Source of the DNA: Nitrospirota bacterium
GTDB lineage: Bacteria; JACPQY01
Reading direction: 5' to 3'
DNA length: 64,000 nucleotides
Assembly (NCBI GenBank): GCA_016190245.1
Contig: JACPQY010000048.1
Location: 1-64,000 of the forward strand
How positions within the stretch are numbered: the first letter of the stretch is position 1; each line of letters opens with the position of its first letter. Under the pieces are notes generated by a model that was not told the origin of the DNA, did not search any database, and saw nothing but the letters and a program-made list of their open reading frames with translations. A program made the translations under genes and the position numbers. This document shows, one piece after another, positions 1 through 64,000 of this stretch.

Positions 1-309
1 AAGTACCGGCCCGACTTCCCGGAGCGCTTCGGCTCCATCGAACAGGCGCGCGCCCACTGCCGCGACTTCTTCGCCTGGTACAACACCGCGCACCACCACG
101 CAGGGCTCGGGCTCCTCACGCCCGAGGACGTCCACCACGGCCGCGTCGCCGAGCGCCTGGCAGCCCGCGCCACCGTGCTCGTCGCGGCCTACGCCGCACA
201 CCCCGAACGCTTCCCCGCCGGCGTGCCACGGCCCTCGGCCCCGCCCACCCAGGTGTGGATCAACCCACCCAAGACTCAGGCCCGTCGCCACGAGGAGGCG
301 CAACACTAA
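1..309 (+). CDS. IS3-family transposase, C-terminal part (5' end outside window)
   Basis: The first 309 bases read in frame 1 as 102 codons ending in TAA. The peptide contains WYNTAHHHAGLGLLTPEDVHHG, spelled here as WYNTAHHH followed by GLGLLTPEDV, which is the typical C-terminal end of the DDE integrase core (rve) of IS3-family OrfB transposases. The catalytic first and second acidic residues and the start lie before the window. The tail after the core is proline/arginine rich, as usual. It probably marks the right end of an insertion sequence, so the window may start at or near a rearrangement point. Confidence 0.85.
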   Translation, partial: KYRPDFPERFGSIEQARAHCRDFFAWYNTAHHHAGLGLLTPEDVHHGRVAERLAARATVLVAAYAAHPERFPAGVPRPSAPPTQVWINPPKTQARRHEEAQH

Positions 310-322
310 ACTCGAACATGGG

Positions 323-350
323 CTGTCTCATTTTCATTGACAGGCTCCGG
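323..350. repeat. possible right terminal repeat of the IS element
   Basis: Just after the transposase stop the sequence GGCTGTC...GACAGGC forms an imperfect inverted repeat around TCATTTTCATT. Its location 15-40 nt after the transposase stop fits an IS3-type right end, but the left end is not in the window so it cannot be matched. Confidence 0.3.
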
Positions 351-420
351 CCCATGAAAGCACAGAAGGAGTAATGGGAAACACCACGGAGCGACCCACT
401 GTTGGAGTTTTTTCACCCCC

Positions 421-455
421 AGCGAGAGACTGGGTTGTCGAGTCACTATCTCGCT
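421..455. other. small stem-loop
   Basis: AGCGAGA at 421-427 pairs perfectly with TCTCGCT at 449-455, and GACT at 427-430 can pair with AGTC at 441-444 inside it. It follows a short T tract (408-413). Function unknown; it lies between the IS end and the DUF433 gene. Confidence 0.35.
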
Positions 456-582
456 GACGGGAAGAATGGCGATCTTCCGCAAGGGGCCTAGACTTTCATG
501 TAGTATTCACCTCCGAGTTCGGGCCGTGTCTCGACCGCAGGTAGGGATCGCTGAGGGAGTAGGGCGAGAGTGGAGTTGGCGA

Positions 583-804
583 ATGGGCGGTTTCGATCGC
601 ACCACGTTCAACCCCGCAATCGTGGGCGGGCGGGCCGGTATCAGAGGGATGCGTATCCCTGTTTCCTTGATTGTCGGACAGGTTGCCCACGGGGCGAGTG
701 TTCAGGACATCCTTCAGGGCTATCCCGACCTTGAGCGCCAGGATATACAGCAGACGCTCGAATACGCCGCTTGGCTGGCGCAGGAGCAGGTAGTCGGAGC
801 CTGA
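583..804 (+). CDS. DUF433 family antitoxin-like protein (VapB45 type)
   Basis: 73 residues. The segment FNPAIVGGRAGIRGMRIPVS followed by a helical region ending in LEYAAWLAQEQ is the DUF433 signature (usually DPxxxxGxPxIxGTRIPV, then a winged helix). DUF433 proteins bind DNA and serve as antitoxins to DUF5615/PIN-like toxins. I chose ATG 583 because family similarity begins right there and a purine-rich stretch precedes it; the longer frame from 466 has no family support. The partner gene begins 9 nt after the stop, as in intact modules, but is broken. Confidence 0.8.
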   Translation: MGGFDRTTFNPAIVGGRAGIRGMRIPVSLIVGQVAHGASVQDILQGYPDLERQDIQQTLEYAAWLAQEQVVGA

Positions 805-813
805 GCCGGGCTT

Positions 814-981
814 GTGAGGTCCCTCGCCGAGATGGGTGTGGACATCCGTGTCGTGGAGTGGCTGCGCGCACAGGGGCATGAAGCGGTCCACCTTCGACCG
901 AATGATCGCACGGTCACACCTCGCATGTCCCTTCCGCGTGATTCGGATCGTGATCTGTGGCAAGCTCGGGGCGCGAGGTGA
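814..981 (+). pseudogene. truncated DUF5615 (VapC45-like) toxin remnant
   Basis: A GTG-initiated frame of 55 codons immediately follows the DUF433 gene. The first 30 residues (RSLAEMGVDIRVVEWLRAQG then HEAVHLRP) match the start of DUF5615 PIN-like toxins, which usually read MRFLADxxxxxxVVxWLRxxGHDVxxxR. The family then continues to a DHDLDF-type acidic motif; here the sequence turns into unrelated residues and ends at residue 55. The catalytic C-terminal half is therefore missing. The toxin is probably dead while its antitoxin-like partner remains intact. Confidence 0.65.
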
Positions 982-984
982 CGC

Positions 985-1428
985 ATGAATCAAGCAGAGA
1001 AGCCCAACGCCGACGAATTCCCCGTGCCGAGGTCGTTCAAGATTCTCGCGCTAGTCGTGGCACTCGCGGGTGTCCACATCGTCATCTGGTGGGGCCTCGT
1101 GTTTTCGGAGTATTACGAGAGACTCGTTTCGCCGGACCAGTTGCTTCGGATCAAGAGCTACTTGGCCGGTGATGCGGTGCTGGGAGTCCTCGCGGTTCTC
1201 ACGATCCATGGAGTCCGCCGGGCCAAGCGATGGGTATTCTTCGCCGGTGGTGGGTGCTTCGGGGCGATGAGCTACGTCGCCGCGCAGGCGGCCGTGGAGT
1301 CGCTCCTCGGCCTGACCCCGAGAGACGTTTGGACGCTCTCGGCGGTTTGGCCCTATCTGGTTCTGGGGCTGGCCGGATTGGTCGTGTTTTGGAGAAACCG
1401 GGCCTTGATGGCCCCCAGCCGGTCCTGA
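985..1428 (+). CDS. hypothetical four-helix membrane protein
   Basis: 147 residues, no family recognised. Hydrophobic segments lie at about residues 19-42, 62-80, 85-105 and 118-137, so it is predicted to be a small polytopic inner-membrane protein with a polar N-terminus. The start ATG at 985 lies 3 nt after the toxin remnant. Its stop overlaps the ATG of the next gene (TGATG), so the two are translationally coupled and probably act together in the membrane. No catalytic motif is visible. Confidence 0.65.
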   Translation: MNQAEKPNADEFPVPRSFKILALVVALAGVHIVIWWGLVFSEYYERLVSPDQLLRIKSYLAGDAVLGVLAVLTIHGVRRAKRWVFFAGGGCFGAMSYVAAQAAVESLLGLTPRDVWTLSAVWPYLVLGLAGLVVFWRNRALMAPSRS

Positions 1429-2030
1429 TGGTTGCCGGACACTTCGCGACCGCCCTCGTCCCGGCATCCCGCCTGCGCGGCGGCCCGCTGTGGCTCTTCC
1501 TGCTGGCGGCGATGGTGCCCGACTATCTTTACTTTCTCCTGTCGTTGTTCGGGCTGGAGCGGCCGCTGCCGGTGGAGTTCTGGACGACCTCCCTGAAAGA
1601 CATGCACGGAGAGATGCCGTACAGCCACAGCGGATTCTCGATCCTGGTCCAAGCCCTCGTCATGGGAGGGATCGCGTGGTTCACCACTCGCGAGCCGCGC
1701 GCGGTCCTGTGGTGTGGGGCGCTCGTCGTTGGTCACTACCTATGCGACCTGCTCGCCGGTTTCCAGCACGAGATCGCGGGTATCGGATCGCCGATGATCG
1801 GGTTCAACTTCTACAACAATGCCCCAGTTATGGCGCTGGCCCTCGAGGCGCTCCTCTCGGCCGGCTGTGTCTTCTGGCTTGTCCGTGGGCGGCGTCGGTC
1901 GAACCTCCCGCTCACTCCGCGCCAGAAGGTCCTCCTGTACGTGGTGTTCGTGGGCGGATCGTTTCTGCTCCTGCCCATCGCGAACGAGTCTCTTCTGGAC
2001 TCCCTTTCGTCGATCGCGGGCCCCCGGTAG
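1428..2030 (+). CDS. YdjM/YbcI-like membrane-bound metal-dependent hydrolase
   Basis: 200 residues. The pattern GHFATALVP, MVPDYLYF, YSHSG and VVGHYLCDLLAG gives the spaced His/Asp set (H, PD, HS, HxxxD) seen in the YdjM/LexA-regulated inner-membrane family (PF04307). About four to five transmembrane segments are visible. Start ATG 1428 is coupled by a one-base overlap to the upstream membrane protein. The substrate of this family is not established, so only the fold-level assignment is made. A GC-rich hairpin (CGGCGCG at 2036-2042 with CGCGCCG at 2059-2065) follows the stop and may end transcription. Confidence 0.7.
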   Translation: MVAGHFATALVPASRLRGGPLWLFLLAAMVPDYLYFLLSLFGLERPLPVEFWTTSLKDMHGEMPYSHSGFSILVQALVMGGIAWFTTREPRAVLWCGALVVGHYLCDLLAGFQHEIAGIGSPMIGFNFYNNAPVMALALEALLSAGCVFWLVRGRRRSNLPLTPRQKVLLYVVFVGGSFLLLPIANESLLDSLSSIAGPR

Positions 2031-2070
2031 GCCATCGGCGCGGGCGGACGCCGGCGGTCGCGCCGGATTC

Positions 2071-2155
2071 TTGCGTCGCAAGAGGGCGTGTTGCTCTGCA
2101 ACATACCCCCCTTGACAGGCCTTCCCGGGTATGCCACAATTGTCGCAATGCAACA
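2071..2155 (+). promoter_or_regulatory. three phased TTGC-N3-GCAA operator dyads around the phasin-like promoter
   Basis: Three related dyads are visible: TTGC-GTC-GCAA (2071-2081), TGTTGC-TCT-GCAACA (2089-2103, perfect) and TGTCGC-AAT-GCAACA (2141-2155, one mismatch). Their centres are at 2076, 2096 and 2148, i.e. 20 and 52 bp apart, close to 2 and 5 helical turns. The third overlaps the predicted transcription start, the other two lie upstream of the -35. This looks like an operator set for a repressor able to loop DNA. The half-site resembles, from memory, the CTGC-N3-GCAG type of site bound by the PHA regulator PhaR. Confidence 0.65.
2112..2140 (+). promoter_or_regulatory. sigma-70 promoter of the phasin-like gene
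   Basis: TTGACA at 2112-2117, a 17-nt spacer, and CACAAT at 2135-2140. It is flanked by the dyads described separately. The transcript would have a leader of about 135 nt before the start codon at 2282. Confidence 0.7.
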
Positions 2156-2281
2156 TACAACGGTGCAGCAAAAAGAACCGGCCGGGCGACTGGCCGGGAT
2201 GGAGGCCCGGCTCCCGGGAACGTGGCGAAGCCTGATCCCCGGGGGGCCGGAGTGGTCCGGAGTTCTTGAAGGAGGATTTCC

Positions 2282-2602
2282 ATGCCTGCGAGAAAAAGGA
2301 ACGTCGGTGCGAAAGCGCCGGAAACCAAGGGGCCGGAGAGCGTCGAAAAGGCCGAGCGAGTGGCTCGCTCTGTGGCGAAGCGCGCGTTCGAATTGGCTGA
2401 GCGCGTGGCCGATGGCGTCGATGAAGCGGCGGAACGGGTGATCTCCACGGCGGAGGACCTGAGCGGAGTGGAAGGCAAGTCCGCCCGGAAGTTCGTGCGA
2501 ACGTTGTCCGAGGCCCGCGATCGGGGCCTGTGTCAGGCCAAGGATCGCACCTCGAAGTGGATCGGTAACGTGGCCGAGCTGGTTGGGGGGATCGCGAAGT
2601 AG
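2282..2602 (+). CDS. small helical, phasin-like protein
   Basis: 106 residues, lysine/alanine/glutamate rich, with a basic N-terminus (MPARKRN) followed by amphipathic helices of the type AERVARSVAKRAFELAERVA. No catalytic motif or signal peptide. Size, charge pattern and amphipathic helices fit phasins or related granule/nucleoid-associated proteins, but no family motif is decisive. A strong ribosome site (GAAGGAGG) precedes ATG 2282. The promoter with PhaR-like dyads supports, without proving, a link to polyhydroxyalkanoate granules. It could instead be a histone-like protein. Confidence 0.6.
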   Translation: MPARKRNVGAKAPETKGPESVEKAERVARSVAKRAFELAERVADGVDEAAERVISTAEDLSGVEGKSARKFVRTLSEARDRGLCQAKDRTSKWIGNVAELVGGIAK

Positions 2603-2619
2603 TCAACGTTGGTTGGAAT

Positions 2620-2649
2620 GGGGAGGCCGATGTCCCTCCAGGCCTCCCC
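2620..2649 (+). terminator. GC-rich hairpin after the phasin-like gene
   Basis: GGGGAGGCC (2620-2628) and GGCCTCCCC (2641-2649) form a perfect 9-bp stem with a 12-nt loop 18 nt after the stop codon. There is no clear T tract, so it may act as a terminator or as a 3' stabiliser. Confidence 0.5.
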
Positions 2650-2712
2650 CGGCTCTTCTCCCGAATGCTGGCTTGCCGAAGTGGCGGCAGCCGGAGAGGT
2701 GCATGGAAGTAG

Positions 2713-3618
2713 ATGGAGGGCGCTCCCAAAGGTCTGATTTTCGATATCCAGAGGTTTTCGGTCCATGATGGGCCGGGGATCCGGACGACGGTCTTTCTCA
2801 AGGGCTGTCCCCTCCGCTGCCCGTGGTGCCAGAACCCGGAGTCGCTGCGGCCGCGCGCAGAGATCGCCTTCTACGCCGACCGCTGTCGCGGGTCCGGTGG
2901 ATGCTTTCCACATTGCGAGGCACGGGCGCTTCGCAGGGATGGGGACCGCGTGGACAGAATCCGATGCGACGCCTGCTCGGCCTGTGTGGACGCATGCCCG
3001 TACAACGCCTACCAATTGGTGGGGCGGGAGATGGGGGTTGAGCCGCTCATCGAGGAGATTCTGCGTGACCGGCCGTTCTATGAGACGTCCGGGGGGGGTG
3101 TGACGTTCTCCGGTGGCGAGCCCACGCTCCAGATGGAGTTCCTCGGGGCGGTGGCCGCGCGGTGCCGGGAGTCGGGTGTGAGGGTCTGTCTCCAGACCTG
3201 CGGTCTCTTTGGTTGGGAGGCGTTCGAGCCGCTTCTTGGCCTGTTCGAATTCATCCAGTTCGATCTCAAGATCATTGACGCGGAAGAACACCGGGCCGTG
3301 ATGGGGGCCGACAATCGCGTGGTACTTGGCAACGCGCGGCGGCTGGTGGAGTTGAAGGCCCCGGTGGTGTTCCGCATGCCCGTGGTGCCGGGATTCACCG
3401 ATCCCGTCTCGAATCTCCGGGACGTCGCGGCCTTTCTGGGCGAACTCGGCGTGAGCGGCCTTCATCTGCTGCCCTATCATGCGATGGGCGAGGCCAAGCT
3501 GCCCCGATTGGGCTATCCGCTGCCGGCCTTGGGGATTCCCGAGTCGACGAACGGAAGGGAGGCGTTGGGCCGGGCCGAGCGCTACTTCCGGGAGGCGGGA
3601 TTCGAGGTCGCGGCGTGA
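2713..3618 (+). CDS. glycyl radical enzyme activating protein (radical SAM)
   Basis: 301 residues. Radical SAM cluster motif CPLRCPWC (Cys32, Cys36, Cys39), then two inserted ferredoxin-type clusters (Cys58/64/68 and Cys85/88/91/95), and the SAM-contacting GGEP at about 134-137. This architecture is that of activases of non-PFL glycyl radical enzymes, such as those of HpdA, BssD and CutD type. It abstracts hydrogen from the active glycine of its partner, encoded immediately downstream with a 4-bp overlap (GTGA). Start ATG 2713 is chosen for the conserved start; ATG 2703 in another frame is not used. Confidence 0.9.
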   Translation: MEGAPKGLIFDIQRFSVHDGPGIRTTVFLKGCPLRCPWCQNPESLRPRAEIAFYADRCRGSGGCFPHCEARALRRDGDRVDRIRCDACSACVDACPYNAYQLVGREMGVEPLIEEILRDRPFYETSGGGVTFSGGEPTLQMEFLGAVAARCRESGVRVCLQTCGLFGWEAFEPLLGLFEFIQFDLKIIDAEEHRAVMGADNRVVLGNARRLVELKAPVVFRMPVVPGFTDPVSNLRDVAAFLGELGVSGLHLLPYHAMGEAKLPRLGYPLPALGIPESTNGREALGRAERYFREAGFEVAA

Positions 3619-6029
3619 GCGGGGCGTTTCTCTCCACCCAGCCGGCGCTGGACGTGAGCGATCGCGTCCGGGCGCTCCACGAGGAGGTCCGCGGTTCGGC
3701 CCCGGGGCTCTGCGCGGAGCGTGCCCTGCTCGTTACGCGCTATTTCAAGGGAGCGAAGGACGGCGGCGTGCCGCTCGCAATCCGGAAGGCGAGGGCGCTG
3801 GCGCACATCCTGGTACACAAGACCGTGCGGATCCATCCGCGCGAGCTTCTCGTGGGGAATTTCACGTCGTACCGCGTGGGGGGGCAGCTCTTTCCGGAAC
3901 TTCACGGACTGGGCATGATGGAGGATCTCTTCCGGTTTCCGCGGAGAGCGGTGAACCCGCTCCGCGTCGCCCCCGCCGACCGGCGGCGACTCCTGCGGGA
4001 GGTGCTCCCCTTCTGGGCGACCCGGGTCATGATGGTCAAGGCCAGGCCGTTCCCGGAGTCCGTCCGCTTCCTGCGCGAGATGGCCGATCCTACGCACTAC
4101 CTCATCAACGAGGTCGCGGGGATCTCGCATTTCGTCCCCGACTATCCCGGCCTCGTGGCGAGGGGGATGGACGGCTACCGGCAGGAGATCGCTCAGAGGA
4201 AGCGTGAGGTCGAGACCGGCTCGGGGGAAGCGCATTTCCTCGATGCCGCCGGCGTCGCTTGCGATGCGCTGGACCTCTTCGCGGATCGTTATCGTCTCGA
4301 TGCGACGGCGAGGGCCGGTGAGGAAAAGGATCCGGTTCGCCGCGATGAGCTGGAGGCGATCGCCGCGGTCTGCGGCCGTGTTCCCCGGAAGCCGGCCAGG
4401 ACCTTCCGCGAGGCCCTTCAGGCGATCCTGTTTGCCCAGATCGCCTTGAATCTCGAATCGCTCGACAATTCGGTCTGTCCGGGCCGGCTGGATCAGATTC
4501 TCAACCCCTACTATCAGAAGGATTGCGCGGAAGGGCGGCTGGATCGCGACGGGGCGCTTGAGTTGCTCGGCTGCTTTGCCGTGAAGCTGTGCGAGATCGT
4601 GCCCGCGTTTTCACGCCGCGGCACGCGATTTCACGGAGGGATGTTCAATGGTCAGGTGGTGGTTGTCGGCGGGACCGATCGCGAGGGAAGGGACGTCTCC
4701 AACGACGTCACGTTCTTGTTGCTGGAATTGATGGATGCGTTAAGGACGCGGCAACCGAACTACCACGCACGGGTACATTCCGGCAGCCCGAGCCGATATC
4801 GCGCCAGGATCGCGTCGGCCCTCGCTCGAGGGGCGGTTTCGCCCGCGGTGTACAACGACGACGTGATCGTCCCGTTGCTTCAGGGGCGGGGCATTGCCCC
4901 GGCGGATGCGCGCGACTACGCGAATGTCGGTTGCGTGGAGCCGGTGGCGGCGGGGAAGAGCTTTCTCTCGACGGATGCCGCCCTTTTCAACCTGCCGCTC
5001 TGCCTGGAACTCGCCCTCAACCGGGGCCGACGCTTCGGTGCGTTGCGGAGGATCGGGGCGGCAACACCGGACCCGTCCCGGTGCGGGGCTCTGGAGGATC
5101 TGGTCGAGTGGTTTCGGTTACAGGTCGAGTGGGGAGTGACCCGCCTCCTGGAGGACTTGCGGGGTGTGGAAAGGGCGAATGCCCGATGGCATCCCACGCC
5201 GCTCACGTCCATGCTCCTCGAGGGGTGCCTCGAAGGGGCCACGGACTCGACGGCGGGCGGGGCGCGCTACAACGGGAGCGGGATCCAAGGGGTGGGCGTC
5301 GTGGAGGTGGGCGACAGTCTCGCGGCGATCGAGGACGTTGTTTTTCGGAAAAGAGCGGCGACGCTCGGGGAGGTGGCTCGAGCCTGTCGGCGCAACTTCC
5401 GTGGGTTTGACGATCTCCACGCGAGGCTCTGCGGCGCGCCAAAGTATGGCAACGATGATGCGCAGGCGGACAGGTGTGTGGGACGCGCCATCGAAGTTTT
5501 CGAGTCCTGCTTGCGAGGGAAGCAAAACACGCGGGGTGGCGAATACGCGGCGGGGTTCTACTCGGTCACATCCCACGTGGCCTTCGGCTTGAAGGTTGGC
5601 GCCCTCCCGAGTGGCAGAGGAGCCGGGGAGTCGTTTTCGTCGGGAATCTCGGCGGGCAGCGGACGCGATCGGCACGGTCCCACGGCCCTTCTGCGTTCGC
5701 AAGCTGCGTTGCCGCTCCACCTTGCCGGAAACGGCGTCAATTTCAACTTGCAGATGGATCCGTGGGCCGTGAAGGGGGCTGATGGGGCGGTCAGACTTCG
5801 GGCACTGATCGATGGTGCGTTCGCGGCCGGCTGCATGCAGATGCAGGTCAACGTCCTCGATCCGAAAGTCTTGATCGAGGCACGGGACAACCCGACCCGA
5901 TATCCGGGGCTGCTGGTGCGCGTCTCCGGCTATTCGGCGTACTTCAACGACCTCTCCCCCGCGATGAAGGAGGAAATCATCCGCCGCACGATACACAGCG
6001 CCCCGGGCGAAGCCCCCGGCGCGGTCTGA
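3615..6029 (+). CDS. glycyl radical enzyme, dehydratase/lyase-like
   Basis: 804 residues. The thiyl-radical cysteine lies in NVGCVEPVAAG (Cys440) and the glycyl radical in RVSGYSAYF (Gly772), near the C-terminus as required. The Cys-x-Glu pair (GCVE) is typical of eliminases such as glycerol/propanediol dehydratase, choline TMA-lyase and hydroxyproline dehydratase, and differs from the CC pair of pyruvate formate-lyase. The substrate cannot be read from sequence. No microcompartment genes are nearby. It starts at GTG 3615 overlapping the activase stop. It implies at least occasional anoxic metabolism, since such radicals are destroyed by oxygen. Confidence 0.9.
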   Translation: MSGAFLSTQPALDVSDRVRALHEEVRGSAPGLCAERALLVTRYFKGAKDGGVPLAIRKARALAHILVHKTVRIHPRELLVGNFTSYRVGGQLFPELHGLGMMEDLFRFPRRAVNPLRVAPADRRRLLREVLPFWATRVMMVKARPFPESVRFLREMADPTHYLINEVAGISHFVPDYPGLVARGMDGYRQEIAQRKREVETGSGEAHFLDAAGVACDALDLFADRYRLDATARAGEEKDPVRRDELEAIAAVCGRVPRKPARTFREALQAILFAQIALNLESLDNSVCPGRLDQILNPYYQKDCAEGRLDRDGALELLGCFAVKLCEIVPAFSRRGTRFHGGMFNGQVVVVGGTDREGRDVSNDVTFLLLELMDALRTRQPNYHARVHSGSPSRYRARIASALARGAVSPAVYNDDVIVPLLQGRGIAPADARDYANVGCVEPVAAGKSFLSTDAALFNLPLCLELALNRGRRFGALRRIGAATPDPSRCGALEDLVEWFRLQVEWGVTRLLEDLRGVERANARWHPTPLTSMLLEGCLEGATDSTAGGARYNGSGIQGVGVVEVGDSLAAIEDVVFRKRAATLGEVARACRRNFRGFDDLHARLCGAPKYGNDDAQADRCVGRAIEVFESCLRGKQNTRGGEYAAGFYSVTSHVAFGLKVGALPSGRGAGESFSSGISAGSGRDRHGPTALLRSQAALPLHLAGNGVNFNLQMDPWAVKGADGAVRLRALIDGAFAAGCMQMQVNVLDPKVLIEARDNPTRYPGLLVRVSGYSAYFNDLSPAMKEEIIRRTIHSAPGEAPGAV

Positions 6030-6063
6030 GCGGCAGGGACACGCCGAGGGGGGGGGGGTGGCG

Positions 6064-6092
6064 CAGAGTCCCCCCCCCGGACGACGACTCTG
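6064..6092. terminator. hairpin between convergent genes
   Basis: CAGAGTC (6064-6070) pairs with GACTCTG (6086-6092) across a C-rich loop, between the convergent glycyl radical enzyme gene and the minus-strand secreted protein. A long G tract lies just before it. It has no T tract on either strand; a bidirectional terminator is likely but unproven. Confidence 0.45.
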
Positions 6093-6103
6093 TGGGGTGA
6101 AAC

Positions 6104-6523
6104 CTACTTCCCGGTTGCTGGGGCTTTCTCTTCCTGCTTAGGAGGGGCCGCCGACCCGGCCGTGGCCGCCGGCGCAGGAGCCTGGGGTTGGTCCGATTTC
6201 GCGGCCATGACTTTCTTGATGGAGGTCAGTGACCCTGCGGCCACTTCGGCTTCAACATTGTCGCCGACCTTGATGCCCTTGGTTTGATCGGGCTTGGCCT
6301 TGACAACGACCTTCTTGTCCTTCGAGACCTCGATCGTGACTGACTTCCCTTCCGTGACTGCGGCGACGACCCCGCTCAGCTTCTCAGCCTGCGGGGCGGG
6401 AGCGGCCGCTTGAACGGCGGGCTTGGTTTCAGGTTGCGAAGCTGCTTTCTCTTCGGCCGAAGCTGCCTGGCCCATCAGAAAGGCGGCGACGACGGCACCG
6501 GCAAGTGTGGTACGTAGATCCAT
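6104..6523 (-). CDS. small secreted protein with DUF5666-like core
   Basis: 139 residues. A signal peptide is visible (hydrophobic AGAVVAAFLMGQAASA, cleavage after ASA), then a low-complexity Ala/Pro/Gln/Lys stretch, a compact core LSGVVAAVTEGKSVTIEVSK with KVGDNVEAEV, and another Ala/Pro-rich tail. The core has the alternating beta pattern of small OB-like periplasmic domains. ATG 6523 is chosen because AAAGGAGG precedes it by 8 nt and the signal peptide starts there. Function unknown; the Ala/Pro-rich linkers suggest a periplasmic or envelope-bound role. Confidence 0.65.
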   Translation of the reverse strand: MDLRTTLAGAVVAAFLMGQAASAEEKAASQPETKPAVQAAAPAPQAEKLSGVVAAVTEGKSVTIEVSKDKKVVVKAKPDQTKGIKVGDNVEAEVAAGSLTSIKKVMAAKSDQPQAPAPAATAGSAAPPKQEEKAPATGK

Positions 6524-6737
6524 GCTGACGGTTCCTCCTTTCGGTCCCATGATCCGCCCCAGAAAGCCGTTTCCGACGATGTCTGTCGGATCCACCGAGC
6601 CAAGGTCGTTCTTGGGACGCGGCATGGGAACGCGATTCCAATTCCAGATGGCACAGCAAGTCGAAGGCCAGCCGCGAGGGGCCCAACGTATTGGGAGAAC
6701 AGATGCTCTTTGGAATCGGCAGCTCCTTCCCGTGCAG

Positions 6738-6756
6738 GACTGCATGAGTTGCAGTC
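6738..6756. promoter_or_regulatory. candidate enhancer (UAS) dyad for the NtrC-type activator
   Basis: GACTGC-N7-GCAGTC is a perfect 6-bp dyad centred about 235 bp upstream of the predicted sigma-54 start site, a normal distance for an enhancer-binding protein. Only one copy is visible. Confidence 0.4.
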
Positions 6757-6956
6757 GAGCCGGGCGATTTCGGGCACGCTTGCAGAGCATCGTCTTGACT
6801 TACATACAGTTAGGTGGATCTCCGATGAACTGCAAAATGAGGTCAGCAGGGGGCGTCCCGGAGCATCCGCCTTGGGAAAGATGGCGGGTGGCGTGTCTAA
6901 CGTATTTCAATCACGGACTCCCCGTGACGCTTCGAGCGCCTGGCTGCTCGGGCTAT

Positions 6957-6972
6957 TGGCACCGGCATTGCT
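6957..6972 (+). promoter_or_regulatory. sigma-54 promoter
   Basis: TGGCAC-CGGCA-TTGCT matches the -24/-12 consensus TGGCAC-N5-TTGCW at every specified base. It lies about 70 nt upstream of the 58-residue ORF and reads toward the histidine kinase and the NtrC-type regulator, whose AAA+ domain carries the sigma-54 contact motif. Confidence 0.75.
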
Positions 6973-7028
6973 CTCGAAAGGCGGAAAGCGGGGATTCAAT
7001 GGCCACGGCGATTTTCTGAGAGACGACC

Positions 7029-7205
7029 ATGATAGAAAGGCTGCGGCGGAAAGTACCCTGCGTCGAATGCAGCCTTGCGATGTACGACCTCCTCGGTTGG
7101 AAGTGCCGCTATTGTGGAGCCATCTGGCCAGCCATGGACCGCGGGACGGTTTTCTCTGTCTTTCTGATTGCCATGGTGGCCGCGTTGGCGATCTCTCTGC
7201 GATGA
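7029..7205 (+). CDS. 58-residue zinc-ribbon protein with C-terminal membrane anchor
   Basis: ATG 7029 opens a 58-residue frame with CVEC (residues 11-14) and CRYC (26-29), a treble-clef/zinc-ribbon spacing, followed by a hydrophobic C-terminal helix of about 18 residues (FSVFLIAMVAALAISL) ending at Arg58. It is the first gene after the sigma-54 promoter and precedes the histidine kinase by 60 bp. The four spaced cysteines and clean membrane helix argue against chance. It may be a membrane-tethered accessory of the two-component system; no family name is known to me. Confidence 0.6.
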   Translation: MIERLRRKVPCVECSLAMYDLLGWKCRYCGAIWPAMDRGTVFSVFLIAMVAALAISLR

Positions 7206-7265
7206 GATTCGCGTCGGCTGCGGGGCATCGCGCCCCGGGCCCGAGATTGAGCGAGCGGGACGAAG

Positions 7266-8678
7266 TTGGTAGTGTCCACCGTGTGGGGAGGGTCGGTGTT
7301 TAGATCTGCGCCTCCGAGACCCTTGGTGAGCAAGGTGCCCGCACGCGCGGGCGTCTGGATGGTTCTTATCCTCGGGCTCGCCCTTCTCGGCACGCTCGTA
7401 CATCAGTTGTACACGGAGGAGCGCGAAGTGATGAGCCTGCTCACCGATCAGGGGAAGGCGGCCCCGGCTGTGGCGGAGGCCATCGCGGAGGCTCGGTGGC
7501 GATTTGTCGGCGCGGCGGGCGCCTTCTTTCTTTTCGGAACGGCCGCCGTCGTGCTGCTCATCGTTCTGTACAATCAGAAGGTCACGGCGTTGGCGCTGGA
7601 GGACGTGAAGGGGCTGGCCCGGGATGTCCTTCAGAACATTCCGACCGGCGTCATCACCCTTGATCGGGCGGGGATCATCACGTCGGTCAATCGGGCTGCC
7701 GGCAGACTTCTGCCTCTGCCCATGCAAGACGCCGTGGGGCGACCCTTCCCGGAGGGTCTGGGATCCTACGCGAAGCTCGTTGAGCTGATCGGAGCCTCAT
7801 TGGGAACGGGCGCGTCGGGACGGCCCCTGGACGTTCGGCTGCCGGAAGCGAAGCCGCCCGTCGTTCTGCGAGTCGCCGTTCACAAGCTGATCGATCACAC
7901 GAACGATTGGTCGGGGTCACTGGTGCTGCTGCGGGATCTGTCCGAGCTGACCGCTTTGGAGGAGCACCTCCGGCGCTCGGACCGCCTCGCAGCGCTGGGA
8001 ACCCTGACCGCGGGCGTGGCCCATGAGATCAAGAACCCCCTGAGCGCCCTGCAGCTCAACCTCCAACTTCTGTACGATACGGCCGTGCGAGACGGACGCG
8101 TTTCGCCCGACTTGGACAGGTACCACGAGGTCGTCCGCGCCGAGCTCCAGCGGCTCAAGGACATCGTCGAGAAGTTCCTCAATTTCTCCCGCCCGTCCCG
8201 CTTGACGCTGGCTCCGGTGGATCTGAACCGGTTGGTGGCGTCCACTCTCGACCTCGTGTCCGAAGAGGCGGCCGGGCGGAAAGTCCACCTCTATTTTTCA
8301 GCCCAGCGCCCACCGGCCGTGATCATGGGGGATCCGGGCCCTCTCAACCAGGCGCTTCTCAACATCATCCTCAACGGGGTGCAGGCGATGCCGAAGGGGG
8401 GAAGACTCCGGATCGACATGGAAAGTTCCGGATCGAACGGGAAGCCGGCCGGAAGCGTGGCGCTTCGGATCGCCGACACGGGGGAGGGGATTCCGCCGGC
8501 CCACCTCCATCGAATTTTCGACCCCTACTTCACCACGCGCGAACGAGGGACGGGGCTGGGGCTGTTCATCGCACACAAGATCATTGAAGAGCACCGCGGG
8601 GCCATCCAGGTGGCGAGTGCGCCCGGCGAGGGTACGACCTTCCTGATCTCCTTTCCGCTCGCGGTGGGGCAGGTCTGA
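7266..8678 (+). CDS. membrane PAS sensor histidine kinase (NtrB/ZraS type)
   Basis: Up to 470 residues. Two transmembrane helices (about 31-48 and 79-101) bracket a short periplasmic loop, followed by a PAS domain (about 115-220). The HisKA H-box is AHEIKNPL with His253; the HATPase has the N box NIILNGVQAMP, G1 DTGEGIP and G2 GTGLGLFI. It autophosphorylates and passes phosphate to the regulator encoded one base after its stop. The start is uncertain: TTG 7266, or GTG 7296 behind GGGAGGG, or GTG 7327. The transcript probably begins at the sigma-54 promoter at 6957. Confidence 0.9.
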   Translation: MVVSTVWGGSVFRSAPPRPLVSKVPARAGVWMVLILGLALLGTLVHQLYTEEREVMSLLTDQGKAAPAVAEAIAEARWRFVGAAGAFFLFGTAAVVLLIVLYNQKVTALALEDVKGLARDVLQNIPTGVITLDRAGIITSVNRAAGRLLPLPMQDAVGRPFPEGLGSYAKLVELIGASLGTGASGRPLDVRLPEAKPPVVLRVAVHKLIDHTNDWSGSLVLLRDLSELTALEEHLRRSDRLAALGTLTAGVAHEIKNPLSALQLNLQLLYDTAVRDGRVSPDLDRYHEVVRAELQRLKDIVEKFLNFSRPSRLTLAPVDLNRLVASTLDLVSEEAAGRKVHLYFSAQRPPAVIMGDPGPLNQALLNIILNGVQAMPKGGRLRIDMESSGSNGKPAGSVALRIADTGEGIPPAHLHRIFDPYFTTRERGTGLGLFIAHKIIEEHRGAIQVASAPGEGTTFLISFPLAVGQV

Positions 8679-8679
8679 C

Positions 8680-10182
8680 ATGGGAGCTGCGCTCACCGGC
8701 GGACCGGGTCGAGGCGTCGATCTCCCCGCCCGCGTGCTCGTTGTAGATGACGAAGTCAACATCCGCGGCGCGCTCCAGGCGCTTTTGTCCAATGAGGGCT
8801 ACGTCGTGACCTGCGCGGAGGGCATGCCGACGGCCCTGGGGTGCCTTGAGGAAGGCCCTTTCGAGGTTGTGATCACCGACCTTCGGATGACCGGCCAGGA
8901 GGATGGGTACCGGCTTCTGCGCGAGGCCAAGGGCCGCTACTCGGACACGGAGGTGATCATCCTCACGGCCTACGGGACTGTCGCTGGAGCGGTCGAGGCC
9001 GTCAAGGCCGGCGCGCACGATTACCTGGAGAAACCGATCGACAAGGAGCGCCTCCTGCTGGTTGTGAAGAAGGCCTTGGAGCGCCGGCGGCTCGTCTGCG
9101 AGAACCGCCGTCTGGCCCTGAGCCTTTCGTATCGGGAGCAACAGCGCAAGCTCCTTGGGGAGAGCGCGGCGATCCGCGCGGTGTTGGAGCAGGTTCGGCT
9201 GGTGGCGCCGACGAACGCGACCGTTCTGATCCTGGGCGAGAGCGGGTCGGGAAAGGAGCTCGTGGCGCGGCTGATCCATGACAACAGCCCGAGGAGGGGC
9301 GGGCCCTTCGTGCCCCTCAACTGCGGCGCGCTTTCCGAGACATTGATCGAGAGCGAGCTCTTCGGGCACGAGAAGGGCGCGTTCACCGGCGCCTCGGCGG
9401 CGAAATCGGGCCTGCTGGACGCGGCCCACGAGGGCACGCTCTTCCTCGACGAGGTCGGCGCGATGTCCGAAAAGACTCAGGTGGATCTGCTCCGCGTGTT
9501 GGAGCAGCGGACATTCCGGCGCGTAGGGGGCGTGAAGGTCATCCCCACCAGCGCGCGGTTCGTGGCCGCCACCAACCGGGACCTGTGGGAATCGGTCGCG
9601 GCAGGCCGTTTCAGGGAAGACCTGTACTACCGGTTCAATGTCTTCTCCATCCACGTGCCCCCCTTGAGGGAACGCCAGGAGGACATACCCCTTCTGGCGC
9701 AGGCATTCCTGGGAGAGTTCGTCGAATACTACGGCCAGGATAGGAAGCGCTTCACCACGGGCGCGCTGAGGCTGCTTTCGCAGTCCGGGTGGCCGGGGAA
9801 TGTTCGTCAGTTGCGGCACGTCTGCGAACGGCTCGTGATTTCGGTGGGTCCCGAGACGATAGCGGAAGAGGACGTGGCCCGCGAACTGGCGGCGCAGAAG
9901 GACAGGAAACGCCACATCAAGATCGAGTTGGGCGTCTCCCTGAAGGAGGCGGAGAAAGAGATCATCCGCGGGGTGCTGGCGGAGGTGACATCGAATCGCG
10001 AGGAAGCGTCCAAGATTCTTGGGATCAGTCCGCGGGCCCTCTACTACAAGTTGCGCCGGCACGGCTTGGTCGCGCCGGGGGGGGGGGCGGTGGAAGCGGC
10101 AGGGATCGGGGAGGCCGAGAATTTTGAGCCGGATGTCCGGGTCGTCGCGCCGGCGCGTCCGGGGACAGGCGAGAAGGCGTGA
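8680..10182 (+). CDS. NtrC-family sigma-54-dependent response regulator
   Basis: 500 residues. Receiver domain with phosphoacceptor Asp67 (ITDLRM), AAA+ domain with Walker A GESGSGKE (186-193), the sigma-54 contact loop GAFTGA (233-238), Walker B GTLFLDEV, and a Fis-type helix-turn-helix (NREEASKILGISPRALYYKL). A short Gly/Ala-rich tail follows, encoded partly by a G11 run at 10077-10087; slippage there would only change the tail. It starts one base after the kinase stop. The consensus sigma-54 promoter upstream of its own operon suggests positive autoregulation. Confidence 0.93.
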   Translation: MGAALTGGPGRGVDLPARVLVVDDEVNIRGALQALLSNEGYVVTCAEGMPTALGCLEEGPFEVVITDLRMTGQEDGYRLLREAKGRYSDTEVIILTAYGTVAGAVEAVKAGAHDYLEKPIDKERLLLVVKKALERRRLVCENRRLALSLSYREQQRKLLGESAAIRAVLEQVRLVAPTNATVLILGESGSGKELVARLIHDNSPRRGGPFVPLNCGALSETLIESELFGHEKGAFTGASAAKSGLLDAAHEGTLFLDEVGAMSEKTQVDLLRVLEQRTFRRVGGVKVIPTSARFVAATNRDLWESVAAGRFREDLYYRFNVFSIHVPPLRERQEDIPLLAQAFLGEFVEYYGQDRKRFTTGALRLLSQSGWPGNVRQLRHVCERLVISVGPETIAEEDVARELAAQKDRKRHIKIELGVSLKEAEKEIIRGVLAEVTSNREEASKILGISPRALYYKLRRHGLVAPGGGAVEAAGIGEAENFEPDVRVVAPARPGTGEKA

Positions 10183-10610
10183 GGAAGAGGGCCGAGCCGT
10201 CGGCGGGGCGGGGGGGATTCATCTGTGCCTCGATTCGGAAGGCGGCTGGACGACACTTTGATGAAGCGTTCCTCGAAGCGGTCTTCCGGGCGATCGTGCG
10301 GTGGGAGCCGGACATGACCGCCCACTTCTTCCAGATCGGGGAGGGAGCGGGCAGCCGCGTGCTCGAATTCGGGGCGTTGACCGGCCGGGCGGTTGTAGAC
10401 CTCACGGCCCAGTCGGGCGAGATCAAGACGTCCCTCATTCCGGTTGGGGCCGTGCAGGGTATCCAACTCATCGACAAGGCGGAGGCGACGGAATTCTACG
10501 TGCGCTCTGCCGGCACGGAGGACATTCGCTACCTGGCGGTAGGGGAGGCGGACCGGGCGAGGCTGCGGGAGTACGCAGACGCGGTGGAGCGGATGCTCCG
10601 GCGGGGTTGA
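10179..10610 (+). CDS. hypothetical protein downstream of the two-component system
   Basis: 143 residues, not recognised. The frame begins at GTG 10179 overlapping the regulator stop (GTGA), although ATG 10314 is an alternative. The central part alternates beta-like stretches (GSRVLEFGALTGRAVVDLTA, then IKTSLIPVGAVQGIQLI) and ends with a helix (RARLREYADAVERML), an alpha/beta layout reminiscent of PH-like folds, but this is only a visual impression. The coupling implies a cytoplasmic partner or output of the NtrC-type system. Confidence 0.55.
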   Translation: MRKRAEPSAGRGGFICASIRKAAGRHFDEAFLEAVFRAIVRWEPDMTAHFFQIGEGAGSRVLEFGALTGRAVVDLTAQSGEIKTSLIPVGAVQGIQLIDKAEATEFYVRSAGTEDIRYLAVGEADRARLREYADAVERMLRRG

Positions 10611-10654
10611 CGTCGGCGGGCTCGGGGCGAAGTGAGCGTACCTGAGGCGAGGGC

Positions 10655-12031
10655 TCAGCAGCCCGGGAGGGCCACCTCGGGCAGGTGTTGCATCGCCTCT
10701 TTCACCCGCTCCTCGGGGTAGTCGTAGTCTTCGAGCCGGCCCTGGTGGTAGGCGTCGAACGCCATCATGTCGAAGTGGCCGTGCCCGGAGAGGTTGAAGG
10801 CGATCGTGCGCCGGTGGCCGTTCGTCTTGCACTCAAGCGCCTCGTCCATCGCCGCACGGATGGCGTGAGCGGACTCGGGAGCGGGGATGATCCCCTCCGA
10901 TTTCATGAAGTGCACGGCGGCCTCGAACGTGGCGAGTTGGCGCACGGCGCGCGCCTCGATGTCGCCGTGATCCACGAGCGCGCTCACGGTGGGGGACATG
11001 CCGTGGTATCTCAGCCCGCCCGCGTGAATCCCGGGCGGAACGAACGTGTGGCCGAGGGTGAGCATCTTCACGATAGGTGCTGTGGCGGCGGCATCGCCGT
11101 AGTCGAAGGCGTATTTCCCTTTGGTCATGCTGGGGCAGGCCGCCGGTTCCACGGCGATGATGCGCGTCTTCTTCCCGGCCGTGAGATTCTTCCAGAGGAA
11201 CGGGAAGGAGAAACCGGCGAAGTTGGAGCCGCCACCGGCGCACCCGATGACGACGTCCGGGTACTCGCCGGCCAACTCCATCTGCTCAAGGGATTCGAGC
11301 CCGATGACCGTCTGGTGCATGAGCACGTGGCCCAGCACGGACCCGAGGCTGTATTTCTTCGCGCCGTTGGAGGTGGCGGCCACCTCCACCGCTTCCGAGA
11401 TGGCGATCCCGAGCGAGCCCGGGCAATGGCGGTCCTCCGCGAGCACTTTGCGTCCGAACGTCGTCCGGTCCGTGGGGCTCGGATGCACCTCGGCCCCGAA
11501 GTTCTGCATGATGATCCGGCGGTAGGGTTTCTGCTCGTAAGAGACGCGCACCATGTAGACCTCGAGCCCGAGGCCGAAGAAGCTGCAGGCCATGGCGAGC
11601 GCAGATCCCCACTGGCCCGCGCCGGTCTCGGTGGTGAGGCCCTTCGTGCCGCCCGCTTTGTTGAAGTAGGCCTGCGCCACGGCCGTGTTGGGCTTGTGCG
11701 AGCCCACGGGTGAGACGCCCTCGTACTTGTAGTAGATGTGTGCCGGCGTATCGAGCGCCTTCTCCCATCGGCGCGCCCGGTACATGGGCGTGGGCCGCCA
11801 CAGCCGGTATACCTCTCGGACCGGTTCGGGAATCTCGACCCACCGCTCGGTGCTGATCTCCTGCATGATGAGGCTCATGGGGAAGAGCACGCTGAGGAAA
11901 TCCGGCGTCACGGGTTGCTTGGTGGCGGGGTGCAACACCGGTTGCGGCGGTACCGGAAGGTCGGCATTGATGTTGTACCAGGCTTTCGGGATCCGGGATT
12001 CGTCGAGAATGTACTTGTTCGAATCGCCCAT
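10655..12031 (-). CDS. trpB2: tryptophan synthase beta chain, TrpB2 type
   Basis: 458 residues, longer than classical TrpB (about 400). The PLP lysine is in GSHKPNTA (Lys113) and the phosphate-binding glycine loop is CAGGGSNF. The N-terminal extension starting [15 protein letters not shown] and the motif WRPTPMYRA are those of the TrpB2 family, which makes tryptophan from indole and serine and is often found without a TrpA partner, as here. Ribosome site GAGAGGAGG precedes ATG 12031. No trpA or other trp gene is in the window, so it may salvage indole. Confidence 0.92.
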
Positions 12032-12100
12032 TTCAGTCCTCCTCTCGGTAGCTCCCTCGAAGGCGCCCTCCCCGTGCGATCGAAGGTACTCAGCCCGTGA

Positions 12101-12129
12101 AAGCTATCAGGTCGGCGATCCTATGTGAA
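12101..12129 (-). promoter_or_regulatory. sigma-70 promoter of trpB2
   Basis: On the minus strand TTCACA (12124-12129) is followed by a 17-nt spacer and TAGCTT (12101-12106), giving a leader of about 65 nt before the trpB2 ATG. Moderate match to consensus. Confidence 0.45.
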
Positions 12130-12197
12130 GCGCGAACGGGTCGGGAGATGTCGCACGTCGGGCTTTCTCCGTCCCCCGCGCCAGGCGTGCGCGCCCT

Positions 12198-13955
12198 TCA
12201 GGCCCCCTTCGGGTACACGCAGATCACCTTCGGCATGGCCCCCTCGACATGAAGGGCAGGGACGTTCGAGCTGCTCGCGCAGGGGTTCCCGTTCTCGTCG
12301 AAATCAATCTCCCGCGTGAACGTGACGCGCGTCGGGAGGGGGAAGACGGTGAATGTCTCGCTTTTCGGGTCGAACCGCACGAGAGAGTCCGACGCGGTGC
12401 CGCAGATCCAGACGAGTCCGCTCTTCTTCTCCACGTTCAGCGCATAGGGCGTCTCCGAGCCGGGCGGGCCCGTCGGGATGACATACGTGGCGAATTGCTC
12501 CGAAGCGGGATCGAATCGCGCGAGCAGCCCGCTGGCGAAGGCCGGGATCCAGAGCCGCCCCTCCGCGTCGAAACGCATCCGGCGCGGACCGTAGAACGGC
12601 GTCTCCCATTCGCGTATCTGCCCGGTGACGGGATCGAGTCGCCCGATGCGGCGGTCGTACAGCTTGGAATACCAGACGGCTCCGTCCGGCGCGATGTCGA
12701 TCCCATAGGGGAGGGGCATGAATCGCTGCGGCTGCCCCTCGATGGCGGCAGGAGGGAATCGGCGGAAGACGTCGCTCCCCGGGTATCGGGAGGCGAGCCC
12801 GAGGAGGGGGCTGATGAGGGCCATGCCGATCTTCTGGGGCAGGCCGTTGCGGGGCAGGGCATAGAGCGTGAACTCTTTCGTGCGTGGGTCGAAGCGGCCG
12901 AGATGGTTCGAGAGGGCCACGGTGAACCAGAGGATGCCGTGGGCATCGAACCGGAGCGTGTGGGGATAGAGCCCGCCCGACGGGATCGGGAACATCGCGA
13001 ACGTGGCGGTCTTGGGATCGAAGCTGGCGAGGCGGTTGCCAAGGCAGAGCGTCATCCACATCTTGCCATCGGGGCCACGTTGGATGCTGTGCGCCCCGAG
13101 AAACGAGACATTCGTGCCGATCGGGCGGGGCGAGGTCGCCAGGATGCCTCCGCGCGGCTCCTGCACGGCGGGGAAGGCCCATGACCAGCGCTGGGACGTC
13201 TTGGGGTCCAGCGCATAGAGCTTGTCCTCGTTCGTGTCCACCGAGTAGATTCGGCCGTCCGGCCCGAAGTGGATGTCGTGCTGATACGAGTTGGGGCCGC
13301 CGAGGGTCCACTCCACGACGCGCGACCCCGCGATGGCGGCGCTATCGCCAAACACCTGCGTGGGATTCGGCGAGGGCGGGGTTCCGTAACCGCTGGCGAG
13401 CAGGTCCGGGAGGATGTCGAGCAACCCGCCGGACGGCAGGGCGCCCATGCTCAACATGTTTTCGATGAACTCCCTCCATTTTTCGATGGGCCGGGCGTAG
13501 CGAGTGAAGTAGTGCCCCTGCTGATGACAGTAGGCGCATTGGATCTTGAATTCCGCGCGGCGCTCCTCGCTGGGAAATGGAAGCTGGGAGGCCCAGTAGT
13601 TGGAGGGGAGCGTCTCGGCCCAAGCGGGGTCCGGCTCCATCACGAGGCGGACAGGTCGCGCGGCCGGCGCGATGAGGGAGACGTCCTTGTATCCGATCCT
13701 GCGCGAACGGAGTTGGAGGGAGCCCCGATCGGCGCCTGAGAATGCGAACCGGCCCTCGGTGTCCGTGTAGACGGTGGTGGTGCGGGCTTCCGGTGCGTTC
13801 GTCAATGAAACCATGGCGCCGCCAATGCCGCGGCCCTCGTTGTTGGTCACGCGGCCGGAGAGGGCGAGGGCGGGAGGTGGAGCGAAGACGTGAAAGAGGG
13901 CCAAGCCGGCGGTGACAGCGGCGGCCGCGATCGTTCGTTGACTTGCGCGGGTCAT
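12198..13955 (-). CDS. secreted haem-binding beta-propeller (virginiamycin B lyase-like) with carboxypeptidase-regulatory domain
   Basis: 585 residues. Signal peptide (about 1-32), then a carboxypeptidase-regulatory-like beta domain (about 33-105, SGRVTNNEGRGIGGAMVSL), a single c-type haem motif CAYCH (140-144), and from about 190 to the end a seven-bladed type propeller with repeated FGPDGRIY, FDAHGILWF, IAPDGAVWYS and FDAEGRLWI blades, as in the Vgb/SMP-30 group. Similar triads occur in periplasmic proteins of soil bacteria. It overlaps the upstream Yip1-like gene by 4 bp. The haem suggests electron transfer, possibly accepting electrons from the GMC oxidoreductase encoded in the same operon. 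Confidence 0.8.
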   Translation of the reverse strand: MTRASQRTIAAAAVTAGLALFHVFAPPPALALSGRVTNNEGRGIGGAMVSLTNAPEARTTTVYTDTEGRFAFSGADRGSLQLRSRRIGYKDVSLIAPAARPVRLVMEPDPAWAETLPSNYWASQLPFPSEERRAEFKIQCAYCHQQGHYFTRYARPIEKWREFIENMLSMGALPSGGLLDILPDLLASGYGTPPSPNPTQVFGDSAAIAGSRVVEWTLGGPNSYQHDIHFGPDGRIYSVDTNEDKLYALDPKTSQRWSWAFPAVQEPRGGILATSPRPIGTNVSFLGAHSIQRGPDGKMWMTLCLGNRLASFDPKTATFAMFPIPSGGLYPHTLRFDAHGILWFTVALSNHLGRFDPRTKEFTLYALPRNGLPQKIGMALISPLLGLASRYPGSDVFRRFPPAAIEGQPQRFMPLPYGIDIAPDGAVWYSKLYDRRIGRLDPVTGQIREWETPFYGPRRMRFDAEGRLWIPAFASGLLARFDPASEQFATYVIPTGPPGSETPYALNVEKKSGLVWICGTASDSLVRFDPKSETFTVFPLPTRVTFTREIDFDENGNPCASSSNVPALHVEGAMPKVICVYPKGA

Positions 13956-14578
13956 AGCAACCTCCCCCAAGCAATGAGCAGCAGGACCGTGGCTGGCACG
14001 AGGATGATCGAAAGGAAGAATCCCCGGTAGGCCCGGTCGTCCGAGATTCCGTAGACTTCGGCGTAGGCCCAGGTGAAGACCAGGGTGTTCCACGCCAGAC
14101 AGAAGGCGAGCAGCACGTGAGAAATCATCATGGCCGTTCCGGTCGGGTCGGGCAACGCCGCTACGCCGGTGGCCAGGACGAAGTAGAGATCGAGAACGGA
14201 CAGAAGAAAGCAGTAGGTCTTGAACCACGTGCCGAGATCGCCCCGCGTAGCGCCCAGCGCTCTGACCGCGAGCCGATGGGAACCGAAGACCAGTCCCAGA
14301 TCGCACGCGAGCTTTCCCGCGAGCAGCACGGCAAACTGGGCCCTCGGCGAGAGCGTGGGAAGGATTGTCGGTCTCACGATCTCGCCGATGAAGAGGACGC
14401 GCAGGGCGTTCCCATCGCTCGCGCGACCGGCGGCCACCCACGTGGCGGCGGCAGCCGCGCTGTAGGCGATGAGCAGGAGCCACGCCGCGGTGTAGGAGAA
14501 TGTTCCCCCCTCGATGAACGCGCGGACCGTAGCCCTCGGCCGCAGCGTGATGCCGGCGAGGGCTTGACGCACCGTCAT
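13952..14578 (-). CDS. Yip1-like integral membrane protein
   Basis: 208 residues with five hydrophobic helices. The N-terminal pattern (RPRATVRAFIEGG ahead of the first helix) and the helix distribution fit bacterial Yip1-domain proteins, which have no established activity. It overlaps its neighbours by 4 bp on each side (ATGA), so GMC oxidoreductase, this protein and the haem propeller are translationally coupled. It could anchor or help export the propeller, but nothing in the sequence proves that. Confidence 0.65.
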   Translation of the reverse strand: MTVRQALAGITLRPRATVRAFIEGGTFSYTAAWLLLIAYSAAAAATWVAAGRASDGNALRVLFIGEIVRPTILPTLSPRAQFAVLLAGKLACDLGLVFGSHRLAVRALGATRGDLGTWFKTYCFLLSVLDLYFVLATGVAALPDPTGTAMMISHVLLAFCLAWNTLVFTWAYAEVYGISDDRAYRGFFLSIILVPATVLLLIAWGRLL

Positions 14579-16527
14579 GACAGGTGGCCGGCGATCTTCT
14601 CGGCGGCGCGCGTGGCCAGCGCCATGATCGTTTCCTGGGGGTTGACGGCCACAGAGGTCGGCACGGCGCTGCCGTCGCAGATGTAGAGCCCGGGGAGATC
14701 GTGGGCTTGGTGGTTCGTGTCGATCACGGACCGTAGCGGATCCTTTCCGATGCGACAGGTGCCGAGGGGATGATACGCGCTCAGGAAGATGTCGCGGGCG
14801 CGGATGCGCGCGCCCTTCAGGCCCTCCAGACCCCTCCGATCCCGCACTTCGGGAAAACCCTGCACCATCGGGAATAGCCGGGAGGCGCCCGCTTCGAGGA
14901 AGATCGTGCCGACGAGTTCGATGCCCCGCGTGATGCGCTCGAGCACTTCGCGGCCTACGCTGTAGAAAATCATCGGCTTACCTCCCGGTCCGATCCGCAC
15001 GCGACCGCAGGACGGATCTTCGACCATGACGGCGAACGCCGCGACCCGTTCGTACGCCTCCATGAGCTCGACGAGGTCCCGCCCCACGAGTTGAAAGAGA
15101 GTCGCCGCCAGATCCACGGGTGCCGAGGCCCCCAGCAGCAGGATCCCTGCACGGTGGAACTGGTCCACGCAATACCCTTGAGGGATGGCGGCAAACGCGC
15201 GGATCGGTTCGTCGAAGAGGGCCGATAGACTGGTGGCGGGGTGAATCGAAAGGTTGCGCCCGACGTAGCCGCTGCGGTTGCACAGCTTTTGACGAAGGAG
15301 GAGCACAGGGGTGAGGAGCGTGCCGCAGGCGAGGACGACGGCGCGGGCGCGGACGCGAAAGCGCGGCCCTCCGCCGGTCGCCTGCGCCTCGATCCCAACC
15401 GCTCGCCCATTCTCGAGCCAGACGCGATCCGCGCGCGCTTCCGTCAGGAGCAGCGCGGAGGATCGCAAGGCCAGTGGGATGTAGGAAAGGTTCATGCTCC
15501 GGCGCGCGTCGGTGGGACAGCCGTAGTCGCAGACGCCGGCCCCGTCGCAGTCGGGCGCGTTGCGCCGGAGAGGGCGGTGGGACCAGCCCATGCGATCGCA
15601 TCCGCGCGCGATCACACGCCCGACGCCGCCCACAAACTTCATGTCCGCCGTGTGCACGGGCAGCGTCTGCTCCACGCGGTCGAAATACGGCGCAAGACGG
15701 TCTGGGGCGAACTCATCGAGGCCCAGTTCCTTCACCCAGCGTTCGAGCACCCAGTCCGGCGTGCGCCAGCACGTCCCCGTGTTGATGGCGGTGGAGCCCC
15801 CGACCGCTCGGCCCATCGGAATCGGGACGACCGTGTTGCCGATCGAGAAGGTGAATCCTTTGTCCCGGTAGAACCTCTTTTGCGCGTCCCAGATGTGGCC
15901 GGTGACATCTTTGCGCGTGTGGTAGCGGCCCTCTTCGAGGATGACGACGGCCAGTCCCGCCTCGGCAAGTTCCTTGGCGACCACGGCCCCGCCCGCGCCG
16001 GTGCCAACTACGACGGCATCGGCCTCGATCACCTCACCGGCGGAGAGGGTGGCGGCGGACTTGGCTTGGTCCAAGTAGCGGGGTCGTTCCTCGTTGCCTG
16101 TTTCGAAGGTGAATCGCGCGCCCAGGGCCGCGTAGATCTCGGGATCGTCGAAATGGGAGATCTTGAGCGGGGCGGTGAGGGCGAAGACGAGGGCGCGCCG
16201 CAGGCCGCGGCCGGCCATCCAGCCGCACAGGAGCCTCTCACGCCGCTCGGGTGAAAGGCGCGTGAATCGTGAGCCGGTTTGTAGGAAGGCGGCGATATCG
16301 AGAGTCCAGAGGAGGACGCGGAACCCCAAGCCCACGGCCCGGCCCGCCTCGGTGAGGAATTTCTCGAATCGTTCGAGTGTGGGTGTCCCGGCGGCCTTGA
16401 AAACCCGGCCGGCTGGAAGCGCGGAGGCGGCGAGCGCCTCCAGAACGCGGCGTTCGTAGGGGCTGAGGGCGCCCGACTTTGGGCCCTTGGAGTTCTCGAC
16501 TCCTCCCTCGATGGGACGGGGGTTCAT
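14575..16527 (-). CDS. GMC-type FAD-dependent oxidoreductase
   Basis: 650 residues. FAD-binding GTGAGGAVVAKELAEAG with acidic EEG at the strand end, the GMC signature GRAVGGSTAINTGTC, a Cys-rich segment CDGAGVCDYGCP, and the C-terminal YHPLGTCRIG plus NPQETIMALA, which carry the catalytic His/Asn of the GMC_oxred_C domain. The long N-terminal region (ALSPYERRVLEALA) resembles long-chain alcohol oxidase/cholesterol oxidase-like members. ATG 16527 overlaps the upstream epimerase by 4 bp. Likely oxidises a hydrophobic alcohol or sterol-like substrate. Confidence 0.88.
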   Translation of the reverse strand: MNPRPIEGGVENSKGPKSGALSPYERRVLEALAASALPAGRVFKAAGTPTLERFEKFLTEAGRAVGLGFRVLLWTLDIAAFLQTGSRFTRLSPERRERLLCGWMAGRGLRRALVFALTAPLKISHFDDPEIYAALGARFTFETGNEERPRYLDQAKSAATLSAGEVIEADAVVVGTGAGGAVVAKELAEAGLAVVILEEGRYHTRKDVTGHIWDAQKRFYRDKGFTFSIGNTVVPIPMGRAVGGSTAINTGTCWRTPDWVLERWVKELGLDEFAPDRLAPYFDRVEQTLPVHTADMKFVGGVGRVIARGCDRMGWSHRPLRRNAPDCDGAGVCDYGCPTDARRSMNLSYIPLALRSSALLLTEARADRVWLENGRAVGIEAQATGGGPRFRVRARAVVLACGTLLTPVLLLRQKLCNRSGYVGRNLSIHPATSLSALFDEPIRAFAAIPQGYCVDQFHRAGILLLGASAPVDLAATLFQLVGRDLVELMEAYERVAAFAVMVEDPSCGRVRIGPGGKPMIFYSVGREVLERITRGIELVGTIFLEAGASRLFPMVQGFPEVRDRRGLEGLKGARIRARDIFLSAYHPLGTCRIGKDPLRSVIDTNHQAHDLPGLYICDGSAVPTSVAVNPQETIMALATRAAEKIAGHLS

Positions 16528-17495
16528 GACTTCGCCCGGCCGAACGACTCCAGAGTTTCGGCGAAACCGACCTCGGCAGACCTCGGTCGCCAGCCCAGTT
16601 CGCGCTCCGCCTTGGCCGACGTGAAGGCCCACCGACCGGCCATGGCCAGGCCTTCTGTCGTGACTCGTGGAGGAAGGCCCGCGAGACGCGCGAGCGGAGC
16701 GAAGAGGGGCATGAGTTGGCGGATCAGCTTATCGGGTCCGACGAGCCGCGGCGTTCGTCGGCCCGTGAGGCGGCTCATCAGCCCCATCCAGTCGCGAAAG
16801 GTGAGGATCTCGCCGGCGAGGATGTAGGATTCGCCTGCTCGCCCACGTTCCGCTACAAGCCGCAGGCCGGCCGCCGTGTCATCCACGTGTGTGAACGTAA
16901 GTGTGGCATTGGGAAAGGCGTAGAATCGCACCCAGCCGCGAACGAACAGCCGGCAGGTGAGTCCGATGAGGCTCCGATCGCCGGGACCGTACACTGCGCT
17001 CGGCATGGCGATCCGCACGGGGAGTCCCTTGCTCGCGTATTCCAAGGCGACCTCGTGGGCCTCGCATTTGGTGGTTTCATAGTGGGAGCGGAAGAGGCCG
17101 TCGTTGCGTTGAGATTCGTCGCCCGGCCCATTCGTGTTGGGTCCGAGGGTTGCCACGGTGCCGCAGTAGACCACGTTGGGGACACCGCTTCGCAGAGCGG
17201 CTTCGAGGACGTTCCGCGTCCCCTCCACGTTCACCGCGCGCATGGCGGCCGGGTCGCTCGTGCCGATTTCATAGTGTGCCGCCACGTGGTACACGACTTC
17301 GGCGGCCTCCATCGAGCGCAAGACGGAATCGGCATCGGTGATGTCACCCTGTGCGGCCACCGCGCCGGCCCTCTCGAGGGCTGAGGCGCCGGCGGCGCTT
17401 CGGACGAGGGCCGTCACGCGCCGACCATCCCTCAAGAGGGATTGGACGAGACGCGACCCGATGAACCCCGTGCCTCCGGTGACGAAAACTCTCAC
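16524..17495 (-). CDS. NAD-dependent epimerase/dihydroflavonol-4-reductase-like SDR
   Basis: 323 residues. Rossmann motif GGTGFIG at the N-terminus, DITDAD after the third strand, and the extended-SDR active site YETTK (Tyr and Lys). The HVDDTAAGL and C-terminal SAKAERELGW segments fit the HpnA/dihydroflavonol reductase-like group, which reduces or epimerises sugar or sterol/hopanoid-linked ketones. It starts the coupled run epimerase, GMC oxidase, Yip1, haem propeller. A common substrate oxidised by both the GMC enzyme and this SDR is plausible. Confidence 0.85.
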   Translation of the reverse strand: MRVFVTGGTGFIGSRLVQSLLRDGRRVTALVRSAAGASALERAGAVAAQGDITDADSVLRSMEAAEVVYHVAAHYEIGTSDPAAMRAVNVEGTRNVLEAALRSGVPNVVYCGTVATLGPNTNGPGDESQRNDGLFRSHYETTKCEAHEVALEYASKGLPVRIAMPSAVYGPGDRSLIGLTCRLFVRGWVRFYAFPNATLTFTHVDDTAAGLRLVAERGRAGESYILAGEILTFRDWMGLMSRLTGRRTPRLVGPDKLIRQLMPLFAPLARLAGLPPRVTTEGLAMAGRWAFTSAKAERELGWRPRSAEVGFAETLESFGRAKS

Positions 17496-17560
17496 GATGG
17501 GCCGAACTCAAGCGTGATCGTGCGGCCCGCGGGAGGGTGTGTCAAGCGCCGGCCGCCGGA

Positions 17561-18778
17561 TTACTCCGCAAACAGGTGCTGATTGACGGACTGGAGGCCG
17601 GTGAGGGAGTACACGTCGGTTGGCAGGGCGGGCACGAGGGCCACGGGCGCGCGGGGGATCTTGCGCCCGAGGAGTTCCACTCCGAGCCGGTCGAAGTCCG
17701 AGATGTCTTCGATGGCACGAAGGTTGTCGAGGAGCCGCAGGTGCTTGGCCTGCGTGCCGCGATTCATCTCCCCGCGGATGGCGGCTTCGGTTTGGTCCAG
17801 GAGAGCCTTCCGCTTCGATTTGGGAAGGTAAGGAAAGTGGAAGCGATTGACGATGATGCCGCCGAAAGGAATCTTTCTCTCCACGAGCTTGGCGTGATAG
17901 AACGCGATCTCCCTGATGTTCTGCTGGTGGGGAGAGGTGACGAGCACGAACGACGTTTCCTTTGCCAGAAGCACCTCGCTGGCCTTTTCGGCTCGGAACA
18001 CGAGGCCGTCCCATAGATCCTGAAGGGCAATGAAGAAGTCGGAGACGTCGCGGACAATGCTGAAGCCGGTGATCGCCTCGAAGATCTTGAAGAGGACGTC
18101 CGAGCCGGCCTGCATGACGCGCAGCCCGATCTTCCCCACCGATAGATAGGGTTTGAGGAACCAGCGGACCACACCCGAGCGGAAGAACTCGACAAGCTTG
18201 TTCGGGGCATCCAGGAACTCGAGCGCATGCTTTGTGGGGGGGGTGTCCACCACGATGAGATCGTACACGCGGCTCTGGTGGATTTCGTACACCTTCTCGA
18301 TGGCCGAGTACTCATACATACCGGCGAGGCTCGACGTGATCTGCTGGTAGAGCCGATTGTTGAAGACGCGATCCGTGACTTCCGCCGAGGGCGAGAATGA
18401 GCGCACCATGTCGTCGAACGTCTTCTTGGGGTCGAGCATGAGGGCGAAGAGCTTGCCCTTGGGTGCCTCGCCATTCCTCGCGAGGGGTGTGAGGTCCACC
18501 TCGTGCTCCTCGTTGCCCAGCTCGCGCACCCCCAGCGAGTCGGCCAGGCGCCGGGCGGGATCGATCGTCATCACGAGCGTCTTCTTCCCCTCGATCGCCG
18601 CCTGGAGGGCCACGCAGGCGGCAAGCGTCGTCTTCCCCACGCCCCCGGCGCCGCCAAAGATCAGGATCTCCCTTTCGCGGATGAGGTCGCGAAGGAAACT
18701 CGAGCCGCCGTACAGGGCCGCGCCCGCCGACCGGGAGTTGTTGGCCGTCTTGTGGGAGTTTTCGGGGGGGGGGCTCAC
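17561..18778 (-). CDS. ArsA/GET3-family ATPase, first of a pair
   Basis: 405 residues. Deviant Walker A GGAGGVGKTT, switch motifs DPARRLADSLG and VDTPPTKHALEFLDAP, characteristic of ArsA/GET3. The cysteine triad that binds arsenite in ArsA and the CxxC of GET3 are absent, so arsenic export is unlikely. It starts at GTG 18778, overlapping the second ATPase by 4 bp. Codons 3-5 are a C10 run (G10 on the plus strand at 18764-18773); a slip there would abolish this subunit while leaving its partner intact. Likely forms a heterodimer with the neighbour. Confidence 0.85.
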   Translation of the reverse strand: MSPPPENSHKTANNSRSAGAALYGGSSFLRDLIREREILIFGGAGGVGKTTLAACVALQAAIEGKKTLVMTIDPARRLADSLGVRELGNEEHEVDLTPLARNGEAPKGKLFALMLDPKKTFDDMVRSFSPSAEVTDRVFNNRLYQQITSSLAGMYEYSAIEKVYEIHQSRVYDLIVVDTPPTKHALEFLDAPNKLVEFFRSGVVRWFLKPYLSVGKIGLRVMQAGSDVLFKIFEAITGFSIVRDVSDFFIALQDLWDGLVFRAEKASEVLLAKETSFVLVTSPHQQNIREIAFYHAKLVERKIPFGGIIVNRFHFPYLPKSKRKALLDQTEAAIRGEMNRGTQAKHLRLLDNLRAIEDISDFDRLGVELLGRKIPRAPVALVPALPTDVYSLTGLQSVNQHLFAE

Positions 18779-19710
18779 TCGAAGTTCTCCTCGAGGGTTG
18801 TTGCCAGCCGGTCCAAGTCCTTGAGCGAGAGGGGCGATTTCAGGATCAGGGGCAGCTCTACCTGCGGCGCCTTGATCTCCTTGGCGAGACGTTTCCGGAA
18901 TGTTTCTTGGGCATCATGAAGGATCTTGAGATCCGTGACCGCCTGCTGAAGCGCGGCCCACGCTTCCTCGGAAGCCCCCTCGGGACACGTCGCGCGCGCT
19001 TTCTCGTCGAGGATGTCCTCGTCGACAGGCACAATCTGGTTAATCACCACGGCATCGACGGGGAGGCCCTGCTTCTCGGTCAGGTCCGAGGACATCTGGA
19101 GGACCTCGTTGACCGGCATCTCCTGGAGCAGGGTGATGAGGAGGATGCCCGATTCGTCGGGGTTCTTGTAGAACGCCTCCATGGCGCGCGTCTCGCGCAT
19201 GATGGGGCCCACTCGCACCATGTCCGAAACCACACCCGGCACGCGCAGCATCTCGAGGCACTGGCCGGTGGAAGGCGCGTCCAGGATCATGAAGTCGAAG
19301 GGATGGCGGTCGCCTCTCCGCGCCATGTCCTGGGCCATGTACCAGATCTTGCCGGTGTACACGAGTTCCTTGAATCCGGGAGCGGTGCGGGTGAAATACT
19401 TCACCACGGGGTTCTTGTGGAGGATCTGGCTGACCGCGCGCACCTTGAGGTGCAGTGTCAGGTACTCGGTCACCGCTTCCTCGAAATCGAAGCCCGTGGA
19501 CCGGATTCCGTCCGCCACGAACTCCCCCTTCGCCTGCTCGAGATCGCTCCCGAAGACGGTCGGGATGGATTCGAACTCGGTCAGCTCGAGGATGAGCGGT
19601 CGTCTGTCCTTCCGGCGAGCGAGGATGGCGAGGGCCGCGCAGAGCGTGCTCTTGCCCACACCGCCCTTGCCGCTCACGATCACGAGTTTCTTGTGGAAGA
19701 GGCGGATCAT
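18775..19710 (-). CDS. ArsA-family ATPase, second of a pair
   Basis: 311 residues. Walker A SGKGGVGKST at the N-terminus and DAPSTGQCLEML as the switch II region. Shorter than its partner and without a methionine-rich or TA-binding groove region that I can recognise. Paired ArsA-like genes of this kind occur side by side in deltaproteobacteria and related groups; their cargo is not established. It lies 42 bp after the lipase-like gene and probably shares its promoter. Confidence 0.85.
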   Translation of the reverse strand: MIRLFHKKLVIVSGKGGVGKSTLCAALAILARRKDRRPLILELTEFESIPTVFGSDLEQAKGEFVADGIRSTGFDFEEAVTEYLTLHLKVRAVSQILHKNPVVKYFTRTAPGFKELVYTGKIWYMAQDMARRGDRHPFDFMILDAPSTGQCLEMLRVPGVVSDMVRVGPIMRETRAMEAFYKNPDESGILLITLLQEMPVNEVLQMSSDLTEKQGLPVDAVVINQIVPVDEDILDEKARATCPEGASEEAWAALQQAVTDLKILHDAQETFRKRLAKEIKAPQVELPLILKSPLSLKDLDRLATTLEENFE

Positions 19711-19752
19711 GGGTCGTCCTTGCGGGTCGGGTGCGTCCCTGCGGGGGCGTTG

Positions 19753-20658
19753 CTAGGAGATCGAGGGTCCGGGTTGGCTTGGCGTGGCCGCCGCAACGAG
19801 GGGGGCGGGGCCGGCCGCGACGGGCTGCTCCCCGCTGCGCGCGAATCTCACGATCTCTTCAAACAGCTCGTTGGAGAGGAGGCTGCCCAAATGACCGCTC
19901 CCGCGGAGGATGTGGACCTTGGCTTGGAACGGGGGAAGGGCGGCCGTATTGGGGACGATGATGTTGTCGGGCGTGGTGGGGCAGACCAGCACGGGTGCCG
20001 AGGATTGCATGCCCGTGCGGAACAACGAGCCGAGAAACTTGCTGCGATAGCGCATCTGCCGGGCGTTCTCTCCGAATGCGAGGAAGGCGAGCTTGGAGCC
20101 TTCGTAGGGAGCGCAGATCGTCACGAGCCTTTCCACGGCCTCCTTCCCGCCGAGTTTCTCGATGTAGTAGTGCGCCGCCAGCGCCCCAAGGCTGTGGCCG
20201 ACCAGTATCACCTTCGACACGCCGGTTTCCCGGCGGATCGCCTCCACCTTCTTCATGATCGCCTCGGCCAGAATCTCCACCGGCGCGCGCCTCGGTCTCA
20301 GATCCACGACGTAGGTCCGGCACCACCCCTCTTTCTTCATGCGGTAGCGCCAGTACAGGAAAATGGAGGGCGGGAACAAGTAGCCGGGGACGAACACGAT
20401 CGGCGTGGGGTTTCTCGGGTGCGCCAGTTGGAAAGCGCCTTCTAGGCGGAGGAAGCTCAGAGGGATCATGAGGAAATGGGCGAAGGTGGAAAACACCTCA
20501 CGGACGAAGGCGAAGGCCAGTGTCAGCAGGTCTGTTTCCTTTCGCTCCTCCTCCGGGGCGTTGGCCCACTCGTAGAGGTAGATGAAGTAGGTCAGGAAGA
20601 CGAAGACGAATGCGGCACCGAAGACGAGTGCGACGAGGCTCGCGAGGAGCTGAAACAT
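19753..20658 (-). CDS. membrane-anchored alpha/beta hydrolase (lipase-like)
   Basis: 301 residues. One or two N-terminal transmembrane helices (LLASLVALVFGAAFVFVFLTYFIYL) and a further hydrophobic stretch precede an alpha/beta hydrolase with PIVFVPGYL (oxyanion region), nucleophile elbow GHSLG and a late GSGHLGSLL His. Resembles membrane-bound triacylglycerol lipase/esterase proteins. The promoter places transcription start exactly on its ATG, so the mRNA is predicted to be leaderless. It heads the run lipase, ArsA-2, ArsA-1. Confidence 0.82.
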   Translation of the reverse strand: MFQLLASLVALVFGAAFVFVFLTYFIYLYEWANAPEEERKETDLLTLAFAFVREVFSTFAHFLMIPLSFLRLEGAFQLAHPRNPTPIVFVPGYLFPPSIFLYWRYRMKKEGWCRTYVVDLRPRRAPVEILAEAIMKKVEAIRRETGVSKVILVGHSLGALAAHYYIEKLGGKEAVERLVTICAPYEGSKLAFLAFGENARQMRYRSKFLGSLFRTGMQSSAPVLVCPTTPDNIIVPNTAALPPFQAKVHILRGSGHLGSLLSNELFEEIVRFARSGEQPVAAGPAPLVAAATPSQPGPSIS

Positions 20659-20664
20659 AGCCGT

Positions 20665-20693
20665 ACGATAGGGGAGTCATCCCTGGCTGTCAA
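20665..20693 (-). promoter_or_regulatory. sigma-70 promoter giving a leaderless lipase mRNA
   Basis: On the minus strand: perfect TTGACA (20688-20693), 17-nt spacer, TATCGT (20665-20670), then six bases and the ATG at 20658. The expected +1 coincides with the A of the start codon, and no ribosome-binding site exists. Confidence 0.75.
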
Positions 20694-20744
20694 TTCCCGT
20701 TCCCATATGGCCGTCCCGGGGCGGCTCTGGTAACATGACCCATT

Positions 20745-21794
20745 ATGAATCGTCCTCGAGATGCCGGCGCGCGCGACCATGTGCTCGGACGGATCCACAT
20801 GATCCGGGTGCCTCTTTTTCCCCAGAGGCGGGACAAGCGCTACTCGGTGAACACGTACCTCGTGCAGGACGATCCGCTCACGCTGGTGGACACCGGGCCG
20901 GATCTCGATGAGGCCTTTGAGGCGTTGGACCGCGGTGTGCGCAACCTCGGTTTCACGTTGGGGGAGATCCAGCGCATCGTGCTTACCCACCCGCACGTGA
21001 ACCATTTCGGGCTCGCGGCTCGACTCAAACAGCTCTCCGGCGCTCAGATCTGGGCGTACCGCGGCGACATCGAGACCTACGCCACGTTTCCGCTGCCGCT
21101 GAAAAGGGGGCTCGTCCGGCTGGCCCGTCTGCTGCGGCAGGCCGAGCTGCCCGCCGCGGAGTCCAAGCCCATCCTGAGAAGCATGGCGTCGCGCCTTCGG
21201 CGCGCGCAGCGCGTGTCGGTGGACGTGGGATTCGACGAGGGCGATCTCCTCGATTTCTCAAACTTCACCTTCGAGGTCATCCGGACCCCGGGCCACACGC
21301 ACGGCCACGCCTCGCTGTTCTGCTACGAGGGAGACGTTCTGATCGGCGGGGATCTCCTGTCCGAATCCGATCGGCCGACCGCCGCAGTCATGTTCGATCC
21401 GGGCGGGCAGCGATTCCGCACGTTCCCTCAGTACTACCGTTCACTCAAGAAGATTTCGTACTTGTCGCCGTCGCTCATCCTGCCTGGCCACGGCAAGGCC
21501 ATCGAGCGGCCGCGGGCGCGCATGGCCGAAGTCCTGTCAGGAATGGAGCGGGAGTCGGAGGCGTTCGCGCAAGCTGTCAGGAGTGGCGTGGGGGGACTCT
21601 ACGAAGTCCAGGCGCGGCTGGATGGGATGGTCCGCCGCCCCCTCGACTACCGGACCTTCTCCTGGATCATGGGCCACCTCGACCTTCTGCGCGAGAAGGG
21701 ACAGGTGACGGAGGCCCTCATCCGCGGCCGACTGGTGTACCGCAGGCCGACACAGGAACTCCCGATCTACCACCCCGTCGCGGGGCACGCCTGA
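20745..21794 (+). CDS. metallo-beta-lactamase-fold hydrolase with HxHxNH motif
   Basis: 349 residues. Metallo-beta-lactamase fold: VDTGPD, THPHVNHFG (His82, His84, Asn86, His87), GHTHGHASLF and LPGHG. The canonical motif is HxHxDH; the Asp that binds the second zinc is Asn here. The C-terminal helical part with RPLDYRTF resembles the MBL/BLACT winged-helix proteins. It might hydrolyse thioesters or glutathione adducts, with a weakened second metal site. Divergent from the lipase gene; a possible -10 TAACAT at 20731-20736 lies only 8 nt before the ATG. Confidence 0.82.
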   Translation: MNRPRDAGARDHVLGRIHMIRVPLFPQRRDKRYSVNTYLVQDDPLTLVDTGPDLDEAFEALDRGVRNLGFTLGEIQRIVLTHPHVNHFGLAARLKQLSGAQIWAYRGDIETYATFPLPLKRGLVRLARLLRQAELPAAESKPILRSMASRLRRAQRVSVDVGFDEGDLLDFSNFTFEVIRTPGHTHGHASLFCYEGDVLIGGDLLSESDRPTAAVMFDPGGQRFRTFPQYYRSLKKISYLSPSLILPGHGKAIERPRARMAEVLSGMERESEAFAQAVRSGVGGLYEVQARLDGMVRRPLDYRTFSWIMGHLDLLREKGQVTEALIRGRLVYRRPTQELPIYHPVAGHA

Positions 21795-21837
21795 GGCAAG
21801 CGACGGCTCCGGGCCTTCCCGTGCGGGCCGCAGGGTC

Positions 21838-22392
21838 TCAGGAGACCCAGAGGTACTGCACGTCGGTGTAGATTCGGATTCCCTTCTCTTTGGCGAGGCG
21901 GTAGGCCGGCTCCGTGACGAACGGGCAGACGAAGGCTAGCTTGGGGTCGCGTCCTGTGGCCGAGCTGCAGAGCGCACCGATGCGGAGCAGCTTGGCCACG
22001 TCCCCGTCCGAGACGCTCGACTTGATTTCGATCAGGGTGGGCTGGCCCTTCGTCACGAGGCAGTCGACCTCCAGGTCGCAGGAGTGCCCGAGTACAGCAC
22101 CTGGGACGTCCCGTTTGCGCCACACTTCGACTTTGACTCCGCGCGCCGAGAGGATGTCTCTCATTGCATGCCGGAAGGCCGACTCGGCGTGCTCGCCCCG
22201 GCGGGCGCCCAACGCATCGATTTTCCGGTCCATCCTCGCGAGCGTTTCTAGGATGGGCACCAGATCCCGCCGAGTTGCTGGCCGGTCGAGGTCGGCCGGC
22301 CCGACCTCCGTGGTCGCCAGCCTCCCCCCGTGTGGAACGGCCTTCTTGCCTCGCACATCCCTACGCATGTGCACAAAAGTCTTTGTGCACAT
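21838..22392 (-). CDS. PD-(D/E)XK nuclease-like protein (DUF3782 type)
   Basis: Up to 184 residues. A coiled N-terminal half (ILETLARMDRKIDALGARRGE) leads to a nuclease-like core with DLEVDCLVTKG and LIEIKSSVS, the D...ExK pattern of PD-(D/E)XK folds, as in DUF3782 proteins. Whether it cuts DNA is unknown. The ATG at 22392 lies within a perfect palindrome (22367-22392); a second in-frame ATG at 22369 is also possible. Two nested inverted repeats upstream suggest autoregulation or mobile origin. Confidence 0.65.
   Translation of the reverse strand: MCTKTFVHMRRDVRGKKAVPHGGRLATTEVGPADLDRPATRRDLVPILETLARMDRKIDALGARRGEHAESAFRHAMRDILSARGVKVEVWRKRDVPGAVLGHSCDLEVDCLVTKGQPTLIEIKSSVSDGDVAKLLRIGALCSSATGRDPKLAFVCPFVTEPAYRLAKEKGIRIYTDVQYLWVS
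22367..22392. repeat. perfect 11-bp inverted repeat over the nuclease-like gene start
   Basis: ATGTGCACAAA (22367-22377), a 4-nt centre AGTC, and TTTGTGCACAT (22382-22392) form a perfect dyad. It contains the possible start codon of the minus-strand gene and so could be an operator or a translation-blocking hairpin. Confidence 0.7.
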
Positions 22393-22404
22393 ATACTTGC
22401 AGAG

Positions 22405-22452
22405 CCTGAAGGCTCCGCTACGAATTTTCCTCTCCGTAGCGGGCCCTTCAGG
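22405..22452. repeat. 18-bp stem hairpin upstream of the nuclease-like gene
   Basis: CCTGAAGGCTCCGCTACG (22405-22422) pairs with CGTAGCGGGCCCTTCAGG (22435-22452) with two mismatches, enclosing an AT-rich 12-nt loop. Located 13 nt from the palindrome at 22367-22392. It could be a palindromic mobile repeat or an attenuator-like leader. Confidence 0.65.
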
Positions 22453-22609
22453 GTCCGCGTCCCCCTTGCCGCATCTCTAGAAATTATTGGTCGAGCACAC
22501 AGTCTATCACGCTCATCACACGGCTTCCACGGCAGCGAAAGCCTGACGCGAGACCGCTCGCTGCTGTGACGTCGATCGCGACCCTGACGGGTGCAGGCGG
22601 GGTGCGGGG

Positions 22610-23062
22610 CTACTCGATGTCGTCCGACGTGATGTCGTCCGGTGAGCCCGAGACCCCGTCTTTCCCAAAAGACGAGAGCTTGTACCCTTCGGCTTCGCCG
22701 GGAAGGAGTTCGTAGGCGTACGGCCTCCGCCAAGGATCTTTGAATTCCTTCTTCCCCTTCAAGTACGGCCCCGCCCACGTCTCGCATCCGGACGGCTTCT
22801 CGATGAGCGCCCCCAGTCCGGGATCGGTGGACGGGTAGTCGCGACAAGCAAGGTGGTACAGTTCAAGGGCGCTGGAGATGGTGGCGAGATCGGTCACGGC
22901 TCTCTTTCTCAGCGCCGTGTCCCACAGTTTCGGCAGGCCCACGGCCACGGCGGTGCTGAACAGCGCCACAATGGTCACGGCGATCATGATTTCGAGGAGG
23001 GTGAAGCCGCTCTTCGCAGCGCCAACCCCGGATCGAGTGACGGCACGGGACTTCGTGGTCAC
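22610..23062 (-). CDS. type II secretion major pseudopilin-like protein (GspG-like)
   Basis: 150 residues. Class III signal with prepilin peptidase site SG/FTLLEIMIAVTI (Glu at +5) and the GspG C-terminal pattern GPYLKGKKEFKDPW, YELLPGEAEGYKL and FGKDGVSGSPDDI, which includes the calcium-site loop. No ATG is available; GTG 23062 places a 19-residue leader before the cleavage site, slightly long but normal for the family; GTG 23080 is an alternative. No other type II secretion gene is nearby, so it is an orphan pseudopilin. The Arg tRNA remnant lies just upstream. Confidence 0.8.
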   Translation of the reverse strand: MTTKSRAVTRSGVGAAKSGFTLLEIMIAVTIVALFSTAVAVGLPKLWDTALRKRAVTDLATISSALELYHLACRDYPSTDPGLGALIEKPSGCETWAGPYLKGKKEFKDPWRRPYAYELLPGEAEGYKLSSFGKDGVSGSPDDITSDDIE

Positions 23063-23149
23063 GTCCGGAGCATACACAACGGGGTGACTCTGCGGTAGTC
23101 GCGCTGCTGCTTCCGAACTGCGGTCCGGCTTGCGACGCGCGGCGGTCCC

Positions 23150-23220
23150 TGCCCCTGCCCGGATTTGAATCCGCCACGGCGGAGAACCTTCCCGCCGGTT
23201 GGCGGGACGCTCTATCCAAC
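23150..23220 (-). pseudogene. 3' remnant of a tRNA-Arg-like gene
   Basis: On the minus strand the segment TTGGATAGAGCG, AAGGTTC, TTCAAATCCGGGCAGG and final GGGGCA parallels the D-arm to 3' end of tRNA-Arg(CCG) located 340 bp upstream. The 5' acceptor strand and half of the D-arm are absent, the anticodon loop is irregular, and a TCCGCC-GT-GGCGGA hairpin interrupts the T-arm, so it cannot be a working tRNA. The stop codon (TAG) of the GIY-YIG gene lies inside its D-arm. Confidence 0.6.
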
Positions 23221-23472
23221 GTGAAGGAAGGTCGATCGAATCCACGCCCGGCCGACGCCGGACTTGAGTTGGCGCCGCCGCCTTGCCGCTTCCGGCGAAG
23301 TGGGTAGGTTTTCGCTGTGGATGAGCCACCAGCGGCCCTGCCCGCGGTGTGTGAACTTGGATCGGGCGGGGCGGGGCTGGTTGTGTTCGGCGATTCGGCG
23401 AGGCAGCTCGGCCGTGCGGCCGGTGTAGATCTGGTCGGTGGCGGGACGGTAGAGAACGTAGACGACAAACAT
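23212..23472 (-). CDS. small GIY-YIG nuclease (tRNA-linked)
   Basis: 86 residues. VVYVLYRPATDQIYTGRTAELPRRIAEHN carries the GIY (YVLY) and YIG (YTGRT) motifs, the conserved Arg and EHN; a later Glu (HSENL) and LKSGVGRAWI complete the small single-domain UvrC-like form. It begins 14 nt after tRNA-Arg(CCG) on the same strand and ends inside a tRNA-Arg remnant, so it could be co-transcribed with the tRNA. A cargo gene or homing-type nuclease placed at a tRNA attachment site is likely. Confidence 0.8.
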   Translation of the reverse strand: MFVVYVLYRPATDQIYTGRTAELPRRIAEHNQPRPARSKFTHRGQGRWWLIHSENLPTSPEAARRRRQLKSGVGRAWIRSTFLHVG

Positions 23473-23486
23473 CTCCGCCCTCCCTC

Positions 23487-23560
23487 TGCGCCTGCCCGGA
23501 TTTGAACCGGGAACCTTTGGCTCCGGAGGCCAACGCTCTGTCCAATTGAGCTACAGGCGC
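23487..23560 (-). tRNA. tRNA-Arg(CCG)
   Basis: A full cloverleaf on the minus strand: acceptor GCGCCTG/CAGGCGC, D-arm GCTC-GAGC, anticodon arm TTGGC-CTCCGGA-GCCAA (anticodon CCG, reads CGG), T-arm CCCGG-TTCAAAT-CCGGG, discriminator A at 23487. CCA is not encoded. An extended -10 (TGC-TATGCT) lies about 10 nt upstream of its 5' end. Confidence 0.93.
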
Positions 23561-23631
23561 GACGGGCGGAAGCATAGCACGAAACGGCGGTGAGGGAAGA
23601 AGAGGGGAGGCGGCCCCTCGCCGGCGGGGGC

Positions 23632-23660
23632 TTGACAACAAAATGAATATCATTCATTTT
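23632..23660 (+). promoter_or_regulatory. promoter overlapped by a TetR-type operator
   Basis: TTGACA (23632-23637), 17-nt spacer, CATTTT (23655-23660). Overlying the spacer and -10 is a perfect dyad with arms AAAATGAAT (23640-23648) and ATTCATTTT (23652-23660) around ATC. The dyad resembles TGAATGA-type sites of fatty-acid TetR regulators (FadR of Bacillus). The TetR gene is the second gene downstream, so it very likely represses this promoter. Confidence 0.75.
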
Positions 23661-23666
23661 ATGAGC

Positions 23667-24689
23667 ATGGCTCAGAACAGGGCCGCGCGGTTCCACGGCG
23701 TGGGGAAGCCCATGACTCTGGAGGATCTCCCGATGGCGGGGGGGGAGGGCGCGCTCGTAAGGGTGGAGGCGGCGGGACTGTGCGGCACGGATCTCCACAT
23801 CGCCGTCGAGGGTACGATGACGACCGCCTTCCTTCCCATCACGCTCGGCCACGAGATCGCGGGCGTGGTGGAAGAAGGGGCGGGCGAGTTCCGCCCGGGC
23901 GACCGCGTCTGCGTCTATCCCCACGTGCCGTGCTTTTCGTGTGAGTACTGCCGCAGCGACCGGGAGGCGCTCTGCCGCGCCTCGAGGATCTTCGGTGTGC
24001 AGCGGGACGGCGGCTTCGCCCGGTACATCCGACTGCCGGACTCGTGTCTCTTCCGTCTCCCGGACGTGGTGCCATTCGAGGTGGGTGCCGCCCTGACGGA
24101 CGCTGTCTCCACGGCCTACCACGCCGTCCGGCGGCGGGCGGAGGTGCGCGCGGGCGAGTCGGTGGCCGTTTTCGGCTGCGGGGCGCTCGGCACGTTCGCG
24201 ATCAAGATTCTGGCTCGTCTCGCCCCGTCCGCGATCCTGGGCGTGGACGTACAGCCCTCGGCACTCGAAAGGGCCAAGCGGGCGGGCGCAACGGCTGCGG
24301 TGAACGCCCGTGATACGGAGGCCGCCAAGGAAGTCCGTCGGCTCACCGGCGGTGGGGCGGACGTGGCCTTCGAGTTCATCGGCTCGGCAAAGACAGTGAA
24401 GGAGGCGGTCCGCTCGGTCCGTCCGGGCGGGCGTGTGGTGGTGGTAGGGATCGGTTCGGAGCCGGTCGAACTGACGTCCCTTCGTGTGTTCGTTGGGAAC
24501 GAAGTCACGCTGATGGGGTCCATGGGGCTGAGCCGACAGGACCTTCGCGACGTGATCGAGTGGGCGGGCGAGGGCAGGCTGTCGCTCGAAGGAGACATCG
24601 AGGTTCGGCCCCTGGCCGAGATCAATGAGGTTCTACGCGAGGCGGCGGGCGGAGAACGCAAGGCCGCCAAGTTCGTGCTGAAACCCTGA
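23667..24689 (+). CDS. zinc-dependent medium-chain alcohol dehydrogenase
   Basis: 340 residues from ATG 23667. Catalytic zinc ligands Cys39 and GHE, structural zinc lobe CFSCEYC...C, and NAD-binding GCGALGTF. Belongs to the threonine/sorbitol dehydrogenase-like MDR group and oxidises a secondary or polyol-type alcohol. Upstream in-frame ATGs (23643, 23661) lie within the operator/-10, so transcripts cannot contain them; 23667 sits exactly 7 nt after the -10 and suggests a leaderless mRNA. First gene of the degradation operon. Confidence 0.88.
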   Translation: MAQNRAARFHGVGKPMTLEDLPMAGGEGALVRVEAAGLCGTDLHIAVEGTMTTAFLPITLGHEIAGVVEEGAGEFRPGDRVCVYPHVPCFSCEYCRSDREALCRASRIFGVQRDGGFARYIRLPDSCLFRLPDVVPFEVGAALTDAVSTAYHAVRRRAEVRAGESVAVFGCGALGTFAIKILARLAPSAILGVDVQPSALERAKRAGATAAVNARDTEAAKEVRRLTGGGADVAFEFIGSAKTVKEAVRSVRPGGRVVVVGIGSEPVELTSLRVFVGNEVTLMGSMGLSRQDLRDVIEWAGEGRLSLEGDIEVRPLAEINEVLREAAGGERKAAKFVLKP

Positions 24690-24691
24690 CG

Positions 24692-25324
24692 ATGGGAGTT
24701 CGCGAGCGACGCCAACGGGAGCGGGAGAGCCGGCGGAGGGACATCCTGTTGGCCGCCGAGCAGGTTTTCGGGGAGAAGGGATTCCAGTCGGCCACGATCG
24801 AGGACCTGGCGGCACGCGCGGAACTCTCCGTCGGGACGCTCTATCTCTATTTCAAGAGCAAGGAGGAGCTTTTCATCTCGCTCATCTTCGAGGCCATGTC
24901 CGTTTTCCACGGAGGCCTGCTCAAGATTCGGCGGTCGTCCCGGCCGCCCGCCGCCAAGCTGCGCGAGGTCTGGGCGTTCTTCATCCGGTTCCGCGAGGAG
25001 CATCCGATGTACTACAAGGCCCTCCTGCACCTGCACGACGCGGACTTCACGCGCTCCCTCTCGCCTCCCGTGCGGGAAGCGATCCTGCAGCGGTCGGGCG
25101 AGAACTTCGACCTCGGCGGGCTGATTGTTTCCGAAGGCGCACCGGACGGACGCCCCCGCAGCTTCATCGAGCTTCTCTGGGCGGCTTTCATGGGGCTGGT
25201 CTACATCCAGGACACGCGTCGAAATCTTTCGCGCGCGTACGATCCGCGAAAAGATCGGGCGTTCTTCAGGCGAGCCTACGGGGTTCTGGAGCTGGGTCTG
25301 GCCAGGGCGGGGGGGGGGCTGTGA
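24692..25324 (+). CDS. TetR-family transcriptional repressor
   Basis: 210 residues. N-terminal helix-turn-helix (RRRDILLAAEQVFGEKGF, then TIEDLAARAELSVGTLYLYF) and a helical ligand domain. It begins 2 bp after the dehydrogenase stop and its own stop overlaps the first thiolase (GTGA). Being inside the operon it would sense a pathway intermediate, probably an acyl-CoA, and act on the dyad at 23640-23660. Confidence 0.92.
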   Translation: MGVRERRQRERESRRRDILLAAEQVFGEKGFQSATIEDLAARAELSVGTLYLYFKSKEELFISLIFEAMSVFHGGLLKIRRSSRPPAAKLREVWAFFIRFREEHPMYYKALLHLHDADFTRSLSPPVREAILQRSGENFDLGGLIVSEGAPDGRPRSFIELLWAAFMGLVYIQDTRRNLSRAYDPRKDRAFFRRAYGVLELGLARAGGGL

Positions 25325-26352
25325 CGGTCCATGTGGCGGGGATCGGCCGGACGCGATACGGCCGGGACGAGCGTTCGATACCTGAAATGGTGTACGAGGC
25401 TGTGACGGCCGCCCTGGCCGATGCCGGTGTCACGCGGGATGAGATCGATTCGATTGTGACCGCCTCGATCGATCTCTTCGATGGAAAGGTGGCGTCGAGT
25501 GTCCTGATAACGGAGGTTGTCGGCGCGGTCATGAAGGAAGAGGCGCGCGTCGCCGACGACGGGGCGGCCGCTTTCGTCCACGCGTCGGCGATGCTCCTCA
25601 GCGGGCGGAAGGAGACGGTGCTGGTGGTAGCCCACGCCAAGAACTCGGAGGCCGATGCGGACGCGCTCACGGCGTGGAGCACGGACCCGATCCACATGCA
25701 GTCGTTGGGTCTCAACGATCTGACCGCCGCGGCGCTCCAGGCCGATGCGTGGCTGGCGCAGGGGGGAGATCCCGACGCGATGGACGCTGTGGCTGCCCGG
25801 CGGTTGGGCGTCGCTCCTGCCGAGGTGGCTTCGTCTCCCGTTATCGCCGAGCCCCTTAGGGAGAAGCACCGCGCGCCGCTGGTCGATGGCGCTTGCGCGC
25901 TGGTCCTAACGTGCGACGTGCGACGCGCGACGTGCGACGTGGGGGTTTCCGGCATGGGCCTTTGCGTGGAACCGCACTACTTGGGAGACCGGGATCTGAT
26001 CGGATGTCCGGCCGCACAGAAAGCGGCCGAGCAGGCGTATCGAATGGCCGGCTGGCGTCCGGAGGACGTGCAGTTGGTGGAGATCTCAGCGCAGTTCGCA
26101 CACCAGGAAATCCTATGGACGAGGGCTCTGAGGTTTGCTGAGGACGACGGACGGCGGTCGGTCGACGGTGGCGCCATCAACCCCAGCGGGGGTTGGTTTG
26201 CCGGAAACCCCTACGTCGTGGCCGGGCTCGAACGGATTGCCTGTGCCGCGGAAGCCATCCGCACGGGCACGGCTCGGAGGGTGCTGGCCCATGGCTGTTG
26301 GGGACCGGCGGGGCAGGGCCACGCGGTGGTCCTGCTGGAGGGGGGGAGGTGA
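25321..26352 (+). CDS. thiolase-fold protein without catalytic cysteine (SCP2/Ltp-like), first
   Basis: 343 residues of the SCPx-type thiolase superfamily: AGIGRTRYGRDERSIPEMVYEAV at the start, INPSGGWFAGNPYVVAGL near the C-terminus. The usual nucleophile-loop cysteine is replaced: the loop reads VADDGAAAF. The C-terminal His of GHP is also altered (GNP). Such cysteine-less members act in complexes with DUF35 proteins, for instance the Ltp2 retro-aldolases of steroid side-chain breakdown. A five-copy 7-bp repeat at 25909-25943 inserts a variable RRATCDV stretch. The stop TGA at 26350-26352 uses the first base of the mobile element. Confidence 0.8.
   Translation: MTVHVAGIGRTRYGRDERSIPEMVYEAVTAALADAGVTRDEIDSIVTASIDLFDGKVASSVLITEVVGAVMKEEARVADDGAAAFVHASAMLLSGRKETVLVVAHAKNSEADADALTAWSTDPIHMQSLGLNDLTAAALQADAWLAQGGDPDAMDAVAARRLGVAPAEVASSPVIAEPLREKHRAPLVDGACALVLTCDVRRATCDVGVSGMGLCVEPHYLGDRDLIGCPAAQKAAEQAYRMAGWRPEDVQLVEISAQFAHQEILWTRALRFAEDDGRRSVDGGAINPSGGWFAGNPYVVAGLERIACAAEAIRTGTARRVLAHGCWGPAGQGHAVVLLEGGR
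25909..25943 (+). repeat. 7-bp tandem repeat within the first thiolase-like gene
   Basis: Five units of ACGTGCG with single changes in units 3 and 5. The unit length is not a multiple of three, so a gain or loss of one unit would shift the reading frame. Confidence 0.8.
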
Positions 26353-26655
26353 CCCCGCACCTATCCTTGCCGGCGATGCACTACGTGTATGTTTTGCACA
26401 GCCTGCACCGGGAATGGGCATACATCGGGTACACCAGTGACCTGCCGAGACGCATGAAGCCGCATCGCGATGGAAAGGTCCCCTCAACGAGGGCCTATCT
26501 GCCCGTGCAATTGATCTACTACGAGGCGTACTTGTCTTCTGAAGACGCAAGGCAACGGGAGAAAGGCCTCAAGTACTTTGGCAGAGCGTATGCCCAGCTC
26601 AAGAGACGCATGGATGGCAGCCTGCGTCTTCTACAGGCAAGGATAGGTGCGGGGT
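26352..26655 (+). mobile_element. 304-bp GIY-YIG element with perfect 20-bp terminal inverted repeats
   Basis: The left end ACCCCGCACCTATCCTTGCC (26352-26371) is exactly repeated in inverse at the right end (26636-26655). The only gene inside is a GIY-YIG nuclease whose last codons are encoded by the right repeat. GAGGTG and GAGGCG flank the two ends, a possible 6-bp target duplication with one change. The element sits exactly between two genes that otherwise would be coupled, and base composition inside is visibly less GC-rich than around. No transposase is present. It therefore is either a self-contained nuclease element or a non-autonomous one. Confidence 0.75.
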
Positions 26656-26657
26656 GA
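26376..26657 (+). CDS. small GIY-YIG nuclease carried by the inverted-repeat element
   Basis: 93 residues. MHYVYVLHS gives the GIY motif, AYIGYTSDLPRRMK the YIG motif and conserved Arg, and IYYEAY the metal-binding Glu, so the active site looks intact. Starts at ATG 26376, 4 nt after the left inverted repeat. The final residues QARIGAG and the stop (26655-26657) are specified by the right repeat and the first flanking bases. Single-domain enzymes of this type are often multi-copy in genomes; a second, tRNA-linked copy is at 23212-23472. Confidence 0.85.
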   Translation: MHYVYVLHSLHREWAYIGYTSDLPRRMKPHRDGKVPSTRAYLPVQLIYYEAYLSSEDARQREKGLKYFGRAYAQLKRRMDGSLRLLQARIGAG

Positions 26658-27811
26658 GGCGCGTCGCCATCGTGGCCACGGGCCAGACCGATCACGCCAA
26701 GGAAAGGGGCGACGTGAGCCAGCCGGAACTCATCTACGAGGCTGTTTCTCGCTGCATCGAGGACGCCGAGCTGGAGCCGCGGGACATCGACGCCGTCGTC
26801 CTCGCTAACATGGAGCTCTTCGAGGGGAGGATGCTGCCGGACCTGTGGTGCGCCGAGGCGGCCACGGCCCTTTTCAAGCCGTGCCTCAAGATCGCGACGG
26901 GTGGAACGTCCGGCACCTCAGGGGCAATCGCAGGTTTCTATGAGGTGGCCTCGGGGATCTTCGAGACGGTCCTCGTGGTCGGCTGGGAGAAGCACTCCGA
27001 GGGACACACACAGACGGGGATGGCGATGACGGACCCTATGTGGGACCGTCACGTCGCCGGAGGCGCGCTCAACAACTTCGCAATCTCGATCTCGCAATTC
27101 ATGCGCACGCGACACGCTTCTCCCGAGGCGGCCGCGCGGATTGCCGTGAAGGCCCGGCGCAATGCGGCGCTCAATCCGCACGCACACCTGAAGATGCCGG
27201 GGCTGACGGTGGAGCAGGTGATGGAGTCCAGGGTCCTTGCCGAACCGGTTCGCCTCCTCGACATGTGTCCGCAATCGGATGGCGCCTGCGCCCTGGTGTG
27301 GGCGGCCGAAGGAAAGGCGGAGCGGATCTGCCCGCGACCCGCCTGGCTCCAGGCCACGGCCACGCGACACGACAAGCCCTATCTTGGCGACCACGGCGAT
27401 CGCCTCTCGACCATGAGGACACTCCGGAGCGCAGCCGCGGAGGTGTACGAGGAGCTCGAGATACGCGAGCCTCTGAAGGAGTTCGATGTCGCCGAGATCT
27501 ACGAGCCTGTAAGCTACGCGGAACTCGCGTGGTACGAGGCGCTGGGGTTTTGCGGCGAGGGGGAGGCCTCGCGACTTGCGGAGGACGGAGTGACCGAGCT
27601 CGATGGAGAGCTGCCCGTGAATCCGTCCGGAGGTGTGCTCTCCACGAATCCCGTGGGGGCCTCCGGTGTGATCCGCGCCGCCGAGGCGGCTCTCCAGATA
27701 CACGGTCGCGGCGGGAAGCGGCAGGTCCCGGACGTCCGCAGGGCGCTCGTCACCGGCTATGGGGTCTACTCGTGGTCGGATGTGATGGTCCTTGGAGCGG
27801 AGAAGCCGTGA
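26654..27811 (+). CDS. thiolase-fold protein without catalytic cysteine (SCP2/Ltp-like), second
   Basis: 385 residues. N-terminus RRVAIVATGQTDHAKERGDV and C-terminal VNPSGGVLSTNPVGASG identify the SCPx/archaeal thiolase group. Where a nucleophilic Cys is expected the loop reads IATGGTSGTSG, and the usual GHPxGATG is NPVGASG, so both catalytic Cys and His are gone. It probably pairs with the first thiolase-like protein and the DUF35 protein coded next (4-bp overlap). GTG 26654 draws its first two bases from the right repeat of the inserted element. Confidence 0.82.
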   Translation: MRRVAIVATGQTDHAKERGDVSQPELIYEAVSRCIEDAELEPRDIDAVVLANMELFEGRMLPDLWCAEAATALFKPCLKIATGGTSGTSGAIAGFYEVASGIFETVLVVGWEKHSEGHTQTGMAMTDPMWDRHVAGGALNNFAISISQFMRTRHASPEAAARIAVKARRNAALNPHAHLKMPGLTVEQVMESRVLAEPVRLLDMCPQSDGACALVWAAEGKAERICPRPAWLQATATRHDKPYLGDHGDRLSTMRTLRSAAAEVYEELEIREPLKEFDVAEIYEPVSYAELAWYEALGFCGEGEASRLAEDGVTELDGELPVNPSGGVLSTNPVGASGVIRAAEAALQIHGRGGKRQVPDVRRALVTGYGVYSWSDVMVLGAEKP

Positions 27812-28719
27812 AGGAACAAAACGCGGGCTACATTCGCCATCGCATGGGGCTTGCCTGGGAGATGTCGCCCGGCGCGACCTTCTCGGCGTTCCATGCCTTT
27901 CTTGAGGCCGGGAAGCTGGCGGGTCTCCGTTGCACACGTTGCCGAAAAGTGTACCTGCCTCCGCGACCGGTCTGCGGAGACTGCTACATGCCTCTAAGCG
28001 AGTGGTTCGAGGTATCCGATCGGGGAAGTGTCGAGGGGTTCACGGTCTCTCACCACCCGATCCTTGATCCAGTGACGGGCTCCGCCCGGCCCACGCCCTA
28101 CGCGAGTCTGCTCGTGAGACTTGACGGGGCATCCACTTCGATCAATCACTACCTGAGGGGCGCCGATCCGCGGACCGCTGCGATCGGGATGCGGGTGCGC
28201 GCCGTCTGGCGCGAGCCGCGCAGGACGCTGATGGACCTTCTCGGGTTCGAGCCCACGGGGGGTGGGGAAGACGCGGCGTTCCCACGACCACTCGAGGCGC
28301 CGGATCTCAAGCCTGCGGCTCGTGTGCAGGTGAATCTCGACATCCCTTTCGCCTACGCCGTGGGCCGTGGCGGACGCTGGTTTTGCGACGGACTGAGAAG
28401 CGGGCGGATCCTGGCCAGTCGGTGCGGCGCGTGCGCGAAGACGCTCGTCCCGTGCAGATCGTTCTGCCCGAGTTGCTTTCGCCGGTTTGCGGAGAGCGAC
28501 CTGCGGGAAGTGGGGCCGGGCGGCGCGGTTGCGGCGGCGGCGGGAGCGCCGTCGCCTCCTCTCGGGCTGATCCGATTGGACGGGGCGGACACACTCTTCG
28601 TGCACCATGTTCGCGCCCGGCGGGGTGTGCGTGTGACGGCGCTTTTCAAGCCGACCGAGGAACGCCGGGGCGATCCCCTCGATATCGAGGCCTTTGTGCC
28701 CGTGGAGGCGAGCGCATGA
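27808..28719 (+). CDS. double zinc-ribbon OB-fold (DUF35) protein
   Basis: 303 residues with two DUF35 units. Zinc ribbons CTRCRKVYLPPRPVCGDC (about 42-59) and CGACAKTLVPCRSFCPSC (second half), each followed by an OB-fold. DUF35 proteins bind CoA and scaffold thiolase-like partners, as in the archaeal thiolase/HMG-CoA synthase complex and the ChsH2/Ltp2 steroid aldolase. Two copies in one chain match the two thiolase homologues encoded just upstream. GTG 27808 overlaps the preceding stop (GTGA). Confidence 0.88.
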   Translation: MKEQNAGYIRHRMGLAWEMSPGATFSAFHAFLEAGKLAGLRCTRCRKVYLPPRPVCGDCYMPLSEWFEVSDRGSVEGFTVSHHPILDPVTGSARPTPYASLLVRLDGASTSINHYLRGADPRTAAIGMRVRAVWREPRRTLMDLLGFEPTGGGEDAAFPRPLEAPDLKPAARVQVNLDIPFAYAVGRGGRWFCDGLRSGRILASRCGACAKTLVPCRSFCPSCFRRFAESDLREVGPGGAVAAAAGAPSPPLGLIRLDGADTLFVHHVRARRGVRVTALFKPTEERRGDPLDIEAFVPVEASA

Positions 28720-29507
28720 GCGTGGGATTCGAGCTCCGGGGACGCGTGGCCGTGATTACGCTCGATCGGCCCGAGGCGATGAATGCGCTGAACCTCGCCA
28801 TGCGCCGGGAGTTGAACGAGCGGTGGGCGGAGTTCCGCGATCGTGAGGATCTGTGGGTGGCGGTCGTGACGGGTGCCGGCGAAAAGGCGTTCTGCGCGGG
28901 CGCGGACCTCAAGGAACTCGGAGAGTTCTATCGGAGCCTGACACCCAGCGAGCGGCGAGCAAGATGGGAGGTGGAGCCGGCTCTCGGCGGCATCACGCAC
29001 AATCTGGATGTCTGGAAGCCGATCATCGCGGCCATCAACGGACACTGCCTGGCGGGGGGGCTCGAGCTCGCACTCGCGTGCGACATCCGCATCGCCTCGG
29101 AGAACGCCACATTCGGACTCACGGAGGTGCAGTGGGGAATCATTCCGGGGGCTGGCGGGACGCAGCGTCTTCCCCGCCTGGTCCCGTTCGGTCGTGCTCT
29201 CGAGATGCTGATGACGGCCGAGAAGATTGACGCGGCCGAGGCCTTTCGTCTCGGTCTGGTCAACCGCATCGTCAAGCGGGACGAGCTTCTGCCCGCCGCG
29301 ATGGCCCTGGCGGACCGGATTTGCCGGAACGGTCCGCTGGCCGTCAGGCTGGTCAAGGAGGCGGCGTGGCGCGGGATGGAGATGCCGCTGTCGGAGGCGC
29401 TTAGGCTCGAACAGTTTCTGGCCGACTACGCGCGACAGAGCGAGGACGCGCAGGAGGGGCCGCGGGCGTTCGCCGAGAAGAGGCCGCCGGTATTCAAGGG
29501 GAAATGA
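28716..29507 (+). CDS. enoyl-CoA hydratase, canonical (crotonase 1)
   Basis: 263 residues. Oxyanion-hole motif CAGADLKEL and NGHCLAGGLELALACD with the first catalytic Glu, then FGLTEVQWGIIPGAGGTQRL with the second Glu. Both hydratase glutamates are present, so it should hydrate a 2-enoyl-CoA. ATG 28716 overlaps the DUF35 gene by 4 bp. The only one of three crotonases in the cluster with a complete hydratase active site. Confidence 0.9.
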   Translation: MSVGFELRGRVAVITLDRPEAMNALNLAMRRELNERWAEFRDREDLWVAVVTGAGEKAFCAGADLKELGEFYRSLTPSERRARWEVEPALGGITHNLDVWKPIIAAINGHCLAGGLELALACDIRIASENATFGLTEVQWGIIPGAGGTQRLPRLVPFGRALEMLMTAEKIDAAEAFRLGLVNRIVKRDELLPAAMALADRICRNGPLAVRLVKEAAWRGMEMPLSEALRLEQFLADYARQSEDAQEGPRAFAEKRPPVFKGK

Positions 29508-30427
29508 TGATGGAAGAACGGTTTCGGACGCAAGATCTGCCCGACAAGGTCGTGATCGTCTGTGCCCTCACCGGGGCGCAGCAGGGCAAGGAGGCGAATC
29601 CAAACCTGCCGGAGCAGCCGGAGGAGATCGTGGCGCAGGCGCTCGATGCCTGGCGGGCGGGCGCCTCGGTGGTCCACGTCCATGCGCGGGACAAGAGTGG
29701 AAAGGCGACGGCGGACGTGGCCGTCTTCCGTCGGATCGTCGAGGGCATTCGCGCGAAGTCGGATGTCGTCATCAATTGCACAACGGGCGGCGCGGTGGCC
29801 GGCCTTCCGCTGGACGAGAGGTTGAAAGTCGTCCCGGAACTCAAGCCGGAGATCGCCTCGTTCTCCGTGGGCGGCGGATCGCTTCTCGGGAAGTACGACC
29901 GCGAGAAGCGCGCGTGGACCCGCGACCGGTTCGTGAAGCTCTTTCAGTCCTATTCGGAGATGGAACGGGCGGCCGCGATCTTCCGGGAGGCTGGGACGAA
30001 GCCCGAATTGGAGGTCTATGACAGCGGTTTCCTGAACAACCTCTGGACGCTTCGCGAGGCGGGTTTTCTCGAAGAACCGCTTCTCGTCAATTTCGTGATG
30101 GGCATCAGCGGGGAGTGCACACCGTGGACGCCTCGGAACCTCATGTACTTGGCGGACAGCCTGCCGCCGGGATCCAACTGGCTTGTCTCCGCGATCGGCG
30201 CAAAGGTCCATTTCCGCAGCGTTGCTTTCTGCGCGAGCGTGGGTGCTCATGTCCGGGTCGGCATGGAGGACAACGTGTATGTCGGCCGCGGCGAATTGGC
30301 GAAATCGAATGCTCAGATCGTCGAGAAGGCGGTCCGAATATGCCGCGAGATCGGACGCGAACCCGCCACGGCGGCCCAGGCGCGGAGAATCCTTGGGCTG
30401 AGGACTGATCCACCTGAGGTGTCCTGA
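29504..30427 (+). CDS. BKACE enzyme (beta-keto acid cleavage, DUF849)
   Basis: 307 residues. TIM-barrel DUF849 protein with the zinc-binding HVHARD, VINCTTGG and the C-terminal NVYVGRGELAKSNAQIVEKA. BKACEs condense a beta-keto acid with acetyl-CoA to give acetoacetate and a new acyl-CoA (the founding member cleaves 3-keto-5-aminohexanoate). The substrate is set by pocket residues that cannot be judged here. Coupled by 4 bp to crotonase 1. It provides a way to cleave a keto acid without a cysteine thiolase, which fits the loss of cysteine in the two thiolase homologues. Confidence 0.9.
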   Translation: MMMEERFRTQDLPDKVVIVCALTGAQQGKEANPNLPEQPEEIVAQALDAWRAGASVVHVHARDKSGKATADVAVFRRIVEGIRAKSDVVINCTTGGAVAGLPLDERLKVVPELKPEIASFSVGGGSLLGKYDREKRAWTRDRFVKLFQSYSEMERAAAIFREAGTKPELEVYDSGFLNNLWTLREAGFLEEPLLVNFVMGISGECTPWTPRNLMYLADSLPPGSNWLVSAIGAKVHFRSVAFCASVGAHVRVGMEDNVYVGRGELAKSNAQIVEKAVRICREIGREPATAAQARRILGLRTDPPEVS

Positions 30428-31614
30428 TGGCTGAACGCTCGTCCCCCTATTTCACCACGGAACACGAGCAGTTCCGCGCCGCGGTCCGCAAGTTCGCGGA
30501 GCAGGAGATGCGGCCCCACTGGCAGGAATACGAGAGCGCGGAACGCCTGCCGGAAGCGGCGTACAAGGACTCATTTCGGAGCGTGTTCGCCAAAGCGGCG
30601 CAGATGGGTTTCCTCGGCATCCGGGTCGCGCCCGAGTACGGCGGTCCCGGCCTGGATTTCTGGACCACGACGGTTCTCTGCGAGGAATTGGTGCGGTCGC
30701 TCGCCTTCGGGTTGTGCGTCTCCATGCTCGCCCATGCCGAGTTCGCCATCTCCGCCGTAGCGGAGGAAGGCACGCCCGAGCAGAGGAAACGGTATCTCCC
30801 GGATGCGGTCCAGGGAAAGACGATCTGGGGCCTGGGTGTCACGGAGCCCGATTTCGGCTCCGACGTGGCCGGCATTCGGACCACGGCGGTCAGGCGCGGG
30901 GACCGCTACGTGATCTCCGGCTCGAAGACATTCATCACCAACGGGACGATTGCGGACTACATCACCCTGACCGTTCGAACCGGCGGGCCGGGCAAGGGAG
31001 GAATCAGCCTCGTGATTCTCCCGACGGCGACGAAGGGGTTTTCCGTCGGAAAGCGGCTCGAAAAGATCGCCGCCCGCTCGTCGGATACGGGGCTCCTCTT
31101 TTTCGATGAGTGCGAGATCCCTGTCGAGAACCTGATCGGCGAGGAGGGAAAGGGTTTCTACTACATCATGAAGCACTTCCAGGGCGAGAGGCTGGTGCTG
31201 GCCTCCTTCGCGAACGGGCTGATGCAACTCCTCTGGGAGGAGGCGCTGAAATACGGCGGCGAAAGGAAGGTCTTCGGGCAGCGGATCCTCGAGTTCCAGG
31301 TCTGGAAGCACCGGCTGGCGGAGGTCCACACGAAGATCGAGGCCTCCCGGCAGCTCACGTACTGGGCTTGTGACAAGCTCGTCCGGACGGGCTACGCCCA
31401 GAAGGAGGTGTCCATGGCCAAGATGTTCGCCACGGAGACCATCCGCGGCGTGGCGATGGAAGCGGCCCAGATCCACGGCGGGAACGCCGTCACGACGGAC
31501 TTCCCGGTGGGGCGCCTCGTGCAGGAGAGTTGGGGGATGACGATCGGGGCCGGCACGAGCGAGATCATGCGCGAGATCATCTGGCGGGAAGTAGCACGAG
31601 AGGGACTCCCGTGA
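30427..31614 (+). CDS. acyl-CoA dehydrogenase 1
   Basis: 395 residues. FAD-dependent acyl-CoA dehydrogenase fold: GLGVTEPDFGSDVAGIRT, GSKTFITNGTIADY, and C-terminal QIHGGNAVTTDFPVGRL...GTSEIMREI. The position of the catalytic base (Glu in GGxGYxxEYP) is Asp here, which may lower activity or adapt it to a branched or ring substrate. It overlaps the BKACE stop by one base (TGATG). Confidence 0.9.
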   Translation: MAERSSPYFTTEHEQFRAAVRKFAEQEMRPHWQEYESAERLPEAAYKDSFRSVFAKAAQMGFLGIRVAPEYGGPGLDFWTTTVLCEELVRSLAFGLCVSMLAHAEFAISAVAEEGTPEQRKRYLPDAVQGKTIWGLGVTEPDFGSDVAGIRTTAVRRGDRYVISGSKTFITNGTIADYITLTVRTGGPGKGGISLVILPTATKGFSVGKRLEKIAARSSDTGLLFFDECEIPVENLIGEEGKGFYYIMKHFQGERLVLASFANGLMQLLWEEALKYGGERKVFGQRILEFQVWKHRLAEVHTKIEASRQLTYWACDKLVRTGYAQKEVSMAKMFATETIRGVAMEAAQIHGGNAVTTDFPVGRLVQESWGMTIGAGTSEIMREIIWREVAREGLP

Positions 31615-32279
31615 CCGCGGGCGCATTTTTCGACGTGGACGGCACGATCGTGCGCGGAAACCTCGCGGTGGCCGGCGCACTGGATTGGGTGAGACGAGGG
31701 CGGATACGGCCCCTGGATTTCGCGCGCGGCGCCGCATGGTTCTGGGGCAACTATCTGGCCGGTCGCATGAACTATGGGGATCTTACGCGGGTCGGCTTCT
31801 TTATCCTGGCAGGCCAGTCGGCCCAGTCGATACAAGATGACGCAGCGGACATTCTTGACCGGAGAGTGCGGAACAGGATCTACGCGCAAGCGCTCGTACA
31901 CATGCAGACACATCGCGACGCGGGCCGACGGCTGGTGGTGGCCTCGTCCGCACCGGCTCCCATGGTACGCGCACTGGCCGCGCGCGTAGGGATCAACGAC
32001 ATCATTGTCACGGAACTGGAAACCCACGACGGGATTCTGACGGGACAGGTGGTCGGCGAACTTTGTTACGGGGAGGGTAAGCGAAAGTTGGTCCAGGCTT
32101 TCGCCGATCGTCATGGCCTATCACTCTCCGACAGTTTCGCCTATGCGGACGGCTACACCGACATTCCATTCTTGTCGTCCGTCGGTCACCCGGTGGCGGT
32201 GAATCCCGACCGGAGACTCAGGCGCGAGGCGGTCAAACGAGCGTGGCCTATTGTTCGATATGAACAGGAGGGAGAATGA
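31611..32279 (+). CDS. HAD-IB family phosphatase
   Basis: 222 residues. FFDVDGTIVRG (Asp8 nucleophile, Asp10), SSAPAPMVRALA and ADGYTDIPFL are the HAD motifs of the SerB-like HAD-IB group. Short, cytoplasmic. Its place in an acyl-CoA operon is unusual; it may hydrolyse a phosphate from a pathway precursor or act in housekeeping. Starts at GTG 31611, overlapping the dehydrogenase, and ends overlapping the next crotonase. Confidence 0.85.
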   Translation: MTAGAFFDVDGTIVRGNLAVAGALDWVRRGRIRPLDFARGAAWFWGNYLAGRMNYGDLTRVGFFILAGQSAQSIQDDAADILDRRVRNRIYAQALVHMQTHRDAGRRLVVASSAPAPMVRALAARVGINDIIVTELETHDGILTGQVVGELCYGEGKRKLVQAFADRHGLSLSDSFAYADGYTDIPFLSSVGHPVAVNPDRRLRREAVKRAWPIVRYEQEGE

Positions 32280-33064
32280 GCAAGAGAACGGACTCGGTCT
32301 TACTGACAACCGACGGCCCGGTGGCCACCCTAACGCTGAACAGGCCGAATCGGATGAACTCGATTGATGTGGCCACGCTGGATCTTTTGTGCGAACGCTT
32401 GAGAGAGGCCGGGCGGTTGGATGTCCGTGTGCTCGTCCTGACGGGGGCGGGAAATCTTTTCTCGGCGGGCGCCGATGGGTCTGAAATGGTGCCCCGCTCC
32501 TCCCGCGAGTGGGAGGTTCTAGTCGATCACTACCTCGACCCGATCCGGATCATTTCGGAACTCTCGATGCCCGTCGTGGCGCGAATCAACGGTGATTGCG
32601 TCGGCGGCGCGATGGGGATCGCCCTTTCGTGCGATTTCCGGATCGCAGTCGGCACGGCCCGTTTCGCCGCGCCTTTCGTGAAAATCGGCCTGGCGGGATG
32701 CGACATGAGTTGCGGATACTTCCTTCCTCGGATCATCGGATTGGGGCGGGCGACGGATCTGATGATGACGGGGCGCTACGTGGACGCCCCGGAGGCCGAG
32801 CGGATCGGGCTGATCCACCGCGCGGTCGAACCGAGGGAACTCGATGCCGTTACGGATGAACTCGTCAAGAAACTGGCGTCCGGCCCTCCCATCGCTCTGA
32901 ACTTTACCAAGAAGGCGATCCGGCGTTCCCTGGACCGAGACATGGCGGCCGAGTTCGACTACGAAATCCTCGCGCAGGTGCAGTGCCTCCAGACGGAGGA
33001 CCACCGGGAAGGTGTGCGTGCATTTTTCAAAGAGAAGCGCGCGCCGAAGTACGTCGGGAAATAG
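32276..33064 (+). CDS. crotonase 2, without hydratase glutamates
   Basis: 262 residues of the crotonase fold (LFSAGADGSEM, GDCVGGAMGIALSCD). Both hydratase glutamates are missing: GGAMGIAL has Gly at the first and AAPFVKIG has no acid at the second. An acid further on (LAGCDMSCGYFLPR) is in the region that holds the Asp of dienoyl-CoA isomerases and ring-opening crotonases. Hence an isomerase, or a C-C hydrolase, is more likely than a hydratase. Coupled by 4 bp to the HAD gene. Confidence 0.85.
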   Translation: MSKRTDSVLLTTDGPVATLTLNRPNRMNSIDVATLDLLCERLREAGRLDVRVLVLTGAGNLFSAGADGSEMVPRSSREWEVLVDHYLDPIRIISELSMPVVARINGDCVGGAMGIALSCDFRIAVGTARFAAPFVKIGLAGCDMSCGYFLPRIIGLGRATDLMMTGRYVDAPEAERIGLIHRAVEPRELDAVTDELVKKLASGPPIALNFTKKAIRRSLDRDMAAEFDYEILAQVQCLQTEDHREGVRAFFKEKRAPKYVGK

Positions 33065-33074
33065 GGGCAGGCGC

Positions 33075-34214
33075 GTGGATCTCGAACTGACCGAGGAACA
33101 AAGGATTTTCCGCGACCGCTTCCGGGAGTTCGCCCGTGGCGAGATCGAGGCCATCGCGAAGGAGTGCGATGAGAAGGGCGAGTTCCCCAAGGAGCTTTTC
33201 CGGAAGATGGGTTCGCTGGGATATCTCGGCATCCCGTTTCCGACCGAGTACGGCGGCTCGGGTCTCGATCTCGTGACGTTCGCCCTTTTCGCGGAGGAAC
33301 TGGGACACGCCTCGGCGGGGATCGCCGTGGGCATCTACGTTCACGTGGCGCTGGCGCTGAGCGCCGTACACGCCTTCGGCACGAGCCGGCAGAAGGAAAG
33401 CTACCTCGCGCCAGGGATCCGGGGGGAGAAAGTCGGCGCCTGGGGGTTTGCGGAGCCTGCCGGCGGGTCCGACCCCTCGTCTTTCCGCACGGTGGCTGAA
33501 CAGGGTCCGAACGGTTGGCGACTCAACGGAACAAAAGTGTTCATCTCGAATGGAACCTTCGCCGATTTCATCGTGGTCACGGCCAAGACAGCCCCGGAGA
33601 AAGGGGCGCAAGGCATGAGTCTCTTGATCGTCAACAAGGGAACGCCGGGTTTCACGGCCCGCCGCATCCCCGTGATGGGCGTGCGCGCCACCGAATCTGC
33701 CGAGCTGGTCTTCGACAACTGCGTGTTGCCGCAGGACGCCCTGCTCGGACGCGAGAACGAAGGCTTCCTACAGGCGATGAAGACGCTCGCGCTCGGCCGC
33801 ATCATGGCCGCTGCGTTTGCCTGCGGTCTCGGACGGGCCGCCCTGGAGGCGAGCCTGAAATACGCGGGTGAACGAAAAGCCTTCGGACAGGCGATCGGCG
33901 CGTTTCAGGGCAATCAGTGGACGTTGGCGGACATGGCCACGCGCCTCGATGCCTCGTGGCTCCTCACGCTGCGGGCGGCGCAACTGGCCGGCGAGGGCCG
34001 GCCCCACATCAAAGAGGCGTCTATGGCCAAGCTCTACGCTTCCGAGACGGCCACGTGGATCTGCGAGCGAGCCGTGCAGATCCACGGAGCGTATGGGATG
34101 GCGATGGAGTACCCTGTGCAGCGCTACTACCGGGACTGCAAGCTCCTCGAGATCGGCGAGGGGACGAGCGAGATCCAGCGGAACACCATCGCCCGGCAAC
34201 TGGGGCTGAAGTAG
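33075..34214 (+). CDS. acyl-CoA dehydrogenase 2
   Basis: 379 residues. WGFAEPAGGSDPSSF, GTKVFISNGTFADF and QIHGAYGMAMEYPVQRYYRD...GTSEIQRN with the catalytic Glu of MEYPV present, so fully canonical. GTG 33075 is chosen because similarity starts at DLELTEEQ; the longer frame overlaps crotonase 2. Oxidises an acyl-CoA to its 2,3-enoyl form, passing electrons to ETF, which is not in this window. Confidence 0.9.
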   Translation: MDLELTEEQRIFRDRFREFARGEIEAIAKECDEKGEFPKELFRKMGSLGYLGIPFPTEYGGSGLDLVTFALFAEELGHASAGIAVGIYVHVALALSAVHAFGTSRQKESYLAPGIRGEKVGAWGFAEPAGGSDPSSFRTVAEQGPNGWRLNGTKVFISNGTFADFIVVTAKTAPEKGAQGMSLLIVNKGTPGFTARRIPVMGVRATESAELVFDNCVLPQDALLGRENEGFLQAMKTLALGRIMAAAFACGLGRAALEASLKYAGERKAFGQAIGAFQGNQWTLADMATRLDASWLLTLRAAQLAGEGRPHIKEASMAKLYASETATWICERAVQIHGAYGMAMEYPVQRYYRDCKLLEIGEGTSEIQRNTIARQLGLK

Positions 34215-34222
34215 GAGGGAAC

Positions 34223-34999
34223 GTGGGATACGAAAAGATCACACTCGCCGTTGATCCCCCGCGCGCCACGATCACGATGAACGACCCCGCCGTGATGAAC
34301 GCGCACTCAACGCCGATGCTTCTGGAAATCCAGGACGCCGTGCGGCGAATCGAGGCGGACGAACGCGTTGTGGTGGGTGTCATCGAGGGCGCCGGCGGCC
34401 ACTTCTGCGCCGGGATCAACATCAACGAGACGCACGACATGACCGCCCTCAAGGGGCGAAAGCTCGCGCGCCTTTTGCACGAGACGTTTTCGCGCGTCCG
34501 GACGGCCGACAAGCTCTACGTCGCCAAGATCAGAGGGAACTGCCTGGGCGCCGGGCTCGAGCTGGCGGTCTCGTGCGATCTTCTCGTGGGGACGGAGTCG
34601 TCGAAATACGGCTTTCCTCACATGAAGATCGGGATCCCGTCCATCGTGGAGGCTGGCATCGTTCCTCAGATGATCGGGATCACGCGGGCAAGGGAGCTCT
34701 ACTACCTTGCGAAGTTCTGGGACGGGAAGAGGGCGTGCGCGGAGGGCCTGATCAACCGGGTCGTGCCGGACGATCAACTGGATGCCGCCGTGGACGAGTG
34801 GGTCGAGGTTCTCGCCGGCTACAGCCCGGTCGGTATGGCCATCCAGAAGGACGTTTGCCACAAGTGGATGACGGCGGATCTGGAGACGGCCATAGACTTC
34901 TCCATCAACTCCGTCTGCATCAATTTCTCCTCGGAGGACCAGAAAGAGGGCATGCGGGCTTTTCTCGAGAAGAGGAAGCCGCGCTTCACCGGCCGTTGA
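34223..34999 (+). CDS. crotonase 3, one glutamate replaced
   Basis: 258 residues. NCLGAGLELAVSCD retains the first catalytic Glu; the second position is His (YGFPHMKIGIP). A nearby Glu (IVEAG) could replace it. This is the pattern of specialised crotonases (ring cleavage, lyases) and less of plain hydratases. Ribosome site GGAGGGA just before GTG 34223. Eight bases separate it from the acyl-CoA dehydrogenase 2 stop. Confidence 0.88.
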   Translation: MGYEKITLAVDPPRATITMNDPAVMNAHSTPMLLEIQDAVRRIEADERVVVGVIEGAGGHFCAGININETHDMTALKGRKLARLLHETFSRVRTADKLYVAKIRGNCLGAGLELAVSCDLLVGTESSKYGFPHMKIGIPSIVEAGIVPQMIGITRARELYYLAKFWDGKRACAEGLINRVVPDDQLDAAVDEWVEVLAGYSPVGMAIQKDVCHKWMTADLETAIDFSINSVCINFSSEDQKEGMRAFLEKRKPRFTGR

Positions 35000-35013
35000 A
35001 AGGGAGGTGACAC

Positions 35014-35868
35014 GTGACGAACATCGGCGCCATTGATGCCTGGGGCTCGTGGATCGGCCCGGAAGGGGCCAAGCGGTGGCCCAGGGAGTACGTGCACATT
35101 TTCAAGAAATACCGCTCACCGGAAGTGATCCTCAAGGGGATGAGCCCCGAGCAGATGATCGAGGACATGGATCGCGCGGGCGTCGAGATGTGCGTCCTGT
35201 CCGCCTTCTACCACAAGGAACTTGCCGTCGTGTCCAACGAAGAGGTGAGCGATCTCGTCCAGCGGAACCCGAAGCGGTTCGTCGGGTCCGGCACGGTGAA
35301 CGTGCTCAGGCGGCCGATGGACGTGGCGCGGGAGGTGGAGCGGCTCGTGAAAGACCTGGGCATGAAAGCGATCCGGCTCGAACCGTACATGTACGGCGAC
35401 GGCACGACGGGGCTTCCCCCGAACGACAAGCACTACTGGCCCGTGTACATCAAGTGCACCGAGTTGAACGTGCCGGTTTGCATCCAGGTGGGGCACACGG
35501 GGCCGCTGCTTCCCTCCGAGGTGGGCAGGCCGATCTACCTCGATGAGGTCGCGCTCGCGTTTCCCGATCTCACCATCCTGGGCTGCCACCTCGGCCAGCC
35601 GTGGCATGAGGAGATGATGATCCTGGCCTGGAAACATCCCAACGTGTATGTCGAAACGTCTGCGCGGACCCCCAAGCACTGGCCTTCGGCCTTCGTGGAG
35701 TTTGCGCGGACGTGGGGGCAGGACAAGGTGATCTGGGCGACCGACTATCCTCTGCTTCCGTTCGATCGGGCGCTTCGCGAAGTGGACGGGCACGCCTTCA
35801 CCGAAGAGGTGAAGAGGAAAATCGTGCGCGAGAATGCCGCCCGGGCGTTCGGGTTGAACGGGGGCTGA
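35014..35868 (+). CDS. amidohydrolase-2 family protein lacking the HxH metal site
   Basis: 284 residues, PF04909-like TIM barrel: VQVGHTGPL-like QVGHTGPL, LTILGCHLGQPW and VIWATDYPLLPF. In metal-dependent members the N-terminus carries DxHxH; here it is IDAWGSW, with both histidines gone, while the later His and Asp (TDYP) persist. It may be a non-metal decarboxylase/hydrolase-like protein or act with a single metal. Ribosome site GGGAGGTGA before GTG 35014. Last plus-strand gene of the operon, convergent with the CoA-transferase 20 bp away. Confidence 0.85.
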   Translation: MTNIGAIDAWGSWIGPEGAKRWPREYVHIFKKYRSPEVILKGMSPEQMIEDMDRAGVEMCVLSAFYHKELAVVSNEEVSDLVQRNPKRFVGSGTVNVLRRPMDVAREVERLVKDLGMKAIRLEPYMYGDGTTGLPPNDKHYWPVYIKCTELNVPVCIQVGHTGPLLPSEVGRPIYLDEVALAFPDLTILGCHLGQPWHEEMMILAWKHPNVYVETSARTPKHWPSAFVEFARTWGQDKVIWATDYPLLPFDRALREVDGHAFTEEVKRKIVRENAARAFGLNGG

Positions 35869-35888
35869 CCGGAGGACCGGTCAGGCGA

Positions 35889-37628
35889 CTACACCCGGCC
35901 GAGGAAATACCGCCCGGGGTCGAAGTCGCGCAGGAGGGCCAACTCGGCGCGAGTGGGGGGGGGGATTCGTCGGAGGTGCTTCTCGCGGCGCAGTCGCCAT
36001 CCGCAGGCGGCCTGCACCTCAGCTACCGTCGCCTTTCCAATCAACGCCGCAAGAACAAGATCACGCCCGCGTTTCTCGAAAACGCCGAGCTGCGTGACGA
36101 GCTTGGCCACTCGTTTCCCCGGACACGTGACATAGGGCAGGCGGCGGACGAGCCGTTCGCGCGTTTGCTCGGCCACGACGATGACGCGATCGGCGAGCGA
36201 GGCCACGTCGTTCGCGCCGCCCGATCCCAGGATGAAGGGCGGCGTCCCCGGAATGAGCGTGCTGTTGAGATTTCCCTGCCGGTCCACCTGCGCGGCGCCC
36301 AGCGCGCCGAGGCTTCTGATTCTCGGATGCGGCAGGCACATTCCCAGGATCGTGGCGATATCCGTGTTGAGTAACGCCGTATTGAAGTTGCGCGCATGGA
36401 AGATGAAGGCTTCCCCCTCCACAGGATAGAACCCGTAGGCGCCGATTTCGACCATGAGGCGGTAGCCGGGGTTCCTTTTCGTTCTGTAGGCCAGAAAAGC
36501 GGCCAAATGGGCGGCGCCGACACCCGCCAGGATGGCCCGGTGCCCGTTCGCCTTGGCGGTTCGAGAGATTTCGCGTGCCGCCGTGACGATCATGCGCTCG
36601 GCAGGTGACGGCCCGGCCGGGTGACTGAGGTGCTTGAGCCCGGAAGGGCGCTCTTCGCGCCACGTTGAGGGATCGGTCCGCCGCCGGAGGGCCCGGAGCC
36701 GGCGGTTTCCCAATCGGCGAACGTACGTCCGAGAATCCGCGCACTCGGTGATCCAGCGCCGGATCCACGCCTCGTGACTCTGTGGATCGCGACACGCCCG
36801 ACGGGCCTCAAGGACGAAATCGGGATCTTCGCCGTAGCCCGGCTCTTCCGCCACGCCGGGCGAGACGAGTGCTGTGGGATGCGCGCCGAAGGGTACCTCG
36901 CACACGGCAAGAACGATCTCCGGAGGGAGAACCACGTGGTGACGATAAGCATCCACGGCGGATGCGGGCAGGATTTTCTCTACCGTCGCAATGACTCCCC
37001 CTCGACTGGCGAGGGCGCCGTAGATGCCTACTCCGTAGGGAATGGGGAGGACCACGCGGCCCATCGGGTCGGCTACCACGCCTTGCACGAAAGCCAGATC
37101 CGGCTCACACGCCCCAGCGACGCCAACTGAACCCCTGCCAAAGGGATTTGCCACACGCTTGAAGCCCGACCGGTTGCCTTCGAGACTGCTGCCCGCGATG
37201 GAGCCGATGGGCACGAAGGGTACACGGAAGGCCCCGGCCCACAGACGGAGGACGGTTGTCAGCATCGTCCAATCCTCGAATTCCACCGAGCCCTCCGCTC
37301 TGGCTCTCGTGAAGACAGGATTGGGAGACGGGTAAGGCATCCCGTCGCCGTTGAAGGAACTGACGAGCCGTTTCAGCAGGCCGGCGTGGACCCAAGGGGC
37401 GAGATTGCAGGAATTGGCGGACGTGACGACCGCGGTGAGGCCGGACTTCCGACCCACAAAGAGCCGGAAAACTTCGTTGCACGCGGCATGCGGAAACGGG
37501 TACCCGCCCAAGTAAAGACAGGCGCCCGGCCGCACGAACCGGGCGACGGCCACACGAAGACTGAGGACTTTCGAGGACTCCCTGCGGTCCCTGCTCAGGA
37601 CCGACCGCTCGAAACCTCGGGCACGCAT
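35889..37628 (-). CDS. fused two-subunit CoA-transferase (GctAB/IpdAB-like)
   Basis: 579 residues. The N-terminal half (GACLYLGGYPFPHAACNEV, then an alpha-type fold with VPIGSIAGSS) corresponds to the alpha subunit and the C-terminal half (AAREISRTAKANGHRAILAG, VEIGAYGFYP, SGGANDVASLADRVIVVAEQ, LPYVTCPG) to the beta subunit of glutaconate-type CoA-transferases, normally two genes. IpdAB relatives are used as C-C ring-opening hydrolases in steroid breakdown. GTG 37640 is an alternative start. Divergent in orientation from the main run but probably part of the same pathway. Confidence 0.85.
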   Translation of the reverse strand: MRARGFERSVLSRDRRESSKVLSLRVAVARFVRPGACLYLGGYPFPHAACNEVFRLFVGRKSGLTAVVTSANSCNLAPWVHAGLLKRLVSSFNGDGMPYPSPNPVFTRARAEGSVEFEDWTMLTTVLRLWAGAFRVPFVPIGSIAGSSLEGNRSGFKRVANPFGRGSVGVAGACEPDLAFVQGVVADPMGRVVLPIPYGVGIYGALASRGGVIATVEKILPASAVDAYRHHVVLPPEIVLAVCEVPFGAHPTALVSPGVAEEPGYGEDPDFVLEARRACRDPQSHEAWIRRWITECADSRTYVRRLGNRRLRALRRRTDPSTWREERPSGLKHLSHPAGPSPAERMIVTAAREISRTAKANGHRAILAGVGAAHLAAFLAYRTKRNPGYRLMVEIGAYGFYPVEGEAFIFHARNFNTALLNTDIATILGMCLPHPRIRSLGALGAAQVDRQGNLNSTLIPGTPPFILGSGGANDVASLADRVIVVAEQTRERLVRRLPYVTCPGKRVAKLVTQLGVFEKRGRDLVLAALIGKATVAEVQAACGWRLRREKHLRRIPPPTRAELALLRDFDPGRYFLGRV

Positions 37629-37675
37629 CCTCGGGTGCACGCGAGCACCCCGAGGGTTGATCTGAGGCGGGATGG

Positions 37676-37831
37676 CTACTTCTTTACGAGCTTCTTCCCC
37701 TTGACGTAGGCCCAGAGCTTCTTGTTCATCTCGGCGGGGGTCACCGGCTTCGCGCCGAAAACGTCTTCGACTGATTCCGCTCGACCCTTGAAGTTGATCG
37801 TCATACCGCCGAAAGGTTTTCTGACAGCCAT
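37676..37831 (-). CDS. mini SWIB/MDM2-domain protein
   Basis: 51 residues, preceded by a strong ribosome site (AGGAGG at about 37838-37843). The C-terminal part PVTPAEMNKKLWAYVKGKKL matches the middle of the SWIB fold (usually PRTEVTKKLWxYIKxNxLQD); the second half of the domain (LQD onward) is missing, and the chain ends LVKK. Bacterial SWIB proteins of 80-100 residues occur in chlamydiae, spirochaetes and deltaproteobacteria with poorly known, possibly nucleoid, roles. The truncated size is odd yet the gene is well framed. It lies just upstream of the CoA-transferase gene. Confidence 0.75.
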   Translation of the reverse strand: MAVRKPFGGMTINFKGRAESVEDVFGAKPVTPAEMNKKLWAYVKGKKLVKK

Positions 37832-38024
37832 TGCGTCTGCCTCCTATTCTGTTTCCGTAGAACCGATGTGCCCACCCATGTTGTGGACCAATCTAATACA
37901 CTCTCTCTAAAAGGCAAGGAAAAACTGTTCGGAGTGCAGGCGTTGCCAGGGATGTCGGCGTGCAGACGCGCTCGCGGAGCGCCCCTTTTTCCGAGGATGG
38001 GGACATGCTAAGGTAGGGCTCGCC

Positions 38025-38098
38025 GCGCCAATAGCTCAACTGGATAGAGCGACGGCCTACGGAGCCGTAGGTTGGGGGTTCAAATCCCTCTTGGCGCA
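38025..38098 (+). tRNA. tRNA-Arg(ACG)
   Basis: Acceptor GCGCCAA/TTGGCGC, D-arm GCTC-GAGC, anticodon arm ACGGC-CTACGGA-GCCGT (anticodon ACG, read as ICG for CGN), T-arm GGGGG-TTCAAAT-CCCTC, discriminator A at 38098. CCA is not encoded. An extended -10 (TGC-TAAGGT) lies at 38006-38014. Confidence 0.93.
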
Positions 38099-38122
38099 TG
38101 CGCTTCTCAACGCCGCCTACAT

Positions 38123-38151
38123 TTGCAATTGCGCTCCGAGCCGTCTATCTT
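38123..38151 (+). promoter_or_regulatory. sigma-70 promoter of the CBS-domain gene
   Basis: TTGCAA (38123-38128), 17-nt spacer, TATCTT (38146-38151). The start codon at 38162 is only 10 nt from the -10, giving a leader of a few bases. Confidence 0.5.
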
Positions 38152-38161
38152 CTTGAGAAGC

Positions 38162-38608
38162 GTGGGCACGACAATCGGGGAGGTGTTGAAGGATCGGCCC
38201 GTGGTCCACGTGGCGCCGTCGCACAGCGTGGCCGACGCGGCGCGGAAGATGTCCGCCATGCGGGTGGGGGCGGCCGCGGTGTTGGAGGGCGACCGGCTGG
38301 TCGGCATTGTCACGGAGCGCGACATCATGTCCAAGGTGGTAGCCGAGGGGAAAGACCCGCTCAAGACGCTCGTCTCGGACATTATGACGCGCAACGTGAT
38401 CCTCGCCCTTGCCGAGGAGGACTACGAGATCTGTCTGGGCCGCATGAGGCAGGCGGGGATCCGGCACCTGCCGGTTGTGAAGGGCGATCAACTCATCGGC
38501 ATCGTATCCATCCGTGCCCTCAGCTTCTTCGAGCTCGACCGCAAGGACGAGGAACTGAAGCTCATGAACGACTACGTCCGCTACGTGCCCGAAGAGGCCG
38601 ACCGGTAG
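38162..38608 (+). CDS. tandem CBS-domain protein
   Basis: 148 residues made of one CBS pair (Bateman module): VGAAAVLEGDRLVGIVTERDIMSKVV for the first and IRHLPVVKGDQLIGIVSIRAL for the second. Such stand-alone modules bind adenine nucleotides and modulate partners. GTG 38162 is chosen as the first start after the promoter; upstream in-frame starts lie within the tRNA. Directly followed by hemW. Confidence 0.88.
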   Translation: MGTTIGEVLKDRPVVHVAPSHSVADAARKMSAMRVGAAAVLEGDRLVGIVTERDIMSKVVAEGKDPLKTLVSDIMTRNVILALAEEDYEICLGRMRQAGIRHLPVVKGDQLIGIVSIRALSFFELDRKDEELKLMNDYVRYVPEEADR

Positions 38609-38632
38609 GTCGGCCGGCGCCCTCTTTCCGCA

Positions 38633-39919
38633 GTGGACACTCTTCCCGGAGAACTGGGCGTCTACGTCCACATCCCGTTTTGCCGCGCTCGCTGCCCCTA
38701 CTGCCATTTCAACACGGTCGCCACGAGGGAGATCCCCGAGGGGCCGTACCACGGTGCATTGCCCCGCCATCCTGGCGGGGCCACACCTGGGCAGGAAGCC
38801 CTGGTGCCACGAGCGGAAGGCAGCCCACGAAGGGCTGCGATGAACGTGGCATTGCGTGGTACCAGGCCCTCCTTCGCCAGGTACGTTGAGGCGGTCGAAG
38901 CCGAGTTGCGCGGACGCGTCGGGAAGGAGGGGCTTGGCGGACGGCCGTTGAGGTCCATCTATTTCGGCGGGGGGACACCGTCGCTCCTCTCGCCGGAGGC
39001 GATCCGGTGCCTCGTGAAGTCCATCCGGGAGTCGGTGCGAACTTCGGGGCCTGTCGAGGTGACCCTCGAAGTCTTTCCCGACGAATCAGGACTGGCGAAG
39101 CTCCAGGATTTCCGTGACGTCGGCGTGACTCGGGTCTCGTTTGGGATGCAATCGATGTTTGCAGACGTGCGCGAGGCCCTGTGGCGGGGGCGATCGGCGG
39201 TGCCGGGCCGCGTGGTTCAGGCCGCTTCAGAGGCCGGTTTCAACAACGTCAGCCTCGATTTCATCTATGGACGGCCCGGGCAAACCGCGGAGTCGTGGCG
39301 ATCGGAACTGGGTGAGATCGTGAATCTTGGCCTGGCGCACCTTTCGATCTACATGCTTTCGGTGGAGGAGGACACGCCGCTGGTTCGGTTGCTCGCAAGC
39401 GGGCGCATGGCGGTGCCGGAAGAGGATGCGGTTGCCAGGATGGCGCTCGACATGTGGAGCGTACTTGGCGATGCGGGATATCGTCCCTACGAGATCTCGA
39501 ACTTTGCCCGCCCGGGATTCGAGTGCCTCCACAACCTCGCCTATTGGACGCCCGGAGCGGAGTACCTCGGCATCGGCGCGGGGGCTCATTCCTGTGTGGG
39601 TGGCGCCCGGTGGGAGAATCTTGCCGATCCGTTCGAGTACGTCGCTCACATCGCAAGAGGTGAGTCGGTGGAATTGAACAGGCAAGCCGCGGACCGGGAG
39701 CGCGAGATGCGCGAGTATCTCTACCTTGGCCTGAGGCGTGACACCGGCGTCTCCCCCTCGTGGTTCCGCGACCATTTCGGACGGGATCTCGAGGACGTGT
39801 TCCCGGCGGTGATGAGCGCGGCGATCGAGCGCAAGTGGATGGAGGCGGACTCGTCCTCCCTGAGGCTCACGCCCCGCGGCCGCCTGATGTCCGACGCCGT
39901 CTTCCGCGATCTGTTCTGA
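38633..39919 (+). CDS. hemW: HemW-like radical SAM protein with an in-frame structured insertion
   Basis: 428 residues. CRARCPYC (Cys17, Cys21, Cys24) for the radical SAM cluster, FGGGTPSLL, and the HemW-specific HNLAYW, with a C-terminal HemN-type helical domain. HemW is a haem chaperone that loads haem into enzymes and is often misnamed coproporphyrinogen oxidase. About 40 residues (roughly 38-80) between CHFNTVA and RYVEAVEAEL are absent in typical members; they are encoded by a palindrome-rich segment at 38741-38869. The start is GTG 38633, with no clear ribosome site. Confidence 0.88.
   Translation: MDTLPGELGVYVHIPFCRARCPYCHFNTVATREIPEGPYHGALPRHPGGATPGQEALVPRAEGSPRRAAMNVALRGTRPSFARYVEAVEAELRGRVGKEGLGGRPLRSIYFGGGTPSLLSPEAIRCLVKSIRESVRTSGPVEVTLEVFPDESGLAKLQDFRDVGVTRVSFGMQSMFADVREALWRGRSAVPGRVVQAASEAGFNNVSLDFIYGRPGQTAESWRSELGEIVNLGLAHLSIYMLSVEEDTPLVRLLASGRMAVPEEDAVARMALDMWSVLGDAGYRPYEISNFARPGFECLHNLAYWTPGAEYLGIGAGAHSCVGGARWENLADPFEYVAHIARGESVELNRQAADREREMREYLYLGLRRDTGVSPSWFRDHFGRDLEDVFPAVMSAAIERKWMEADSSSLRLTPRGRLMSDAVFRDLF
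38741..38869 (+). repeat. cloverleaf-like palindromic insertion inside hemW
   Basis: Outer stem GGGCC+GTACCACG (38741-38753) with CGTGGTAC+CA+GGCCC (38855-38869). Three inner hairpins: CCCCGCCA/TGGCGGGG (38762-38780, perfect), CACCTGGGC/GCCCTGGTG (38784-38806, one mismatch) and GCAGCCC/GGGCTGC (38820-38838, perfect). It contains no stop in the hemW frame and adds about 40 residues. The style recalls Rickettsia palindromic elements that insert in frame. The GTACC...GGTAC ends also occur in the repeats at 43972-44129. Confidence 0.65.
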
Positions 39920-40032
39920 GTTCCGTGGGAGGGTGTGAGGGGTTGCCTCCTGGGTGGAGGTGCGACTCGGCGGGATACAAGCACAATGCAATCTAGGAAA
40001 CAACGTCCCTCTGTTGCGCGTCCGGACGAAGC

Positions 40033-41238
40033 ATGAGCGGTTTTCTCCTTCTGTGCGGTGTGGGCTTCGCGGCTTTTGCCAGCTACGAGTGGGCCCGCAC
40101 GCCCCTCACGCCGCTTCTGGGGGAGAGCTTGGGCGCATCGCCGGAAGCCATCGGCTCGATCATGGCCGTCTCCACGGCGGTTGGGATCTTGGTGAAACTC
40201 CCGGCGGGTGTTTTGTCGGACACCCTGGGCCGGAAGTGGGTCATCCTGTCGGGTGTCGGATTCTTCGCGTTGACTCCATTCCTCTACGCGGGGGTTCACT
40301 CAGCCGGTGCGCTCCTGGCCGTGCGCCTCATCCATGGCCTTGCCACCGCGCTGTACACTCCTGCGGCGATGGCCGCCGTGGCCGATGTTTTCGGCCGGCG
40401 GCGGGGCGAAGGCATCGGCTGGTACACGGCCTGCACTCAGACGGGCAAGTCGATCGGCCCGGCGATCGGAGGGTTTGCCCTGAGCCACGTGGGCTTCGGC
40501 TCATCGTACCTTCTGTGCGGGGTGTCGGGACTGGCTGCGCTCGGGCTCGCGCTCGTTTTCGTGGCGCGCACGGGGAGGGGGAGCCAAGTGGGGATTGCGC
40601 CGGGATCATCTCCGATGGTCGTGGGCGCCGAAGTGCGGCGTCGCCTGATCGTGGGCGTGAAGGAGCTGTCCGCCAGTCCGAAGGTGGTCGTAACCTGTCT
40701 GGCCCAGTCTCTCCAACTCTTCGCGTTGGGGAGCCTCCAGGCGTTTCTGCCGCTTCTGGCCGCTTCGAGGGGAGTGGCGGTGGAACTGATCGGTCTCTTC
40801 TTCACCGTCAAGTCGGTAGCCTCGCTCATGGCCCGCCCCATCGCGGGCCGGCTCTCCGACCGGATTGGTCGCACCCCGATGCTGGTGGCGGGGATGATCG
40901 TCTCCGCGGCCGCCCTCTACGCGCTGCCTTTCAGCGCCGCCACCGCTCCGATCATCCTCGTGGCCCTCGTGTACGGCCTGGGCGATGCCGTCACACACAC
41001 CGCCAGTGCCGCCCAAGTGGCCGACCTCTCCCGGACTCAATCCCTCGGTGCCGCGATGGGCCTCTTCGGTTCGCTGACCGACGTGGGTCATGCTGCCGGC
41101 CAGTTCCTGATGGGTTTCTTGGTTGCTTGGATGGGGTTCGTCGGCGCATACCACTCGGTGGCCGGTCTTCTCCTCTTCGGGGCGGCGGTCGTCTGGTGGA
41201 CGTTTCGGTCGCGGCGCCCCTCGCTCCGTCCAGCGTGA
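40033..41238 (+). CDS. MFS transporter
   Basis: 401 residues with about 12 hydrophobic helices and two loops of MFS type: GVLSDTLGRKWV after helix 2 and GRLSDRIGRTPM after helix 8. Typical of drug/sugar efflux-type major facilitator proteins; substrate unknown. Starts at ATG 40033. The 113 bp before it shows only a small CCTCC/GGAGG hairpin. Confidence 0.9.
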   Translation: MSGFLLLCGVGFAAFASYEWARTPLTPLLGESLGASPEAIGSIMAVSTAVGILVKLPAGVLSDTLGRKWVILSGVGFFALTPFLYAGVHSAGALLAVRLIHGLATALYTPAAMAAVADVFGRRRGEGIGWYTACTQTGKSIGPAIGGFALSHVGFGSSYLLCGVSGLAALGLALVFVARTGRGSQVGIAPGSSPMVVGAEVRRRLIVGVKELSASPKVVVTCLAQSLQLFALGSLQAFLPLLAASRGVAVELIGLFFTVKSVASLMARPIAGRLSDRIGRTPMLVAGMIVSAAALYALPFSAATAPIILVALVYGLGDAVTHTASAAQVADLSRTQSLGAAMGLFGSLTDVGHAAGQFLMGFLVAWMGFVGAYHSVAGLLLFGAAVVWWTFRSRRPSLRPA

Positions 41239-41255
41239 CGGATGCGGGGTCGCTC

Positions 41256-41284
41256 TTGTGGAGTGCGGAGGGTGCTGATAAGAT
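41256..41284 (+). promoter_or_regulatory. promoter with extended -10 for the MIP18-type gene
   Basis: TTGTGG (41256-41261), 17-nt spacer, TGA-TAAGAT extended -10 (41276-41284). Transcription would start near 41291. Confidence 0.55.
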
Positions 41285-41313
41285 GCTAGGGGTCCGAGGC
41301 GAAGGAGACGCGA

Positions 41314-41625
41314 ATGCCCAGCCGAGAGGAGATTCTAGAGTCGCTTAAGAGTGTTTTCGATCCTGAGATCCCGGTGAACGTAGTGGATCTCGGGCTCATC
41401 TACGATGTAGAAGTCGGCGGAGAGGCGGCGGCGGATGTACACGTGAAAATGACCATGACGGCGGCGAATTGTCCGGCCGCCCAGATGATTCCCGGCATGG
41501 TCCAAGAGGTCGCGCAGAACGTGCCGGGCGTCCGCCGTGTGGATGTCGAGGTGGTGTGGGACCCGCCGTGGGGCCCCGCGCGGATCAGTCCCGAGGGCCG
41601 GCGGATCCTCGGGATCGAGGACTGA
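41314..41625 (+). CDS. MIP18/DUF59 (SufT/PaaD-like) iron-sulfur assembly protein
   Basis: 103 residues. FDPEIPVNVVDLGLIYDVEV and the reactive-cysteine region MTAANCPAAQMIPGMV, ending WDPPWGPARIS, are typical of DUF59 proteins that help to mature iron-sulfur proteins. Ribosome site GAAGGAGA before ATG 41314. Stands alone, without suf genes near. Confidence 0.92.
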   Translation: MPSREEILESLKSVFDPEIPVNVVDLGLIYDVEVGGEAAADVHVKMTMTAANCPAAQMIPGMVQEVAQNVPGVRRVDVEVVWDPPWGPARISPEGRRILGIED

Positions 41626-41638
41626 GAGTTCGCCGTTC

Positions 41639-41998
41639 GTGCCCGGAGCAGCGACACGGGACGAATTCTACCTCCAGGGGATGGAACTGCTAATGGAAGA
41701 TCGGTTCGACGAGGCGGCGGACCGATTCAAGGGGGCGCTCGAACTCCGTCCGGATGACCCCGAAGTGCTCGAGGGACTGACACAGGCCAGTCTGGGCAGG
41801 CACGACTTGGCCGGGGCGCTCGAGTGGGCGAAGCGCTGGACGGCGGCTGATCCGGAGGCCGTGCTCCCGCACACGAATCTCTCTATCATTTATCAGAAGA
41901 TGGGTCGGATCGAGGACGCGGAGAGGGAGGGCGCCGTCGCGCGGACTCTCGGCTGGAAGCAGGAGTTGCGCGAACAGAAGCAGGCCGGTCAGGGTTGA
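41639..41998 (+). CDS. small TPR protein
   Basis: 119 residues with about three tetratricopeptide units (YLQGMELLMEDRFDEAADRFKGALELRPDDPE, shown only in part: LMEDRFDEAADRFKGALEL; HDLAGALEWAKRWTAADPE; NLSIIYQKMGRIEDAERE). GTG 41639 follows the DUF59 stop by 13 nt. Probably a protein-interaction adaptor, perhaps with the DUF59 protein. Its last 10 bases overlap the convergent CbiX-like gene. Confidence 0.8.
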   Translation: MPGAATRDEFYLQGMELLMEDRFDEAADRFKGALELRPDDPEVLEGLTQASLGRHDLAGALEWAKRWTAADPEAVLPHTNLSIIYQKMGRIEDAEREGAVARTLGWKQELREQKQAGQG

Positions 41999-42807
41999 GT
42001 AGGCGCTGAGATTCGGGCCGACCCGAGCGCAGACCTGCCGGTGCAGCGGACCCAGCGGTTCGCCACGATCCGGACGAGTTCGGGCGAGGAGGCGAGGGGA
42101 GGACTCATTCGAATAGAGACCGCGCGGTTGCGGCTGGAATAGGTTCGGCATGCGCGGCGGATCGCGCCCAGGAGTCGGCCCCGGAAAAGGATCAGGGGGA
42201 CTACGCGAATCGAGGGGGCGTTTTCGCGGAGAGCGCAGTCAAGTGCCTGAGTGAGGGACGGACGACCGCGGACGATGAAGCAGGCGCGGACCACTGTGGG
42301 AGAGATGCGTCCCTGAAGCGCGCGGGCGAGTCGGCCCGCGGCGGCGGTGGTCCCTCGCTGTGTGCTGCCGTGCGCCGGGAGGAGAATCACCGTTCGCGCG
42401 CCGCGGGCAGAGGGATGTGAGCACGAACCGGTCACGAGTTGCAAGAGATCCCTTCCGGCGCCGATCGGCGGAGAAAGGATGAAGCGTGTTCGTCCCCGGG
42501 CTGGACCAAGCTTCCGCAGGGCGCGCGGGATATCCCGCACCACGTGGGTGCCCGGCAGGAGAAGGACGGGCACGACGAGGACGCTCGGCACCCCATCACG
42601 CAGGAGCTTCTGAGCCACCTTGGAGAGGGGTGGGCCGCCAGGAGCCAGCCGTGCGAGCGCCACGCGCACACCCGGCAGGGCGCGGCGAACCCGCCGGACG
42701 AGGCCGCGATGCTCCGCCTGCCCCAACGCCTCTCGGGTGCCGTGGACGATGAGGAGGAGCGCGGGCTGCGAGGGGTGGCTGCTCAGACTCTTGCCCCGGA
42801 GGCCCAC
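41989..42807 (-). CDS. CbiX/sirohydrochlorin chelatase-like protein
   Basis: 272 residues with two CbiX-like halves. First half: LLLIVHGTREALGQAE, VLVVPVLLLPGTHVVRDIP. Second half: VILLPAHGSTQRGTTAAAG and VVPLILFRGRLLGAI. The two metal-binding histidines (VHG and HVV, and again AHG) are arranged as in class II chelatases, which insert Co or Fe into sirohydrochlorin. The start is uncertain: GTG 42807 avoids overlap with the lipoprotein gene; a longer ATG frame starts at 42897. No other cobalamin or sirohaem gene is near. Confidence 0.72.
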   Translation of the reverse strand: MGLRGKSLSSHPSQPALLLIVHGTREALGQAEHRGLVRRVRRALPGVRVALARLAPGGPPLSKVAQKLLRDGVPSVLVVPVLLLPGTHVVRDIPRALRKLGPARGRTRFILSPPIGAGRDLLQLVTGSCSHPSARGARTVILLPAHGSTQRGTTAAAGRLARALQGRISPTVVRACFIVRGRPSLTQALDCALRENAPSIRVVPLILFRGRLLGAIRRACRTYSSRNRAVSIRMSPPLASSPELVRIVANRWVRCTGRSALGSARISAPTQP

Positions 42808-42832
42808 CCCTGCTTCCCCGCGCAAGAAGCGA

Positions 42833-43642
42833 CTACTCGATGATGTAGCGGACGAAATCGTCCTGCCGGGACTTCTTTCCAGTCTTGCCCTCCGCATGGT
42901 CTCGTGCGAGGTCCCGCGCCAGGCGGAAATTCTCCGTGTCGAAGAGGCTGCTGAGATAGAAGATGTATCCGAGGCTCGATGCGGCGCGCTCGGCGCGGTA
43001 GGTCTCGTTCACCGAGTAGATCGTGGTGACCGGCCCGAACCAGACGGCGCCATCGTACTTGAAAGGCATGCCCACTTTTTGCCCCGCGTACACGGGGGTG
43101 AGCGTGAATCGTGTCAGGGCTGCGGAGGGAGGGCCGTGGGTCTTTTCGAGAAGACGGCCGGCCTCTTCCCAATCTCCCGGCGAGAGCGGAAACCAGTATC
43201 CTGTGAGGCGGTCGCCAAGGAACGTGACGTACTCGTCAAAGCCTCCGACGCGGAAAACCTTGATCTCCCGCTCGGGAATCGCATCGGTCACCGGTTGGAC
43301 CGATTCCTCCAATGCCTCCGCTTGGCGCGTGGGGGAGCCGTACCAGATCCAGAACGCTTGTTCGAGGGGGCGCCCGCAAAAGAGTCGGCAGAGGACCGTC
43401 GGCGACGTCGGCTCCCCCCACCTCACGAAGCGGTCGCCGGTGGCGTAGATCCGCCCGAAGCTCGGCAGGCTGAGAACGTGCAGGACCTCCTGCGGGCTCA
43501 TCCCCCAGCGCAGGTCCTTGTAGCCCTCGATGAGGACGGCAGGGCGGTGCGCGTCCAGCGCCAGGCTCGGGGTTCCACCATCCTTCTCGCAGGCCGCCAG
43601 TGAAGCGGTGATCAGAACGAGGAAGCGGGACCCGTTGCGCAC
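42833..43642 (-). CDS. lipoprotein of unknown function
   Basis: 269 residues. A lipobox is visible: FLVLITASLAAC with Cys19 as lipidation site. GTG 43642 is chosen because it places the signal peptide at the N-terminus; the longer frame lacks one. No recognisable domain; about residue 50 onward has a pattern (LRWGMSPQEVLHVL, RTLxxxY-like segments) reminiscent of periplasmic proteins that start DLRWGMSxxEV, of unknown role. Confidence 0.65.
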   Translation of the reverse strand: MRNGSRFLVLITASLAACEKDGGTPSLALDAHRPAVLIEGYKDLRWGMSPQEVLHVLSLPSFGRIYATGDRFVRWGEPTSPTVLCRLFCGRPLEQAFWIWYGSPTRQAEALEESVQPVTDAIPEREIKVFRVGGFDEYVTFLGDRLTGYWFPLSPGDWEEAGRLLEKTHGPPSAALTRFTLTPVYAGQKVGMPFKYDGAVWFGPVTTIYSVNETYRAERAASSLGYIFYLSSLFDTENFRLARDLARDHAEGKTGKKSRQDDFVRYIIE

Positions 43643-43708
43643 GGTGATCTCGCGATGATAGCAGAGGATGGTGGAGGAGGGAAAAAGGGGTAGAATGGCT
43701 GGACGTCG

Positions 43709-43972
43709 ATGAAGCTCGGCCTCAAGCAGATGCTTCCGTTCGAGAAGAACAGGGAGATTCTTACAGCGCTCATTCGCGCCCATCCCGAGCAGCTTCCGCA
43801 GATCGTCGAGACCTTGAGGACGCTCCGCTGGGAGGGGCCCAAGCGCGAGGACTTGTACCGGCTGATTTCCTACGCCCAGGAACTGGAGCGGACGGGGACG
43901 ATCACGACGCAGATGGACCGGGACATCGAGTCCATGCGGCGGGCGTTCATTTCCGAGAGGAAGAAGCCCTAG
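43709..43972 (+). CDS. small hypothetical helical protein
   Basis: 87 residues, not recognised. Predominantly helical and charged (FEKNREILTALIRAHPEQLP, EDLYRLISYAQELERTG). A TAGAAT -10-like box at 43691-43696 precedes ATG 43709 by 12 nt and no clear ribosome site is seen. The stop (43970-43972) touches the first palindromic repeat upstream of dnaX. Confidence 0.6.
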   Translation: MKLGLKQMLPFEKNREILTALIRAHPEQLPQIVETLRTLRWEGPKREDLYRLISYAQELERTGTITTQMDRDIESMRRAFISERKKP

Positions 43973-44032
43973 TACCATGTTGCGCATGTTCTTGAGCAGA
44001 TCGAAAACCCGGATCCGGCGGCAACATGGTAC
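43972..44032. repeat. palindromic repeat 1 upstream of dnaX
   Basis: GTACCATGTTGC (43972-43983) and GCAACATGGTAC (44021-44032) form a perfect 12-bp stem. The loop holds CTTGAGCAG-A-TCGAAAA, which recurs in inverse in repeat 3. Confidence 0.75.
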
Positions 44033-44036
44033 ATAC

Positions 44037-44076
44037 GCCCCGCCCCCATTTGGACACAGGCTTTTGAGAGCGGGGC
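44037..44076. repeat. palindromic repeat 2 upstream of dnaX
   Basis: GCCCCGC (44037-44043) and GCGGGGC (44070-44076) form a perfect 7-bp stem around 26 nt. It lies between the two related repeats. Confidence 0.6.
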
Positions 44077-44080
44077 TACC

Positions 44081-44129
44081 GTACCGCGCCTTTGCTCGAA
44101 ACTGCTCAAAGATTTCTTCAACGCGGTAC
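44081..44129. repeat. palindromic repeat 3 upstream of dnaX (inverse of repeat 1)
   Basis: GTACCGCG (44081-44088) and CGCGGTAC (44122-44129) form a perfect 8-bp stem. On the minus strand its loop reads CTTTGAGCAG-TT-TCGAGCAAA, matching the core of repeat 1 in inverse orientation. Confidence 0.7.
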
Positions 44130-44148
44130 TAGGAATCGGGCAACGGGG

Positions 44149-45858
44149 ATGGCGTACCAAGTTCTTGCCCGCCGGTGGAGGCCTTCTCGACTCGAAGAGG
44201 TGGTGGGGCAGGAGCACGTCGTCCGCGCGTTGCGGGGAGCGCTGGCGTCGCAGCGAATGCCGCATGCGCTCCTTTTCTGCGGGCCACGGGGGGTGGGGAA
44301 GACCACGTTGGCGCGCCTCGTGGCCAAATCGCTCAACTGCGCGAAGGGTCCTACGCCGGAGCCGTGTCTCAAGTGCGGGCCCTGCACGGAGATTCCCACC
44401 GGCATGTGCGTGGACGTTCTCGAAATCGACGGCGCCTCCCACACGAGCGTGGACGAGGTGCGGCAGATCATCGAGGCCGTGCCCTACGCCCCATCGTCCT
44501 GCCGATTCAAAGTCTATGTCATTGACGAGGTCCACATGCTTTCCCTCAGCGCCTTCAACGCCTTGCTCAAGACGCTGGAGGAACCGCCGGCGCACGTGGT
44601 CTTCATCTTCGCCACCACGGACCCGCGCCGGATACCTCCCACCGTCATCGGCCGGTGCCAGAGGTTCGATTTCTTGCGGATATCGCATGAGGCGATCGTC
44701 GAGAAGCTTGGCCGGATGGTCGCGGCCGACGGTCTCCCCCTTTCGGAGGCCGCCCTGCACGCTATCGCGCGCTTCTCGGAGGGGAGTCTGCGCGACGCCG
44801 AGGTCCTCCTCGATCAGCTCCTCAACGCAGCGGGCGTGCGCGGGCGGGACGCCAAGGGAAAGCCAGAGAAGGGAGACTCCGCCCCCATCACGGCCGAACA
44901 GGTGGCGGAGTTCCTCGGCCGCCCCTCCTCGGACGGGTTGTGGACGATTTTGAACCGTCTCATCGAGCGGGACGGCGCGGGCGCGCTGCAGGCTTTTCAT
45001 CGCCTCTATGAGGGAGGTTGCGACCCCGCGATTGCGGTTCGGGCCCTTCTGAACGAGGTTCACGCGCTTCTCGTCTGCCGGATGACGGGGGAGCAGGCCG
45101 CGCGCATCCTCCGGCGGACGGCGGACGACATGACCCCGCTAACTCAGCGCGCCCAGACTTCCAGCGATGCCGATTTGATTCAGACCTCCGAAACTCTCAT
45201 CCAGGCGTGCGAGTTGGCCGAGCAGTCGGCCGATCCCTATGTGGTAGTGACGACCTACCTGGCCAAGATCGCCATGCTGCCGCGACTGATGGATGTGGGA
45301 CCGATTTTGAAGAAACTGGACACGATTGCGGCGGGTGGCGCGACGGGCTTCGGCATGGCGGGTGTTTCGAATCCCCCCCCCGGCCACGTCTCTCCGCCGG
45401 TCCCACCGATGGGCGGGCGGGGTGGTGGACTGGCTCCCGTCGAGGAGAAGGGGAGGGCGGCAGGGGGCGCCGTGCTTGGCAGTAGTGACCGTGCGGTGGA
45501 CACCGGGAGCGCGCACCCGCCCGGATCGGTGGCCACGAGCGCTGCGGCTGGGTCTTTCGCCGAATTCGTTCACCAGCGCAGTCCGATGGTGGGGTCCTTC
45601 CTGCGACAAGTCAGCATCGGCCGGGAGGGCTCGCGGCTCGTACTCCGTCCCAGCTCGAGCGACACCGGCGCGCTCCATTTCCTCGAGGACAAGATTGCCG
45701 ACCTGCGGGCCTGGGCCGCGGATCACTACGGGGAGCCTCTGGAGGTGGCTCTCGAAACCGAGCCGGGAGCGGGTGGTCATCCTGGAGGGGCCTCAAACAT
45801 CGAGACGCACCCCATGTACGGCGAGTTCGTCCGAGTCTTTCAGCCCGATCGGGAATGA
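44149..45858 (+). CDS. dnaX: DNA polymerase III subunit tau/gamma
   Basis: 569 residues. Walker A GPRGVGKTT (45-53), four-cysteine zinc site (Cys64, Cys73, Cys76, Cys79), Walker B IDEVHML and sensor LKTLEEPP...TTDPRRIPPTV, followed by the domain III region and a Pro/Gly-rich linker (about 400-460) and C-terminal tau domain. ATG 44149 is chosen for the conserved MAYQVLARRWRP. The linker includes a C9 tract (45373-45381) whose +1 slippage would give a gamma-length protein. It heads dnaX-ybaB-recR, a very common order. Confidence 0.95.
   Translation: MAYQVLARRWRPSRLEEVVGQEHVVRALRGALASQRMPHALLFCGPRGVGKTTLARLVAKSLNCAKGPTPEPCLKCGPCTEIPTGMCVDVLEIDGASHTSVDEVRQIIEAVPYAPSSCRFKVYVIDEVHMLSLSAFNALLKTLEEPPAHVVFIFATTDPRRIPPTVIGRCQRFDFLRISHEAIVEKLGRMVAADGLPLSEAALHAIARFSEGSLRDAEVLLDQLLNAAGVRGRDAKGKPEKGDSAPITAEQVAEFLGRPSSDGLWTILNRLIERDGAGALQAFHRLYEGGCDPAIAVRALLNEVHALLVCRMTGEQAARILRRTADDMTPLTQRAQTSSDADLIQTSETLIQACELAEQSADPYVVVTTYLAKIAMLPRLMDVGPILKKLDTIAAGGATGFGMAGVSNPPPGHVSPPVPPMGGRGGGLAPVEEKGRAAGGAVLGSSDRAVDTGSAHPPGSVATSAAAGSFAEFVHQRSPMVGSFLRQVSIGREGSRLVLRPSSSDTGALHFLEDKIADLRAWAADHYGEPLEVALETEPGAGGHPGGASNIETHPMYGEFVRVFQPDRE
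45373..45381 (+). other. C9 homopolymer, candidate slippage site in dnaX
   Basis: Codons 409-411 are CCC-CCC-CCC. An extra C shifts into a frame that stops at TAG 45483-45485, giving a 445-residue product that keeps the ATPase and clamp-loader domains. This is the length range of gamma in Escherichia coli and Thermus. Confidence 0.45.
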
Positions 45859-45873
45859 GATAGGATCGAAGCG

Positions 45874-46209
45874 ATGTCAAACGAGCGAAGCGTGGACATG
45901 CGGCAGTTGCTGGGCCAGTTTCAGAGCGCGCAGGCGCGTCTGAAGGGTGTTCAGGAACGGCTCGCGGGACGCCAGTTGTCCGTGCAGACCGGCGGGGGGC
46001 TTGTCGAGGTGGTGATCAACGGCCGTTTCGAGATCGTGAGCCTCCGGGTTGACCCCGAGCTCGTCCGGGGGGGGGATTCGACCCTGATGCGTGAGCTCAT
46101 TGTGAGCGGGGTCAACGAGGCGATCCGTCGCTGCCAGCAGATGATCGGCGAGGAGGTGTCGCGCGAGGCGGCAGGGATCGTCCTGGGTGCGGGCCCGAGC
46201 GAGGCGTGA
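45874..46209 (+). CDS. ybaB: YbaB/EbfC nucleoid-associated protein
   Basis: 111 residues. Coiled N-terminal helix (MRQLLGQFQSAQARLKGVQERLA), central beta strands (VEVVINGRFEIVSLRVDPEL) and C-terminal helix with EAIRRCQQMIGEEV, the YbaB fold that binds DNA as a dimer. A TAGGAT -10-like box (45861-45866) lies 7 nt before ATG 45874, hinting at an internal leaderless promoter. Between dnaX and recR as usual. Confidence 0.93.
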   Translation: MSNERSVDMRQLLGQFQSAQARLKGVQERLAGRQLSVQTGGGLVEVVINGRFEIVSLRVDPELVRGGDSTLMRELIVSGVNEAIRRCQQMIGEEVSREAAGIVLGAGPSEA

Positions 46210-46223
46210 TCCCCGGGTGAAGC

Positions 46224-46838
46224 ATGGCTGCGGTGAAAGATCCCCTTCGTCTGCTGGTGGAACTCCTTCAGAAGGTCCCGGGCATGGGCGAGAAATCCGC
46301 TACCCGCATGGCGTATCACTTCATGAAAGCGCCCGCGCAGGAGGTGCTCGGCCTTGCGGAGGCGCTCCGGCGGCTCAAGGCGGAGATGAGAGAGTGCGAG
46401 GAGTGTTGCGATGTTTCGTTCAGGTCCCCTTGCGAAACGTGCGCCAATCCCAAGCGTGATCCGGCCGTCATCTGCGTGGTGGCGGATTCCTCTCACATCA
46501 AACCCCTCGAGCGGAGCGGGGCGTACGCTGGCGTTTACCACGTGCTTCACGGGACGCTCTCGCCGATGGAGAATGTGGGGCCGGAGCAGCTACGGATCGC
46601 CCCGTTGCTTCGGAGGATCGAAGGGCGGCCCGTGTGCGAGGTGATCCTGGCGATCAATCCGACGATGGAAGGCGAGACGACGATGCTCTACCTCATGGAT
46701 CTCCTGAAGGACCGCGGCCTCCGTGTCACGAAGCTGCCCGTCGGTCTGGCGCTCGGCTCTGACATCGAGTACACCGACCACGAGACGCTCGGCAAGGCAC
46801 TCCGCGACCGGGTGCAGGTGTCTTCGCGCGCGACGTGA
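46224..46838 (+). CDS. recR: recombination mediator RecR
   Basis: 204 residues, the normal length. N-terminal helix-hairpin-helix (LLQKVPGMGEKSATRMAYH), zinc finger CEECC...CETC, TOPRIM segment (VICVVADSSHIKPLE) and C-terminal Walker-B-like LAINPTMEGETT. Loads RecA in the RecFOR pathway. Confidence 0.95.
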   Translation: MAAVKDPLRLLVELLQKVPGMGEKSATRMAYHFMKAPAQEVLGLAEALRRLKAEMRECEECCDVSFRSPCETCANPKRDPAVICVVADSSHIKPLERSGAYAGVYHVLHGTLSPMENVGPEQLRIAPLLRRIEGRPVCEVILAINPTMEGETTMLYLMDLLKDRGLRVTKLPVGLALGSDIEYTDHETLGKALRDRVQVSSRAT

Positions 46839-46851
46839 TGCGGCCGACGCG

Positions 46852-47283
46852 ATGAGACTGATGGCCCTCGACGTGGGCGATCGTCGGATCGGCGTGGCGC
46901 TGAGCGACGAGCTGGCCACGGTCTCTTCGCCGCTTTGCACGCTGGACAGGGGCGATGACGGCGAGGCGTTGCGGGAGATCCTGCGGGTGATCCGGGAGAA
47001 GGGCGTGGGCGAGGTCATCGTAGGGGTGCCCTACGGGATGGACGGTACGCCGGGTGTCCAGGCCCGGAAGGTGCTGCGTTTTGCGGATCGGCTGCAAGAC
47101 GAACTCGGCACAAGGGTGACGTTGTGGGATGAATCCTTCAGCACCCGTGAAGCGGAGCGCCTGCCGAAGACCCGCCGTGGAAAATCGCGGGGGCAGAAGG
47201 CGCGCCTTGACCGGCGCGCCGCGGCGTTCATCCTTCAGGAGGTTCTTGAGACCCGCAGGCGGGAGGCCGGCCCCGGCGGGTGA
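46852..47283 (+). CDS. ruvX: Holliday junction resolvase-like RuvX/YqgF
   Basis: 143 residues. RNase H-like fold: LMALDVGDRRIGVALSDE with the first catalytic Asp, IVGVPYGMDGTPG, and LWDESFSTREAE. Processes 16S rRNA precursor ends and was earlier named Holliday-junction resolvase. ATG 46852 follows the recR stop by 13 nt. Confidence 0.92.
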   Translation: MRLMALDVGDRRIGVALSDELATVSSPLCTLDRGDDGEALREILRVIREKGVGEVIVGVPYGMDGTPGVQARKVLRFADRLQDELGTRVTLWDESFSTREAERLPKTRRGKSRGQKARLDRRAAAFILQEVLETRRREAGPGG

Positions 47284-47328
47284 AGCCGAGCCCCTCGGGG
47301 GGGGGGCGCGCGGCGCATCGGAGGCAGG

Positions 47329-48411
47329 ATGCCCGAACCAGAACAGGCTGTACCTGTGGCACGCAAACGGAAGCGTCGCTGGGGTCGTCTCACGATCTAT
47401 GCAGCGCTTCTCCTCTTCCTCTTTGGGGCAGGCTTTCTCTCTGCCCAGTGGTTGCCCTATCTCCTGTTCCCGGCCAACGAATCGGTGGGGGAGATGATGT
47501 TCCGTGTCCAATGGGGCGAGTCGCTCGATCAGGTGGCGCACCGCCTCCACGAGGATGGCTTGGTCCAGCAACCATACCGCTTCGTGCGACTCGCGCGGTA
47601 CCTCGGCGTCTCGCGCAAGATGCAGGCCGGGGCGTACATGCTCAGCGGCCGGATGACGCCGCTCCAGATCTTGGACCACCTGACGACCGGTCGTGTGGTG
47701 CGTTTCAAGGTGACGGTTCCCGAGGGGTACAACCTCTACCAAATTGCGCGACTGCTGGAAGATGGCGACGTCGTCCCTGCCGAGGATTTCCTCACGGCGG
47801 TGCGCGACCCGAGGCTGCTGGTGGAGTTGGGGATCGAAGGTGATACCGCCGAAGGGTACTTGTATCCCGAGACCTACGTTTTCAGCTCGTCCCTCACGGC
47901 GCCGCGCGTCGTACGCATGATGGTGGAGCAGTTTCGCGTCGTCTATGATGAGGGTGTGGCGACGAAGGCCCGGCAGTTGGGGATGACCCAGCGGGAAGTG
48001 GTGACGCTTGCTTCGCTGATCGAGAAGGAGTCCTCCGTCCCCGAGGAGCTTCCACTCGTCTCAGCGGTGTTCCACAACCGGCTCAGGATCCGGATGCGGC
48101 TGCAGAGCGATCCAACCGTGATCTACGGTCTGTTGCCGGACTTCAACGGTAATCTGACCCGCGCGCACCTTGAGATGGACGGCCCCTACAATACCTACAC
48201 GCGTTCGGGGCTCCCCCCCGGCCCGATCGCCAATCCCGGCCGGGAGGCTCTCATTGCCGCGCTCTATCCTGCGCATGCGAATGTTCTCTACTTCGTGTCG
48301 CGAAACGACGGGACGCACATCTTCTCATCGGATCTCAAGTCGCACAGTCGAAACGTCTGGAAGTACCAGCGCAACAACCCCGGCCAGGCCGAGGCGTTGG
48401 GGGTGAGATGA
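47329..48411 (+). CDS. mltG: endolytic murein transglycosylase MltG
   Basis: 360 residues. Basic N-terminus and one transmembrane helix (IYAALLLFLFGAGFLSA), LysM-like region, and the YceG core with EGYLYPETY, the catalytic Glu in ASLIEKES, and SGLPPGPIANPG. Cuts nascent peptidoglycan strands in the periplasm. Ribosome site GGAGGCAGG before ATG 47329. Confidence 0.95.
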   Translation: MPEPEQAVPVARKRKRRWGRLTIYAALLLFLFGAGFLSAQWLPYLLFPANESVGEMMFRVQWGESLDQVAHRLHEDGLVQQPYRFVRLARYLGVSRKMQAGAYMLSGRMTPLQILDHLTTGRVVRFKVTVPEGYNLYQIARLLEDGDVVPAEDFLTAVRDPRLLVELGIEGDTAEGYLYPETYVFSSSLTAPRVVRMMVEQFRVVYDEGVATKARQLGMTQREVVTLASLIEKESSVPEELPLVSAVFHNRLRIRMRLQSDPTVIYGLLPDFNGNLTRAHLEMDGPYNTYTRSGLPPGPIANPGREALIAALYPAHANVLYFVSRNDGTHIFSSDLKSHSRNVWKYQRNNPGQAEALGVR

Positions 48412-48484
48412 CCCCGCCACCTCGACCGGCTTCCTCGCGGCCGAAGAGCAGCAGCAGCTTCAGGCGACCGCTCGAGGTGGAGGG

Positions 48485-49423
48485 GTGAGGGTCCTGATCA
48501 CAGGTGTGGCCGGTTTCATCGGATCACACTTGGCGGAAGACGCGTTGCACAGTGGGGACGAAGTGATCGGGGTAGACTGTTTCACGCCGTTCTATGACCG
48601 TTCCTACAAGGAGAGGAACGCAGCGGTCCTCAGCGGACGAAAGGGTTTCACGTTTCTCCAGCAGGATCTGAGCGAGGCTGACTTGGGTCCGGTTCTCGAA
48701 AGTGTGGAGACAGTGTTTCATCTCTCGGCCCAGGCGGGTGTCAGGTCCAGTTGGGGGGCGCAGTTCTCGGACTACACGCGGCACAATGTGACGGTCACCC
48801 AGCGGCTCCTCGAAGCATCCAAGGGCAGGGGGTTGAGGAAGTTTGTGTATGCGTCCAGTTCATCGGTGTATGGGGAACCGGGCGTGTACCCCCTCGTCGA
48901 AGATATGGCCTGCCGACCCATCTCGCCCTACGGCGTGACCAAGCTCGCGGCCGAACACTTGTGCATGCTGTATCACCGTTCCTACGGGGTCCCGTGCGTG
49001 GCCCTGCGCTATTTCACGGTGTATGGACCGCGGCAGCGCCCGGATATGGCGTTCCATAGGATGATCCGCGCGGCGCTGGATGGGAAGCCGTTCCCGCTTT
49101 ACGGCGACGGGCGGCAAACCCGCGACTTCACGTTTGTGGCCGATGCCGTGAAGGCCACGCGCGCGGCTGCCGACGCGCCTGCGGGCGAGGTGCTAAACGT
49201 GGGCGGTGGCAGCCGGGTGACGATGCTCGATGTGGTCGAGACGCTCCGCTCGATCGCAGACCGGCCCCTCCGCATTCAGGAAGAGGAACCCCAGAAGGGG
49301 GACGTCCGCCACACCTGGGCGGACCTCACGCGCGCCCGGCGCCACCTCAACTATACCCCTTCGGTTGGCCTGAAAGATGGCCTCCAGGCGGAGTGGGCGT
49401 GGCTGAAGTCGGTTCCTCGCTGA
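48485..49423 (+). CDS. UDP-glucose/glucuronate 4-epimerase-like SDR
   Basis: 312 residues. GVAGFIGSHL Rossmann motif, SSSSVYG and YGVTK active site, and ALRYFTVYGPRQRPDM plus YGDGRQTRDFTFVADAV, as in NAD-dependent UDP-sugar epimerases. GTG or ATG start at 48485. Makes UDP-galactose or UDP-galacturonate-type sugars for surface polymers; exact substrate not fixed. Convergent with pntB, 9 bp apart. Confidence 0.88.
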   Translation: MRVLITGVAGFIGSHLAEDALHSGDEVIGVDCFTPFYDRSYKERNAAVLSGRKGFTFLQQDLSEADLGPVLESVETVFHLSAQAGVRSSWGAQFSDYTRHNVTVTQRLLEASKGRGLRKFVYASSSSVYGEPGVYPLVEDMACRPISPYGVTKLAAEHLCMLYHRSYGVPCVALRYFTVYGPRQRPDMAFHRMIRAALDGKPFPLYGDGRQTRDFTFVADAVKATRAAADAPAGEVLNVGGGSRVTMLDVVETLRSIADRPLRIQEEEPQKGDVRHTWADLTRARRHLNYTPSVGLKDGLQAEWAWLKSVPR

Positions 49424-49432
49424 GCCCCGCGG

Positions 49433-50815
49433 CTATCCCTGCTTGAGGGCCGCGGCCAGACCGGTGATGACTTTCTTGGCGTCGCCGAAGACCATCATCG
49501 TCTTGTCGAGGTAGAACAGCTCGTTGTCGATGCCGGCAAAGCCCGGGTTCATGCTCCGCTTGATGAAGATGACCGTGCGGGCCTTGTCTACGTCCAGGAT
49601 CGGCATGCCGTAGAGCGGGGAGTCCGCCTTGGTGCGGGCGGCCGGATTCGTCACATCGTTCGCCCCCACGACGATGGCCACCTCCGCCTCGGGGAAGAGA
49701 GGGTTGACCCGCTCCATCTCCCAGAGCTGGTCGTAGGGCACGTCGGCCTCGGCCAGCAACACATTCATGTGCCCGGGCATGCGGCCCGCCACGGGATGGA
49801 TGGCGAACTTGACGTCGGTCCCGCGTGCGGAAAGCACGTTGGAGAGTTCTTTCACGGCGTGCTGGGCCTGGGCGACGGCCATTCCGTAACCCGGCGCGAC
49901 GATCACAAGCCGGGCCCCGTCGAACACCGTGGCGGCATCCTCGACCGTATAGCCCTGAACGCTGCGCCCCGTGGGCGAGGTTCCTGCGCCGGCGCCCGCC
50001 TGTACGGTCCCCACGCCTGCAAAGAGCACGTTCGTGAAGGACCGGTTCATCGCCTTGCACATGAGGATGGAAAGGATGAGACCGGAGGAGCCATCCAGCG
50101 CGCCCGCGATGATCAGGAGCTTGTTGTTCATGACGAAGCCCATGGCGGCCGAAGAGAGACCGGCGTACGAATTGAGAATGGCGATCACCGTGGGCATGTC
50201 CGCCCCGCCGATCGGGAGGAGGAGCAGGACACCGAACGCGAGGGCCGCAGCCATCAGGATCGGCACCAGGGAGGTCGCGCCCGGCTCGATCGTGAGGTAG
50301 ACGGCCAGCAGGACAGCAGTTCCGAGAACGGCCAGACTGACGAGATTCCGTCCGGGGTAGACGATCGGCCGTGTCGGAAGGATCTCCTGGAGCTTGCCAA
50401 AGGCCATGAGGCTCCCCGTGAAGGTGAGATAGCCGAGCAGGATTTCCGTCGAGAGGGCGCCCATCGTGAACGTGCCGATGTGCGGGGCGTTCGAGTAGTA
50501 CTCGGCCGTGCCGACCAGGCCCGCGGCGAGCCCGCCGAACGCGTGGGAAAGGGCCGTCCGCTGGGGGACGGCGGTCATGGGCATGAAGATGGCCATCGGT
50601 GCCCCGATCAGGCTGCCGAGGGCGATGGCCAGGGCGATCCAGGTCCAGCCCTTCACGTCGAAACCGGCCAGCGTGCCTACCACGGCGAGGACCATCGCCA
50701 GCGTCCCGGCCCAGTTGCCGCGACGCGAGGTCTTGACCTGGCCCATCCACTTCAGGGAAAGGACGAACAGGGCCGCGGAGGCCAGGTACACGAACTGCAC
50801 CCACTGCTCGGACAT
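49433..50815 (-). CDS. pntB: NAD(P) transhydrogenase subunit beta
   Basis: 460 residues. About nine transmembrane helices followed by the soluble NADP(H)-binding dIII domain with PGYGMAVAQAQHAV, HPVAGRMPGHMNVLLAEA and GANDVTNPAA. ATG 50815 lies 2 bp after the pntAB stop. Uses the proton gradient to make NADPH from NADH. Confidence 0.95.
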   Translation of the reverse strand: MSEQWVQFVYLASAALFVLSLKWMGQVKTSRRGNWAGTLAMVLAVVGTLAGFDVKGWTWIALAIALGSLIGAPMAIFMPMTAVPQRTALSHAFGGLAAGLVGTAEYYSNAPHIGTFTMGALSTEILLGYLTFTGSLMAFGKLQEILPTRPIVYPGRNLVSLAVLGTAVLLAVYLTIEPGATSLVPILMAAALAFGVLLLLPIGGADMPTVIAILNSYAGLSSAAMGFVMNNKLLIIAGALDGSSGLILSILMCKAMNRSFTNVLFAGVGTVQAGAGAGTSPTGRSVQGYTVEDAATVFDGARLVIVAPGYGMAVAQAQHAVKELSNVLSARGTDVKFAIHPVAGRMPGHMNVLLAEADVPYDQLWEMERVNPLFPEAEVAIVVGANDVTNPAARTKADSPLYGMPILDVDKARTVIFIKRSMNPGFAGIDNELFYLDKTMMVFGDAKKVITGLAAALKQG

Positions 50816-50817
50816 CT

Positions 50818-51120
50818 CTACTTGTCGTCCTTTCTCTTGAACATGCGAAGGATCCGCTCCGTGATCATGAACCCGCCGATGGCATTGATGGCGGAACAGA
50901 CGATGGCAAGGGTGCCAAGCACCGTGGTGAGCGATGTTTCCTGGCGCCCGGCGATGATGAGGGAGCCCACGATCGCGATCGAGGAGATGGCGTTGGTCAG
51001 CGACATGAGCGGCGTATGCAGGAGCCTGGAGACACCCCGGATGAGTTCGAGCCCGAGGAAGCTGGCCAGCACGAAGACGAAGAGGTTGCTGATGAGGTCG
51101 CTCTGCGAGATCTCGTGCAT
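50818..51120 (-). CDS. pntAB: NAD(P) transhydrogenase subunit alpha, membrane part
   Basis: 100 residues with four hydrophobic helices (NLFVFVLASFLGLELI; TPLMSLTNAISSIAIVGSLI; LGTLAIVCSAINAIGGFMI). It is the dII membrane piece of PntA, encoded separately as in Rhodospirillum and many other bacteria. Its ATG overlaps the pntAA stop by one base. Confidence 0.93.
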   Translation of the reverse strand: MHEISQSDLISNLFVFVLASFLGLELIRGVSRLLHTPLMSLTNAISSIAIVGSLIIAGRQETSLTTVLGTLAIVCSAINAIGGFMITERILRMFKRKDDK

Positions 51121-52268
51121 CAGACGGTTCCCCCTCCCGGCCCCAGCGCCTTGAGTGTGGGTTCATGGACGACCCGCCCCTCGTGGATCACGAGCGGTCC
51201 CTTGACCATCTCGTCCGCGAGATTCACGTTCAGCCGGCCGTCCTTGACCAGTTGCAGCAGGTAGCTCTGGATGTTCCTGGAATACATCTGGCTGGCATGG
51301 GGCGCCAGCGAGGCCGGCAGGTTGAGCGGGGCGTGGATGACGACGCCGTGTTTCACCACCGTCCGGCCCGGCTCGGTCAGCTCGCAGTTTCCCTGTTGCT
51401 CGGCGGCGAGGTCCACGATCACGGAGCCCGGCCGCATGCCCTGCACGGCTTCCGCCGTGATCAGTACGGGCGCGCGCCGCCCGGGTATGAGGGCCGTGGT
51501 AATCACGACGTCCGCCGACCGTGCCTGCTTCGCGAGGAACGCCTGCTGGTTGCGGTAGAACTCCTCCGATTGGGCCTTGGCGTAGCCGCCCGCGTCCTGG
51601 GCGTCTTTCGCCTGGACGTCCATCTGCACGAATTTCGCGCCGAGACTCTCGATCTGCTCCTTGACGACGGGCCTCACGTCGTAGGCTTCCACCACGGCGC
51701 CCAGGCGGCGGGCCGTGGCGATGGCCTGGAGGCCCGCGACTCCGGCCCCGATCACGAAGACCCGCGCGGGCGAAATGGTGCCTGCGGCCGTCATGAGCAT
51801 GGGAAAGAACTTCGGCAGCGACTCGGCCGCCAGGATCACGGCCTTGTAGCCTGCTGCTGTGGCCTGCGAACTGAGGGCGTCCATGGGTTGCGCTCGCGAG
51901 ATCCGGGGCATGAGCTCCATCGCGAAGGCGGTGGCCTTTCGCGCGGCCACGGCGCGGACGGCGTCCAAGTTCAGCGTGGGATAGAGGAATGAAATGAGCG
52001 CGGTGCCCTCTCGCAACCCTTCCGCCTCGGAGGGGGACGGCGGCCGGACCTTCAGGATGACGTCGGAGCCGGCATACAGATCCGCCGCCGAGGGCGCCAC
52101 CATGGCCCCCTTTTCGACATACGCCGCGTCCACGTATCCCGATTGGACGCCTGCACCAGTCTCGATGAGGACTTCGAGCTTGGCAGCGGTGAGCTTGGAC
52201 ACTGAGTCCGGGACGAGGGCCACACGCGTTTCCCCCTCCGCCGTTTCCTTCGGGACTCCAACCTTCAT
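51120..52268 (-). CDS. pntAA: NAD(P) transhydrogenase subunit alpha, NAD(H)-binding part
   Basis: 382 residues, the dI domain: KVGVPKETAEGETRVALVP at the start and GAGVAGLQAIATARRLGAVVEAYD for NAD binding, VIVDLAAEQQGNCELT for the mobile loop region. First gene of pntAA-pntAB-pntB; it starts at ATG 52268. Confidence 0.95.
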   Translation of the reverse strand: MKVGVPKETAEGETRVALVPDSVSKLTAAKLEVLIETGAGVQSGYVDAAYVEKGAMVAPSAADLYAGSDVILKVRPPSPSEAEGLREGTALISFLYPTLNLDAVRAVAARKATAFAMELMPRISRAQPMDALSSQATAAGYKAVILAAESLPKFFPMLMTAAGTISPARVFVIGAGVAGLQAIATARRLGAVVEAYDVRPVVKEQIESLGAKFVQMDVQAKDAQDAGGYAKAQSEEFYRNQQAFLAKQARSADVVITTALIPGRRAPVLITAEAVQGMRPGSVIVDLAAEQQGNCELTEPGRTVVKHGVVIHAPLNLPASLAPHASQMYSRNIQSYLLQLVKDGRLNVNLADEMVKGPLVIHEGRVVHEPTLKALGPGGGTV

Positions 52269-52340
52269 GATTGTGGCCCTGCCATGCCGGGGCGCATGTT
52301 GAGGCAGACGGCGGGGTTTTTCAAGCCGGAGGCAACGGCG

Positions 52341-53142
52341 TCAGGCCTTCCTTGGTTCCTTCCGCGCTCCCCTGAACACCGGCGGGCGCTTCTGCATGAA
52401 GGCCATGACGCCTTCCGTGAAGTCGTCCGATCTCATCAGCTCCAACTGGCGTTACTTTTCGAGGTCGAGGGCCTGAGGGAGTTCCGCGGAGAGGTTTTCG
52501 TACACCGTCCGCTTCGTGGCGGCCAGGGCAAGCGGCGCAGCTGCTGCGAGCGGGCGGGCCAGCCCCGAGACCTCCGACTCCAGGCGGTCGTCGGGCACCA
52601 CACTCACCATCCCGATCGCCTCGGCCCGTGCCGCGTCGATCTTCTCCGCCGTCAGCATCATCTCGAGGGCCCGTGTCAGACCCACGAGCCGCGGCAGGAA
52701 AAAGGTGCTGCCGCCGTCGGGCAGAAGTCCCACCTTGACGAAGGCCTGTGTGAAGAAAGCCGTGGTGGACACCACGCGCAGGTCTTACGCGAGGGCCAGA
52801 CTGAGGCCGAAGCCTGCAGCCGCACCGCGCACTTGGGCAATCGCCGGCTTGGGCATCTTGGCCAGGGTCTCGATGCTCCCGTGGAACCCCTCCGTGAAGA
52901 CTCTTTCGGTTCCGCCCAGGCTGTCGGCCAGGTTCGGCGGCTGCCTGAGGTCCGCACCGGCGCAGAAACTTCCCCCCTCACCCGTCAGGATGAGAACGCG
53001 GCACGCCTCATCCTCCGCCGCGGCGTGCAGCGCGGCGGAGACGCATCACCGAAGGCGGATCGAGGGCGTTGCGTTTCTCCGGTCGGCAGATCGTGATGGT
53101 GGTGACGGCGCCTTCGCTTTCAGATCTGATCGCGTCGGTCAT
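52341..53142 (-). pseudogene. decayed enoyl-CoA hydratase
   Basis: The minus strand still encodes a whole crotonase in pieces: start MTDAIRSESEGAVTTITICR, then after a frameshift near 53047 the segment LHAAAEDEACRVLILTGEGG and FCAGADL, then IAQVRGAAAGFGLSLALA followed by an in-frame TAA (at about 52785-52787) before DLRVVS, then LLPDGGSTFFLPRLVG, and a second TAA (52453-52455) before RQLELMRSDDFTEG...RPPVFRG. Three lesions (one frameshift, two stops) show it is not functional. It lies upstream of pntAA on the same strand. Confidence 0.85.
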
Positions 53143-53286
53143 TCAAGTCTCCTCTCGTTGGGTTTCCGCCGAGGGCGGACTCATCTTGTACGCCGGGGAG
53201 TCAAATCGCAAGCGGAAGGCGGAGGCGGGCGTTGCCTCCGGATTCCAGTTGGCGCTCTCGCCCCTACGCCGAGCAGCCCCCCAATC

Positions 53287-53295
53287 TGATAGAAT
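53287..53295 (+). promoter_or_regulatory. extended -10 promoter of aceE
   Basis: TGA-TAGAAT (53287-53295) is a good extended -10; no clear -35 at 17 bp. The predicted start near 53302 lies between two possible ATGs and favours the one at 53312. Confidence 0.5.
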
Positions 53296-53311
53296 GTTTC
53301 GCAAGGTGACG

Positions 53312-55987
53312 ATGCAGGGCGGTCCCGTACCCCGGCGGGAGGGGGGTGCCGACGGCAAGTGGCTCGACGCCGTCGAGTACGTGCTGGAATCCTACCTGAA
53401 AAACGAGACGCCGGAACGAGTCCCCCTACTGTTCGAACGGCTTCTCGACCGGCTGCGGCAGGCCGGGATCAACGCGCCCTCGGTCCTCAACACCCCGTAC
53501 GTGAATACCATTCCCGTCGGAGAAGAACCTCCGTTTCCGGGAAACTACGACCTCGAACACGCGATCCGCAATGCCATCCGGTGGAACGCCATGGCCATGG
53601 TCGTCCAGGCCAATCGAAATAGGCCCGGAGTCGGAGGCCACATCTCCACCTATGCCTCAAGCGCAACGCTGTACGAGGTTGGGTTCCAGCACTTTTTCCG
53701 AGGGGGCGGCGACCGACCGGCCGATCTGGTCTATTTCCAAGGGCACGCTTCGCCCGGTATCTACGCCAGGGCGTTTCTCGAGGGGCGCCTCTCGGAAAAG
53801 CAGCTTCACAACTTCCGTCAGGAACTGGCCGAAGGGGGAGGGCTGCCCTCGTACCCCCACCCCTTCCTCATGCCGGATTTCTGGCAGTTTCCTACAGTCT
53901 CCATGGGACTTGCACCGATCATGTCCATCTATCAGGCCCGTTTCCTTCGATACGTGAAGGCGCGCGGTCTCCTCGCAGGAGACGAACCTCGCGTCTGGTG
54001 CTTCGTGGGGGACGGCGAAACCGACGAGCCGGAATCGCTCGGAGCCCTTACACTTGCCGCCCGGGAGAACTTGGACAATCTGGTATGGGTCGTCAACTGC
54101 AATCTCCAACGCCTGGACGGGCCTGTCCGCGGCAACGGCAAGATCATCCAGGAGTTGGAGGCTGCGTTCCGCGGCGCTGGCTGGAAGGTGATCAAGTTGA
54201 TTTGGGGGCGGGACTGGGATCCGCTCCTGAAGGCCGATGCGAGCGGACTCCTGATCCGACGGATGGAGGAGGCCGTCGACGGGGACTATCAGAAGTATTC
54301 GGTGGAGCCGGGCAGCTACACGCGAAGGCATTTCTTCGGCAAGTACCCCGAGCTCCTGGAGCTTGTGAATCACCTCACGGACGAGCGGATCCACAAGTTG
54401 CTCCGGGGCGGTCATGACACTCGCAAGGTGTACGCGGCCTATCGGGTCGCGGTCGAACATCGAGGATCACCCACCGTCATTCTCGCAAAGACCGTGAAAG
54501 GGTACGGGCTGGGCGAAGCGGGCGAGGGACGAAACATCACCCACCAGCAGAAGAAGCTGAACGAGAAAGAACTGCGGGAGTTTCGATCGAGATTCCGCAT
54601 CCCCATCAGCGACGAAGAGGTGGCGGACGCGCCGTTCTACCGCCCGCCCGACTCGACTCCGGAGATGGCCTATCTCATGGAGCGAAGGAGGGCGCTGGGC
54701 GGTTTCGTGCCGAACCGACGGACAGTTCTCCCCACCATGCGCATGCCTTCGATCGAGCCTTTTTCTGAGTTTCTCAAAGGGTCGGGAGATGTCGAAGCGT
54801 CAACGACGATGGCCTTCGTCCGAATGTTGAGCCTCCTGATGCGGCACCCGGAGATCGGCCGGCACGTGGTTCCGATCATTCCCGACGAGGCGCGCACGTT
54901 CGGCATGGACGCCCTGTTCCGACAATTCGGCATCTATTCCTCGAAGGGGCAGCTCTACGAGCCGGTCGACCGCGAAACGCTCTTCTACTACCAGGAGAAA
55001 CACGACGGCCAGATCCTGGAGGAAGGGATTACGGAGGCGGGCGCCATGTCCTCCTTCATCGCCGCCGGTTCGGCGGCCTCCACCTTGGGCGTGCCGACGA
55101 TTCCTTTCTACGTCTACTACTCCATGTTTGGGTTCCAGCGCATCGGCGATCTCATCTGGGCCGCAGCCGACATGAAAACGAAAGGGTTTCTTCTGGGCGC
55201 GACGGCCGGGCGGACCACGCTCGCGGGCGAAGGCCTCCAGCACCAGGACGGCCACAGTCACCTGCTCGCCGCGGCCGTGCCGACCCTCTTGACCTACGAT
55301 CCTGCATTCGCCTTTGAAATGGCCGTGATCCTCCAGGACGGCATGCGGCGGATGTACGAAGCTGGGGAAGACGTTTTCTACTACCTGACGCTCTACAACG
55401 AGAACTATCCCATGCCCCCGATGCCGGACGGGGCGCGGGACGGCATCCTCAAGGGACTCTACAAGTTCCGAGCGGCCCCACGGGAACGGAACCATCGCGC
55501 GCATCTCTTCGGAAGCGGGCCGCTCCTAAGGGAGGCCCTGAGGGCGCAGGAGATCCTGGGGGAACGATATGGCATCGCAGCCGACGTCTGGAGCGCGACC
55601 AGCTACAAGCGGCTCCGATCCGACGCCCTCCGAACCCGGCGGTGGAACCGCCTCCACCCAACCGAGCCGCCACGGAGGGCCTACGTAGAAACCCTACTTG
55701 AAAACGAAAAAGGGGTTTTCGTGGCCGTGTCGGACTATGTGACGCTCGTGCCCGATCAGATCGCGCCTTGGATTCCCGGAGGGCTGACGACCCTGGGCAC
55801 CGACGGATTCGGACGGAGCGATGATCGCGCGCGTCTCCGGCGATACTTCGAGGTGGACGCCGAGTCCATCGTGGTCGCCACGCTGTACGCACTCTCCCTG
55901 CGTGGCGAGATCGGGGCCGATAGGGCTTCCCGGGCCGCTCGAGACCTCAAGATTGACCCCGAGAAATCTTGCCCGATTCCCGCCTGA
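53312..55987 (+). CDS. aceE: pyruvate dehydrogenase E1, homodimeric type
   Basis: 891 residues, close to the 887 of E. coli AceE and similar along its length. NTIPVGEEPPFPGN, GHASPGIYARAFLEGRL, the thiamine diphosphate motif GDGETDEPES (from about residue 234) ending NCNLQRLDGP, and LGTDGFGRSD near the C-terminus. ATG 53312 is preceded by AAGGTG; ATG 53294 would lie inside the -10 box. Decarboxylates pyruvate and acetylates the lipoyl group of AceF, encoded three genes later. Confidence 0.95.
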   Translation: MQGGPVPRREGGADGKWLDAVEYVLESYLKNETPERVPLLFERLLDRLRQAGINAPSVLNTPYVNTIPVGEEPPFPGNYDLEHAIRNAIRWNAMAMVVQANRNRPGVGGHISTYASSATLYEVGFQHFFRGGGDRPADLVYFQGHASPGIYARAFLEGRLSEKQLHNFRQELAEGGGLPSYPHPFLMPDFWQFPTVSMGLAPIMSIYQARFLRYVKARGLLAGDEPRVWCFVGDGETDEPESLGALTLAARENLDNLVWVVNCNLQRLDGPVRGNGKIIQELEAAFRGAGWKVIKLIWGRDWDPLLKADASGLLIRRMEEAVDGDYQKYSVEPGSYTRRHFFGKYPELLELVNHLTDERIHKLLRGGHDTRKVYAAYRVAVEHRGSPTVILAKTVKGYGLGEAGEGRNITHQQKKLNEKELREFRSRFRIPISDEEVADAPFYRPPDSTPEMAYLMERRRALGGFVPNRRTVLPTMRMPSIEPFSEFLKGSGDVEASTTMAFVRMLSLLMRHPEIGRHVVPIIPDEARTFGMDALFRQFGIYSSKGQLYEPVDRETLFYYQEKHDGQILEEGITEAGAMSSFIAAGSAASTLGVPTIPFYVYYSMFGFQRIGDLIWAAADMKTKGFLLGATAGRTTLAGEGLQHQDGHSHLLAAAVPTLLTYDPAFAFEMAVILQDGMRRMYEAGEDVFYYLTLYNENYPMPPMPDGARDGILKGLYKFRAAPRERNHRAHLFGSGPLLREALRAQEILGERYGIAADVWSATSYKRLRSDALRTRRWNRLHPTEPPRRAYVETLLENEKGVFVAVSDYVTLVPDQIAPWIPGGLTTLGTDGFGRSDDRARLRRYFEVDAESIVVATLYALSLRGEIGADRASRAARDLKIDPEKSCPIPA

Positions 55988-55997
55988 GCCGCACGTC

Positions 55998-56026
55998 TTG
56001 TTGCGGCCGGGAGGGTCTGATAGATT
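55998..56026 (+). promoter_or_regulatory. promoter of the queC-like gene
   Basis: TTGTTG (55998-56003), 17-nt spacer, extended TGA-TAGATT (56018-56026). ATG 56036 lies 9 nt after the -10, predicting a leader of only about 3 nt. Confidence 0.55.
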
Positions 56027-56035
56027 CCGCGACGG

Positions 56036-56656
56036 ATGACGAAACCGGTGCTGGTGCTGCTCTCCGGCGGGGTCGATTCGTCGGTTCTCCTGTACTGGAC
56101 TTTGAGCCTATGTCTCCACCCTCGGGTTCTGGATTTCCAGTATCCGGGGCGGCTCGAAGAGGAGGCCCAGGCAGCGGCGCGGGTGTCCGGCGCGGCCAGC
56201 GTCGGTCCGGTCGTCCGGATCGATCTGCCCTTCGTCGACGCGCCGAAGGAGGAACATTCGGCGTACATCCCGAAGCGGAATCTCATTTACTACGGGATCG
56301 CCGCTTCCATCGCGGAGCAGTGGGAATTTGACACGATCTACGGCGGCCACATAGATCCCGACGGCCGTTCCTTTTCAGATGCCCGGGCGGATTTCTTCGA
56401 CGCCTTGAACTCGCTGATTGCCGCCTCGAGCCATACGGGCAGCAGCCGTCCCTGCCGGGTCGAAACGCCCTTCATTCGGAAAAGCAAGGCGGACGTGATT
56501 CGCCTCGGCCGCGATCTGGGGGTTCCGTTCGATCTCACGTGGAGTTGTCTAAGAGACGGGCCGATTCACTGCCGGTCGTGCTCATCGTGCAGGGAGCGCC
56601 GCGATGGGTTTCGATCGGCGGGGGTGGATGATCCGTTGGCGCTTCCCGCGGCCTGA
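56036..56656 (+). CDS. QueC-like 7-cyano-7-deazaguanine synthase
   Basis: 206 residues. PP-loop SGGVDSS (10-16), YIPKRNLIYYGIAAS, and the C-terminal zinc site CLRDGPIHCRSCSSC with four cysteines, as in QueC, which converts CDG to preQ0 with ATP and ammonia. Somewhat short for QueC (about 220-230). No other queuosine gene is near. Inserted between aceE and aceF, together with a methyltransferase; it may be standard tRNA-modification or a specialised deazaguanine path. Confidence 0.85.
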   Translation: MTKPVLVLLSGGVDSSVLLYWTLSLCLHPRVLDFQYPGRLEEEAQAAARVSGAASVGPVVRIDLPFVDAPKEEHSAYIPKRNLIYYGIAASIAEQWEFDTIYGGHIDPDGRSFSDARADFFDALNSLIAASSHTGSSRPCRVETPFIRKSKADVIRLGRDLGVPFDLTWSCLRDGPIHCRSCSSCRERRDGFRSAGVDDPLALPAA

Positions 56657-56720
56657 GGGATGTGGGCATTCCTCTCCGCTTCTCTTGTGATCCGCGCGCG
56701 GGCGACCATCGCATCCCCAT

Positions 56721-57518
56721 ATGAGAGAAACCACCCTCTCTTCCAAGTACACGGGCCTCCTGGCCCGCTTTTACGACGAGGACAGTCGCTGGCACGACTA
56801 CGAGGCGGAGGCTGCGTGGATACGTCGGGAATGCCGGCACCGCATGCGCGCCCCGCGCGCGCGTCTCCTCGACCTGTGCTGCGGTAGCGGATCGCATGCT
56901 CTCGTCCTGGCGCGATTCGGATATCGCGTAACCGGCATCGACCTTTCACCGACCATGGTTCGGCTCGCGCGAGAGAAGGTTCCGCCCCGCCCTCGCAAGG
57001 AGGCTCCATCCTTCCACCGCGGCTCGGTCCTTCAGATTCCGAAGAACCTTGGCCCGTTTGACGGCGCCTACCTCCTGGGACTCAGCATTCTTGTGGAAAC
57101 CATTTTCGATCGCGTCGGCGTTCTCGCGCGGCGGGTGGCCCGTGTCGTGGCGCCGGGCGGGTTCTTCCTGTTTGATGCCCACCTCGGGTCCTCCCACCCC
57201 CACACCCCCCCACGAGGCGCCGCAACGTATCGGGTGGACGGGATCGAGGGCAGCCTTCGCATCTCCGAGGTTCGCCGCCGGGCGGACCGGACGTACCACT
57301 ATGACTGGGCTCTCAAACGTGGACGGTGGGCGCTGGGGCTCCACGCCGCAGAACGGCTGAAGATCCTTCGGGGGAGCGATCTTGCCGCCGTCGTGGACGG
57401 CTGCCTGGAATCCGGCTGCTGGGATCATCCGAGGGTTCTCCACCCTCCCCAAACCAAGTCGGGCTATCGCCTGGTGGCCCTTGTCCGCAAGGCGGCCCCG
57501 ATCTGCCATGGATGTTAG
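56721..57518 (+). CDS. class I SAM-dependent methyltransferase
   Basis: 265 residues. Motif I LLDLCCGSGSHALVLARFG, acidic end of strand 2 GIDLSPTMV, then FDGAYLLG and VAPGGFFLFDAHL, a typical class I fold. The C-terminus is Arg-rich. Its end overlaps aceF by 11 bp, so the two are coupled. Target unknown. Confidence 0.85.
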   Translation: MRETTLSSKYTGLLARFYDEDSRWHDYEAEAAWIRRECRHRMRAPRARLLDLCCGSGSHALVLARFGYRVTGIDLSPTMVRLAREKVPPRPRKEAPSFHRGSVLQIPKNLGPFDGAYLLGLSILVETIFDRVGVLARRVARVVAPGGFFLFDAHLGSSHPHTPPRGAATYRVDGIEGSLRISEVRRRADRTYHYDWALKRGRWALGLHAAERLKILRGSDLAAVVDGCLESGCWDHPRVLHPPQTKSGYRLVALVRKAAPICHGC

Positions 57519-58755
57519 ACTGCCGCGTCTCGGGGAAGGGGCCCATTCCGGTACGGTGGTCAAGATTCTCGTCCGAGTGGGTGACGTGATCGTGAAGGAC
57601 CAGCACCTTCTCGAGATCGAGAGCGAGAAGGCCATCGTCCCGATCCCGTCGCCCGCATCGGGAAGAGTCGTCCGCATCGATATCCGTGAAGGGGACGAGG
57701 TTCGAGTCGGTCAAGTCATCCTCGGCTTGGAAGAATCCGCGGCCGGAGCCGAGGTTGCGGTTCGGCCGGCTGGACCGCCTCAAACGTTGAGCACCGCCCC
57801 AGAACCCCTTCTCGAACGAGCTGCGATCCACCCCGAGCGAAGCGGCATAGGGCCGCCTGCGCCGCCATCGGTGCGGAGGATCGCCCGCGAGTTGGGCATC
57901 GACCTGGCGAACGTGGCGGGCAGCGGGCGCGGAGGCAGAATCTCCGTGGCGGATCTCCGGCTCTACGTCTCGAACTTGCAGAGGCGAGCGGAACCCGCCG
58001 GCGCGGCCCCACCGTCCGATGGGCCCTCCGAACCGGTTGATTTCCTCAAATGGGGGCCGGTGACCCGGAAGAAGATGTCCCCCCTTAGGCGGACCGTTGC
58101 GGAACGAATGCGGCAGTCGTGGATGTCGATCCCCCACGTGACCCAGTTCGACAGGGCGGACATCACCCGGCTGCTGGGCCTTCGCAAGACCTTTTCCCCG
58201 GAGTACGAGAAGCGCGGGGCGCGACTCACCCTCAGTTGCTTCATCCTGAAAGCCTGCGTGTCCGCCTTGAAGAAGTTCCCTATTCTCAATTCGAGCATGG
58301 ACGAGTCCGCCGGCGACATCGTTTTCAAGGACTACTTCCACCTCAACGTGGCGGTGGACACGGAGTCGGGCCTCATGGCACCGGTCATCCGGAACGTGGA
58401 CCGGCGACACCTCTTGGATCTGTGCATCGAGCTCAGGTCGCTGACCGAAAGGACGCGGCAGCGAAAGATCGGCCTGGAGGAGCTCCAAGGCGGGACGTTC
58501 ACCGTGTCGAACTTGGGCGGCATCGGTGGAACGTATTTTTCTCCCCTCATCAGCAGGCCCCAGGTGGCCGTCCTGGCCGTGGGACGCGGCTTTGAGGAAC
58601 CCCGAATCGTCGGTGGAAAACTGGAATCCGTGTCGATCCTGCCGATCGGGGTGTCTTACGATCACCGCGTCATCGACGGTGCGGACGGCGCGCGATTTAT
58701 TCGAGCGGTGGCGGACGCTCTGGAGCAATTCAGGGAAGATGACGTGAAACTGTGA
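57508..58755 (+). CDS. aceF: dihydrolipoamide acetyltransferase (E2)
   Basis: 415 residues. One lipoyl domain with lipoyl-lysine Lys41 (EIESEKAIVPIPS), a peripheral-subunit-binding domain (about 114-145, PSVRRIARELGIDLANV), and a catalytic domain ending SYDHRVIDGADGARF with the active-site His and Asp. Proteobacterial AceF partners of AceE often have two or three lipoyl domains; here there is one. ATG 57508 lies inside the end of the methyltransferase gene. Confidence 0.93.
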   Translation: MDVRLPRLGEGAHSGTVVKILVRVGDVIVKDQHLLEIESEKAIVPIPSPASGRVVRIDIREGDEVRVGQVILGLEESAAGAEVAVRPAGPPQTLSTAPEPLLERAAIHPERSGIGPPAPPSVRRIARELGIDLANVAGSGRGGRISVADLRLYVSNLQRRAEPAGAAPPSDGPSEPVDFLKWGPVTRKKMSPLRRTVAERMRQSWMSIPHVTQFDRADITRLLGLRKTFSPEYEKRGARLTLSCFILKACVSALKKFPILNSSMDESAGDIVFKDYFHLNVAVDTESGLMAPVIRNVDRRHLLDLCIELRSLTERTRQRKIGLEELQGGTFTVSNLGGIGGTYFSPLISRPQVAVLAVGRGFEEPRIVGGKLESVSILPIGVSYDHRVIDGADGARFIRAVADALEQFREDDVKL

Positions 58756-58762
58756 CGGCCCG

Positions 58763-60196
58763 ATGGACATGAGACACACGGATCTCGCGGTTCTGGGCGC
58801 CGGACCCGGCGGGTACGCCGCCGCGTTCTACGCCGCCGACCGCGGCAAGAAAGTCATCCTCGTCGATCGGAACGACCGCCCGGGCGGCATCTGCCTCCAT
58901 CACGGCTGCATTCCTTCCAAGGCCCTTCTTCACGCCGTGCGGATCCTCTCGGAGGCGAAATCCTCCGCCGCAAGGGGGATTTATCTCGGCCATCCGAGAA
59001 TCGACCTCGACAGGCTCCGGGCCTGGAAGGACTTGATCCTGGACAAACTCGGACGGGGTGTCGAGGGCCTCGCCCGGAAACGGGGTGTGGAGTTCATCGC
59101 CGGTCGTGGCCATTTCGAGGACTCCGAAACCTTGCGCGTGGAAACCGCTCACGGGCAAGAGTTCATCCGCTACACGCGGGCGATCATCGCGGTGGGCTCG
59201 AAGCCGGCCATGCCGTCGGAGTTCGACCTCGGCAACGAGCGGGTCATGACCTCCACCGAGGCGCTCCAACTTCCCGAAATCCCCGCCCGGCTTCTCGTGG
59301 TCGGCGGCGGCTATATCGGCATGGAACTCGGCACCGTCTTTGCCGCGCTCGGCAGCCGCGTGGTCCTGGCCGAGGCGCTCCCATCCCTGCTCTCGGGAGC
59401 GGATCCCGATTTGGTGAGACCCGTCGCCGAGGCCGCGAGGGCCGCTTTTGAAGAAGTCCGGTTGGGGGCCAAGGTGCTCAAGCTCGGCACCTCAGGCAGA
59501 CAGATCCGCGTCACGATGGAAGCCGGTGGGAAGAAGCTGGACGAGACGTTTGATCGCGTGCTCGTAAGTGTGGGTCGTGAACCCCATTGCCTGGACCTGG
59601 GTCTCGAGAGCACCCGTGTGGGGAGGGACGATCGGGGGTTCATCCAGGTCGATGCGCGTCAGCGCACGTCCGATCCGAGGATCCAGGCCGTCGGCGACGC
59701 CGTAGGGGGGGTCCTGCTGGCACACAAGGCGGCGAAACAGGGTCGGATCGCCGTCGATGACTGGCTGGGTGAGAATGTGACGTTCGAGAACGTGGTCATC
59801 CCCGCGGTGGTATTCACCGACCCCGAAGTGGCCTGGTGCGGCCTCACGGAACATTCCGCCCAACAAAAGGGAATCGCGGTGACCGTTGCGAAGTTTCCGT
59901 GGAGCGCCTCTGGACGCGCCCTCACGTACGATCGGCCGGACGGCCTGACGAAGCTCGTCATCGAACCCGACACGGAGCGGATTCTGGGCGTCGGCATCGT
60001 TGGGGTCGGTGCCGGTGACCTGATCGGTGAAGGTGTCCTCGCGGTGGAGATGGGAGCCACCGCAAGGGATTTGACGGAGTGCGTCCACCCGCATCCGACC
60101 CTCTCGGAAACACTGATGGAAAGTGCGGAAGCGTTTTTCGGGACCGCCACGCACACGTTTATTCGCCCAGCCGGCACAACGGAGGGCGCGTCGTGA
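58763..60196 (+). CDS. lpdA: dihydrolipoamide dehydrogenase (E3)
   Basis: 477 residues. FAD-binding GAGPGGYAAAFYAADRG, redox disulfide GICLHHGCIPSKA (Cys44, Cys49), NAD-binding GGGYIGMELGTVFAALG, IQAVGDAVGG, and the C-terminal HPHPTLSE with the catalytic His. Reoxidises the lipoyl group of AceF. It starts 7 nt after the aceF stop; last gene of the PDH run. Confidence 0.95.
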   Translation: MDMRHTDLAVLGAGPGGYAAAFYAADRGKKVILVDRNDRPGGICLHHGCIPSKALLHAVRILSEAKSSAARGIYLGHPRIDLDRLRAWKDLILDKLGRGVEGLARKRGVEFIAGRGHFEDSETLRVETAHGQEFIRYTRAIIAVGSKPAMPSEFDLGNERVMTSTEALQLPEIPARLLVVGGGYIGMELGTVFAALGSRVVLAEALPSLLSGADPDLVRPVAEAARAAFEEVRLGAKVLKLGTSGRQIRVTMEAGGKKLDETFDRVLVSVGREPHCLDLGLESTRVGRDDRGFIQVDARQRTSDPRIQAVGDAVGGVLLAHKAAKQGRIAVDDWLGENVTFENVVIPAVVFTDPEVAWCGLTEHSAQQKGIAVTVAKFPWSASGRALTYDRPDGLTKLVIEPDTERILGVGIVGVGAGDLIGEGVLAVEMGATARDLTECVHPHPTLSETLMESAEAFFGTATHTFIRPAGTTEGAS

Positions 60197-60308
60197 GCCG
60201 TATCGATGCGTTCGCTCCCGTCGAGCCGCTTCTCCTGCCGAAACTGCGGCCGAGGTCGGCCTGCCGATGTGGTGAGGGGCTTGAGCGGCTGGCGCAGGCG
60301 CCGGAGGA

Positions 60309-61118
60309 TCACGGCGGGGGGGGGGCGGTGCGAAAGGCGCGGATCCGGCCCAGATACCCGGCCTCCCGGACCACCGCGCGCAGGGGGATAAACGACCGAT
60401 CCGTAACGAACTCGACCTCCTTCACTTTGAGTTCCATGAACGACCCACGAAAGGACACCCGCCCCCCCGCCTCGTCCGGCGGGCGTAGCCTCAGGTCGGC
60501 GTGCACGTCCTTGTCCGCCAGCATCTCCACATGCGCCATGACGGGGCCGCGAGGGTCGAGAATTGGAACCTGATAGGTGCGGCCGGGTTCCGGCAGGCCG
60601 TAGACCCCGATCGCGAAGTTGTAGAAAGCGGACACGGGATCCTGCGCGGGCACGGCCGGATCGAGCGGCCCTGTGGACTCCGAGACTTTTTCCTCGTTCA
60701 CGAAGACGGCGCGGGTCCAACCGGTCGCGCCGAGATTCACGCGGACCTCCCGTGTCCGATCCGCTCGACGGACGAATTCGTGGACTGATTGCAGCGTGAA
60801 CCGCCCGCGACGTTCGTCGAAGCGCAGGTTGGCGGTGTATCGGGCCGCGCGGAAACGCGTGATCGAGCGGATCCAATCGGTGGGACGCGCCTCGGAGACC
60901 ACGACGTACGTCCCGGGCTGATCGCCCCGATGGAGTACGAACGACAGCTCGCCAACGTCCACGAACCAGAGGACCTCGATCCGATACACGATGGGGACAT
61001 CCACCCAGGCCTCGGGGCCCGCCGGCTTGGGCGCCGGGGGGGGGGCGGCTGCGGCGCTCGCGAGGAGGAGGGAGGCGAGGCCGAGCGTTGCAGCTTGAAG
61101 CACGTCATCGTGTAGCAT
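60309..61118 (-). CDS. secreted DUF3108-like protein
   Basis: 269 residues. Signal peptide (ATLGLASLLLASAAAA), Pro-rich linker, then a beta-rich domain with YRIEVLWFVDVGELSFVL, LRFDERRGRFTLQSV and VSAFYNFAIGVYGL, the pattern of DUF3108 periplasmic proteins. The chain ends in a Pro run from a G9 tract. Convergent with lpdA; 112 bp between them show nothing else. Function unknown. Confidence 0.75.
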   Translation of the reverse strand: MLHDDVLQAATLGLASLLLASAAAAPPPAPKPAGPEAWVDVPIVYRIEVLWFVDVGELSFVLHRGDQPGTYVVVSEARPTDWIRSITRFRAARYTANLRFDERRGRFTLQSVHEFVRRADRTREVRVNLGATGWTRAVFVNEEKVSESTGPLDPAVPAQDPVSAFYNFAIGVYGLPEPGRTYQVPILDPRGPVMAHVEMLADKDVHADLRLRPPDEAGGRVSFRGSFMELKVKEVEFVTDRSFIPLRAVVREAGYLGRIRAFRTAPPPP

Positions 61119-61130
61119 CGCGCGCCGTTC

Positions 61131-61159
61131 TTGACAAGATCGGCACGCGTGTGTTACCG
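61131..61159 (+). promoter_or_regulatory. putative promoter of the IclR gene
   Basis: TTGACA (61131-61136), 17-nt spacer, TTACCG (61154-61159); good -35, weak -10. Leader of about 75 nt before ATG 61241. Confidence 0.45.
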
Positions 61160-61240
61160 AGACCGCCGAACGAAAGAAATTCGTGAGTGTGGCGCCGGAG
61201 GGCGCGCGGAGCCGCTGGAGTGGCGGACAGGGAGGGCAGC

Positions 61241-62044
61241 ATGAAGCGGAAGAAAGATCCCTACGCGATTCTCTCGATCCTCAAAGGCCTCGAGATCCTT
61301 GAAAGTTTCAGCAAGTCCGACCAGGCCGAGCGTGGGGTGTCCGATTTGGCCAAGCGGGTGGGGTTGAGCAAGAACCAGGTCTTTCGCGTCCTCGCCACGC
61401 TGATGAGCCGTGGGTACGTGGAGCAGAACCGGTCAACGGAGAACTACCGGCTGGGGCCGAAGGTCGTGGACCTCTGCCGCGCGTTCACTTCGCAGGCATC
61501 CCTTGCGCGACTCCCCCGGACCTTCCTTGAGGAGGCGCGGGAGCGGGTAGGGGAAACGGTGTTGCTCGGTGTGACCAACGGAAGCAAGGCCGTCTGCGTG
61601 GACGGCGTGGAAGGCAATCAGCCGGTTCGAGTGGCTCCCCTCATCGGTGCGCTCCTGCCGCTGCACGCCTCGGCGCTCGGCAAGGCTCAGGTCGCGTTTC
61701 TCTCCACCGCCGAAATCGAGCGCGCGCTGCCCAAGGAGCTCGCGAAGTACACCAGCCGGACACTCACCGACCGGAGGAAGCTCCTTGATGACCTCGTGCG
61801 CGCGGCCCACCAAGGCTGGGCCCTGGAGGACGAGGAGTACATGGAGGGCGTCCGGTCCGTGGCCGCTCCCGTCTACGACTACACGCCGCGGGTTGTGGGA
61901 TCCGTCGCCGTCGTCGCACCGGCCTATCGCATGACGGAGGACGACTTGAGGAAGGCGATCCTGCCCGGTCTGCTCCAAGTGGCGGGGCAGCTCTCCCAGC
62001 GGCTCGGGTACACGCCGTCTCCGTCGGCCGCGCCCGGCGCCTGA
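61241..62044 (+). CDS. IclR-family transcriptional regulator
   Basis: 267 residues. Winged helix at about 10-75 (GVSDLAKRVGLSKNQVFRVLATLMSRGYVEQN) and an IclR effector domain (LLPLHASALGKAQVAFLS, SVAAPVYDYTPRVVGSVAVVAP). Members respond to aromatic or short-chain acids. Ribosome site GGAGGG before ATG 61241. No target gene is adjacent in the same direction. Confidence 0.92.
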   Translation: MKRKKDPYAILSILKGLEILESFSKSDQAERGVSDLAKRVGLSKNQVFRVLATLMSRGYVEQNRSTENYRLGPKVVDLCRAFTSQASLARLPRTFLEEARERVGETVLLGVTNGSKAVCVDGVEGNQPVRVAPLIGALLPLHASALGKAQVAFLSTAEIERALPKELAKYTSRTLTDRRKLLDDLVRAAHQGWALEDEEYMEGVRSVAAPVYDYTPRVVGSVAVVAPAYRMTEDDLRKAILPGLLQVAGQLSQRLGYTPSPSAAPGA

Positions 62045-62061
62045 GCCCGTCGCCGGCCGAT

Positions 62062-62943
62062 CTACTTCGAGTAGCGGAACCCCCCCCCGCCGAGTTTGCG
62101 GGCCCAGTCGAGCTGGACCCGTGCGTAGGAGAGCCACACGTCCGGCATCTTGAAGTCGTTCCTCCAGAGCTGCCCGCCGACGGTCAGCGTAAACGCCATC
62201 CGAGCGCCCATGATCGTGAACGGCGTGCGCTTGATCACGCCCTGGACGCGCGGTCCCCAGACCTCCAGGCTTCGCCCCGCCTCGTGGATGAAAAGGATGG
62301 CGAACATCCGCCCCTCGATGCGTGCGATCTGATCCTTCGGGGTGATCGTCTGCTTCAGGAAGTTGGACACTGCGAAGAGGATGAGATCCGCAGCGTCGAA
62401 CCCCTGAGACTTGCTGATGGCCTCGAAATCGTCGATCTCGATGAGACCGAGCGACATCGTTTTCGGGAATTGCCGAAGGGAGTTGATTTCGTCCGTTAGT
62501 TTGTTGATGAACGGATCCTTCGCCCAAAATCCGGTCACCCCGTCGTGAGAGGTGAGGAACTCGACCTCGCCTTGGACGGCTCGATCGAGGCCGTCTTGCT
62601 GGATGAATTTCACATGCGTGGACCCGATCTGGACCCGGTCGCCGTTGCGCAGCTCGACCTCCTTGATTCTCTGACCGTTCACCACCACGCCGTTCGTGCT
62701 GTTGTTGTCGGCGAGCATGTAGCGGCTGGGTTCTCGGAGGATCTTGACATGGATGCGCGACATGAACGGGTCGCCCTCGATCTTAAGCGTGGCGCTGCCG
62801 TCCCGTCCCATCGTGGTGACGTCGCGATCGAGGTTGACGACGGTGGCCTTGTGCTGGCCGCTCAGGATGACCAGGCTGGCGGGCTTCGCTTTCCCCTGCG
62901 CGGCTTGGCCGCCGCCGAACATGGTCTGCTCATAGTCGGTCAT
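62062..62943 (-). CDS. FHA-domain protein with degenerate GGDEF domain
   Basis: 293 residues. FHA domain at about 25-110: TMGRDGSATLKIEGDPFMSRIHVKI, then NNSTNGVVVNG, giving the phosphothreonine-binding Gly-Arg, Ser-Arg-His and Asn residues. The second half has the GGDEF fold order (LGLIEIDDFEAISKSQGFDAADLIL...) but where GG[DE]EF should be it reads RIEGRMFAILF, so cyclase activity is unlikely. It could bind c-di-GMP-like ligands or simply dimerise. Convergent to the IclR gene. Confidence 0.85.
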   Translation of the reverse strand: MTDYEQTMFGGGQAAQGKAKPASLVILSGQHKATVVNLDRDVTTMGRDGSATLKIEGDPFMSRIHVKILREPSRYMLADNNSTNGVVVNGQRIKEVELRNGDRVQIGSTHVKFIQQDGLDRAVQGEVEFLTSHDGVTGFWAKDPFINKLTDEINSLRQFPKTMSLGLIEIDDFEAISKSQGFDAADLILFAVSNFLKQTITPKDQIARIEGRMFAILFIHEAGRSLEVWGPRVQGVIKRTPFTIMGARMAFTLTVGGQLWRNDFKMPDVWLSYARVQLDWARKLGGGGFRYSK

Positions 62944-63011
62944 CCGGGTGACTTGAAATTATAACGGCCTGAGAAGGTTGGGTAAAGCCGGACGTTGTGG
63001 CGTCACGGCGA

Positions 63012-63677
63012 TCAGAACTCCACCGAGGCTCCGACGCCCGGGGCATAGAGAAGGAATCTTTCGTTGACATACGTGCGGCCGAAGTCGCCCAGCCCGTACG
63101 ACGCCCCCCAGAGGGCCGCGAACTCGACCCACCATTGGACGGGCCCCTGCCGGATGCAGCGGGTGATCGCTCCACCCGCCCACACTTGGCCGTAGTTGTC
63201 TTCCGAAGTCCGGATCATTCGGCTGACGACTCGGGGGGCGAGAGTGAGTTGCCAGAGATCGAGCCGGAAGACCAAGTCGCCGGAAAACGCAGCCTGATCG
63301 ACGAATGGCGTGTCGCCCGTGCTATCCCACGAGATGAACAGGAGGCCGGACCGCGGCCCCTCCACCTGCGCCTGGGCCGCGCTGGCGGCGCCTTCCACGC
63401 TGAACGCCAGTCCGTCGGGCGCCGGCAGGCCGAGCTTGAAACCGGCGCGCACGCCCACCGGCGAGAAAAGCTTCAGCGTGAAGTCGCCGAATCCGAAGCC
63501 CATGTTGTAGCCGGCGTCGACGATGGGAAACCTCAAGGAGTCTGTGTCGCCTTCCTCCGCGAGGGCTTGGCCGGCCAGGCCTAGGCGATGCTGTCCCTTC
63601 GCGAGCACAGCCGCAGGTTGAAAATTCCCGGCCGCGGCGGACAGCAGCGTCAGCGCGATCAGAGGAGCAACGGGCAC
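63012..63677 (-). CDS. outer-membrane beta-barrel-like protein
   Basis: 221 residues. Signal peptide (PLIALTLLSAAAG) and alternating hydrophobic strands (NMGFGFGDFTLKLFSPVGVRAGFKLGL, shown here in pieces; LVFRLDLWQLTLAP; YAPGVGASVEF) ending in a terminal Phe, as typical for outer-membrane barrels. No family assigned. 9 bp after the fabH stop on the same strand. Confidence 0.65.
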   Translation of the reverse strand: MPVAPLIALTLLSAAAGNFQPAAVLAKGQHRLGLAGQALAEEGDTDSLRFPIVDAGYNMGFGFGDFTLKLFSPVGVRAGFKLGLPAPDGLAFSVEGAASAAQAQVEGPRSGLLFISWDSTGDTPFVDQAAFSGDLVFRLDLWQLTLAPRVVSRMIRTSEDNYGQVWAGGAITRCIRQGPVQWWVEFAALWGASYGLGDFGRTYVNERFLLYAPGVGASVEF

Positions 63678-63686
63678 GCCGGGGCG

Positions 63687-64000
63687 CTACCAGCGCAAGA
63701 GCGCGGCCCCCCACGTGTAGCCCGCGCCGAACGCAGCCAGACAGACGAGGTCGCCCTGCTTGAGCCGGCCGGCCCGCACGCATTCATCGAGGGCAAGAGG
63801 GATCGAGGCAGCCGTCGTGTTCCCGTATCGTTGAATGTTGTTGTACACCTTGTCTGGAGGCAACCCGAGGCGCTGAGCCACGCCATCGCAGATGCGAAGG
63901 TTGGCCTGATGGGCGATGAAGAGCGAGAGATCCTCCACCTTCTGCCCGGCGCGCGCGAGGACCTCCTGGACGGCCTCCGGCATCTTCTGGATGGCGTTCA
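63687..64000 (-). CDS. fabH: 3-oxoacyl-ACP synthase III, C-terminal part (5' end outside window)
   Basis: About 104 residues are visible. The FabH catalytic His and Asn are present in FIAHQANLRI and YGNTTAASIP, and the chain ends in FGAGYTWGAALLRW. The catalytic Cys lies outside the window. Starts fatty-acid synthesis by condensing acetyl-CoA with malonyl-ACP. Confidence 0.9.
   Translation of the reverse strand, partial: NAIQKMPEAVQEVLARAGQKVEDLSLFIAHQANLRICDGVAQRLGLPPDKVYNNIQRYGNTTAASIPLALDECVRAGRLKQGDLVCLAAFGAGYTWGAALLRW

Follow-up and report, generated by a model that had tools for sequence, protein, structure and literature searches.

A roughly 300-bp repeat-bounded element with a single GIY-YIG nuclease gene at start codons and in structural RNA genes, a likely minimal mobile unit

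Between two thiolase-like genes of the window, by which we mean the whole 64,000-nucleotide stretch of DNA that was analysed, lies a small gene enclosed by perfect inverted repeats: the 20 bp on the left are the exact reverse complement of the 20 bp on the right. A simple count puts the chance expectation at about 1e-5 perfect 20-bp inverted repeats spaced within 300 bp per 64 kb. The features of the locus are as follows; G001 denotes the only genome of the same family among the 97 other genomes searched.

25321-26352, forward strand: upstream thiolase-like gene, the target context, with a homologous neighbour gene in G001 (C21:49850-50881)
26350-26352, forward strand: target duplication copy 1, TGA, which doubles as the stop codon of the upstream gene
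26353-26654, forward strand: mobile element proper, 302 bp, delimited by the inverted-repeat borders and the TGA duplication, with a second genome locus of like architecture
26352-26371, forward strand: left terminal inverted repeat (TIR), ACCCCGCACCTATCCTTGCC, exact reverse complement of 26636-26655
26376-26657, forward strand: GIY-YIG nuclease gene, 93 aa, PF01541 E 1.3e-11, pLDDT of the model 95.3
26636-26655, reverse strand: right TIR, with Shine-Dalgarno-like AAGGA (26639-26643) and AGGTG (26645-26649) ahead of the GTG at 26654
26655-26657, forward strand: target duplication copy 2, TGA, which doubles as the stop codon of the GIY-YIG gene and whose TG completes the downstream GTG
26654-27811, forward strand: downstream thiolase-like gene, which begins at the insertion-made GTG; its G001 ortholog is 85% identical and has no element before it

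The initial annotation had described perfect 20-bp TIRs around a single GIY-YIG gene with apparently intact active-site residues, and had placed the upstream stop codon (26350-26352) and the downstream GTG (26654-26656) so that both share bases with the element. All of this held: the repeats are exact reverse complements, the only open reading frame between them (26376-26657) belongs to PF01541, 72 relatives share its active-site residues without exception, and the coordinates of both codons are correct. The further proposal that the flanking GAGGTG and GAGGCG form a target duplication failed and was rejected; the duplicated flank is instead the 3-bp TGA at 26350-26352 and 26655-26657. The element proper therefore spans 302 bp, the junctions read GAGG-TGA-element-TGA-GGCG, and the downstream GTG consists of the last G of the element and the TG of the second TGA.

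The match of the 93-aa protein to PF01541 exceeds the curated cut-off, and membership of the GIY-YIG superfamily is further met by the invariance of Y5, Y16, G18, R26 and E50 in the 72 relatives. Its fold was predicted confidently, and the nearest solved folds are UPF0213 protein BH0048 (1zg2, E 6.7e-14) and Slx1, a branch-cutting nuclease (sequence E 0.0007-0.02, TM 0.53-0.63). Where dN/dS could be computed it lay between 0.03 and 0.2, showing that the protein is under purifying selection. The window also contains a second small GIY-YIG gene (23212-23472, reverse strand, 86 aa, PF01541 E 3.8e-8), which lies directly 3' of tRNA-Arg(ccg) (23487-23560) and has no terminal repeats; a repeat-less, tRNA-linked GIY-YIG subgroup is present among the relatives too.

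We searched for further copies of the repeat. The initial annotation had named uniqueness of the repeat in the genome as grounds for refuting mobility, and had suggested looking for repeats without a gene. The repeat is not unique: its own genome (G000) holds 17 matches at up to 3 mismatches, compared to none for a reversed control pattern, and G001 contains 9 exact repeat cores, while the remaining 96 genomes yielded a single match in total, in one genome and probably by chance. A second complete GIY-YIG copy of 300 bp lies in G000 at C37:36055-36354, with ends as in the window element and a protein 64% identical (aa) to that of the window, and G001 carries two GIY-YIG elements of 299 and 286 bp with the TIRs CCCCGCACCTTTCCCGGAT and CCCCGCCCATGCCG. 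Gene-less copies were found both as pairs, enclosing about 110 or about 210 bp in G000, and as four solo ends whose partner is absent within 700 bp of available sequence, one of these (L005) lying only ~500 bp from a contig end. The solo ends retain the gene-proximal side, so that in copies whose distal end is lost it is the end equivalent to the right TIR that stays intact. In total, at least 11 unrelated insertion sites are occupied in G000. We found no transposase open reading frame inside any TIR pair or beside the solo ends in G000 or G001, with the reservation that a strongly diverged partner or a distant trans-acting enzyme could have escaped detection and that the G000 assembly is 84.8% complete. 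Separately, a GIY-YIG gene elsewhere in G000 (L023, C56:111738) lies between near-identical palindromes, GCCCCGCCGGAGGCGGGGC and GCCCCGCCGCCGGCGGGGC, and repeats of CACCTGAATGGGGTTCAGGTGG, which may represent another GIY-YIG-linked repeat family.

The positions of the copies were precise. Flank duplications of 3-4 bp accompany 12 of the 13 two-ended copies of G000 and G001, whereas they occurred in 2.4% of cases at shifted positions and in 22% with mismatched flanks; the duplicated sequences are TGA, TGAA, TGG, TGGA and TTGA. Furthermore, 15 of 18 copies lie exactly at a start codon, with the terminal G of the element and the TG of the target forming a GTG that opens a long open reading frame, and with the opposite flank retaining the old ATGA or GTGA. 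Among the proteins that start at such junctions are adenylate kinase (VNLILLGPPG), GMP synthase (VDRIVILDAGGQY) and a carbamoyltransferase (VNILGISCFYHDAAAAL), and these starts resemble the native starts of their families. Gene-bearing and gene-less copies of this lineage alike thus occupy (A/G)TGR starts with a 3-4 bp duplication. Comparison of the copies shows that insertion into a start codon restores a GTG and leaves the host gene readable, because a new GTG forms and the Shine-Dalgarno-like AAGGATAGGTG lies ahead of it; that AAGGATAGGTG acts as a Shine-Dalgarno stretch is only a possibility inferred from sequence alone. At the adenylate kinase (adk) start, G000 carries a 112-bp copy whereas G001 has only an end remnant, GGGATAGGTGCGGATTG; this decayed solo end (L147) contains the secY stop codon TAG.

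We also compared the window locus between the two genomes. The G001 ortholog of the downstream gene is likewise preceded by the homologous neighbour, and the intergenic gap of ~56 bp consists of unrelated sequence without repeats or a GIY-YIG gene. The orthologous locus is thus unoccupied, yet it is not a base-precise empty site, because its 56-bp spacer differs. A guaA ortholog for a further empty-site comparison was not assembled in G000, and for a tRNA element no relative was close enough to show an empty site with base precision. Occupation of multiple unrelated sites, presence and absence between relatives, and TIRs with a duplicated target, all of which were observed here, are what is expected of a transposable element. 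Thus, since the repeat is not unique, gene-less copies exist and the orthologous G001 gene pair is unoccupied, the mobility proposed in the initial annotation is well supported by comparison.

To see how widely this architecture occurs, we compared the 80 best GIY-YIG relatives, from Patescibacteria, Omnitrophota, Scalindua and others. In about 50 of the 80, distributed over many phyla, CCCCGCACC-type TIRs flank an element of ~300 bp, with a span of ~275-330 bp in most; about 30 show no TIR. The inverted-repeat score around the relatives' genes had a median of 12 and a 90th percentile of 21, compared to 7 and 9 in a control in which flanks were shuffled between loci, and reached 11 or more in 50 of the 80, although a few high scores (e.g. 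L076 and L106) reflect other palindromes. The ends are alike and can be aligned (CCCCGCACCTT, CCCCGCCCTTT, CCCCACACC, CCCCTCAC and ATCCCCACACC), and TIR distances correlated with protein distances (r 0.365, Mantel p 0.0005), also among distant pairs (r 0.28, p 0.001). Several genomes contain two or three elements with differing ends at differing sites. The protein tree was poorly resolved because only 88 columns were available, and the count of 20 target changes is only indicative. No relatives were found in viral contigs.

Start codons are not the general target of these elements: only 4 of 52 repeat-bearing relatives are placed at one, which equals the control rate (58/832) and led us to reject this idea. 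Instead, 28 of the 52 lie in structural RNA genes (23S, 7; 16S, 7; RNase P RNA, 6; tRNA 5' ends, 8), and those in the rRNA and RNase P RNA genes occupy hairpin regions. At tRNA-Ala, several relatives show a 7-bp duplication (CCAGTAG, CCCGTAG). The RNase P site, aatcg|CCCC...GGGG|aggaaagtcc, hosts elements with differing ends and is occupied in both orientations (L127 and L118). Within the same taxonomic family, members whose RNase P RNA lacks the element show a short hairpin at this position instead, e.g. aatcgCCCCGATTTATTGGGGAGGAAAG or aatcgCCCCGCCCTAGGCGGGGAGGAAAG, and therefore the comparison shows that the element ends stand in for the P3 stem, although whether the stem was swapped or merged is undecided. 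Two further arrangements were observed in RNA genes. Three Patescibacteria RNase P RNAs (L234, L235 and L237) carry palindromic inserts, CGAGCGAAGCGAGGC, at the P3 position without GIY-YIG ends. At another locus (L084) a weak tRNA-like copy (2911-2988) lies upstream of the GIY-YIG gene and a good tRNA-Cys (3243-3315) directly downstream, which looks as though insertion might have duplicated part of the tRNA.

What the comparisons show is a repeat-bounded one-gene unit with gene-less derivatives, target duplication, precise sites and host-gene restoration. We consider it likely that this unit moves autonomously as a minimal element of ~300 bp, composed of two CCCCGCACC-type TIRs and one small GIY-YIG gene whose nuclease probably mobilises it; the role and activity of the enzyme are inferred. 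The initial annotation had likewise proposed mobilisation by a GIY-YIG enzyme and not by a transposase, for which our support is indirect: TIR pairs contain no transposase, TIR and protein co-diversify, and the architecture recurs in ~50 of 80 relatives. The GIY-YIG protein is inferred to be the cutter because the pairing of gene and ends recurs, the two co-diversify, the protein is under selection and no other enzyme was found in or beside the copies. In the proposed mechanism, the nuclease would recognise the repeats, perhaps as hairpins, together with the target and would make staggered cuts, which host repair or replication would then fill and join. GIY-YIG enzymes are known as hydrolytic nucleases and none is known to join strands; host repair is the simplest guess for the joining step. 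Gene-less copies would be moved in trans, and loss of the distal end would leave a solo end serving as the translation start of a gene. Against this explanation stand the varying length of the duplication (0, 3-4 or 7 bp), which is unlike that of a typical transposase, the hydrolytic nature of GIY-YIG enzymes, the ~30 relatives that show no TIR, the imprecise empty site in G001 and the restriction of start-codon placement to this lineage.

Among the alternatives, the most serious is a MITE-like element whose movement is driven in trans by a transposase, of the DDE or another type, encoded elsewhere, with the GIY-YIG gene as a captured passenger. MITEs typically have TIRs, short duplications and gene-less copies, and the incompleteness of the G000 assembly leaves room for an unseen enzyme. 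However, the gene sits at a constant distance inside like ends in ~50 relatives from many phyla, it is subject to purifying selection and co-diversifies with the TIRs, and a transposase was found within none of the TIR copies of the two genomes. Membership of the DDE insertion sequences or MITEs, which would call for a transposase with like ends, was not met in G000 or G001; a strongly diverged partner cannot be excluded, and we regard this explanation as unlikely. It is less likely still that the element represents classical homing by a free-standing or intron-borne GIY-YIG endonuclease at allelic sites only. Intron GIY-YIG homing enzymes do exist, and several genomes have an insertion at one shared RNase P site, but the many unrelated sites within one genome (at least 11 in G000) do not fit a restriction to allelic cognate sites, insertions at the RNase P site point in either direction, and neither TIRs nor duplications nor gene-less copies are characteristic of homing. 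GIY-YIG insertions in CPR rRNA have also been judged to lie outside a homing context (Tsurumaki et al. 2024, PMC11270868). A group I or II intron was rejected, as no Rfam match, intron or other, was found around the open reading frame (25800-27300 of the window, E up to 1).

A REP/RAYT origin, in which the repeats would be REP-like palindromes moved by Y1 (RAYT) transposases, can draw on the 8 Y1_Tnp genes of G000 (L027-L034), several of which are flanked by inverted repeats. Where found, however, these flanking repeats (GGGGTCAGAGCTTG, GGGGACATTCC and GGGACGTTGTTTCC) differ from the TIR, and the best match to the TIR core near any RAYT still has 3-4 mismatches. RAYTs would not be expected to duplicate their target on insertion. 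With none of the 8 Y1 genes near a CCCCGCACCTATCC-type TIR core, RAYT was rejected as the mobiliser, and this explanation is very unlikely. The RAYT units of G000 themselves have several end types: GGGGTCAGAGCTTG, GGGGTCAAGTCTTG, GGGGACATTCC or GGGACGTTGTTTCC. Finally, the end sequence could be merely a conserved ribosome-binding and start region of the lineage and not a mobile end, as the 15 of 18 copies before start codons and the existence of solo ends might suggest. This is practically ruled out: the majority of copies are inverted pairs with duplicated start-codon flanks, the orthologous G001 locus lacks the end, and relatives lie in RNA genes.

The preferred reading, a mobile element with its own GIY-YIG nuclease, shares features with several known systems. 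Like DDE insertion sequences and MITEs, the element has TIRs, short target duplications and internally deleted, gene-less copies; unlike them, its sole gene encodes a GIY-YIG nuclease, no transposase was found in TIR pairs, the duplication length varies and insertion is precise at starts or in RNA genes. It has in common with I-TevI-type homing endonucleases the catalytic domain and a presumed drive of mobility by cleavage, but it has no intron or separate DNA-binding domain (93 aa in total), possesses TIRs and occupies many unrelated sites. Its nuclease is closest in solved fold to UPF0213 and Slx1, but these cellular proteins are either of the repair type or uncharacterised and are not known from within TIR elements. 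The palindromic elements of Rickettsia are likewise short and tolerated in structural RNA and protein genes, but they are in-frame open reading frame inserts without a nuclease or start-codon replacement. The closest precedent is found in CPR 16S and 23S rRNA, where GIY-YIG open reading frames occur in non-intron insertions without a match to group I or group II introns, and where rRNA insertions of all kinds lie mostly at the top or base of stem-loops (PMC11270868). That study names no mechanism; its main text does not mention inverted repeats, and its relevant sections describe no duplications, gene-less derivatives or non-rRNA sites. We found no prior description of a bacterial GIY-YIG element with terminal repeats in the literature searched, from which subscription journals and preprints were largely absent. 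The element type is therefore likely to be new, subject to the literature not covered, although GIY-YIG open reading frames in CPR rRNA insertions were already known.

A bolder reading, which we hold to be more probable than not, is that these elements form an undescribed superfamily of ~300-bp bacterial transposons. In place of a transposase they would rely on a GIY-YIG nuclease of a single domain, and they would be common across Patescibacteria, Omnitrophota and further uncultured lineages. Such transposons would insert at translation starts or structural-RNA hairpins and be nearly harmless, with their ends rebuilding the start codon or the RNA stem. If true, a type of nuclease not known to drive TIR transposition would do so in an element among the smallest autonomous ones known; by inserting at a start codon or RNA hairpin and then rebuilding it, the element would avoid doing harm. 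The short nuclease and the short, defined ends make this directly testable. It would also account for those GIY-YIG insertions in CPR rRNA genes that are not introns and have so far lacked an explanation, and a solo end would be a way for mobile DNA to turn into the ribosome-binding site of a gene.
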